A stretch of 36,040 bases of DNA, from positions 1 to 36,040 of the forward strand of contig NZ_JAQMSD010000091.1 of assembly GCF_028330525.1 (NCBI RefSeq), read 5' to 3'. Position 1 is the stretch's first letter, and each line of letters begins with the position of its first letter. Shown here in pieces: positions 1-36,040 of the stretch. The DNA is from Spirulina sp. CS-785/01 (GTDB taxonomy: Bacteria > Cyanobacteriota > Cyanobacteriia > Cyanobacteriales > Spirulinaceae). The translations under genes and the position numbers were made by a program. The notes beneath the pieces were generated by a model. That model was not told the origin of the DNA. It saw nothing but the letters and a program-made list of their open reading frames with translations, and did no database searches.

Positions 1-2
1 CT

Positions 3-131
3 CACTGCGGACTAACTGTTGACCGTGATGAAAATAGTGCCGTTTTGATCAAACGGATTGCTATTGAGTCAGTTGCGGTGGGCAGTCGTAACTCTAAAAC
101 GCTTCCTTCCTTGAAACTAATTCTGGGATGA
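3..131 (+). CDS. tnpB: TnpB (IS200/IS605 OrfB) C-terminal end, partial
   Basis: The open frame from base 3 gives 42 residues ending at TGA 129-131. It begins HCGLTVDRDENSAVLIKRI, the usual end of TnpB: the last half of the zinc-ribbon (CG) followed by the RuvC-III Asp (DRDENSA). TnpB is an RNA-guided nuclease carried by IS200/IS605 elements and the ancestor of Cas12. The rest of the gene lies outside the window, so completeness and activity cannot be judged. The element's right-end hairpin follows directly, which supports the call. Confidence 0.8.
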   Translation, partial: HCGLTVDRDENSAVLIKRIAIESVAVGSRNSKTLPSLKLILG

Positions 132-167
132 GAAGAATCCCACGTCTTTCAGCGCGGGAGATGTCAA
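132..167 (+). mobile_element. IS200/IS605-type right end, with probable 3' part of the omega (reRNA) scaffold
   Basis: Directly after the tnpB stop lies an imperfect hairpin. TCCC at 138-141 pairs with GGGA at 156-159, and CGT at 143-145 pairs with GCG at 152-154 with one wobble and one mismatch. It is followed by GATGTCAA, a common right-end sequence of cyanobacterial IS605 elements. In this family the guide RNA comes from the 3' end of tnpB through the right end and continues into flanking DNA. Here the flank is the 3' end of trmFO. The exact cleavage point is inferred. Confidence 0.65.
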
Positions 168-1504
168 CTTGCATTGATCAACTGGAAACGGCTAAAATTT
201 CGTTTCCAGTCTTCCAAATCTGCTAAGGCGCGATCGCGGTAAAACCCATAACGCTCTCGTTTACTGCGGACGCGCTTCTCTAACGGGGGAATAATCCCAA
301 AATTCGGCGGCATGGGTTGAAAATGCTTAGGAGAAGCCGACGTAATAAAGTTAAACAACGCCCCCATCATAGTAGTTTCAGGCATCGTTAACGGCGGTTC
401 ACCGGACAGCAAACGAGCCGCATTGGTCCCAGCTAACCAACCCCCCGCAGCCGCCGCCGTATAACCTTCCGTTCCCACCAACTGCCCCGCAGCCAACACC
501 GTCTCCCGATGTTCAAACTGCAAGGTATTTTTCAGCAACTGGGGCGAATTAATAAAGGTATTCCGGTGCATCACTCCCATGCGCACAAAATCCGCATTTT
601 CTAACCCCGGAATTAAGCGAAACACCCGCTTTTGTTCCCCCCAGCGTAAATTCGTCTGAAAGCCCACCATATTCCACAGTTGTCCCGCTTTATCCTCCTG
701 ACGCAACTGCACCACCCCATAGGGTTTTTCATCGGGATAACGGGGATCATGGAGTCCCACAGGTTTTAACGGCCCGTAGCGCATGGTATCCTCTCCCCGT
801 TGGGCTAATTCTTCAATAGGCAAACACCCTTCAAAGAACTTCGCATTCTCCCGTTCAAACTCCTTCACCTCCGCTTGTTCTGCCTCACAGAGAGCTTGCC
901 AAAAGCGTAAATACTCCTCCTGATTCAGGGGACAATTGAGATAGGCTGCCTCTCCCTTGTCGTAACGGGAAGCCAGAAAGGCCACCTCTTGATTAATGGA
1001 CTCCCCCACTATAATGGGACTGGCCGCATCAAAAAAGCTCATGTAGTCCATTCCTGTAAAGCGTTGTAAGTCATCGGCTAAGGCCGCACTGGTCAGGGGG
1101 CCGGTGGTGAGAATGACTATTCCTTCCTTGGGAATTTCCGTAATTTCTCCCCGTCGTAGATCAATGAGAGGATGATGGGCGAGGGTTTCAGTTAACTCCC
1201 GACTAAACACGCCTCGATCTACCGCTAACGCGCCCCCTGCCGGGACTTCGTGCTTATCGGCAGTAGCAATAATAATCGACCCCAGACTGCGTAATTCTGC
1301 ATGGAGGAGACCTGCTGCGCGATCGCTATTTTTCGCCCCAAAGGAATTACTACAGACCAATTCTGCCAATTCTTCACTATGGTGGGCCGGACTCATTTCC
1401 ACCGGACGCATCTCATGGAGTACCACCGGAATTCCCGCTTGCGCCACTTGCCATGCAGCTTCTGTTCCAGCTAGTCCACCACCAATTACCTGAATTTGTG
1501 CCAT
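164..1504 (-). CDS. trmFO: TrmFO, folate/FAD-dependent tRNA (m5U54) methyltransferase
   Basis: This cytoplasmic enzyme makes ribothymidine at position 54 of tRNA, using methylene-tetrahydrofolate as carbon donor and FADH2 as reductant. The 446-residue protein opens with an FAD-binding Rossmann motif ([13 protein letters not shown], about residues 6-18), then the family motif HEMRP (30-34) and [12 protein letters not shown] (50-61), which holds one of the conserved cysteines. Later blocks such as [10 protein letters not shown] and [13 protein letters not shown] fit the GidA-small family. Length is normal. The stop codon TGA (164-166) lies in the last bases of the adjoining IS right end, so the native C-terminal tail may have been trimmed or replaced. 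It is transcribed toward tnpB and is convergent with it. Confidence 0.95.
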
Positions 1505-1654
1505 TAACTCTTGCTTACGTCTCTATCCTGCTCTCTTCCTATGTTATCAATTCACAATAGAGAATGGAGAATGAATAAAAATAATCAAAAACGAATCAGC
1601 TAAAACACTTTTAAACTGGGTTTCTTCAAGTGAGCCAAAAATACTCTAATTCTT

Positions 1655-1703
1655 TTCCCTGTTCCCTGTTCCCTGTTCCCTTTTCCCTATTCCCTGTTCC
1701 CTC
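1655..1703. repeat. Short tandem heptamer repeat (TTCCCTG type)
   Basis: About seven head-to-tail copies of TTCCCTG/TTCCCTA lie in the 268-bp gap between trmFO and the permease. The complementary strand reads GGGAACA/GGGAATA, the same unit found at 12267-12339 and 34021-34045. Such short tandem heptamers are common in cyanobacterial intergenic DNA. I saw no gene in the rest of the gap. Confidence 0.85.
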
Positions 1704-1772
1704 CTATCACATTTCCATTTAAATACACAACCGCTTAACCAATACCAAACAACCCATAACCTAGCAAAACTC

Positions 1773-2612
1773 TCACCGTTTCACTAAAATTCCCTGAGAC
1801 GGACTCAAGAAAAATGCCAGCCCAAATAACAAAAAAATACTGGTGACAATAGCCGCCCCCGAAGGCACATCTAAATAATAGCTGGCATACATCCCACTGA
1901 GGGTAGAAATTACCCCAAAAATTGACCCTAACCACATCATTTGATGGAGTTCTTTCACTAATAAATAAGCCGTAATCGCTGGGCCTACTAACAGCGACAT
2001 CACCAGCAATACCCCAACCGTTTGCATACTCGCCACAATCGTTAACGTAATAGCACAAATTAAGCCAAAATATAATAAATTAACAGGTAAACCACTGGCT
2101 TTTGCTCCCAAAGGATCAAAGGTATAAAACAATAACTCTTTATAAAATAATTTAGCTAAAATTAACACAATACTGGTAATAATAATTGCTTGCCAAACAT
2201 CCTGACGTTTAACCCCTAAAATATCGCCAAATAATAGACTACTTAAATCAATTTGATTAGTTTCTAATTGAGAAATTAGAATTACTCCCACCCCCAGAAA
2301 AGTGGTTAACGTGAGAGCCATTGCCGCATCGACTTTAACGCGCGATCGCGTTTCAATCGCCGCCACCACCAACGCACTACAAATCCCCGCCAAAAACGCC
2401 CCAATCGCCAAATGCACCTGCAAAAATAACGCCAAAGATAACCCCGGAATCACCGCATGAGCAATCACCCCCCCGATCATACTCATTTGCTTCACAATCA
2501 AATAACTCCCCACCACCGCACACAAAACCCCCAAAATGCCCCCCACCAAGAGGGCATTCCGCATAAATTCAAACGTGAGGGGTTCAAACAACCAAGTGAA
2601 CAGATCGATCAT
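1773..2612 (-). CDS. ABC-3 family metal transporter permease (Mn/Zn type)
   Basis: The 279-residue integral membrane protein has about eight hydrophobic segments and resembles the permease of Mn/Zn/Fe ABC importers (ZnuB/MntB/SitD). The family's conserved block GGVIAHAVIPGLSLALF lies near residues 46-62, and GVLLVMSLLVGPAITAYLL near 200-218. It should sit in the plasma membrane and work with a periplasmic metal-binding protein and an ATPase, but neither gene is adjacent. The ATG is 11 bases after the stop of the large DUF4347 gene upstream, so the two may be co-transcribed. The metal cannot be told from sequence. Confidence 0.85.
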   Translation of the reverse strand: MIDLFTWLFEPLTFEFMRNALLVGGILGVLCAVVGSYLIVKQMSMIGGVIAHAVIPGLSLALFLQVHLAIGAFLAGICSALVVAAIETRSRVKVDAAMALTLTTFLGVGVILISQLETNQIDLSSLLFGDILGVKRQDVWQAIIITSIVLILAKLFYKELLFYTFDPLGAKASGLPVNLLYFGLICAITLTIVASMQTVGVLLVMSLLVGPAITAYLLVKELHQMMWLGSIFGVISTLSGMYASYYLDVPSGAAIVTSIFLLFGLAFFLSPSQGILVKR

Positions 2613-2623
2613 AAGGCAATCTC

Positions 2624-5600
2624 TTAAACCGTGACATTGACATCAATAATAAGATCATTAAAGTCATTGTCACCGCCCCCCGGTAAATCTTCAAACCCAA
2701 ATAAATTACTCCCCAACAAGCGAATATGATCCGCCTGATCCGGATTCGCCCCCGCAAAAACAAAATACGCCTGTAAATCCTCCCCTAGCGTATTATTAGC
2801 ATTGTCATCCAAAAATTGCTCAATCGTACCATTAGCAACAATAAAGGGAGCGTAGAGGCCACCCCCCGCTAAATCACTATCAGTGCTAGCCGTATTCTCA
2901 TCACCCACACTCAAGCTAACCCCAGCAACGCGACTCGAAATCGCCGCCTCCGCATACCCCGCATCCCCAGGAGCAATACCATTCACCGCACCACTCGCAT
3001 CATCAAGGCGATATAACCCCACCGTATTATTAAAATTCGCCTCTCGATACAGGGTAAAACTCGCCGAAACCGACTCCGACACCGCCTCCAAATCCAACAC
3101 TTCCAAATCCTGCCCTTGATCATCCCCCACCCCTAAAGGAGTAGCAAGACTCGTCTGTTGTAACGTCAGAGAAATCCCTTCCGCAAAACTCAAATTAAAA
3201 CTCCCTCCCTCCTGCGTCACCTCCACTTGACGAGAGAGAAGACTACCATCAAACCGTTGTAACTCAACTAAAAACTGCTGGCCAACCGCCACCTGCGGCA
3301 AAATAAAATCCTGTTGACTCACCGCAAACCCCGGCGGTTGCCAAGGTGTTGGTAAAAGAGAAAACAGATTTTGGCTTCCCCCCAAACTCCCATCTTCCTG
3401 TTGAAACACAATAGAAACCTGGGTAATTTGGGCCGCATTCACCCCCGTCAGTTGAAAACTTAAATTTTGCCCCCCACTCCCCATGGTAAACAGTTGAGAT
3501 TGGGGATTATATTGTAACTCCGGACTCAGACTCGGTGTATCTGGACTCGGAGGTGTAGGCGGTTGTGGAGAAGGCGGTTCAGGCGTTTCCTCCGGAACAG
3601 TCCCCCCCACCACAAAATCAAACGGGGGACTAGATAACGTCCCACTCGGCACACCAAACTCCACCGTCCCATTAAACGTTCCCACCGTCTCCGTATTCAG
3701 TTGTACCGCAAACCGCGTGGACTCTCCCGCCGCCAACTCTGTATCAAAAGAGTCTAAATTGACAATAAACGCCTCATCATCAATCGTAGGCTGTTCTAAC
3801 GTCAGTGTCTCATCCCCCTCATTGGTCACTTGAAAAACCGTGGCCTGCTCCACATTAATGGGTTGCGTTGTCCCATCTTGCACCACCTGGTTATTACCCA
3901 CCTGTGTCACCTTGAGAGGAGATTCAACCGTCCCCGTCACCGCAAAATCAAAGGGTGGAGTCTGTAACGTGCCATTGGGAACATTAAACTGTATCGTATC
4001 GGTAAACGTCCCCACCTGATTCGCCGCCAGTTCTACCGTAAACGTCGTTGATGCTCCCGCCGCTAAATCCGTCGTAAAATTATCCGTATTAATGGAGAAA
4101 TTCCCACCAGTGGTAGGAGTCCCTAATGTAACCTGTTGTGACCCCTCATTAGTAATGCTAAACGTCGTCGGTTGCCCCACATCAATGGGTTGCGTTGTCC
4201 CATCTTGCACCACCTGGTTATTACCCACCTGTGTCACCGTGAGGAGAGATTCAACCGTCCCCGTCACCGCAAAATCAAAGGGTGGATTCTCTAGCAACTC
4301 ATTGGGAGCATTAAACTGTATCGTATCGTTAAATGTTCCTAATTGATTCGCCGCCAGTTCTACCGTAAACGTCGTTGATGCTTCCCCGGCCAGATTAGTC
4401 GTAAAATTATCGGTATTAATCAAGAAATTCCCACCACTGGTAGGAGTCCCTAATGTAATCCCTTCCGTCCCTTCATTGGTAATTCTAAACGTAATGGGTT
4501 GCTCAACATTAATGGGTTGTGTCGTCCCATCCTGCACTACCTGATTATTATCCAGTCGTTCAACTAGGAAACTGGCCTGCAACTCAGGAACATTCGTCCT
4601 TTCAACCTTATTTCCTCCACCATTAATAACCGCAGTTGCTCCCCCTTCTCCTTCATCAAAGGCATCTTCGACATCTAACCCACCCGAATTATTCTCAATC
4701 GTGGTATTGGTTAAACTTAGTGTTGTGTCATCGACTTCAGGCAAAGCCCCTTGAGCAATACCACTGCCATTTTGAGCCGTATTATTGGTGATATTGCTAC
4801 CTTGAATATCCAAAGATGAGCCATTCTGATTACGAATGCCACCGCCATCCCCATTGGTGCTACTATTTCCCGTGATGGTACTATTAACAATGGTCATCTC
4901 TGCACCAAGGCCACTTAAATCTTTATTACCATCATTATCAATCCCTCCTCCCCCATCTCCAGCAGCCACCCCTTTAGCGGTGTTATTGCTGATGGTGCTA
5001 TCCTGAATCGTGACTTTGGCAACACCCTGCCCTGTGCCAACATTGGCAATGCCACCCCCATCATCATCGGCAAAGTTATCTGTGATCACGGAGTTATTGC
5101 GGACAATTAATTCACCGCCAATATTAAAAATACCCCCCCCATCATCGGAGACTCCCCCCACATCCACAGCACGGCCTCCTCGGACCGTAACGTTATCTAG
5201 GGTGAGTTTACTGGTCCCATTTGGGGGGAGAGGTCCCCCTGGCCCGGAGATAAAGAAAATCCGGAAGTTAGGCGCACCCCCATCCCGTTGAATGGTTGCC
5301 CCATTACCATTAATGGTGATGTCACTGGTAATAGAGGGAAGTCCAGTGGGGCCGTAAATCCCTGGCCCAGGTTCGTAGGCACTGGTTAAATTAAAGGTAG
5401 TGGGATTTAAGTTAATGGTGTTGGGATCGGGATTTTGGTTAGCAGCATTAATCGCATCAATTAATTGCTGGGTTGTGCCAATTAAAACCGCCGGATAACG
5501 CGCTCTAATGTCTTCTTCGATGGCTAAGGGGGCGATCATTGATCCAGTCTTAACATCTAACTGCCAATTGCCCTCTAATGCCGCATTTCCGGTTAAGGTA

Positions 5601-6037
5601 GAAGAAGCCGCAACTGTCGCCCCGGTTTTTGCTGCCAATTGCTTGACAAAATCCTTCCCTTGTGCATTACTCGCCACCTGACAACCATAGAGCAGTAACT
5701 CAAACTGAGCAGCAAACCCCTGTCGCCACTGTTGTAGGAGGGGAGTATAAGCGGCTAAATTCTCCGCCGTGAGCTTTGTTGCGCCAAGGTAGAGGCTACC
5801 AGGTGCGCCGTGGGTGAGGAGGTGTAAGCTGTGATAGCCGGAATGCTGGCGGAGGTAGTTGCTAATTTGCTCAATGCCGTCTTCTGCGGGGTGTAGCCAG
5901 AGGAGATCAGCCCCTGGTAGAATACCCTTGGCCAAGGTAGCCGCAGCCGTCAGACTAGCATCAATGGCGACGAGCATTCCCTGTCCTAGGGAGGCGGGGG
6001 AGAAGCGGGAAACAAGGGGAAGTGTTGGGGATTTCAT
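2624..6037 (-). CDS. Large DUF4347 / beta-helix / DUF4114 surface protein (paralog A)
   Basis: The 1137-residue protein has a mosaic layout. Residues about 20-165 are a DUF4347 domain with HLLTHGAPG and LLYGCQVA blocks. Residues about 185-485 form a right-handed beta-helix of short Asn/Gly/Thr-rich turns. Residues about 489-812 hold three roughly 110-residue repeats (choice-of-anchor-D like, each with NNQVVQDGTTQPI and PPFDFAV.GTV). A Pro-rich linker follows (about 812-835), then a C-terminal domain ending in GFEDLPGGGDNDFNDLIID, typical of DUF4114 with its acidic, probably Ca-binding loop. There is no classical signal peptide. DUF4347 proteins are usually thought to be exported or cell-surface proteins of cyanobacteria, and the function is unknown. 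Paralog B lies 191 bases upstream on the same strand. Confidence 0.85.
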   Translation of the reverse strand: MKSPTLPLVSRFSPASLGQGMLVAIDASLTAAATLAKGILPGADLLWLHPAEDGIEQISNYLRQHSGYHSLHLLTHGAPGSLYLGATKLTAENLAAYTPLLQQWRQGFAAQFELLLYGCQVASNAQGKDFVKQLAAKTGATVAASSTLTGNAALEGNWQLDVKTGSMIAPLAIEEDIRARYPAVLIGTTQQLIDAINAANQNPDPNTINLNPTTFNLTSAYEPGPGIYGPTGLPSITSDITINGNGATIQRDGGAPNFRIFFISGPGGPLPPNGTSKLTLDNVTVRGGRAVDVGGVSDDGGGIFNIGGELIVRNNSVITDNFADDDGGGIANVGTGQGVAKVTIQDSTISNNTAKGVAAGDGGGGIDNDGNKDLSGLGAEMTIVNSTITGNSSTNGDGGGIRNQNGSSLDIQGSNITNNTAQNGSGIAQGALPEVDDTTLSLTNTTIENNSGGLDVEDAFDEGEGGATAVINGGGNKVERTNVPELQASFLVERLDNNQVVQDGTTQPINVEQPITFRITNEGTEGITLGTPTSGGNFLINTDNFTTNLAGEASTTFTVELAANQLGTFNDTIQFNAPNELLENPPFDFAVTGTVESLLTVTQVGNNQVVQDGTTQPIDVGQPTTFSITNEGSQQVTLGTPTTGGNFSINTDNFTTDLAAGASTTFTVELAANQVGTFTDTIQFNVPNGTLQTPPFDFAVTGTVESPLKVTQVGNNQVVQDGTTQPINVEQATVFQVTNEGDETLTLEQPTIDDEAFIVNLDSFDTELAAGESTRFAVQLNTETVGTFNGTVEFGVPSGTLSSPPFDFVVGGTVPEETPEPPSPQPPTPPSPDTPSLSPELQYNPQSQLFTMGSGGQNLSFQLTGVNAAQITQVSIVFQQEDGSLGGSQNLFSLLPTPWQPPGFAVSQQDFILPQVAVGQQFLVELQRFDGSLLSRQVEVTQEGGSFNLSFAEGISLTLQQTSLATPLGVGDDQGQDLEVLDLEAVSESVSASFTLYREANFNNTVGLYRLDDASGAVNGIAPGDAGYAEAAISSRVAGVSLSVGDENTASTDSDLAGGGLYAPFIVANGTIEQFLDDNANNTLGEDLQAYFVFAGANPDQADHIRLLGSNLFGFEDLPGGGDNDFNDLIIDVNVTV
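3865..4550 (-). repeat. Three near-identical DNA repeats inside paralog A
   Basis: A stretch of about 50 bases (around 3865-3912, 4190-4238 and 4505-4550) recurs almost unchanged at roughly 325-base spacing. It encodes NNQVVQDGTTQPI in each of the three about 110-residue protein repeats. The two downstream copies are nearly identical at DNA level and the third has drifted. This points to recent unequal crossing-over or gene conversion and possible variation in repeat number between strains. Confidence 0.8.
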
Positions 6038-6228
6038 GGCTAAAACAGGCTAGAACTAGAGCAATGGGTTTTTAGCTAAACTATCTTTAATGAGGACGGC
6101 CAGCATCCGCAAAATAACATAAATTCACAGGGTTCTTATATAGTATCAAGCGCAAAGTAACAGGAAACAGGAAACGGTAGGTTCAGAAGTTAGAGATGCA
6201 CCCACTATCTTCGTAATGATATGTAGTG

Positions 6229-9222
6229 CTATACCGTTAGGGTAACATCAACAATCATATCGTTGAAGTCGAGGTCTCCACCTCCGGGTAAATCCTCAAA
6301 TCCAATGAGGTTATTGCCCAATAGACGAAGATGATCTGCTTTGTCGGGGTTGGCGGACATGAAGGGGAAGTAGGCTTGTAGTTCACTTCCGGCTGAGTTT
6401 TCGGGGTTTTCGTCTAGGAATTCCTCAATACTGCCGTTGGTGATGATAAAGGGTGCATATAAAGCTCCTCCGGTGATGGAACTCTTGAGGGAGAAGCTGC
6501 TTTGGTTGCTAACCGAGAGGTTAATATCGGTGAGTCGGTTAGTCATGGCTGCTTCTGCATATCCGTCATCTCCTGGGTTGAGGCCATTGACTGCTCCTTC
6601 ACTATTATCTAGGCGATATAATCCCACTACGTTGTCAAATTTGGCTTCCCGATAGAGGGTAAATGTCCCTTGGACGGTTTCTGAGGTGCGAGTGAGATCA
6701 AATACTTCTAAGCCAGAATTTTGAGCATTTCCGACTCCCAAGGGGGGGTTACTGGTGGTTTGTTGAAATTCTAACTGAATGCCTTGGCCAAAGTTGACGG
6801 AATAGCTGCCTTCGCTAATTTCGGTGGTGTTAAAGAATTGGCTGAGGGTTTGCCCTTGGGCGTTTTCGAGTTCGAGGGTAAAACTCTGCTGTTGGCTCAC
6901 ATTAATGATACGCTGTTGTTGCCCAAAGGCGAAGCCATTGGGGCGAAATTGCCTGGGTAGGGTAGAAAAGAGAATTTCTGACCCGGTTTCGATGCCGTTG
7001 ACGTTCTGGAATTTAATTTTAATTTGGGTGATTTGACTGCTATTTTCGCCAATGAGTTTAAATTGCAGGTTATTACCCCCTTGTTTCCCGAAAAAGAAGA
7101 AATTATTACTCTCATTAAAGGTGAGAATATCGGCGATGCGATCGACAACGGGTTGATCGTCTCCTCCTGTGCCACTGCCATTATCAAGATCATCATCATC
7201 TGTCTCTCCTCCGTTCTCGATATCATCTTTTTCTTCGACTTCTTTGGTGATGGTTGCACTGAGGTTAAAGTTATATGTGCTATCTCCCTCGACTCCGTTA
7301 ATATTGGAGTCATTGGTTTCAAAGGAAAAGACTTCTGAAATGTTTGCTATTCCCTCATCATTAAACTCTGAGGTTAGTCCATCGCCATCAAATTCTAGGG
7401 TAAAGGTTTCACTGTTGGGAGCGTCGGGGTTATCGGTCCCTGGAATTTGTGTGGGAAAGTCTCCGACTAAAGAAAAGCCGTCTGGAATTGTGCGATCGCT
7501 GATATTTAAAAAGAATTCTCCCTCGTTGACAATGGTAAAGGTACGAGAAATAACTTCATTTTCAGTTTCCTGAATTTCCCCAAAATCGACTGTGCCATCA
7601 TTATCGGTAATGAGATTATTTTCATTATCGCGGACTTCTACATCTGCATCTGCACCGAATTCATATGCACCAATATCCGGGGTATCAACGGCAAATGCAC
7701 CCCGTTGATCTGGAGCAGCTTCGGGACTCCCTGCATCAATAGCTTCACTGCCTTCAACTAAAGCATGGGTTTGGGGACTTCCTTCAGGTAAACCATTGAG
7801 GTCTAGTGTTTGGTTGAGAATATTATCAATAGTAATAGCATCGAGTTTTTGATCAGTTTCTTGGATGGGGATTCTGTTATTTTGCCCTAACCCAATTAAA
7901 TTGTTGCCGTTACTGGTAAATGAACTTGGAAAACTAGCAAAGTCGGCATTGTCTGGAATACCGCTTGCACTATTGCCTAAAATAATAGAGTTTTTGAGGG
8001 TAAATGTCCCTGCATCTCGTTGATACAGTCCCCCACCTTCATTTCTCGCTTTATTTAAGGTAATTGTGCTGTTATTTACGGTTGTATTGCCATTCAGATT
8101 AAGAATTCCACCGCCAATATTTGCTCCACGATTGTCGCTCAGGGTACTGCTATTAATAACGAGGGTACTGCCTGTTCCTTCGTTATAAACTGCTCCCCCA
8201 ATTACTTCGTTAGCGTCGCTTGTGTGGGTGTTTTCGTAGATGGTGCTATTGTTAATGGTTGTTGTGCCTAAATTGGCAATTCCACTCCCACTTCTCCCTA
8301 CTTCATTTCCGGTCAAAGTGCTACGATTAACGGTTAAAGTGCCTTCATTAAGAATTGCTCCCCCGTTCTCCACTGCTCGGCCTTGAGACAGGGTAAGATC
8401 ATTAAGGGTTAATTGTCCTCCTGACTGTACATAAAACAGACGAAATTGGTCTTCTGCGGGTAAACTGGAGTCGCCGGAAATGCTGGCTCGATTGCCGTTA
8501 ATGGTAATATTTCCGGTAATGGTGGGAAGTCCATTGTCGGAGCTATTATAAGCACTGGTGAGGTTATATGTTCCCCCTGGGGCTAAATTAATTTCATTCT
8601 CTCCATTTTCCAAGGCAGTAATTAAATTCTCAATATCCCCATCGGCAATATCAATGAATACCCCTTGATAATGGTCTAAAACCTCTGCTAGAAAGGGGAG
8701 AGGGGTGGTAGTGGGTTCAGTTTGATAATCGAGTTGCCAATTTCCTCCTAATGCGGCATTTCCCACAACGGTACTTGATGCGGCTATTTTTGCTCCTGTT
8801 ATTTTGGCGAAACTCTTGACAAAATTCCTGCCTTGTGCTGTTTCAGCGACCCGACAGCCGTAGAGTAAGATTTCTTCGATTTGCCAGGGGTACAGTTGAG
8901 CGGTGTAATGGGCTAAATTCTCTGAGGTGAGGGAGGTTGCGCCTAATTGGACTTGGCCGGGTTTTCCGTGGCTGAGGAGGTGTAACCGGGTAATTTTAGG
9001 GTGTTGGGCTAAATATTGGCTAATTTGGGCAATACTGTCTTGCTGTGGTTGGAGAATGAGGATTGATGTTGCTGGGTGGACTCCTTGGACAAGATGAGAG
9101 ACATTGGTGAGAGTGGGATCAATTACTACCAAGGATTCTTTCATTAGGGAAGCAGAGGGGGATTGAATGGTGATTTCAGCCCCAGAGGGGGTGTATTCTT
9201 GCCGAAGGGAGGAATGACGCAT
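6229..9222 (-). CDS. Large DUF4347 / beta-helix / DUF4114 surface protein (paralog B)
   Basis: The 997-residue protein has the same plan as its neighbour. DUF4347 covers about 30-185, with LHLLSHGKPG and LLYGCRVAE. A beta-helix covers about 195-520 and ends in RGAFAVDTPDIGAYEFG, as in choice-of-anchor-Q proteins. A single choice-of-anchor-D-like domain covers about 520-655. A very acidic linker follows (about 655-700), then the shared roughly 280-residue C-terminal module ending in GFEDLPGGGDLDFNDMIVD (DUF4114). The C-terminal modules of A and B align along their whole length (YREA.F.N.VGLYRLD, GALYAPFI). The middle regions differ, so domains have been gained or lost since the duplication. 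Probably exported; function unknown. Confidence 0.85.
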   Translation of the reverse strand: MRHSSLRQEYTPSGAEITIQSPSASLMKESLVVIDPTLTNVSHLVQGVHPATSILILQPQQDSIAQISQYLAQHPKITRLHLLSHGKPGQVQLGATSLTSENLAHYTAQLYPWQIEEILLYGCRVAETAQGRNFVKSFAKITGAKIAASSTVVGNAALGGNWQLDYQTEPTTTPLPFLAEVLDHYQGVFIDIADGDIENLITALENGENEINLAPGGTYNLTSAYNSSDNGLPTITGNITINGNRASISGDSSLPAEDQFRLFYVQSGGQLTLNDLTLSQGRAVENGGAILNEGTLTVNRSTLTGNEVGRSGSGIANLGTTTINNSTIYENTHTSDANEVIGGAVYNEGTGSTLVINSSTLSDNRGANIGGGILNLNGNTTVNNSTITLNKARNEGGGLYQRDAGTFTLKNSIILGNSASGIPDNADFASFPSSFTSNGNNLIGLGQNNRIPIQETDQKLDAITIDNILNQTLDLNGLPEGSPQTHALVEGSEAIDAGSPEAAPDQRGAFAVDTPDIGAYEFGADADVEVRDNENNLITDNDGTVDFGEIQETENEVISRTFTIVNEGEFFLNISDRTIPDGFSLVGDFPTQIPGTDNPDAPNSETFTLEFDGDGLTSEFNDEGIANISEVFSFETNDSNINGVEGDSTYNFNLSATITKEVEEKDDIENGGETDDDDLDNGSGTGGDDQPVVDRIADILTFNESNNFFFFGKQGGNNLQFKLIGENSSQITQIKIKFQNVNGIETGSEILFSTLPRQFRPNGFAFGQQQRIINVSQQQSFTLELENAQGQTLSQFFNTTEISEGSYSVNFGQGIQLEFQQTTSNPPLGVGNAQNSGLEVFDLTRTSETVQGTFTLYREAKFDNVVGLYRLDNSEGAVNGLNPGDDGYAEAAMTNRLTDINLSVSNQSSFSLKSSITGGALYAPFIITNGSIEEFLDENPENSAGSELQAYFPFMSANPDKADHLRLLGNNLIGFEDLPGGGDLDFNDMIVDVTLTV

Positions 9223-9402
9223 AATGTAATGATCTCCGCGATAGATGCTTATTGTATGTGCTGATATTGTTTCTTAGCATATAGGGTTTCGAGAGAATTA
9301 TAGGATGTGGTTTAGAAGATCGGGAGACTCTTTGCAATGTTTAATGAGGGGGGTCGTTGAGTAGGCTATGATCGGCTATGTGGATTTTCGAGAAATTTGA
9401 CC

Positions 9403-9987
9403 ATGAATGCCTCGCGTCTTCTGGGTTCACTCCTCTGCTTGGGGGTATTGGCAACTCCAAGTTATGCTTTACCGGGACAACGGACTGAAACGGTGGCCGC
9501 TTGGATAGCGGGCAACCCTGCGTTGCGACCCACTGCGCGGGATGGTTTAACGGTTAAGCGCACCAGTACCGCGGCCCAGCGTTTTGAGTTTCGCGCTTCG
9601 ATTTTTCCCCCTGGTTTGGTTAGCTCTATTGGCAACCCAGGGACGATTCGCAGTGAGACGTTTTCCATTGTGGATCGGATCAATGGGGTGTCTCAAATGC
9701 AGTTAGAGCAGTCCTTACGGGAGATTTATGGTTTAGATATTTATCAGGACTATCTCCGAGGACAAATTTTGCATAGTTATCATTCGGAGCAAACGTTAGA
9801 GATGTCCCGACGGTTAGCTCTCCCTGGTATTGCTGCACAACGGGGAGAAATTCGCCTTGGGGAGGGGTTTGCCTATTGGGTGGAGTTAACGAGTAATGGT
9901 GAAGGGGAGGTTTATGCGGGACAATTGACGGTGTTGTTGATGGAGGATGTGGAGAAGTTGGAACGAGAGTTAATTTTGGGGAATTAG
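9403..9987 (+). CDS. Hypothetical small exported protein
   Basis: The 194-residue product starts at ATG 9403; a TTG two codons upstream is in frame but less likely. An N-terminal signal peptide is visible: MNASRLLGSLLCLGVLATPSYA, with probable cleavage after SYA. The mature part is soluble, with an RTETVAAWI motif near its start and no cysteines or membrane segments. I do not recognise a family. It faces paralog B across a 180-base divergent gap and is convergent with the thioesterase, from which it is separated by a double-hairpin sequence. A periplasmic or secreted location is inferred. Confidence 0.7.
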   Translation: MNASRLLGSLLCLGVLATPSYALPGQRTETVAAWIAGNPALRPTARDGLTVKRTSTAAQRFEFRASIFPPGLVSSIGNPGTIRSETFSIVDRINGVSQMQLEQSLREIYGLDIYQDYLRGQILHSYHSEQTLEMSRRLALPGIAAQRGEIRLGEGFAYWVELTSNGEGEVYAGQLTVLLMEDVEKLERELILGN

Positions 9988-9997
9988 TCAGTTTAAC

Positions 9998-10055
9998 CTT
10001 GGGTTTCAACCCAAGGCTAATAGCTAAAACCCGTTCAAAACGGGTTGGGTGAGTT
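9998..10055. terminator. Double-hairpin intergenic repeat, probable bidirectional terminator (copy 1)
   Basis: Two hairpins lie in tandem: CCTTGGGTT pairing with AACCCAAGG, then AACCCGTT pairing with AACGGGTT. They occupy the gap between two convergent genes. The same pair, with the same linker word AATAGCT, recurs at about 26158-26212. No long T-run is present, so termination is inferred from position and structure. Confidence 0.6.
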
Positions 10056-10099
10056 ACGGGATGCTTAACAATTGAGTCCCCATCGAACAAGACGGCTAT

Positions 10100-10609
10100 T
10101 TATCGGGAGAGTTTTACCAGTGCATTTTTGACGGATGGAGGAAGACGACGCATAATTTTTCCTTTTTCCCGATCAACGGCCACTAAGGTGACTTGGGCGG
10201 TTAAATAAAGAATATCTTGGGGTGGGGTTTCCGGGTTGGGTAAGTGGGGGGAACGCAATTCATAATCCCAGACAATGCGAACTCCACTCATATCCCGCAT
10301 CCGCGCTTTTAAGACTGCTGTTTCTCCTAAGCGTAAGGCTTGATGATAACGCACGGATAAATCCACTACAGGCAAATCACAGCCTATTTTAACTAAGTCC
10401 GCAAAATCAATGCCAATGGAGCGTAAACATTCCACTCTTGCTTCCTCTAGCCAACTGATATATGTACCATGCCATACAATCCCGGCGTAATCGGTATGAT
10501 GGGGTTGGGCTTTGACTAAATATTCATACCAAGATTCGGTTTTTGCCTGTAATGCTTCTTCTTCAGTAATGGCACGGGTTGGGGGCAGTTGATTTTGTTG
10601 ATCTCCCAT
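10100..10609 (-). CDS. 4HBT-family acyl-CoA thioesterase (hotdog fold)
   Basis: The 169-residue protein carries the YbgC/FcbC-type 4-hydroxybenzoyl-CoA thioesterase signature. The motif HTDYAGIVWHGTYISWLEEA near residues 38-57 includes the catalytic Asp and the helix that follows. Such enzymes hydrolyse acyl-CoA or acyl-ACP thioesters in the cytoplasm. In cyanobacteria some members act on dihydroxynaphthoyl-CoA in phylloquinone synthesis, but nothing here decides the substrate. An N-terminal extension of about 30 residues precedes the domain. A GGAG lies about 18 bases before the ATG, further than usual, so the start is less certain than the family. Confidence 0.85.
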   Translation of the reverse strand: MGDQQNQLPPTRAITEEEALQAKTESWYEYLVKAQPHHTDYAGIVWHGTYISWLEEARVECLRSIGIDFADLVKIGCDLPVVDLSVRYHQALRLGETAVLKARMRDMSGVRIVWDYELRSPHLPNPETPPQDILYLTAQVTLVAVDREKGKIMRRLPPSVKNALVKLSR

Positions 10610-10772
10610 CTTTGTTCTGTTGATACTCCTTTCAATATGATTAATTCTCTACCCACATCCCACGGTTTTTAGAGGGGGGTGAGGTTCAGATGACTGATAC
10701 CCTTCGATTTTAACGAGAGAAGTGTCTATCAAGGAGGAGTCGGGGGAATTTCCTGTTGTCAAGGTGGGAAAG

Positions 10773-10816
10773 GCAATAGGGAATGAATTTTTATTGATTT
10801 ATGGATTCCCTATTGC
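10773..10816 (-). terminator. 12-bp perfect hairpin downstream of pfkA
   Basis: GCAATAGGGAAT (10773-10784) and ATTCCCTATTGC (10805-10816) form a perfect 12-bp stem around a 20-base AT-rich loop. It begins 14 bases past the pfkA stop in the direction of transcription. No T-run follows, so it is either a terminator or a 3' stabilising hairpin. Confidence 0.6.
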
Positions 10817-10830
10817 TGGTGTCAAGCTCC

Positions 10831-11970
10831 CTAAACGCCTTCTTGGACTAGATCAGAGGAAGAAAAGGTGGGGGATGAATGACTGCCATTTTCGCTATAG
10901 TGCAACCCCTCGCCATAAGTGGATTCAGCCGCCTCGCATTCGCCCACATAGATGCCTAATCCCCGTGCGGTATGGATTAAGGTGTCGTGGGGATCAACCT
11001 TGCGAATCTTACCACAGGCTTCTTCAATGGGAACGGGGATGACTTGGTGGTTTTGCCATGTCACCATTTTGTCATAGATATCTTGGGCGATTAAATCTAC
11101 GGCTGCCACCCCAAAGGAGGAGGCTAAAACGCGATCGCTGGGACTCGGAATTCCGCCCCGTTGCACATGGCCCAACACTGTCACTCGTGTATCTACTCCA
11201 GTTAACTCTGTCACTAAGTTGGAGAAATATTCCCCGACATTGCCGATACGGCATTTCCCATCTCGCGTACAAACTGCCTCCGAGACTACCATGACGGTGA
11301 AGTTAAAGCCCTGGGTTTTTCGCTGTTCAATTTTGCGACAAATGGTATTGATATTGTAGGGAATTTCGGGAATGAGAACGACGTGGGCTCCTCCGGCAAT
11401 CCCGGCATTGAGGGCTATATGCCCCGCATCTCGTCCCATCACTTCGAGGATCATCACCCGTTGATGGCTTTCTGCGGTGGATTGTAGGCGATCAATGGCT
11501 TCGGTGGCTACATTTACTGCCGTTTGATAGCCAATGGCATATTCGGTGGAATAGACATCATTATCAATGGTTTTGGGGACGGCCACAAAGTTAAAACCTG
11601 CTTCTTTGGCTATTCCATGGAGAATGGCTAAACTGCCGTCTCCTCCAATACCAATGAGGGCATCAAGACCGAGATTTTTGTAATTCTCGATAATGGTGGG
11701 CATACAGTCGGCAATTTTTTTCTCTCCTTTATTGGTGGTCCCTAGGAGTGTCCCCCCCCGTGTGAGTAGGGTTTCTACTTTATGGAGTTTGAGGTCCATA
11801 TATTCGGGGGGGGATACCATTAAGCCCTTGGTTGCTCCTTTGATGCCAATGACTTCCCAACCGTAGGTGCTGACGGCCCGGTTGACGATGGCGCGAATTG
11901 TGGCGTTGAGTCCTGCACAGTCGCCACCACTGGTTAAAATACCGATACGTTTACGTTTATGTTCACTCAT
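10831..11970 (-). CDS. pfkA: 6-phosphofructokinase
   Basis: The enzyme phosphorylates fructose 6-phosphate to fructose 1,6-bisphosphate, the committed step of glycolysis. The 379-residue protein has GILTSGGDCAGLNA at residues 10-23, GIGGDGSLA (about 107-115), PKTIDND (about 131-137) and MGRDAGHIA (about 177-185). GGDG with Gly is the ATP-type residue, whereas Lys in PKTIDND is the residue typical of PPi-type and mixed group III enzymes. ATP use is therefore likely but not certain. The long C-terminal tail after GLGIYVGE is Ser/Glu-rich and unconserved. A clear GAGGA ribosome site precedes the ATG. Confidence 0.95.
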   Translation of the reverse strand: MSEHKRKRIGILTSGGDCAGLNATIRAIVNRAVSTYGWEVIGIKGATKGLMVSPPEYMDLKLHKVETLLTRGGTLLGTTNKGEKKIADCMPTIIENYKNLGLDALIGIGGDGSLAILHGIAKEAGFNFVAVPKTIDNDVYSTEYAIGYQTAVNVATEAIDRLQSTAESHQRVMILEVMGRDAGHIALNAGIAGGAHVVLIPEIPYNINTICRKIEQRKTQGFNFTVMVVSEAVCTRDGKCRIGNVGEYFSNLVTELTGVDTRVTVLGHVQRGGIPSPSDRVLASSFGVAAVDLIAQDIYDKMVTWQNHQVIPVPIEEACGKIRKVDPHDTLIHTARGLGIYVGECEAAESTYGEGLHYSENGSHSSPTFSSSDLVQEGV

Positions 11971-12375
11971 CTGTTTGTCCTCTCAAGATAGGGAGTCCTT
12001 TCTCACTTTTTCTGTAAGTCTTCAGGTTGGTTGGAAAATTTCCCTAAATGTCCCCGTCACAATGGGGTTTGCAAGGAATTTCCTGAATACTTACGGTTTT
12101 ATTGTTAACGGACTTGTACGTTATCTAGAATTTTATCGGTATAAATTTTAGATTTGGGGATTTTAGTAAGAGAATTTAACGTTACGAATTATTATTACTT
12201 TGTTTAAGGTTTTCTAAAGTTTATTTTAAGATTTTAAGTTGTATAATGTGATGATATATACTTTTTGGGGAATGGGAATAGGGAATGGGGAATGGGGAAT
12301 GGGGAATGGGGAATAGGGAATAGGGAATAGGGAATGGGGAAAAAGACAATAATTCCCAATTCCCAATTGATAAAC
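11971..12375. other. Intergenic region upstream of pfkA
   Basis: These 405 bases hold no gene that I can support. The pfkA side must contain its promoter, but I cannot assign -35/-10 boxes with confidence. The middle (12120-12260) is very AT-rich. The far end carries the heptamer array at 12267-12339. Confidence 0.6.
12267..12339. repeat. Tandem heptamer array (GGGAATG/GGGAATA)
   Basis: About ten consecutive heptamers, GGGAATG or GGGAATA, lie between pfkA and the gamma-glutamylcyclotransferase-like gene. The G/A choice at the last position occurs in blocks, as expected for slippage. It is the same unit as at 1655-1703 (opposite strand) and 34021-34045. Confidence 0.9.
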
Positions 12376-12882
12376 TTAGGCAGATTTTAAGTCATATTTC
12401 TGTTGCTGTTGTAACTGTTTCATGTGATGGAATAGTTGCCAACAATAACTTTCGGGTAAACCACAGGTAATTGCGCCTCGTAACACGACGTTAAAATACC
12501 AATCATTGGGAGCTAATTCTTGCGATAACTTATCTACAACTACATAGGTTCGGACATGGGGATAAATGCGGCCTTGACATTCTACGGTAATGAATTCATG
12601 ACGATAGCCATTATGGGGAATTTCTTCTCGGATATCTAATGGTTCACTGAGTCGTTGGGGGAGATGATATAGTACCCCCATAACAGAACTGTGATCATCG
12701 GGAACAATATCTAAGGCCCCGCATTGACGACGGAGAGATTTACGATAAAATCCGAGACGATAATGGTTAACTTTGGCGGGTCCGACTACATAGGGATAGG
12801 TGGGTTCTCCGAAGGTTCGTTGTAAGTCCACTGGACACATACAACTGCCGTAAGCGAAATAATAAAAGTAATTTTGAGTCAT
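12376..12882 (-). CDS. Gamma-glutamylcyclotransferase-like protein
   Basis: The 168-residue protein starts at ATG 12882 (MTQNYFYYFAYGSC); a TTG three codons upstream is in frame. YFAYGSCM (about residues 6-13) matches the YGSN/YGSL substrate-binding loop of GGCT/AIG2-like proteins. A candidate catalytic Glu lies in LDIREEIPHNGYRH. These enzymes release 5-oxoproline from gamma-glutamyl compounds, but many bacterial members have no proven substrate. The C-terminus is Gln-rich. It lies downstream of the subtilase gene on the same strand, about 50 bases apart, so co-transcription is possible. Confidence 0.75.
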   Translation of the reverse strand: MTQNYFYYFAYGSCMCPVDLQRTFGEPTYPYVVGPAKVNHYRLGFYRKSLRRQCGALDIVPDDHSSVMGVLYHLPQRLSEPLDIREEIPHNGYRHEFITVECQGRIYPHVRTYVVVDKLSQELAPNDWYFNVVLRGAITCGLPESYCWQLFHHMKQLQQQQKYDLKSA

Positions 12883-12933
12883 CAGTAACAATGCGGTTGA
12901 ATGGCTGGGTGAGTGGGGATGGGGGATTGGTGA

Positions 12934-14526
12934 TTATTCTTCGCTAAATGTCCACCATGCTAGGGCATAATCTTGTTTGGGTTGATTTTCTTGCTGATGA
13001 TAGACAATGCGAATTTTATAACGTCCGGTTTCGGGGACAGGACAAAAAATGTGTTCGACACTATCCACATCACTCACCGAGGAGCAAGTGGTGGCTGGGG
13101 TTTCTGCGCGGTTGGCGGGGATTAAATAGACATCGAGGTTATTTAATCCGCGATCGCTAAAATCCTCTCCTAAATCAAACTGGCCATTTCCATTTTGATC
13201 ATTGAGTTCGACCCAACGTTGCCATGCGAGGGTGACAGACGCATAACTTCCTTTGGGTAAGGGGGTGTCGATGACATAATCTTGCACCTGTCCGCTTTCT
13301 AGGGTGTTGTAGTCCCATCCCTGTGCGGGAACAGGGGTATCTGGCCCCCATTGACCACTACTAAACTGTTGATAGGCTCGAAAGGCGTTTAATTGACCTG
13401 TTCCCATTTGAATATCTAGGGGAATAGCAGGGTTATTATAAGCATCCCGTTGCAGCCAAGTTGTATTGTCCTTAGCTAAAATTGTGCGAGTCATGCCTAA
13501 ATGGTAGCCATCTCCGGTATCTTGGATTTTATCAGCCGAATTGAGCAGAACGGCTCTCATTACTTCACTACGACGGGAGGCGACGGTCCAGTTGGGGGCG
13601 TTTTCTTTTAACTGGCGATCGCCGTATTCTTGTAAAACGGCCACTGTTCCCACTACATGGGGGGCTGCAAAACTTGTTCCGGTGACTTGGATGCGATCGC
13701 CCTCTAGATCATACACCCCAATGCGATTCCCTGGGGCGACCAAATTAATCGCCCGTCTTGCTCCTTGATTAATCTCTCGCAAAATCAAACGGCGGCCAAT
13801 CCCCTCCGGTAAGGCACTTAAATTAGAAAAATCCAGTTTACGAAACTCTCCCTCCCAGCGAGTCGTTGAGGCCACATTCACCCCATTAAAATTATCCGTA
13901 GGAATGGGAATGCCGCCTCCCCCTTGATTCCCGGCAATCACATAGAGGGTATTATGCACCCGTGCCGACCAATCCACACAGCGCGTTAACAGGGCGTTTC
14001 CGTCCAAGGTGGGATTAGAACGGGGATCACGACGTAGGGGTTCACCAAAACTAATATTAATCGCCCGCACATCCCCCGCATTGCGTAAGGCCACGTGCTG
14101 GGCCGCCAAACATTCCTCTGGTTGTCCCGCATTCCGGAGTGATCCCACCGCCGAGGAATAGAGACGCGCTTCTGGGGCTACCCCTGTTAATGCTTTATCC
14201 TGACTGACCATGACCAGGGCCACCATGGCCGCATGGGGATCAACATGGGTGTTAGAATTGGCCGGGCGATCGCGGTGAAACACCCCAGCAATATCCAACT
14301 CCGGCAAATTCAACGCCGCTTTATCCAACCCAAATTTACTGGGCCGTCCCACTTCCACTTGTCCAATGCCAATTTTACGCCCCAATAAATCATAGGGCAG
14401 TTCATGGAGGCGTAGAACATCAATTCCTTGTTCCCCCGTCGAGTCGTCCAAAGCCATCACGGGGATAGTCAAGCCAACGACTGCTAACCCTCCCAGCAGT
14501 GCAACCAGTTGTTTTCTCATCTGCAT
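12934..14526 (-). CDS. S8 (subtilisin-like) serine peptidase, divergent active site
   Basis: The 530-residue protein has an N-terminal signal peptide (cleavage probably after PVMA) and a subtilase fold. The nucleophile Ser285 is in GTSFAAPHVVG, the oxyanion Asn200 is in VIAGNQG, and a candidate His98 is in DPHAAMVA, where HGTHVAG is usual. The position of the catalytic Asp (normally VIDTG) reads GQVEVG, giving Glu58. Catalysis may be altered or lost, or Glu may substitute. The C-terminal 120 residues look like a beta-rich pre-peptidase/P-type domain containing an EF-hand-like NDQNGNGQFD. Probably periplasmic or secreted. Confidence 0.85.
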   Translation of the reverse strand: MQMRKQLVALLGGLAVVGLTIPVMALDDSTGEQGIDVLRLHELPYDLLGRKIGIGQVEVGRPSKFGLDKAALNLPELDIAGVFHRDRPANSNTHVDPHAAMVALVMVSQDKALTGVAPEARLYSSAVGSLRNAGQPEECLAAQHVALRNAGDVRAINISFGEPLRRDPRSNPTLDGNALLTRCVDWSARVHNTLYVIAGNQGGGGIPIPTDNFNGVNVASTTRWEGEFRKLDFSNLSALPEGIGRRLILREINQGARRAINLVAPGNRIGVYDLEGDRIQVTGTSFAAPHVVGTVAVLQEYGDRQLKENAPNWTVASRRSEVMRAVLLNSADKIQDTGDGYHLGMTRTILAKDNTTWLQRDAYNNPAIPLDIQMGTGQLNAFRAYQQFSSGQWGPDTPVPAQGWDYNTLESGQVQDYVIDTPLPKGSYASVTLAWQRWVELNDQNGNGQFDLGEDFSDRGLNNLDVYLIPANRAETPATTCSSVSDVDSVEHIFCPVPETGRYKIRIVYHQQENQPKQDYALAWWTFSEE

Positions 14527-14683
14527 AGACAGTGCGCTAATTCCTTCTCTATCTTACGGAAACTCCCGCCAGTTTGTCGGTCAATTGAGCTTATCTTGAT
14601 TTTTCGGGGGGTGAGGAGTCATGGAAAGGGGGTTCTACTTATTTTCACCATATTACAGGAGACGATTACATGATCATCATATT

Positions 14684-14859
14684 CATAAGACCTATTCCTG
14701 TAGGGTGTGTTGGGTGGGGGAAAAGGTTAAAATATCACTTAACGGTAAGTTCCACCCAACGCACCGTCTGGTTATAGAATACAAGAGGGTGTGGTGCGTT
14801 CAACGGTCGAGACTCTCTATTTTTATCTCCAAGGTAACATCCCTTGAACACACCCTACC
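14684..14859. repeat. Double-hairpin dispersed repeat, copy 1
   Basis: This 176-bp element contains two long inverted repeats: one built on GGTGTGTTGGGTGG with CCACCCAACGCACC, the other on GGTGCGTTCAACGG with a complementary arm ending at 14858. It is about 85-90% identical to copy 2 (16331-16506) over the whole length. Its right edge abuts the stop codon of the DUF2290-like fragment. It encodes no protein. The 157 bases between the subtilase start and this copy hold no gene that I can support. Confidence 0.85.
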
Positions 14860-15170
14860 TAATCAATAGAGATATGTAAAATTTTCTTTTCATTATTAGT
14901 GATTGTTTCTGCAAATAAAGAAAATTTAAAGTTTAAATCTTGTGTAAATTTTTTAAAGGCAGTATTATAAAAATTTCGTAATATAAAAGCGATAAAAACA
15001 CTAGGAGTCAGAGGAGCAGATACAGGGATTCTACAATTTTTAAATTGTCCTAACGTCAGATGACATTGAGGATGTTCAATTTCTTCAAAATTATCCGGAT
15101 CATCATCAAATCTAATCGGGACTGGACTAATATTTTTTTCTAGAATATCCGCATAAATAATATCTTCTTC
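14859..15170 (-). pseudogene. DUF2290-like gene fragment
   Basis: Reading the minus strand from 15170 gives 103 uninterrupted codons ending at TAG 14861-14859. Recognisable stretches are SPVPIRFDDDPDNFEEIEHP, HLTLGQFKNCRIPVSAPLTP and FILRNFYNTAF. From memory this resembles the DUF2290 family of unknown function; I cannot check it. There is no start codon near the 5' end, and two in-frame TAA codons lie just upstream (around 15174-15182), so the fragment has lost its beginning. It partly overlaps the end of the helicase remnant in another frame, which suggests a deletion fused the two genes. Confidence 0.5.
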
Positions 15171-15548
15171 ATATCTTTATTAATCAAATTCATTTTTTCT
15201 CTTTCTGCTTTATTAGGATAAGTGAAAGAAAGAGCAAAATAATGTTGTTTAATTTTCCTGAACTCTATTTCTAATTTCTTCATTTTTTCACCATATCCTA
15301 TAACCCGTAACCATGCTTTACTTCTAGTCATGGCAGTAAACAAAATATTACGTTTTCGAGCTATATCGATTTCACTAAAGCATTCTTGAGCATTAATTAA
15401 ATAAACCATTGCTGCTTCATTCCCTTTTGCTCGGTGAATACTTGTAAAGACAACACTCTTCGATAAATTCCAAACCCTAAAGCATGGGCTGAAGCAAGAA
15501 TAGGACGAGAATTTCGATAGCAAGTATTCAGTATAATATCTTGTTGCG
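15140..15548 (-). pseudogene. UvrD/Rep-like DNA helicase remnant with internal deletion
   Basis: From just past the hicB stop, one frame reads ILNTCYRNSRPILASAHALG then FGIYR, a motif IV region of UvrD-like helicases. The frame is then lost, and a second frame continues with VVFTSIHRAKGNEAAMVYLI (motif V) and RNILFTAMTRSKAWLRV (motif VI). The Walker A half is absent, and the sequence between motifs IV and V, about 100 residues in relatives as I recall, is deleted. It cannot encode a working helicase. The open frame of 127 codons ending at 15140 is the second part only. The helicase and the DUF2290-like fragment were probably neighbours in an ancestral operon. Confidence 0.75.
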
Positions 15549-15550
15549 GT

Positions 15551-15787
15551 TCACCGTCTAAATTTCTTTGACCTTTTTACGGTCTGTAACCGTCCTTGAG
15601 GTTTAGGGATTTCACGGCCTAATTCCTGTGCGGTTTCTATCCACTCCTGCATAACAATTTCTACATTCTGTAATGCATCTTGATAGGTTTCCCCATCTGC
15701 GGCACATCCCGCAAGTTCTGGCACTTCTGCAATAAAGGCTTGATCTTCTTCACTCCAGTTAATGATTATTTTATAATGTAGTGTCAT
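15551..15787 (-). CDS. hicB: HicB-family antitoxin
   Basis: The 78-residue protein has the HicB partial RNase-H-like fold: KIIINWSEEDQAFIAEVPELAGCAADGETYQDALQNV. In the HicAB family HicB binds and neutralises the HicA mRNA interferase and often represses its own promoter. This copy has no recognisable C-terminal DNA-binding domain beyond a short basic tail (KRSKKFRR). Its ATG is preceded by an excellent AGGAGG site, and its start overlaps the end of hicA by 17 bases, so the two are translationally coupled. The helicase relic begins directly after its stop. Confidence 0.9.
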   Translation of the reverse strand: MTLHYKIIINWSEEDQAFIAEVPELAGCAADGETYQDALQNVEIVMQEWIETAQELGREIPKPQGRLQTVKRSKKFRR

Positions 15788-16040
15788 TTTGACCTCCTAA
15801 ATTATATTTTAAAATTACTGCTCGGACTTGCTTGACTTGATAGGGTTTAGCTTTAGAGTCTTTTTTGGGTTGTAAATTTAAAATTTCTTCAATATTATCT
15901 TTAGTAAAAATATGATGACTTCCTCGAATTCGTTCATCAAACCCTAACTTCCGTAATACTTTACAAAGTAGATTAAACTCAATATTGGCATCTGACGTAC
16001 CGTTTATAATTTTAGCAAAAAGTTTATCCAGTTGAGTCAC
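15771..16040 (-). CDS. hicA: HicA-family mRNA interferase toxin
   Basis: The 89-residue toxin starts at GTG 16040. It shows the dsRBD-like HicA pattern: LCKVLRKLGFDERIRGSHHIF, with the catalytic His in GSHHIF, and KPYQVKQVRAVILKYNL. HicA cleaves mRNA and tmRNA when free of HicB. The N-terminal LFAKIINGTSDANIEFNLL is the common cyanobacterial form. It is placed first in the operon, upstream of hicB with a 17-base overlap. No frame damage is visible, so this is the intact toxin-antitoxin pair of the island. Confidence 0.9.
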   Translation of the reverse strand: MTQLDKLFAKIINGTSDANIEFNLLCKVLRKLGFDERIRGSHHIFTKDNIEEILNLQPKKDSKAKPYQVKQVRAVILKYNLGGQNDTTL

Positions 16041-16084
16041 CTGTTATTAATTGATCCTGATACATAGAATCTATCATAACATCC

Positions 16085-16333
16085 TTAATAAATTTGAGAA
16101 GGGAGAGGGATTGTTTTTTTGTTACTCCAATAAACGGTTTCAATCCATAACTCTCTGGCTTCGTTAATATTTTCTAATGCCTCCTCTAAGGTATCTCCTT
16201 GGGTGATACATCCCGGTAAATTGGGAATTGCGACGGTATATCCCCCATCTGCTTCGGGATAGAGCGATATGGGATATTTTAGAGATAAATAGTATTCTAA
16301 GGGTTGATGGTCAGTGTTTTGACTCGGTTTCAT
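16085..16333 (-). CDS. Orphan HicB-family protein, duplicate 1
   Basis: The 82-residue HicB-like domain reads YPISLYPEADGGYTVAIPNL and PGCITQGDTLEEALENINEA. The likely start is ATG 16333 (MKPSQNTDHQ). A longer frame from 16378 is translated repeat DNA and is not credible. The ATG and a purine-rich AGG just upstream lie inside the end of double-hairpin repeat copy 2, so the repeat may supply the translation start. There is no hicA next to it. The gene is nearly identical at DNA level to 18060-18255, showing a recent duplication. The role may be a solitary antitoxin; this is inferred. Confidence 0.75.
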   Translation of the reverse strand: MKPSQNTDHQPLEYYLSLKYPISLYPEADGGYTVAIPNLPGCITQGDTLEEALENINEARELWIETVYWSNKKTIPLPSQIY

Positions 16334-16506
16334 AAGACCTATTCCTGTAGGGTGCGTTGGGTGGAGAAAAACGTTCAAATATCACTTAACGGTCAGTTCC
16401 ACCCAACGCACCGTCTGGTTATAGAATACAAGAGGGTGCGGTGCGTTCAACGGTTTATACTCTCTATGTTCGTCTCTAAGGTAACATCCGTTGAACGCAC
16501 CCTACA
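16331..16506. repeat. Double-hairpin dispersed repeat, copy 2
   Basis: This is the full-length copy with perfect arms. GGTGCGTTGGGTGGA (16351-16365) pairs with TCCACCCAACGCACC (16398-16412). GGTGCGTTCAACGG (16440-16453) pairs with CCGTTGAACGCACC (16488-16501). It shares both hairpins and the linker with copy 1. One end forms the 5' end of the orphan hicB gene. Confidence 0.9.
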
Positions 16507-16630
16507 GCTATCTCGAATGCAGCCAAGGGACAAATTCTTCCTCTAAAGTAGGTAAAAATCCTCCGGGATTAGCTGATATATTTTAAGGGATATTAAGACT
16601 ACTAATTATATTTCTTTCAACACTCGAAGT
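16507..16630 (-). pseudogene. Short C-terminal gene fragment of unknown origin
   Basis: On the minus strand a frame ending near 16507 reads NPGGFLPTLEEEFVPWLHSR and then a stop, which looks like the last 20 residues of a protein cut off by the repeat. I do not recognise the family. The rest of this gap is AT-rich and holds nothing I can support. Confidence 0.3.
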
Positions 16631-17062
16631 TTAATAAGGATTAATAACTTGAAGCTGACTAGACTTGTATTCAATAATTTGTTGATCCTGCAAATCTTCC
16701 GTAATAATTTGTGAATATCCCGCAGAAAACGCTGAAGCCACGATCAACGAATCATAAAACGCAAACTGATAACGGCCATATAACTCTAACGCATCAAAAG
16801 TTAGTTCAGTAGTCAAAGGGATACAATTAGCTACGTTAAGAATAAATTTCAAAAAGTTAGCAATTTCATCTTTGTCTAAAAAACTTTTCCGCAAAAGAAC
16901 ATTAGAGAGTTCATTAATAACCTGCTGGGAAATAAAAATTTTCTCGTTTTGGACTTTTAATAGTTCTCGACTTCTTTCTTTTTTCTTTATATCTTCCTCT
17001 GTTTTTGCCTATAGTCCTAGATAAACAAAAACATTCGTGTCATAAAAACAATTATCTGGCAT
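16631..17062 (-). pseudogene. VapC-like PIN-domain toxin interrupted by one in-frame amber codon
   Basis: From ATG 17062 (overlapping the antitoxin stop) the frame encodes a full 143-residue PIN protein. It starts MPDNCFYDTNVFVYLGL, meets TAG at 17011-17009 (codon 18), and then continues in the same frame to the stop at 16631. The first catalytic Asp is in YDTN, and the later acidic cluster is in FYDSLIVASA and ITEDLQD. PIN toxins are Mg-dependent RNases. A single base change explains the loss. An internal restart at Met in LLRKSF-type sequence would lack the first Asp and be inactive. Confidence 0.85.
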
Positions 17063-17258
17063 TTCTCTCTTCCCTAGAAGAAATGACATCCCCCTCTAAC
17101 GTAAAACTATGCTCATCACACCATTGTAAAAGCTGGTTGACATGATTCTCGTAAGTCACCAACTCCGCCTCCTCTTTTAACCTTTGCTCGAACTCCTGAA
17201 TAATCTGTTTTACCTTAGCTTGAGACAAATTATCAGGGACATTAATCACCACTTGCAT
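17052..17258 (-). CDS. Antitoxin paired with the PIN toxin
   Basis: The 68-residue, mostly helical acidic protein (MQVVINVPDNLSQAKVKQII) resembles small cyanobacterial antitoxins that precede PIN-domain genes. A strong GAGGA site lies 9 bases before ATG 17258. Its last codons overlap the start of the PIN gene by 11 bases, a coupling typical of vapBC-like operons. No DNA-binding fold is obvious. Since the partner carries a nonsense codon, this is an antitoxin left without an active toxin. Confidence 0.65.
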   Translation of the reverse strand: MQVVINVPDNLSQAKVKQIIQEFEQRLKEEAELVTYENHVNQLLQWCDEHSFTLEGDVISSREERNAR

Positions 17259-17474
17259 AACTCAAAGTCCTCTCAAACAACGATTCACTATAATCTAAGC
17301 AGCCAAGGAGATCACGTCACGATTCACGCAGAATCTCTCTCCTCAAAAGGCAATCAAGTCCTTCTCCAATACTAACCCAGTTTGTAGAGCGTGTTGGGTG
17401 GGGAGAAGAGATTTCATATATGCCCTTGTTAGTGCAGATGCTCTATATTAACAAAATTAAGAGTAATTTGAAAC

Positions 17475-17699
17475 TTACGATAACTCTGGGATATGTTGTG
17501 ATTCATAGTTTTCAATCAGAACCCCAATAATTTCCATTAAAGATGCTAAAGGGTGTGTTTCATCTTCTCCCACTTCGTCTATTAATTGATCAAGAACTGT
17601 TACCAAATATTTATAGTCATCTTCGGTGTGTGGGACAAAAATGGTATCTGCAAGTTGTCGCCAAGCGTTTATTGTGGGTTGGACTTCAATTGTTTTCAT
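17475..17699 (-). CDS. higA: HigA-type antitoxin, N-terminal part only
   Basis: The 74-residue protein (MKTIEVQPTINAWRQLADTI) starts at ATG 17699, 2 bases after the higB stop. It matches the N-terminal half of cyanobacterial HigA-like antitoxins up to GVLIENYESQHIPEL. There a full-length HigA would continue into a helix-turn-helix of about 50 residues; here a Ser and a stop follow. A shred resembling the double-hairpin repeat (GCGTGTTGGGTGGGG near 17390) lies about 80 bases downstream, so truncation by that element is possible. It may still neutralise HigB but should not bind the operator. Confidence 0.65.
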   Translation of the reverse strand: MKTIEVQPTINAWRQLADTIFVPHTEDDYKYLVTVLDQLIDEVGEDETHPLASLMEIIGVLIENYESQHIPELS

Positions 17700-17701
17700 T
17701 T

Positions 17702-17989
17702 TTATTCTTTCCAATTTTCTTTGTCGTATTCTGAATGAGTTAAAATCGCTCGAATATACACTTTTTTACGATTATAATGAATTGCGGCAATTAATCGTGC
17801 TTTGTTTCCTCCAATGTTAAATACTGTGAGTTTCCCTACTTTGTCCGCAGAGGGAAACAGGGTACGCAAGTCAGCAAAGGAAGTAAAATTATTTTTTTTG
17901 ATTATTTGATACCATTGCACTAAAGCTGTTTGAGTTTCAGGATGTTTGGCAGCAAATTCATTGATTCTTTTACGAGTAATGATGTGCAT
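17702..17989 (-). CDS. higB: HigB-family (RelE-like) mRNA interferase toxin
   Basis: The 95-residue toxin starts at ATG 17989 (MHIITRKRINEFAAKHP). A longer frame to 18106 adds 39 unlikely residues. Family blocks include FPSADKVGKLTVFNIGGNKA and RLIAAIHYNRKKVYIRAILT, then HSEYDKENWK at the C-terminus with the usual His. HigB cleaves mRNA on the ribosome and is held in check by HigA. The toxin gene comes first, as is normal for higBA. The frame is intact. Confidence 0.9.
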   Translation of the reverse strand: MHIITRKRINEFAAKHPETQTALVQWYQIIKKNNFTSFADLRTLFPSADKVGKLTVFNIGGNKARLIAAIHYNRKKVYIRAILTHSEYDKENWKE

Positions 17990-18047
17990 TGTTACATAAT
18001 GACATTTTGATCTATCAAGAATGTGTAGATTCGAGATTGTAGTAAAA

Positions 18048-18287
18048 TTAGTAATTTTTGGAAGGGAGAGGGATTGTTTTTTCGTTACTCCAATAAACGG
18101 TTTCAATCCATAATTCTCTGGCTTCGTTAATATTGTCTAATGCCTCCTCTAAGGTATCCCCTTGGGTGATACATCCCGGTAAATCGGGAATTGTGACGGT
18201 ATATCCCCCATCTGCTGCGGGATAGAGCGATATGGGATATTTTAGAGAGATATAGTTATAGAATACAAGAGGGTGCGGTGCGTTCAA
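18048..18287 (-). CDS. Orphan HicB-family protein, duplicate 2, N-terminus replaced by repeat DNA
   Basis: The body (YISLKYPISLYPAADGGYTV) is nearly the same as duplicate 1 at 16085-16333. The first 14 codons of duplicate 1 are missing, and the frame instead runs into double-hairpin repeat copy 3, giving NAPHPLVFYN. The only available start is TTG 18287 inside the repeat; there is no Met in the body. It may therefore be a pseudogene. Compared with locus 1, a deletion of about 125 bp (equivalent to roughly 16294-16418) explains the junction. Confidence 0.6.
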   Translation of the reverse strand: MNAPHPLVFYNYISLKYPISLYPAADGGYTVTIPDLPGCITQGDTLEEALDNINEARELWIETVYWSNEKTIPLPSKNY

Positions 18288-18343
18288 CGGTCGATACTCT
18301 CTATTTTGTCTCCAAGGTAAAATCCGTTGAACGCACCCTACGG
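18255..18343. repeat. Double-hairpin dispersed repeat, copy 3 (second hairpin only)
   Basis: It starts at GTTATAGAATACAAGAGGGT and holds only the second inverted repeat (GGTGCGTTCAACGG with CCGTTGAACGCACC). The first hairpin has been lost together with the start of the adjacent hicB copy. Identity to copy 2 over the shared part is about 90%. Confidence 0.85.
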
Positions 18344-18358
18344 TTGTATTACAGTTCT

Positions 18359-19279
18359 TTATGAAGTGGTATTTTTCTTATTTATAAATTCTAAAATCCT
18401 AGATAATTCATTGGGTAACTTATCTTTTAGTATTCTGGCTAAATGAGATTTACTAAATTCTATTTCATTAAACTTGGTTGACAATTCTTTAGCTTTTTCT
18501 TTTAATTTTCTATTTAAGTAAAAAAAGAAATATTTGCCCTTTACATACTTTTGTCTATTATTTATATCGTTCCTCATTTCATTTTGAATATATTCTTTAC
18601 ATTTATCGTAAATTACCTTGATTTCTTCTTCTGATATCTCAGGAGAACGTTGAATTATTGTCTTTAGAACTAATTCTTCGGAACAAATCTGATTATCTTT
18701 TAAGAAATTTTTTCTTTGTTTTAAAAGAGTCCAATTGCCAGCAGCTATAGTGATATATTTTTGGAAAAAAGTATTAATTATATACTCAATATCATCTAAT
18801 TTTAATGACGCTATTATTGGTTTCAATATACTTTTATCAGCAGATTTTTCGTATAAATAATTATATATAATTTCTGAGTCAATAAAATAATTTTCTAATG
18901 TATAGCGGCTTTTAAATATATAAAGTCTACCATCATAAATACTGTTATTTAATTCTTGTTCAACTTCTTCATCAGTTCTAAAATCTCTATCAATAATACC
19001 AAAAAACTTTTGACGTTGAGTGGGAGTTAAATTTTCGACAATTTGCCTCAAATATTCTTTAACTTGTTCGCAGCCTCCCAAAGATTCTCGATTGGTGTCA
19101 GTCACAAAAGCTATTCTGTCAGATTGCTCTTGAAATAAAATGTTAAAAATTACATGATCATCATAACCCTCTACAAATACAATTTTTTTTCTACCAGCGT
19201 TATCAATAGCATTTCTAACACTTTTGTTTTCAATAAAACTATATAATCCACCAGTAATTGTTTGAAAATCTTGTGACAT
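18359..19279 (-). CDS. DUF4435 TOPRIM-type nuclease, AriB-like (PARIS effector candidate)
   Basis: The 306-residue protein has a TOPRIM-like core: Glu37 in KKIVFVEGYDDHVIF, GGCEQV at 68-73, and Asp97/Asp99 in FFGIIDRDF. Then comes KSRYTLENYFID, a block typical of DUF4435. It starts 12 bases after the stop of the AAA ATPase gene. In the PARIS system a DUF4435 protein (AriB) is held by an ABC-type ATPase (AriA) and released as a toxic nuclease when a phage inhibitor is sensed. Architecture and gene order match; the specific trigger and target are unknown. An OLD- or Gabija-like split system is the alternative. Confidence 0.7.
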   Translation of the reverse strand: MSQDFQTITGGLYSFIENKSVRNAIDNAGRKKIVFVEGYDDHVIFNILFQEQSDRIAFVTDTNRESLGGCEQVKEYLRQIVENLTPTQRQKFFGIIDRDFRTDEEVEQELNNSIYDGRLYIFKSRYTLENYFIDSEIIYNYLYEKSADKSILKPIIASLKLDDIEYIINTFFQKYITIAAGNWTLLKQRKNFLKDNQICSEELVLKTIIQRSPEISEEEIKVIYDKCKEYIQNEMRNDINNRQKYVKGKYFFFYLNRKLKEKAKELSTKFNEIEFSKSHLARILKDKLPNELSRILEFINKKNTTS

Positions 19280-19291
19280 GACTAATTTAGA

Positions 19292-20452
19292 CTATTCTAA
19301 AACTTCAGTTAATCGGATTATAGATTTTTCTTCAAAAGCATTCCATATAATATCGGAGTGAGAAGTTACAACGATTTGACATCCTTTCTCTCGTTGAAGT
19401 TCTCTCAACATTTTTATGGCTTTTTCTTGAAATTCTGGATGCAAACTTTGATCAATTTCGTCTATCAAAATAATTGAATTTTGTGAGGCTTTTAAGTATA
19501 TTTGAATAGCTAATATTAGTAAACTCTCTTCACCTGAACTAAGTAGTTCAATTCCATGCTCTTTACCTTGTTTCGTTTTCATTACAACCTGAAAATCTGG
19601 TTTGTTTATCTTTTCGATTTTTTGATCTGACAAGATATGTTTATTGATCCATTTAACTAAAGACTCATATCTCTCTGGATAAGCATAGTTATAAAAAACT
19701 AATAATTTTTCTAAATCATCTCTTTTAGGGTTATATGAATAGACAATATTATAAGTTGATTTATTTTTGGGTAGAGATGTATAACGTATATCTAAAATTT
19801 CTCGATCATGTGAATTAAAAAGAAAAAAGTAGGGAAGTTGTAAATGATCAGTATCAGCATAATTGATTTCTTTCTCTATATGTTCCTCTATTGCTTTGAA
19901 AAAATCATTTAATATCTCTTGATTTCTAATATTTCTTTCTTTTTGAAAAGTATCGAATTCTTTGTCTGTTAAATCGGTTAAAAATCGAATGAACTGACGT
20001 TTTGTTCTTTCGTCTAATCGATATTCTTCCTCTTCTTCTGGGCTTTTTACAATAGTGTCTTCTATATTTTGTATGATAGATTTTATTTCTTCACTCACTA
20101 TGACAAAACATTGTGATTCTTCATACTTTTTATCATATTGAATTTCTTCTTCTTCTCCGAACACTAAGGACAAAAGTTTATTCTCATTAATAATTAAATC
20201 GAGTTGTGCAAACTCAGTTCTTGTTAAAATATGGGGTTTTAATCGATCAAAGAACAACCTATTCTTGTTAAAAAATCTTGGAGTTAAAAAAGAAGCTAAA
20301 TTAAAAATTAGTTCAAGAATAGTAGTTTTTCCTGAACCATTGACACCGGAAAGACATATTAAATCCTGTGGTATCCCATCCTGTGTAAAGTCTATCAAGT
20401 GATTCGAGAAAACTCCACAGTTACGAATATACAATTTTGATAGTCTTATCAT
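19292..20452 (-). CDS. AAA/ABC-type ATPase, AriA-like (PARIS sensor candidate)
   Basis: The 386-residue protein begins with an SMC/RecF-like start (LYIRNCGVFSNHLIDF) and Walker A GVNGSGKT (36-43). A charged, helical middle follows (about 110-200). The ABC signature is LLSSGEES (about 303-310), Walker B is IILIDEIDQSLHPEF (about 327-341), and the switch His is in VTSHSD (about 362-367). This is the AAA_15/AAA_21 layout used by AriA and by OLD-family ATPases, but without the fused TOPRIM domain, which is the next gene. Both genes are intact, AT-rich and on one strand. No separate promoter could be assigned; the 145-base gap to chlH holds a hairpin. Confidence 0.75.
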   Translation of the reverse strand: MIRLSKLYIRNCGVFSNHLIDFTQDGIPQDLICLSGVNGSGKTTILELIFNLASFLTPRFFNKNRLFFDRLKPHILTRTEFAQLDLIINENKLLSLVFGEEEEIQYDKKYEESQCFVIVSEEIKSIIQNIEDTIVKSPEEEEEYRLDERTKRQFIRFLTDLTDKEFDTFQKERNIRNQEILNDFFKAIEEHIEKEINYADTDHLQLPYFFLFNSHDREILDIRYTSLPKNKSTYNIVYSYNPKRDDLEKLLVFYNYAYPERYESLVKWINKHILSDQKIEKINKPDFQVVMKTKQGKEHGIELLSSGEESLLILAIQIYLKASQNSIILIDEIDQSLHPEFQEKAIKMLRELQREKGCQIVVTSHSDIIWNAFEEKSIIRLTEVLE

Positions 20453-20524
20453 AATGATTTATTTAAACAGAGCTAAAATGTATTATTTATTAAATTTATT
20501 TATTCAATTTTAAAAACGAAATTT

Positions 20525-20571
20525 AGGGGAATAGAATATCGCATATTTTAGTGGCGATATTCCGTTCCCCT
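20525..20571 (-). terminator. Strong hairpin downstream of chlH
   Basis: AGGGGAA (20525-20531) pairs with TTCCCCT (20565-20571), and AATATCGC (20535-20542) pairs with GCGATATT (20554-20561), with a symmetrical 3-base internal loop. It starts 27 bases after the chlH stop, and a T-rich run follows on the transcribed strand. It probably separates chlH from the ATPase/TOPRIM pair. Confidence 0.75.
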
Positions 20572-20597
20572 ATTATATCTACTTAACGACTCAACAA

Positions 20598-23500
20598 CTA
20601 CTCAACGCCTTCAATGCGGTCTTCGACCTCCATGTATAACTCGCGGAGACGGTCTAAATTCTCCTCAGAAGTCTCCCAGTAACCGCGGCCATTCACCTCC
20701 AACAACGTACTCACCATCTTGCGGAACGAGTTGGGGTTCATGTCCATTAAGCGTTTGCACATTTCCTCATCTTTGATGAAGGTGTCGTTGGTATCTTCAT
20801 AAACCCAGTTGTCCACAGCCCCCGCAGTGGCAGACCAACCCATGGTATTTACCAAACGCTTAGATAACTCCCGGACTCCCTCATAACCGTGACTCAGCAT
20901 CCCTTCGTACCATTTCGGGTTTAACATTTTCGTGCGGGCATCGAGACGCACGGTTTCCGATAAGGTGCGGACTTGGGCATTGGCCGTGGTGGTGTCGGCA
21001 ATGTAGGAGGCGGGTTGTTTGCCATCCTTGCGTAACTTGGACACAACCTTGGTGGGGTCTGAGTCGAAGTAGTGGGAAACGTCCGTTAAGCTGATTTCCG
21101 AGGAATCTAAGTTCTGGAACGTGACATCAGCACTGGATAAAGACGACTCAAACAAGTCCCGGTTGGTGTCCATGACTCCTGGGTTATCGGAGTTGAAGGA
21201 GAAAGATTTACGGTTTAAATACATATCCTGTAACTCGCTTTCTTCCTCCCAACTGCTATTTTCCACCGCTAAATTCACATTAGAGGCATAGGACCCAGAA
21301 GCGTTAGAAAAGACCCGTGTGGCCGCTTGACGCAAGTTAATGCCCATGTCTTCTGCTTGCTGCATGGCGTGTTTGCGGACAAAGTTCATTTCTGGGGGTT
21401 CGTCCGCTTCGGCGGCCATTTTCACCGCTTGGTCTAAGAGGGACATTTGGTTGATAAACAGGTCGCGGAAGACTCCGGAACAGTTCACCACTACGTCAAT
21501 GCGGGGACGGCCTAATTCTTCTAAGGGGATGAGTTCTAATTTATTCACCCGTCCGAGGGAGTCGGGACAAGGCTTAACCCCCACCATCCAGAGAATTTGG
21601 GCGAGGGACTCTCCGTAGGTTTTGATATTATCTGTCCCCCAGAGGACACAGGCGATGGTTTCCGGGTAGTCGCCGCCATTATCTAAGCGTTGCCGTTCGA
21701 TGAGACGGTCAACCACGATTTTTGCCGATTTTACTGCCGCGATGGTGGGGATGGACTGGGGGTCGAGGGCGTGGATATTTTTTCCGGTGGGCAGTACCAT
21801 CGGGTTGCGGATGGGGTCGCCGCCGGGGCCGGGGAGGATGTATTCTCCTTCTAGGGCTTGCAGGAGTCCGCCTAACTCGTTATCCGCGCAGACTTGTTCT
21901 AAGCAGAATTCGAGGTATTCAAAGAGGGGTTTTAAGTCTTCGGTGTTGACTTCTTTATATCCGGAATTGTGTAGGGACTCCACCCAAGGGGTTTTCTTGA
22001 AGCGGTTGAAGAAGTTTAACCCGGTGACTTTGGAGACGCGACCCTCTGCGTCGGTTTGGGCTTTGACGAGGGCGGCAACGGCATCACGGGTGGCTTGGGT
22101 GATGTTCTGGAGTAAGTCCACATCGTTGAGGATACCACGATCGCTGTTAGAATAAACCTCCTGAATCTCCCGGCCCAAACTCTCAGCAATAATGGTCGGT
22201 AAACTCTTAATGCCCTCTTCTTCCCGGTCTAAACTGGCAATATTCACCAACGTGGCAATAGCCTCCTCAGCAGTCGGCGGTTTACCGACCACGTGCAGAC
22301 CACAGGGCAAGAGACGGGACTCAATCTCCATCAACTTGCGATAGACCATACCCACAATATTATCCCGTTCTTCAGGAGTCATATCCTTGGCATCCTTCTC
22401 CGGGATATCAATATCTTGGTCTAAATTCACCAAGCGACTCTGATCCATAATAGTATTGACAATCTGAATCGCCCGGCCTCCGTCTTTTAAGTCCCGATAA
22501 GACCCAATTAACTCATTTAACTCTTTTAACCCTTTGTACAGTCCCGCATTCTCCGCAGGGGGGGTTAAATAGCTGATGGTTTCGGCATAACTACGCCGTT
22601 TAGCAATAGTCGCCTCAGAGGGATTATTGGCCGCATAGTAATAAATATTAGGCGTTGAGCCAATTAAACTATCCGGGTAACAAGTCCCTGACATTCCCAT
22701 CTGTTTACCGGGCATAAATTCTAAAGACCCGTGGGTTCCGAAGTGTAACACGGCATCCGCTTGCCAGATATGCTCTAAATAGGTGTAGTAGGCGGCAAAG
22801 CCGTGGTGGGGAGAGGCGGACCGAGAGAACAATAAGCGCATGGGGTCCCCTTCGTAACCAAAGGTGGGCTGTACCCCAATAAACACATTGCCGAACTGTT
22901 TCCCGTAAACAAGCAGGTTTTGACCGTCACTGTTTAAATGTCCTGGTGGGTCGCCCCAGTTTTCTTTTAAGCGTTCGTAGTAGGGGGTGAGGCGTTCGTA
23001 TTCCATCACCGACATCCGATAGGCCACATTCAGTTCTGGGCTGGCATACTGGGCTTGGGCATCGTGGATGACGGCCTCCATTAATTTTTCGGGGGACTCA
23101 GGAAGGTCTTGAATATCATAGCCATTATTGTGCAGGGCTTGCAGCACTTCGTAAATTGAGCCAAATACGTCTAAATAGGCGGCCGTTCCCACGTTGCCTT
23201 TATCGGGGGGGAAGCTGAAGACGGTGATGGCGACTTTTTTGTCTAGTTTGGGTTTTTTGCGGAGGTTGGCCCATTTTAAGGCCCGTTTGGCGACGGCTTC
23301 TACCCGGTCTTGGAGGGCGATCGCTTTCCCGGTTGCCCCGTCTCGTCCGGAGAGGATAATGGGTTCAATGGCCCCATCTAACTCAGGGATGGCAATTTGT
23401 AAGGCCACTTGGATGGGATGTAACCCCAGTTCGCTGTCTTCCCATTCTTCGGTGGTTTGGAAAACAAGGGGTAAGGCCACCATGTAGGGGCGGTTGAGGC

Positions 23501-24602
23501 GTTTTAAGGAGTCAATGGCTTTGGGATGGTCTTGTCGCGCTGGCCCACCGACTAAGGCAAACCCGGTTAAGGAGACGACGACATCCACGTAGGGGGTGGG
23601 TTCAACGCCTTGGACTCGTTTATCCCAGAAATACTCATCCACGGGTTTGGAGAAGTCTAACCCGCCGGAGAAGACGGCGATGACTCGTGCGCCCATGGCT
23701 TCTAATTCCTGTACCATGGCGACATAATGGGCATCATCTCCGGTGACGAGGTGGGTGCGCTGCATGGCTAACCCGACGCAGGGGGCGAGGGGGTCCCGTA
23801 AGTCTTCGTTGATATCCTCTCGTTGGTTGTACCAGTCCCAATATTCGTTGATATCCTCGAACATTTTCGGGGCGAGGGGATGCCAGATGCCCATGTCGGG
23901 ATAGACGACGGGGTCAGCGTAGGCGAGTTCTCCGGTTTCGTCGTTCCAGAGTCCAGCATCGGGGAAGACATATTTATCTGCCAACATGAGCAGGAAGTTT
24001 TCCAGGTTGTCTGCTGACCCACCGAGCCAATATTGGAAACTTAACATAAAGTTGCGAGCGTCCTGGGCCCGGTCCACGGGCATATATTTCAGGACTTTGG
24101 GGAGGGTTCGCAACAGTTTGAGCATACTGTCTTGGAAGGACGAACCGGATTTTTTCTTGCGGTTGCGCATGAATTGCGCGATCGCACTTTTCGATTGTCC
24201 CAAATTCTCCATGGAAAATTTCCCCATCTTATTGAGGCGCATCACTTGGGGCATGGAGGGGAAAACAATGGACAAGTCGAGGTTTTCCCGGTGCGGTTGT
24301 ACCGCCTCGACGACTTTATCGGCCAATTCTTCAATAAAAATTAACGAGGCAATAAAAATATTGGCCTCGGCCACATCTTGTTTGAAATTATCGTAGTTTT
24401 CCGGGTCCCGTAACTCCTCAATCAAATAACCGCGCAGATCAATGGCCAGTTTCTCGTTATTGGCGTTGATAGCTTGGACGGCCTTGGTTAAGGTGCTTTG
24501 GTACTGTGGCTCTAACACGACATAGACCACCTTGAGCAAGGAACGATCATTGAGCGATTCTGGGATTATGCGTCGATGGGTGGACTTGACGTGGGTGAAC
24601 AT
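20598..24602 (-). CDS. chlH: Magnesium chelatase subunit H
   Basis: ChlH is the large porphyrin-binding subunit that inserts Mg2+ into protoporphyrin IX together with ChlI and ChlD, the first committed step to chlorophyll. The 1334-residue product has normal full length for oxygenic phototrophs. Conserved stretches include [54 protein letters not shown] and [18 protein letters not shown]. The N-terminal CobN-like region and C-terminal half are uninterrupted. It borders the accessory island at its 3' end, where a hairpin terminates it. ChlI and ChlD are not in the window. A divergent AT-rich region of 277 bases precedes it. Confidence 0.98.
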
Positions 24603-24879
24603 AGATGTATTCTCCTTGAGCGCGTAACTTGCTAGTTATGAGTTGCCTGAATTGCTGGAACTGAACCATAACAGCCAGTATCCCGACGATGAGGGATATG
24701 TCTGTTAATGTTTTTTTGTATCAGATTATGTACGCTTTCAGGGGGATTTTCGCCTATTTCGACACAATTTGATAAGAAGAATAAATTTTTTGTAACAAAA
24801 CTTGACAAATTTTGTGAGCATTTACTCCGTTATTTTTTACAAAATTTAATTATTAATAACTTGACAAATGTAAAAAAAT
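24603..24879. promoter_or_regulatory. Divergent promoter region between chlH and the lpxB-related gene
   Basis: These 277 bases must carry both promoters. The right half is very AT-rich and holds a perfect 12-base direct repeat, AACTTGACAAAT, at 24799-24810 and 24858-24869. Each contains TTGACA, but no well-spaced -10 box follows either, and the second lies only about 14 bases before the ATG at 24880. They could be operator half-sites. Related ACAAAA/TTTTGT words lie around them. No ribosome site is evident before 24880. Confidence 0.4.
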
Positions 24880-26145
24880 ATGAATAAAGAATTTGACCTA
24901 CTCATCCTTTCCAATGGCCCCGGAGAAATTACCACTTGGGTGTGTCCGGTGGTGCAGTTACTCCGCAAACTCTATCCCCATCCCCTGCGTATTTCGGTGG
25001 TTCTTTCCCCTTGTCCCAATGCGTCAGGCCGAGAGGTGGAGTTGGCCCAGTCTTACCCGGAAGTGGACCGGGTACAGGGAGCGCGGTATTTTTGGGATTT
25101 TTTACTGTGGGGGAAAACGGCAGAGCCTTGGGACTGGTATGACCGGGGAATGGTGGTCTTTCTGGGGGGAGATCAACTGTTTTCGGTGATGATTGGGCGA
25201 CGGTTAGGCTATCCTGTGGTTATTTATGCAGAATGGGAAGCGCGGTGGCCGCGGTGGGTACATCGTTTTGCAGGGATGAATGACCAGGTGCGACAGTCCC
25301 TCCCCCGGAAATATCAGCATAAATGTACGATAGTGGGGGATTTAATGGCCGATGTGGAGATGGAGGAGAATAGGTTTGTTGAGGACTATTGGGGAGACAA
25401 TACCGAATTGATTGGCCTGTTACCGGGGTCAAAGGCCATGAAATTAACTCAGGGGTTGCCTTTGGTTTGTGCGGTGGCGGAACAAATACACAGGCAACGT
25501 CCGCAAACCCAGTTTATCATTCCGGTGGCCCCGACTTTGAGTATAGAGGAGTTAGCGAAATATTGCGATCGCGCCTATAATCCCATCATCCCCAAACTGG
25601 GTAACGTCAGTGCCAAATTAGTCACCCCCCCAGACACCCTCCCCTACCTCGAAACCTCTGGAGGGTTACAAATTCCCCTCTGGCAAGAGTTTCCCGCTTA
25701 TTCTATCTTGAGTCAATGTCGCCTTTGTTTAACCAGCATCGGCGCAAATACGGCACAATTAGGGGCATTAGCTGTGCCGATGATTGTTTGTAGTCCCACT
25801 CAACAAATCGACGCAATGCGAGCATGGGATGGACTCCCCGGCCTCTTAGTTAATTTACCTTTAGTGGGGACAGGGTTTGCCGTCACGATTAACTGGTTAA
25901 TGTTTCAGTATGTATCAAGAGCAAAACCCCTCTTTGCTTGGCCGAATATCTGGGCCAAACGGGAAATTGTCCCAGAGTTAGTCGGTAACTTAACCCCAGA
26001 AAGACTGGCCGAAGTCGCCTTAAATTATTTAAATCATCCTGAAACCCTACAACAGATGCAGCAAAGATTAAGGTCAGTCCGTGGAGCGTCCGGTGCGGTA
26101 CGTCAGTTTGTGGAACTGCTCATAGATGAAATGGAAACTCAATAA
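24880..26145 (+). CDS. Lipid-A-disaccharide synthase-related protein (LpxB-like glycosyltransferase)
   Basis: The 421-residue protein belongs to the cyanobacterial family related to LpxB (GT19). It has LLILSNGPGEITTWVCPVV at the N-terminus, matching the SGE-D motif region of LpxB, VVFLGGDQLFSVMIGRRLGY in the first Rossmann half, and GLLPGSKAMKL plus CLTSIGANTAQLGALAVPMI in the C-terminal donor-binding half. True LpxB joins UDP-diacylglucosamine to lipid X; most cyanobacteria lack canonical lipid A, and the substrate of this family is unknown. It is divergent from chlH and is followed by a double-hairpin repeat. Confidence 0.85.
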   Translation: MNKEFDLLILSNGPGEITTWVCPVVQLLRKLYPHPLRISVVLSPCPNASGREVELAQSYPEVDRVQGARYFWDFLLWGKTAEPWDWYDRGMVVFLGGDQLFSVMIGRRLGYPVVIYAEWEARWPRWVHRFAGMNDQVRQSLPRKYQHKCTIVGDLMADVEMEENRFVEDYWGDNTELIGLLPGSKAMKLTQGLPLVCAVAEQIHRQRPQTQFIIPVAPTLSIEELAKYCDRAYNPIIPKLGNVSAKLVTPPDTLPYLETSGGLQIPLWQEFPAYSILSQCRLCLTSIGANTAQLGALAVPMIVCSPTQQIDAMRAWDGLPGLLVNLPLVGTGFAVTINWLMFQYVSRAKPLFAWPNIWAKREIVPELVGNLTPERLAEVALNYLNHPETLQQMQQRLRSVRGASGAVRQFVELLIDEMETQ

Positions 26146-26157
26146 AAAAAGGGTTCA

Positions 26158-26212
26158 ATCTGCCTTGGGTTAAAACCCAAGGCCAATAGCTCAAACCCAT
26201 TAAAACGGGTTA
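26158..26212. terminator. Double-hairpin intergenic repeat (copy 2)
   Basis: CCTTGGGTT pairs with AACCCAAGG and AACCCATT pairs with AACGGGTT (one wobble), with the same AATAGCT linker as at 9998-10055. It starts about 15 bases after the lpxB-related stop. A terminator role is inferred from position in both cases. Confidence 0.6.
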
Positions 26213-26415
26213 ATCGACGGTTCGTAAAAGAAGAAAAAACACCAACAACAAGATCACAGAAAGGTGTAACCCATATCACTGAGTTTAGTTCCTTTCATCA
26301 CCGGTTAACTTGATCAACTACACCCTGTCCGATACCAGTACATCACATTAGTCAAGCCAAAAATTGGTGAAAGTAAAGATAAGTAAATAAACTACTGAGT
26401 TTTCACTCTCGAACC

Positions 26416-26562
26416 ATGAAAAAGAAAAAATGGCAAAAACTCCTATTCCATTTGAGCTTTTGGTTATTTCTCGAAATCTTTTTGGGATATATTGGCCTAG
26501 ATAACTTAGCGGACTATAGTGAGTTCCTATTCCCCCAACCCCGCCTCATACTTAGCCGTTAG
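26416..26562 (+). CDS. Small conserved membrane protein (48 aa)
   Basis: ATG 26416 opens a 48-codon frame: a basic start (MKKKKWQKLL), one hydrophobic helix (FHLSFWLFLEIFLGYIGL), then DNLADYSEFLFPQPRL. The layout of a positively charged start, one membrane segment and a short acidic tail looks like a real small protein, and I recall similar DNLADYSEF proteins in other cyanobacteria, unverified. It is alone in its strand segment between two larger plus-strand genes. Function unknown. Confidence 0.55.
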   Translation: MKKKKWQKLLFHLSFWLFLEIFLGYIGLDNLADYSEFLFPQPRLILSR

Positions 26563-26775
26563 CCCTATATCTTAGGTTAGATTTTCGGGAGAACTGGGTG
26601 GGATTGTTGAGAAAAACTTATAGGATTAACAAGTAATACTGAATCATTAATTACAGAGTGTTGGGAACGATTCCCCCATAATGGAATTAAGCGGTGCAAC
26701 TTGGGTCAGTCCCTGTAATAAATACCGTAGCTTGGTCTAAGATGAGTTCGGAGAGATCAGTTAGGAGAAAAAGCG

Positions 26776-26958
26776 ATGGAAATGACGACCTTACAATTTA
26801 TCCTGTTAACCCTTTTCAATGCTACGTTTTGCCTTCTCCTCCCCCGTCTCTTAACCTTAAAGTGGTCGTCTCTCCAGTCCTCTGTGAAAACGTTATCTTT
26901 TGACCAAGAAAATGAGACTCCTCAACAAGAGGCCGTCGCATCTGAGAATTTATCCTGA
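26776..26958 (+). CDS. Hypothetical small membrane protein (60 aa)
   Basis: ATG 26776 is preceded by AGGAG at proper spacing. The 60 residues start with one membrane helix (TLQFILLTLFNATFCLLLPR) and end in a polar tail. An overlapping frame at 26694-26903 lacks these features. No family is recognised. It lies 77 bases upstream of comEC on the same strand and could be co-transcribed. The rest of the 26146-27034 gap (26213-26415 and 26563-26775) holds nothing I can support. Confidence 0.5.
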   Translation: MEMTTLQFILLTLFNATFCLLLPRLLTLKWSSLQSSVKTLSFDQENETPQQEAVASENLS

Positions 26959-27034
26959 AATCTGCGCTTATAGGGTCTAATTGTTGACCCAAAATACTCT
27001 ACAATATTTCAAATTTTATTTTTTAATTTAGCTC

Positions 27035-29230
27035 ATGACTCGCCAAGGGTGGGCAGTGGTTTTTACTGCTTATATCATCGGGTTGCTTTCTACTGGGATA
27101 CTTCGCTTTGAGTTAAAAACGCTATCTTTTCCCCTTTGGTTGAGTTTAGCCTTGGGTTGGATGGTTTTGGGGATGATTTTAGGATTCATTATCCCTAAAT
27201 TTTGGGGAAAAAGTCCGCCATGGAGGGTGTGGATGGTTGCGGGGTTAACTGCTGCGGTGGGGGTGTTTTATCTCTATGTGCGTATTCCTCAACCCACGAC
27301 TCAAGATATTAGTCAGTTTGTCCCCCAATTACCAGAGGAAGTGATAGTAACGGGGACTATTCTCAATTCTCCGTCTTTAAATCGCCAACAGCGTATTCGT
27401 TTTATTTTACAGGTTCAACAGGTGGCGGATAATGCAGAGATTGGGGGGAAACTTTATGTCACAATCCCTTCAGACCAAGGCAAGAATTTAGTCTCTCGGC
27501 AACGGGTACAATTAATCGGCAATTTATACCTCCCGCAACCGCAGAAAAATCCGGGGGGATTTGATTTTCGGGAGTATTTGCACAATGAGGGGGTGTTTGC
27601 GGGGTTTTATGGCCAATTAGCGGCGCAACCGACGGAGAAACCCTTGGGGGGGTGGGTGTTGCGGCAGCGTGTCCTAGAGGCCCACCAACGGGGGTTAGGG
27701 AGTCCTGCGGGGGAGTTGGTGAGTGGGATGGTGATGGGTCGTCGGGTGGTGAATTTGCCTTATACGCTGCAAGATCAGTTTATTCAAGCGGGGTTAGCCC
27801 ATACGTTGGCTGCGTCGGGGTTTCATGTGTCGTTGTTGCTGGGGGTGGTGATGGGGATAACTCAGCGTTTGCGGACTCGGCAACGGGTGGGGGTTGGGGT
27901 GGGGGTGTTGCTGGTGTATTTGAGTTTAACGGGGTTGCAACCGTCGGTGTTGCGGGCAAGTTTGATGGGGGTTGCGGCGTTGTTGGCGTTGCTGGTGGAA
28001 CGACGGGTGCGGCCTTTGGGGTTGTTGTTGGTGATTGCGACGGGGTTATTATTGGTGAATCCCCTGTGGGTGGCCAGTTTGAGTTTTCAGATGAGTTTTG
28101 GGGTAACGTTTGGGTTGGTGGTGACTGTTCCTGCAATGATGAAGCGGTTGGATTGGTTGCCGCCTACCATTGCGGGGTTGTTGGCTATTCCTTGGGCGGC
28201 TTCTTTGTGGACGTTGCCGTTGTTGTGGTTGAATTTCAATGTGTTGGCCACCTATAGTATTGCGGTGAATGCGTTGCTGATGCCGTTGGTGTCTCTGGTG
28301 AGTTTGGGGGGGATGGTGAGTGGGATGGTGGGGGTGGTGTGGGTGTGGGGAGGGAGTTTAATTGCGCGACTGTTTTATTATCCCACGCAATTTGTAATCC
28401 AGATGGTCTCGTTGATGGTGCAGTTGCCAGGAAGTGCTTTGGCGGTGGGGAGTTTACATCTTGTACAGGTGTTGAGTCTCTATGGTTTGTTTTTGCTGGT
28501 TTGGCGGGTGTCTAGCTATGGGTGGGTGTTGGGGGGGGTGGCGGTTGTGCTGGCGATCGCGCCCATTCTCTACAATAATGCTACTTTAACCCAAATTACT
28601 GTTTTAGCTACGGCTGGCCGTCCCATTGTCATTGTGCAAGATCAAGGCAAGGTTACGTTAATTAATGCAGGAGATGGGGACACAGCGAATTATACAGTTA
28701 TCCCGTTTTTAGCGTCTCAGGCCATAAATCGCCTGGCGTTGGCGATCGCGTTAACCGGAGAAAATGCCCGGCAAACAGGCTGGACAGAGATTTCTGATAA
28801 TTTTGCCATTCCAACCCTGTTACACACCGCTAGGAGTCCAGAAGCTGCCTTTAAAACCCCTAAAATTGGGGAGGTGCAGCCTTTCCCTGTTAATCAAACT
28901 GCCACTTTGGGAGAATTACAAGTCACTTCACTAGGGGGAAACGGTGGGGGATTACAGTTGCAGTTACAGGGGAAAACTTGGGGGGTTGTGACGGGGGAAG
29001 GGTGGGAGTTTCCTCAGACGGGAGATGTTTTAGTGTTTGCGGGGGAGACGTTACCGAAGGGTGAAATGAAAATGAAGATTGCGATCGCAGTTTCCCCCAC
29101 CCTCTCCCCCGAAACCCAGCAAACCCTCACCCAGCACAACATCCAAACCTACATTACCGGACAACACGGGGCGATTCAATGGACTCCCGATGGGGGATTC
29201 CGTACAATGCTGAAGGAGTCTAGGAGATAA
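27035..29230 (+). CDS. comEC: ComEC/Rec2-type DNA uptake channel
   Basis: The 731-residue inner-membrane protein forms the channel for single-stranded DNA during natural transformation. An N-terminal two- to three-helix part with an OB-like soluble domain (DUF4131, about 30-190) leads to the Competence domain. This carries the signature HTLAASGFHVSLLLGVV (about 256-272) and many hydrophobic helices to about residue 510. The C-terminal 200 residues align with the beta-lactamase-like domain but lack the HxHxDH metal motif: LINAGDGDTANYTVIPFLAS is followed by LALAIALTGENARQTG. DNA degradation by this domain is thus unlikely. The middle of the gene is extremely G-rich on the coding strand (27600-28550). 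Confidence 0.9.
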   Translation: MTRQGWAVVFTAYIIGLLSTGILRFELKTLSFPLWLSLALGWMVLGMILGFIIPKFWGKSPPWRVWMVAGLTAAVGVFYLYVRIPQPTTQDISQFVPQLPEEVIVTGTILNSPSLNRQQRIRFILQVQQVADNAEIGGKLYVTIPSDQGKNLVSRQRVQLIGNLYLPQPQKNPGGFDFREYLHNEGVFAGFYGQLAAQPTEKPLGGWVLRQRVLEAHQRGLGSPAGELVSGMVMGRRVVNLPYTLQDQFIQAGLAHTLAASGFHVSLLLGVVMGITQRLRTRQRVGVGVGVLLVYLSLTGLQPSVLRASLMGVAALLALLVERRVRPLGLLLVIATGLLLVNPLWVASLSFQMSFGVTFGLVVTVPAMMKRLDWLPPTIAGLLAIPWAASLWTLPLLWLNFNVLATYSIAVNALLMPLVSLVSLGGMVSGMVGVVWVWGGSLIARLFYYPTQFVIQMVSLMVQLPGSALAVGSLHLVQVLSLYGLFLLVWRVSSYGWVLGGVAVVLAIAPILYNNATLTQITVLATAGRPIVIVQDQGKVTLINAGDGDTANYTVIPFLASQAINRLALAIALTGENARQTGWTEISDNFAIPTLLHTARSPEAAFKTPKIGEVQPFPVNQTATLGELQVTSLGGNGGGLQLQLQGKTWGVVTGEGWEFPQTGDVLVFAGETLPKGEMKMKIAIAVSPTLSPETQQTLTQHNIQTYITGQHGAIQWTPDGGFRTMLKESRR

Positions 29231-29409
29231 TCCCAAGGGGGTTTCGTCAGGAAAAAATTTTATATTTTGTCCCGAAAATGTCAAAAAAAGTTAACAGACA
29301 ACACTTTTTCGGCAACAGATTGGCTAAAATTCAGTCTAATTCATTAGAAAACCATAAATCAAACCCCAGAAAGTAAACATTTTTACAGTTTAGATGAGGT
29401 AAAGCTACT

Positions 29410-29754
29410 ATGTCTTATACCTTCGATATTGTTGGATTAGCGTCTGTTGTCACCTTTTTTGATTATCAACAAAAAGTTGAAAGCAATCCGCACCGCAGCA
29501 AAGCCTATTTTGGCACACAATTTTGTACCTTAGATGCGTTTATTGAATCGGCAAATCTGATCCCCCAAAAACCCGATTGGAATTGGGAAGAAGTGGTGCA
29601 ATCTATGATTCATTTTTGGTTACGTCAAGAAGATAAAATTCGCTATTGGCAAGAGGAGTTAAATCAGGCAAATGATGATAATTTATTAGTGGGACGAGTG
29701 GCTAATGTTCCAGCGTTACGCCATGAGTTGGAAAGTCTTTTGAATAGTGAATAG
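29410..29754 (+). CDS. Conserved hypothetical protein (114 aa)
   Basis: ATG 29410 has GAGG about 11 bases upstream. The soluble protein (MSYTFDIVGLASVVTFFDYQ) is rich in aromatic residues and ends in a helical region (RQEDKIRYWQEELNQANDDN). I recall relatives in other cyanobacteria but no assigned function. The frame and codon use look native. It is convergent with the sugar kinase gene; a pair of inverted palindromes separates them. The 179-base leader (29231-29409) is AT-rich and contains runs that could be a promoter. Confidence 0.65.
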   Translation: MSYTFDIVGLASVVTFFDYQQKVESNPHRSKAYFGTQFCTLDAFIESANLIPQKPDWNWEEVVQSMIHFWLRQEDKIRYWQEELNQANDDNLLVGRVANVPALRHELESLLNSE

Positions 29755-29773
29755 TGAATAGTTGATAGAGGTT

Positions 29774-29839
29774 AGAAACCGGGTTTCTATCCAAATTTTA
29801 GACTAAAAAACTTAACTGAGAACAGAAACCCGGTTTCTC
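29774..29839. terminator. Two inverted copies of a GAAACC-type palindrome between convergent genes
   Basis: AGAAACCGGGTTTCT (about 29774-29788) and its exact complement AGAAACCCGGTTTCT (about 29824-29838) lie about 35 bases apart. Each is nearly self-complementary, and the two can also pair with each other. They sit between convergent stop codons, which fits a bidirectional terminator. Confidence 0.6.
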
Positions 29840-29840
29840 G

Positions 29841-30947
29841 CTATCCACCAATAATCTTACCAATTACATTGGCTTGTTTTTCAATACTTTGAGTTAATTT
29901 AAATTGGACTAATGCGCGGTTTAAATTATGTTCGGGGTATTTCGCCTTAAAATAAAGATTTCCGGCTAAATAATCCGTAAAAAAGCGTAATCCTAACTCA
30001 AAGGTAATTAACCGGATACTGTCGTAAATGTAATGATACTCATTGTCGGTTAAAATATCCTCAACAAGGGGTAAATAACCGCGTAGGATGGACTGACAAA
30101 GATCGGGATCAAAATAGACTTTCTCCCAGTCTTGGGTTTCTTCTCCTAATGGGTTACATCCCGATCGCAGACAGTCTCCGATATCATAATGAATTAATCC
30201 GGGTTTCACCGTATCTAGATCAATCATACTAACGGCGTTTCCCGTTGTCTCATCGAGGATGACATTATTTACCTTGGGATCACCATGAATTACCCGTAAG
30301 GGGAGTTTCCCTTCCTGTTTCGCAGTTTCTAGGATGTTAACTTGAGAACGGTGATCTGAGATAAAGTTACAACAGTATTGTACCTCCGCCGAGGTTGGGT
30401 GGGGCCCTTTTTCTAGGGTGCGATCGTATTCCTGTAAATATCGGGGAGTAATGTGAAACCCCTCTAAAGTATCCGCAAGATGATGGGGGGGTAAGTCACT
30501 GAGGAGACGGTGAAACATTCCCAACCCATACCCCACTTCTGTTGCGTGATGGGGAGTTGCGATCGCATCATAGCACGTTCCCTCAATATACCCCAACGCT
30601 CGCCACACCGTCCCATCCTCAGCATACCAACACCCCTTACCCTCTCCCGTCGTTAGCACTTGTGGAACTTGCCAACGGAGCGTAGAATCAGCCTGTAAGT
30701 GGTCCTGAATATGATCACTCAACACCCGAATATTCCCCATCACCCAATCCGGTTGGCGGAAAACATGAGTATTTAACCGTTGTAAAATAAAATAAGGGGT
30801 TTTCCCATTCTCCACCGTCACCCGAAACGTATCATTAACATTACCACTCCCCCAAGGTTCAATTTTCACAATCTTCCCTAAATTCCCCTGCAACTTCCCT
30901 TGAGTTGGGGGATAAAATTGTGCAGCAATATTAACCAGTTTATCCAA
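29841..30947 (-). CDS. APH-family phosphotransferase, N-acetylhexosamine kinase-like
   Basis: The 368-residue protein has the aminoglycoside-phosphotransferase/choline-kinase fold. GSGNVNDTFRV (about 33-43) is the nucleotide loop, VIHGDPKVNNVIL (about 219-231) the catalytic loop with Asp and Asn, and SMIDLDTVKPG (about 239-249) the Mg-binding DxD-like segment. This combination is that of N-acetylhexosamine 1-kinase (NahK) relatives, which phosphorylate GlcNAc or GalNAc. The substrate is inferred only. GlmU, which makes UDP-GlcNAc from GlcNAc-1-phosphate, is encoded 1.7 kb away but on the other strand. Confidence 0.8.
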   Translation of the reverse strand: MDKLVNIAAQFYPPTQGKLQGNLGKIVKIEPWGSGNVNDTFRVTVENGKTPYFILQRLNTHVFRQPDWVMGNIRVLSDHIQDHLQADSTLRWQVPQVLTTGEGKGCWYAEDGTVWRALGYIEGTCYDAIATPHHATEVGYGLGMFHRLLSDLPPHHLADTLEGFHITPRYLQEYDRTLEKGPHPTSAEVQYCCNFISDHRSQVNILETAKQEGKLPLRVIHGDPKVNNVILDETTGNAVSMIDLDTVKPGLIHYDIGDCLRSGCNPLGEETQDWEKVYFDPDLCQSILRGYLPLVEDILTDNEYHYIYDSIRLITFELGLRFFTDYLAGNLYFKAKYPEHNLNRALVQFKLTQSIEKQANVIGKIIGG

Positions 30948-31086
30948 TCCCTCACCTCAATTCCTAATACAACAGCTAAATAAACTTACTCCCTAAAATT
31001 AAGTTAGTTTGACATCAATAAAAAAGGGAGACAATGAATGAAATTAAATCTTTTTTACCCATAACTCCCTTCCGTATTGAAATCCA

Positions 31087-31575
31087 TTAAGAGGCATTTT
31101 CCGAGGACGCATTGGCGGTTTCCGGAGATTGTTCAAGATTCGTCGCTTTTTTCCGGACAAAAGCCTTATCAATTCGTAAACGAATTAATAATAAACTAAT
31201 AATGGCCACCGCAAACCCCAAAATCACAAAATTTGGGTTCAAATTAACAAAAACCTTCGCCAACTCTGCCCCCAAAATGCAGCCTTGTACCCCTAAGGTT
31301 CCCAACTGAGTCCAAGATTGCTCCGTTTGAAACAATTGTAAACTGAAAAACAAAGAAAACAGTCCAGCCAACAAACTAATGATCGCAATAATAAACGCCA
31401 CCAAAGCCTTAGCATAACTCGATTCTGAGCCAAGATCATCCTCAACCCTAACTCCTCCCAACCAAAAGTGAACTCCCTCATTAATCGCCAACAAAAAACT
31501 GAGAGGAATCATAATTACAGCACTAATTGCCTGTAAACTAGCGATCGTCGTTAAACGGGTGGTAAACTGACGCAT
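31087..31575 (-). CDS. Conserved four-helix membrane protein
   Basis: The 162-residue protein has four hydrophobic segments: about residues 10-30 (IASLQAISAVIMIPLSFLLA), 58-82, 92-105 and 115-135. A short charged Ser/Glu-rich cytoplasmic tail follows (KKATNLEQSPETANASSENAS split across its end). A cyanobacterial DUF3611-type protein is possible, but I cannot confirm the family. It lies between the sugar kinase and the nuclease gene on the same strand with gaps of 139 and 61 bases. Function unknown. Confidence 0.65.
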   Translation of the reverse strand: MRQFTTRLTTIASLQAISAVIMIPLSFLLAINEGVHFWLGGVRVEDDLGSESSYAKALVAFIIAIISLLAGLFSLFFSLQLFQTEQSWTQLGTLGVQGCILGAELAKVFVNLNPNFVILGFAVAIISLLLIRLRIDKAFVRKKATNLEQSPETANASSENAS

Positions 31576-31636
31576 TTTAGCTAACTATCCTATAACCAAA
31601 AAATAATAAGAACAGAATCAAGAGTGTGAGCAGAAA

Positions 31637-32428
31637 TTAAAGCGGTATTTCCTTAATCTTATCGAACGAGACGACTTCCTCAGCAAAGTTTTTTGACTCT
31701 TTATCTTCAGAAGACCGCTGACACCGTTTCGCAAACGGACAAGTCGGACAAATTCCCTGAGATTCTGGGATTTGGGGAAAAGGAATCCGGTCTTGTTGAT
31801 AATGTTCCCCAAACTCCGTCATTTGCTGTAACAAAACCGCCAAATCTTGTCGCGTTTGTTCATGCTGTCCTTGATCATACGGGAAACTCACCGATTGGGG
31901 GTCTTTTTCCCCCAACACAAACCAGTAAGTGAGCGAAAGTTGCTCTGGATAATAGTCCGACGTTTCCCCCAAGACAAACAAATAAAGCCGAGTTTGCCAA
32001 TGATCCGCCAAAATCTGCCGCCCTTTCGGACGGAGATAGGTTTTCCAGTCCAAAATTTGAGCCGATTCCGGACTAGCAATCAGTAAATCATACACCACCG
32101 TTAATAAATAGTCCCCCCAAACCAGAGTCCGATGGTGTTCCGCATCTCGCCAAGTTCCGGGTTGCGGGATTAAACTCTCCGGGGCCGCGGCCAAGAGACT
32201 CGTGAGAGACTGTACCAGTTTTTGATCTTCTCCCACCAGGTCTGCGATCGGCAAACCCAACTCACGCTGCTGCATCAACAAGTGGAATTGACTCCCCCAC
32301 ATCAACCTTTCTTGCTGGTAAGGAGTCACAGGAGAGGCCAGTTGATCGAGATAAATATGCTGATACTTACGCGGACAAGTCTCAAAGGTGTTTAGCTGGC
32401 CCTGGGAAATCCGTTTTTGCTTACTCAT
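31637..32428 (-). CDS. PD-(D/E)XK nuclease family protein (RecB/Cas4-like)
   Basis: The 263-residue protein has the RecB-type layout. ISQGQLNTFETCPRKYQ (about 7-23) carries the first Cys, WGSQFHLLMQ (about 44-53) the motif I His region, and AQILDWKTYLRP (about 125-136) the catalytic D-x-K. HWQTRLYLFVLGE (about 142-154) is the QxxxY-like motif. A C-terminal GICPTCPFAKRC (about 232-243) supplies three more cysteines for a 4Fe-4S cluster, as in AddB and Cas4. It probably cuts or trims DNA in repair. No helicase or cas gene is adjacent. Confidence 0.85.
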   Translation of the reverse strand: MSKQKRISQGQLNTFETCPRKYQHIYLDQLASPVTPYQQERLMWGSQFHLLMQQRELGLPIADLVGEDQKLVQSLTSLLAAAPESLIPQPGTWRDAEHHRTLVWGDYLLTVVYDLLIASPESAQILDWKTYLRPKGRQILADHWQTRLYLFVLGETSDYYPEQLSLTYWFVLGEKDPQSVSFPYDQGQHEQTRQDLAVLLQQMTEFGEHYQQDRIPFPQIPESQGICPTCPFAKRCQRSSEDKESKNFAEEVVSFDKIKEIPL

Positions 32429-32495
32429 TTTTTTTGTTATTGGTTGTTGGTTGTTGATTCTTTATTCTCCCCATCTCCCCCATCTCTCCCATCTT

Positions 32496-32527
32496 CCCTT
32501 TGTGTCCTTTGTGTCTTTGTGGTTCAA
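32496..32527. repeat. 32-base direct repeat, copy upstream of glmU
   Basis: A 32-base sequence starting CCCTTTGTGTCC and ending GTGGTTCAA is repeated exactly at 34083-34114. Pyrimidine-rich CTCCCCCATCT words precede both copies, and CAACTATC tandem units follow both (32533-32556 and 34119-34145). The remaining leader of glmU contains its promoter, which I cannot assign. Confidence 0.85.
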
Positions 32528-32650
32528 TTCCCCAACTATCCACTATCCACTATCAACTCCTAAAACCCCGCTAGGCTATTGTGCAATTTTTTCAGACAAT
32601 AGAGACTGTACCTTGTTAAACCTTAAACAAAACGAGTAGAAAAAAAGATA

Positions 32651-34000
32651 ATGGTAGCGGTAGCAATTCTTGCAGCAGGGCGTGGAACTCGCATGAAATC
32701 AGACTTGCCCAAAGTCTTGCATCAACTAGGGGGACGAAGTTTAGTCGAACGGGCCCTTCTGAGTTGTGAAGCCATCTCTCCCCTTCGGAGATTAGTGATC
32801 ATTGGCTATCAGGGCGAACGAGTCCAAGATAACTTAAAACCTTACCCCGACATTGAATTTGTTGAACAACGGGAACAACTGGGAACAGGTCACGCTATTC
32901 AACAACTCCTCTCTCCCCTCGATAATTTTAACGGTGACTTATTGGTTCTCAATGGCGATGTGCCGCTTTTGCGTCCCGAAACGCTCAAACAACTCATCGA
33001 CACCCATAAAAACAATCAAAACGCTGCCACCCTACTCACCGCCCAATTACCCAACCCCCACGGTTATGGTCGAGTCTTCTGTGATCATCAAAACTATGTG
33101 CAACAAATTGTAGAACATCGGGACTGCACTGATGCTCAAAAACAAAATCGTCGCATCAATGGGGGAGTCTATTGCTTTAACTGGCCTCAGTTAGCGGCAG
33201 TCTTACCCCAATTACACGCGGATAACGACCAAGAAGAATATTATCTCACCGATGTCTTTGCCATGATGCAGCCTGTCATGGCCGTAGATGTGGAGGACTA
33301 TCAGGAGATTACCGGGATTAACGATCGCCGTCAATTATCTGTCGCCTACCATATCCTACAAAACCGGGTAAAAGATAATTGGATGCGGGCTGGTGTTACC
33401 ATGATTGATCCCGACAGCGTAACCATTGATGACACTGTAGAATTAGAAGCCGATGTCATTATTGAACCGGAAACCCATCTCCGCGGCCAAACCCAAATTA
33501 AGGCCGGAAGTCGAGTGGGGCCGGGAACATTGATCGAAAATAGTCAACTTGGCCCTAATGTAACGGTTCTTTATTCTGTGATCAGTGATAGTGAGGTGGC
33601 CGCCGAAACCCGCATTGGCCCCTATGCCCATTTACGGGGAGAAGCCAAAATTGGCGAATCTTGCCGGGTGGGAAATTTTGTGGAACTCAAGAAAACCTCA
33701 GTCGGGGAGAAAACTAATATTGCCCACCTGTCCTATTTAGGGGATGCTACCCTAGGGGAGCGTGTGAATATTGGTGCAGGGACGATTACCGCCAACTACG
33801 ACGGGGCAAACAAACACCAAACCATTATTAAAACTGGGACTAAAACTGGGTCAAACAGTGTCTTAGTCGCCCCCCTCACTTTGGGAACAGATGTCACTGT
33901 GGCCGCTGGTTCGGTGGTGACGGAGGATGTCGAAGATGATTCCCTCGTCATTGCCCGCAGTCGTCAAGTGGTTAAGAAAGGTTGGCGGTTAGAATCGTAG
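32651..34000 (+). CDS. glmU: GlmU, bifunctional GlcN-1-P acetyltransferase / UDP-GlcNAc pyrophosphorylase
   Basis: GlmU acetylates glucosamine 1-phosphate and then couples it to UTP to give UDP-GlcNAc for peptidoglycan and surface sugars. The 449-residue protein has the uridylyltransferase motif [18 protein letters not shown] (about 6-23) and [10 protein letters not shown] in the N-terminal half. The C-terminal left-handed beta-helix (about 250-440) has hexapeptide repeats, with [26 protein letters not shown] and the acetyltransferase stretch [17 protein letters not shown]. Full length with no anomaly. It is flanked by 32-base direct repeats. Confidence 0.97.
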
Positions 34001-34020
34001 TTTTGTTCTTTGTGACAAAG

Positions 34021-34145
34021 AGAATAGGGAATAGGGAACAGGGAACAGTTGGTTCTTTGTTCTCCTCCATCTCCTCCATCTCCCCTTTGTGTCCTTTGTG
34101 TCTTTGTGGTTCAACCGTCAACTATCAACTATCAACTATCAACTC
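34021..34145. repeat. Composite intergenic repeats between glmU and glpK
   Basis: The segment holds heptamers (GGGAATA, GGGAACA, GGGAACA at about 34026-34047), CTCCTCCAT units, the second copy of the 32-base direct repeat (34083-34114), and three CAACTAT units (34119-34141). The rest of the 286-base gap up to glpK is AT-rich and should contain the glpK promoter. No gene was seen there. Confidence 0.8.
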
Positions 34146-34286
34146 CCCCATCTCCCGACTCGCGACTCCCCAATCACCCATCACCAACTTAAAGAAAGAC
34201 TACAATATCAGCCCCCAATGTCCGATTTTTCGAGAGATTTGGTAAGGTTCAAAGCATAAGTAGTGTAAGTCTAAAAAAAACGAGTT

Positions 34287-35786
34287 ATGGCAAGCAATCC
34301 ACAGTATGTAATGGCACTGGATGTGGGGACGACTGGGACTCGTGCCATTCTATTCGATCAAAATGGTGCAATGGTCGATCAAGCCTATAAAGAGTTAACC
34401 CAACATTACCCGAAACCGGGCTGGTTAGAACATGACCCGATTGATATTTGGCGCGATACACGGGAAATGATCGGGGATGTGTTGGTGAAAACGGACACGA
34501 CGGCCTCCCAACTGGCTGCTATGGGCTTAACGGTACAACGGGAAACTTGTTTACTGTGGGATAAAACCACGGGGAAACCCCTCCATAAAGCTATTGTTTG
34601 GCAAGATCGCCGGACTTCTCCCATGTGTAATCGACTGCGGGAACAGGGGAAGGCGGAGGAGATTCAAAAACGGACGGGACTGGTGTTAGATGCCTATTTC
34701 TCGGCCACTAAGTTGGCGTGGTTAATTGAGGAAGTGAAGAATAATCAGCCCCATGTGAATTGGGATAATGTGATTGCGGGAACGGTTGATACTTGGATTT
34801 TGTGGCAATTAACGGGGCGACAGGTTCATGTCACGGATCATAGTAATGCTAGTCGAACGATGCTCATGAATATTGAGCAGAGGACGTGGGATCAAGATTT
34901 ATTGGAGTTGTTTGGCATTCCGCCCCATTTTATGCCGGAAATTCAGCCCAGTCTGGGAGAGTTTGGGAAGACTCACCCCGACTTGTTTGGGCATCAAGTG
35001 CCGATTATGGCGATTTTTGGGGACCAACAGGCGGCTCTGTTTGCTCATGGGTGCGATCGCCAGGGTCTGTTAAAATGTACCTATGGCACAGGCTGTTTTT
35101 TGGTGGCACAAACAGAACAAGAACTCACACGCTCTCAAAATCAACTCCTCTCTACGGTGGCTTGGACAAAGGCCGATACCATTAACTATGCCCTAGAAGG
35201 GGCAATGTTTACTACTGGGGCTTGTATTCAATGGTTGCGCGATGGGTTAGGCTTAATTCAGTCCGCTGCCGATACTGAACCCATGTCTAAGTCTGTTGAA
35301 GATAATAACGGGGTTTATTTTGTCCCGGCGTTAAGTGGTTTAGGGGCCCCTCACTGGGATATGAACGCCAGAGGGTCTTTTCAGGGCATTACAGGCGGTG
35401 TCAAACGAGAACACATGGTACGGGCAGTGGTGGAGTCTATCGCCTACCAAGTGAAAGAAGTGGTGGACGCGATGAATAAGGATGGCGATAAAATTAATTT
35501 ATTAAAGGTTGATGGTGGCGCGTCCAAAAATGACTTTTTAATGCAGTTTCAAGCGGATGTGTTAGGCATTCCTGTAGAACGGCCAGAAGTGCTAGATGCA
35601 ACCGCCCAAGGGGCTGCGTTTGGGGCGGGTTTGGCGGTCGGTTTTTGGGACAGTTACGCGGATTTAATTGGGAAACGGAAAGTAGATCGGGTGTTTGAAC
35701 CTGGACAAGGCCAAGGCAAAGCCCAAGAGCATTTCCAAGTTTGGCTACGGGCGGTTGAACGGGCAAAGCATTGGACGGAGGATTAA
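34287..35786 (+). CDS. glpK: Glycerol kinase
   Basis: GlpK phosphorylates glycerol to glycerol 3-phosphate for lipid synthesis and carbon use. The 499-residue FGGY-family protein has MALDVGTTGTRAILFDQNG (about 9-27) as the first phosphate loop and GLTVQRETCLLWD (about 80-92). Further blocks are AIFGDQQAALFAHGC, CTYGTGCFL, and LKVDGGASKNDFLMQFQADV near the C-terminus, which is the adenosine-binding motif. Length and motifs are normal. It stands alone, without glpF or glpD next to it. Confidence 0.97.
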   Translation: MASNPQYVMALDVGTTGTRAILFDQNGAMVDQAYKELTQHYPKPGWLEHDPIDIWRDTREMIGDVLVKTDTTASQLAAMGLTVQRETCLLWDKTTGKPLHKAIVWQDRRTSPMCNRLREQGKAEEIQKRTGLVLDAYFSATKLAWLIEEVKNNQPHVNWDNVIAGTVDTWILWQLTGRQVHVTDHSNASRTMLMNIEQRTWDQDLLELFGIPPHFMPEIQPSLGEFGKTHPDLFGHQVPIMAIFGDQQAALFAHGCDRQGLLKCTYGTGCFLVAQTEQELTRSQNQLLSTVAWTKADTINYALEGAMFTTGACIQWLRDGLGLIQSAADTEPMSKSVEDNNGVYFVPALSGLGAPHWDMNARGSFQGITGGVKREHMVRAVVESIAYQVKEVVDAMNKDGDKINLLKVDGGASKNDFLMQFQADVLGIPVERPEVLDATAQGAAFGAGLAVGFWDSYADLIGKRKVDRVFEPGQGQGKAQEHFQVWLRAVERAKHWTED

Positions 35787-35879
35787 GTTTTTTTTGTTCT
35801 TAGTTCTGGGTTCTGGCGTTTGGGTTCTGGGTTAAATTTAGAGATTGGAAACTGGAAGCAGTAACCCGTCCTCAACCCC

Positions 35880-36012
35880 AATCCCATCTCCCCTAGACTG
35901 ATGAGCTAGGGGCGACAGCCCCGCGCTCTATCCGACAGGGTGAGCGTCGGGAAGGATAGCCCGACAATTTGAGGATTCGATGTCCGAAAATTGTCAATCA
36001 GGAGTATTCTGT
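35880..36012. other. Highly structured non-coding sequence downstream of glpK
   Basis: Several stems occur in a row: CCCCTAG/CTAGGGG (9-base loop), GGGG/CCCC, CTATCC/GGATAG, GTCGGG/CCCGAC and GACAATTT/AAATTGTC. No open frame covers it. It could be the end of an IS element, a structured RNA or a terminator cluster; the window ends too soon to decide. The 93 bases between glpK and this region hold only GGTTCTGG-type short repeats. Confidence 0.45.
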
Positions 36013-36040
36013 TTCTCGACATAAGATTTTAGTTGGGAAA

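What the first reader, a model, noticed from the sequence alone, without database searches (positions are those of the whole stretch)
3..200. IS605/TnpB right end lies on the trmFO stop codon, so the omega RNA guide would read trmFO
The IS right end GATGTCAA contains the trmFO stop (TCA 164-166 on the plus strand). The RNA running off the right end would carry about 16-20 bases from 168 onward as guide, matching the 3' end of trmFO. TnpB could then cut an empty trmFO allele and promote its own return. The TrmFO C-terminus may be IS-encoded.
Basis: partly seen in the sequence, partly recalled or inferred. Interest (0 to 1): 0.5.

Follow-up and report, generated by a model that had tools for sequence, protein, structure and literature searches.

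The report
Jumping gene lands in stop codon
A bacterial jumping gene sits exactly in the stop codon of the trmFO gene of a cyanobacterium, and its own end supplies a new stop, so the protein keeps its length; related elements seem to do the same more often than chance would give.

Summary
Eight copies of the element in this genome agree up to window base 167 (except base 142) and then diverge, so the right end is ...GATGTCAA|, ending at 167, and the trmFO stop (TCA 164-166) is element sequence. Contig C118 carries the other side of the insertion. Left ends, plus a histidine-kinase gene that rejoins in frame, give the target TTAT. The element is IS605-type (tnpB 3' end, GAAT guide, hairpin, TCAA, as in IS608). 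Bases from 168 would be the omega-RNA guide against the empty trmFO allele: the published TnpB model, untested here. One claim needs correcting: the rebuilt empty site ends ...INAR-TAA, the occupied one ...INAS-TGA. Length stays 446 aa; only the last codon's third base and the stop are IS-encoded. More generally, TTAN and TCAN read as N-TAA and N-TGA on the other strand, in the same register, so landing on a convergent TAA stop swaps stop for stop. Of 166 related cyanobacterial insertions, 13 (7.8%) do this with an ORF of at least 200 codons, against 1.8% of available TTAG sites (p = 2e-4). Harmlessness alone could explain the excess.

The parts
1..131 (+). 3' end of tnpB of the insertion sequence, stop codon TGA at 129-131
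   Evidence: read (frame 3); same motif order in the full relative L166; 28/29-167 shared with 7 other contigs
135..138 (+). GAAT, the place and letters of the IS608 right guide sequence GR
   Evidence: IS608 GR is GAAT (PMC5934647, passages)
139..158 (+). right-end hairpin CCCACG-loop-CGCGGG; A142 breaks a pair that is G-C in the other 7 copies
   Evidence: fold of the last 67 bases -19.4 against -24.8 kcal/mol
164..167 (+). right cleavage site TCAA; the element ends at 167
   Evidence: 8 copies diverge at 168
164..166 (-). trmFO stop codon TGA, supplied by the element
168..183 (+). predicted 16-nt omega-RNA guide (trmFO 3' end, antisense)
   Evidence: inferred from PMC8612924 (passages); only perfect match in the genome is here
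164..1504 (-). trmFO, 446 aa

Best explanation
An IS200/IS605-family element of the IS608 kind (divergent tnpA and tnpB, target TTAT, right end TCAA) inserted directly 3' of a plus-strand TTAT that was the reverse complement of A-TAA, the end of trmFO. Read on the minus strand, the gene's last codon now takes its third base from the element (T) and the next codon is the element's TGA. A stop was exchanged for a stop, the length stayed 446 aa, and Arg446 became Ser. Shown: the right end, the left ends, the target, the empty site by joining the two flanks, and the unchanged length. Inferred from known TnpB biology: the omega-RNA of this copy would end in 168 to about 183 and lead TnpB to TTAT + CTTGCATTGATC..., the empty trmFO allele, so that repair puts the element back. 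Because TTAN and TCAN both read as a stop on the other strand in one register, convergent TAA stop codons are harmless landing places for such elements.
For: Right end at 167 in 8 copies. Seven left ends, six of them ...TTATCTTTAACCCTGAG. C118 is the partner contig: the sequence downstream of trmFO in 15 of 70 relatives matches C118 and none of the five other left-end contigs compared. The histidine-kinase gene split between C96 and C314 rejoins in frame with TTAT kept, and would meet TGA with TTATC. Empty site gives 446 aa ending INAR. The relatives L166, L167 and L170 also show TTATC at their left ends. IS608: TTAC, TCAA, GAAT. Guide from the right flank and TAM = insertion target in ISDra2. 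Stop exchange seen again: 13 of 166 insertions.
Against: No empty allele of a close strain was available; no genome of the same genus came up among the relatives listed, so the empty site is a reconstruction from two contigs. The interior of this copy is not assembled, so its tnpB and tnpA may be broken. A142 weakens the right-end hairpin. No RNA or cleavage data.
Confidence: 0.8

Rival explanations
1. The insertion truncated or extended TrmFO, so the present C-terminus is an IS-made novelty.
For: Stop codon and third base of the last codon come from the element. If the target were TTATC, the empty-site frame would run on 17-18 codons past the junction (LE C118, frame 1).
Against: With TTAT, the target that the histidine-kinase joint requires, the empty site stops at the same codon; 69 of 70 relatives end in the same range, positions 436-451.
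Confidence: 0.08
2. The stop-codon excess among related insertions is only survival: elements land at random on TTAN, insertions inside genes are lost, and those at stop codons or gene ends remain.
For: Sites 0-20 nt past a gene end are also somewhat over-represented (7 of 166 against 15 of 830, p = 0.06). Insertion at a stop is neutral by sequence logic.
Against: The background already leaves out coding sites and the excess at stops is still 4-5 fold; but insertions in promoters may also be lost, which this count does not model.
Confidence: 0.6
3. The RNA running off the right end acts mainly as an antisense RNA on the trmFO mRNA 3' end, not as a TnpB guide.
For: The plus-strand flank is antisense to trmFO.
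Against: No RNA data; about 16 nt at the very 3' end; the guide role is what is known for ISDra2.
Confidence: 0.05

Closest known systems
IS608 (Helicobacter pylori; IS200/IS605 family)
   Same: Right end with guide GAAT, hairpin, cleavage site TCAA; insertion 3' of a TTAN tetranucleotide that stays in the left flank (PMC5934647, passages)
   Different: Target TTAT instead of TTAC; tnpA and tnpB divergent in the full relative; cyanobacterial host
ISDra2 TnpB with reRNA (Deinococcus radiodurans)
   Same: tnpB 3' end and right end followed by a flank that would be the guide; TAM = insertion target (PMC8612924, passages)
   Different: ISDra2 target TTGAT; guide activity shown there, only predicted here
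IS605 elements of Halanaerobium hydrogeniformans
   Same: Divergent tnpA and tnpB (PMC7290912, passages)
   Different: The passages seen say nothing about insertion into stop codons of host genes

Membership tests
IS200/IS605 family, IS605 type | Y1 transposase gene tnpA next to the left end | tested here: met
   the left-end contigs carry the last 26-31 positions of Y1_Tnp, PF01797; full divergent tnpA and tnpB only in the relative L166, not in this copy
IS200/IS605 family, IS605 type | tnpB | tested here: met
   3' end in the window; related full-length TnpB in L166
IS200/IS605 family, IS605 type | subterminal hairpins at both ends, no terminal inverted repeats, insertion 3' of a fixed short target without duplication | tested here: met
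   right-end hairpin; left end with CCCTCGCC...GGCGATGGG, read; TTAT kept once, in-frame joint
TnpB RNA-guided nuclease system | intact RuvC active site in this copy | tested here: inconclusive
   only the last motif (DRDENSA) is in the window; the interior is not assembled
TnpB RNA-guided nuclease system | omega-RNA (reRNA) from the tnpB 3' end and right end with flank-derived guide | not testable with these tools
   needs small-RNA sequencing; no Rfam family matched window 1-400 except one chance-level match, E 0.29
TnpB RNA-guided nuclease system | TAM equal to the insertion target beside the guide match in the empty site | tested here: met
   TTAT directly before CTTGCATTG... in the rebuilt empty site; cleavage not tested

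The most novel reading that the evidence does not exclude
IS605-type elements whose target reads N-TAA on the other strand (TTAN) and whose right end reads N-TGA (TCAN) use the stop codons of convergent genes as safe harbours: the two sequences are matched so that a stop is exchanged for a stop in the same register, and TnpB then guards the site with a guide made of the host gene's own last codons. The register and a 4-5 fold excess are shown here; that the match is an adaptation rather than neutral survival is not.
Probability: 0.35. Interest if true: 0.65.

Novelty: new member of a known kind. Interest (0 to 1): 0.42.

Why it matters
It turns a guess about one gene into a checkable rule: in IS608-like elements the target and the right end are both reverse-complement stop codons in one register, so insertion at a TAA stop of a convergent gene is silent. 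That would help to explain how such elements settle in gene-dense genomes at the ends of useful genes (here trmFO; elsewhere genes with sigma-70, phosphofructokinase, AAA_3/MoxR-type and ParA-type domains), with a TnpB guide made of host coding sequence.

Tried and rejected
Rfam on window 1-400, E up to 1: one match, E 0.29, taken as chance. Right-end DNA against 388 genomes of the order: 8 with matches, the own genome among them, the rest partial; used to find full relatives. The own genome searched with the C104 derivative did not show the left ends (best other left match C129, E 0.1); they came through the tnpA C-terminus. Target TTATC considered and rejected. The automatic left-end finders ask for TTA or TYA, so the equal lengths before and after insertion that they print follow from the request; they are not used as evidence. 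Only comparison of copies is used: from the 148 rows I picked by hand 20 whose shared sequence starts at or within 3 bases of TTA[GT]C (18 TTAGC, 2 TTATC); most other rows stop near the tnpB start and say nothing about the left end, and some (L205, L225, L227) start at or next to TCAGC, which would read as TGA; not pursued.

Against the reading: with ORFs of 100 codons 11 of 166 insertions have a long ORF in one of the other two frames, broken genes or chance ORFs. Set 2 alone, at 200 codons, is weak: 5 of 79, binomial p = 0.04 against 2.4% and 0.09 against 3%, shares counted with 100-codon ORFs; p = 0.024 against the like-for-like 15 of 830.

Full report
What is there. The window is the whole contig C72 (36,040 bases) of a 5.4 Mb genome in 351 contigs. 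It is cyanobacterial: its closest trmFO relatives are, and Spirulina subsalsa FACHB-351 (L016) shows the same trmFO tail and downstream sequence as L107 of genome G004, listed as same family. The minus-strand ORF 164-1504 is trmFO (446 aa; TIGR00137 matched over residues 3-435, profile 2-431 of 433). The 167 bases beside it are the right end of an insertion sequence: tnpB 3' end with its stop at 129-131, GAAT at 135-138, a hairpin at 139-158, TCAA at 164-167.

Where the element ends. Window 1-300 found seven more near-identical copies (99%), each at a contig end, and an 88% copy inside C104. The eight agree up to base 167, apart from base 142 (A here, G in the other seven), and differ from 168 on.

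The other end and the target. Y1 transposase C-terminal pieces at contig ends led to seven left ends: six contigs (C325, C118, C112, C96, C46, C131) read ...TTATCTTTAACCCTGAG, and C247 (98%) differs at its tip. The sequence downstream of trmFO in 15 of 70 relatives (L016 and L107 showing the same sequence) matches C118; none of the 70 matches the five other left-end contigs compared; C131 was found later and not compared. So C118 is the left side of this insertion. C96 and C314 hold the two parts of one histidine-kinase gene, which rejoin in frame (...SLLNSKA-Y-KKGITLDY...) if TTAT stays and the right end stops at TCAA; with TTATC the joint reads TGA. The target is therefore TTAT. Three relatives show TTATC at their left ends too (L166, L167, L170). 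IS608 has target TTAC, right cleavage site TCAA and guide GAAT (PMC5934647, passages).

What it did to trmFO. The empty site joined from C118 and C72 reads ...ATC AAT GCA AGA TAA: 446 aa ending INAR. With the element it reads ...ATC AAT GCA AGT TGA: 446 aa ending INAS. The target TTAT was the reverse complement of A-TAA, the gene's own end. Relatives end at positions 436-451 of this numbering in 69 of 70 and at 493 in one, with no evident conservation in the tails listed, so no effect on the enzyme is expected (inference).

Guide. In ISDra2 the last about 16 nt of the reRNA come from the flank of the right end, and TnpB cuts next to a motif equal to the insertion target (PMC8612924, passages). 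By that model the guide here is 168-183, CTTGCATTGATCAACT. Its only perfect match in the genome is this place; one more site has 2 mismatches, and a reversed control pattern also gave one match, so that is chance level. The rebuilt empty allele carries TTAT directly before it. This is standard TnpB biology with trmFO as target; nothing here shows that this copy makes the RNA. Against it: A142 breaks one pair of the hairpin (-19.4 against -24.8 kcal/mol over the last 67 bases), and the interior of the copy is not assembled.

A general rule. On the other strand TTAN reads N-TAA and TCAN reads N-TGA. A minus-strand gene can meet the right end in three frames. In one of them the target's TTA would be an in-frame TAA, which can only be the gene's stop, and the element then supplies TGA at the same codon. 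Set 1: 110 loci (L198-L307) from the listing, which covered 388 genomes of the order and was cut at its end (fetched); right end found in 97; 88 usable after dropping 7 with short flanks and 2 duplicates. Set 2: 90 loci (L308-L397); right end found in 88; 79 usable after dropping 7 duplicates and 2 with short flanks. Minus-strand ORFs of at least 200 codons that reach the right end: 8 and 5 in the stop-exchange frame, 0 and 0 in the other two. At 100 codons: 8 and 10 in that frame, 3 and 9 in the others. Of the 13 ORFs, 9 match Pfam domains (sigma-70, phage integrase, DUF3318, AAA_3, pentapeptide, ParA-type AAA_31, chromate transporter, phosphofructokinase, sulfotransferase) and 4 match none (L273, L268, L320, L337).

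Expected share. In 68 cyanobacterial trmFO loci (392 kb), of the TTAN sites that are non-coding or at a stop, those at a stop with a 200-codon ORF are 15 of 830 TTAG, 23 of 1076 TTAT and 11 of 638 TTAC. Observed with flanks of at least 1000 bases: 13 of 166; with 100 codons 18 of 166, and 11 in the other frames. Fisher, one-sided: 13 of 166 against TTAG, odds ratio 4.6, p = 1.8e-4; against the three pooled 4.3, p = 6e-5; set 1 (8 of 88) p = 8e-4; set 2 (5 of 79) p = 0.024. Sites 0-20 nt past a gene end are also somewhat over-represented (7 of 166 against 15 of 830, p = 0.06), so part of the excess may be a general tolerance of gene ends.

Limits. Most of the related right ends read TCAC; where copies allow the left end to be fixed, the target is TTAG in 18 and TTAT in 2 of 20 hand-picked cases. 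Four of the 13 stop exchanges (L198, L220, L326, L372) are among these 20; for the other nine the target is assumed from the group. The two sets share genomes, not sites. Genes in the background were called by ORF length only. Three of the 13 ORFs run to the end of the fetched stretch.

Literature. Five searches of the open-access library for stop or termination codons with IS605, IS608 or TnpB (listings, some cut; passages of PMC7290912, PMC5934647 and PMC8612924) showed no title or abstract beginning that describes exchange of stop codons by such insertions. The library lacks most subscription journals, so this is weak evidence of novelty.

Verdict. The guide inference is sound, ordinary and untested. 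The C-terminus claim becomes a stop-for-stop exchange, which looks like a recurrent, moderately enriched habit of this group of elements.

Noticed in passing
L143 (C104 of the own genome), about 2083-2266, minus strand: A 184-bp derivative of the element: left end and right end with a tnpB 3' fragment, 88% like window 63-167, no genes inside.
   Followed up: partly
C112 left end and C221 right end (L183, L006): The histidine-kinase ORF running into the C112 left end and the receiver-domain ORF leaving the C221 right end fit in frame over TTAT, but the ATPase part between them would be missing; possibly a deletion between two copies (read by eye).
   Followed up: no
C247 left end (L187): A 98% copy whose outermost bases differ from the six other left ends (no TTATCTTTAACC), a changed or differently joined left tip.
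   Followed up: no
C200, C129, C104:93-124, C310, C305 and others of the own genome (L188-L196): About 32 bp of the left-end hairpin region recur at several places without the rest of the end (85-97% identity in most rows), perhaps small derivatives.
   Followed up: no
L205, L225, L227 near the left end: Some relatives begin at or next to TCAGC instead of TTAGC; TCAG would read C-TGA, again a stop on the other strand.
   Followed up: no
window 1656-1705: Short tandem TTCCCTG-type repeats between trmFO and the metal-type ABC permease ORF 1773-2612; gene name by eye.
   Followed up: no
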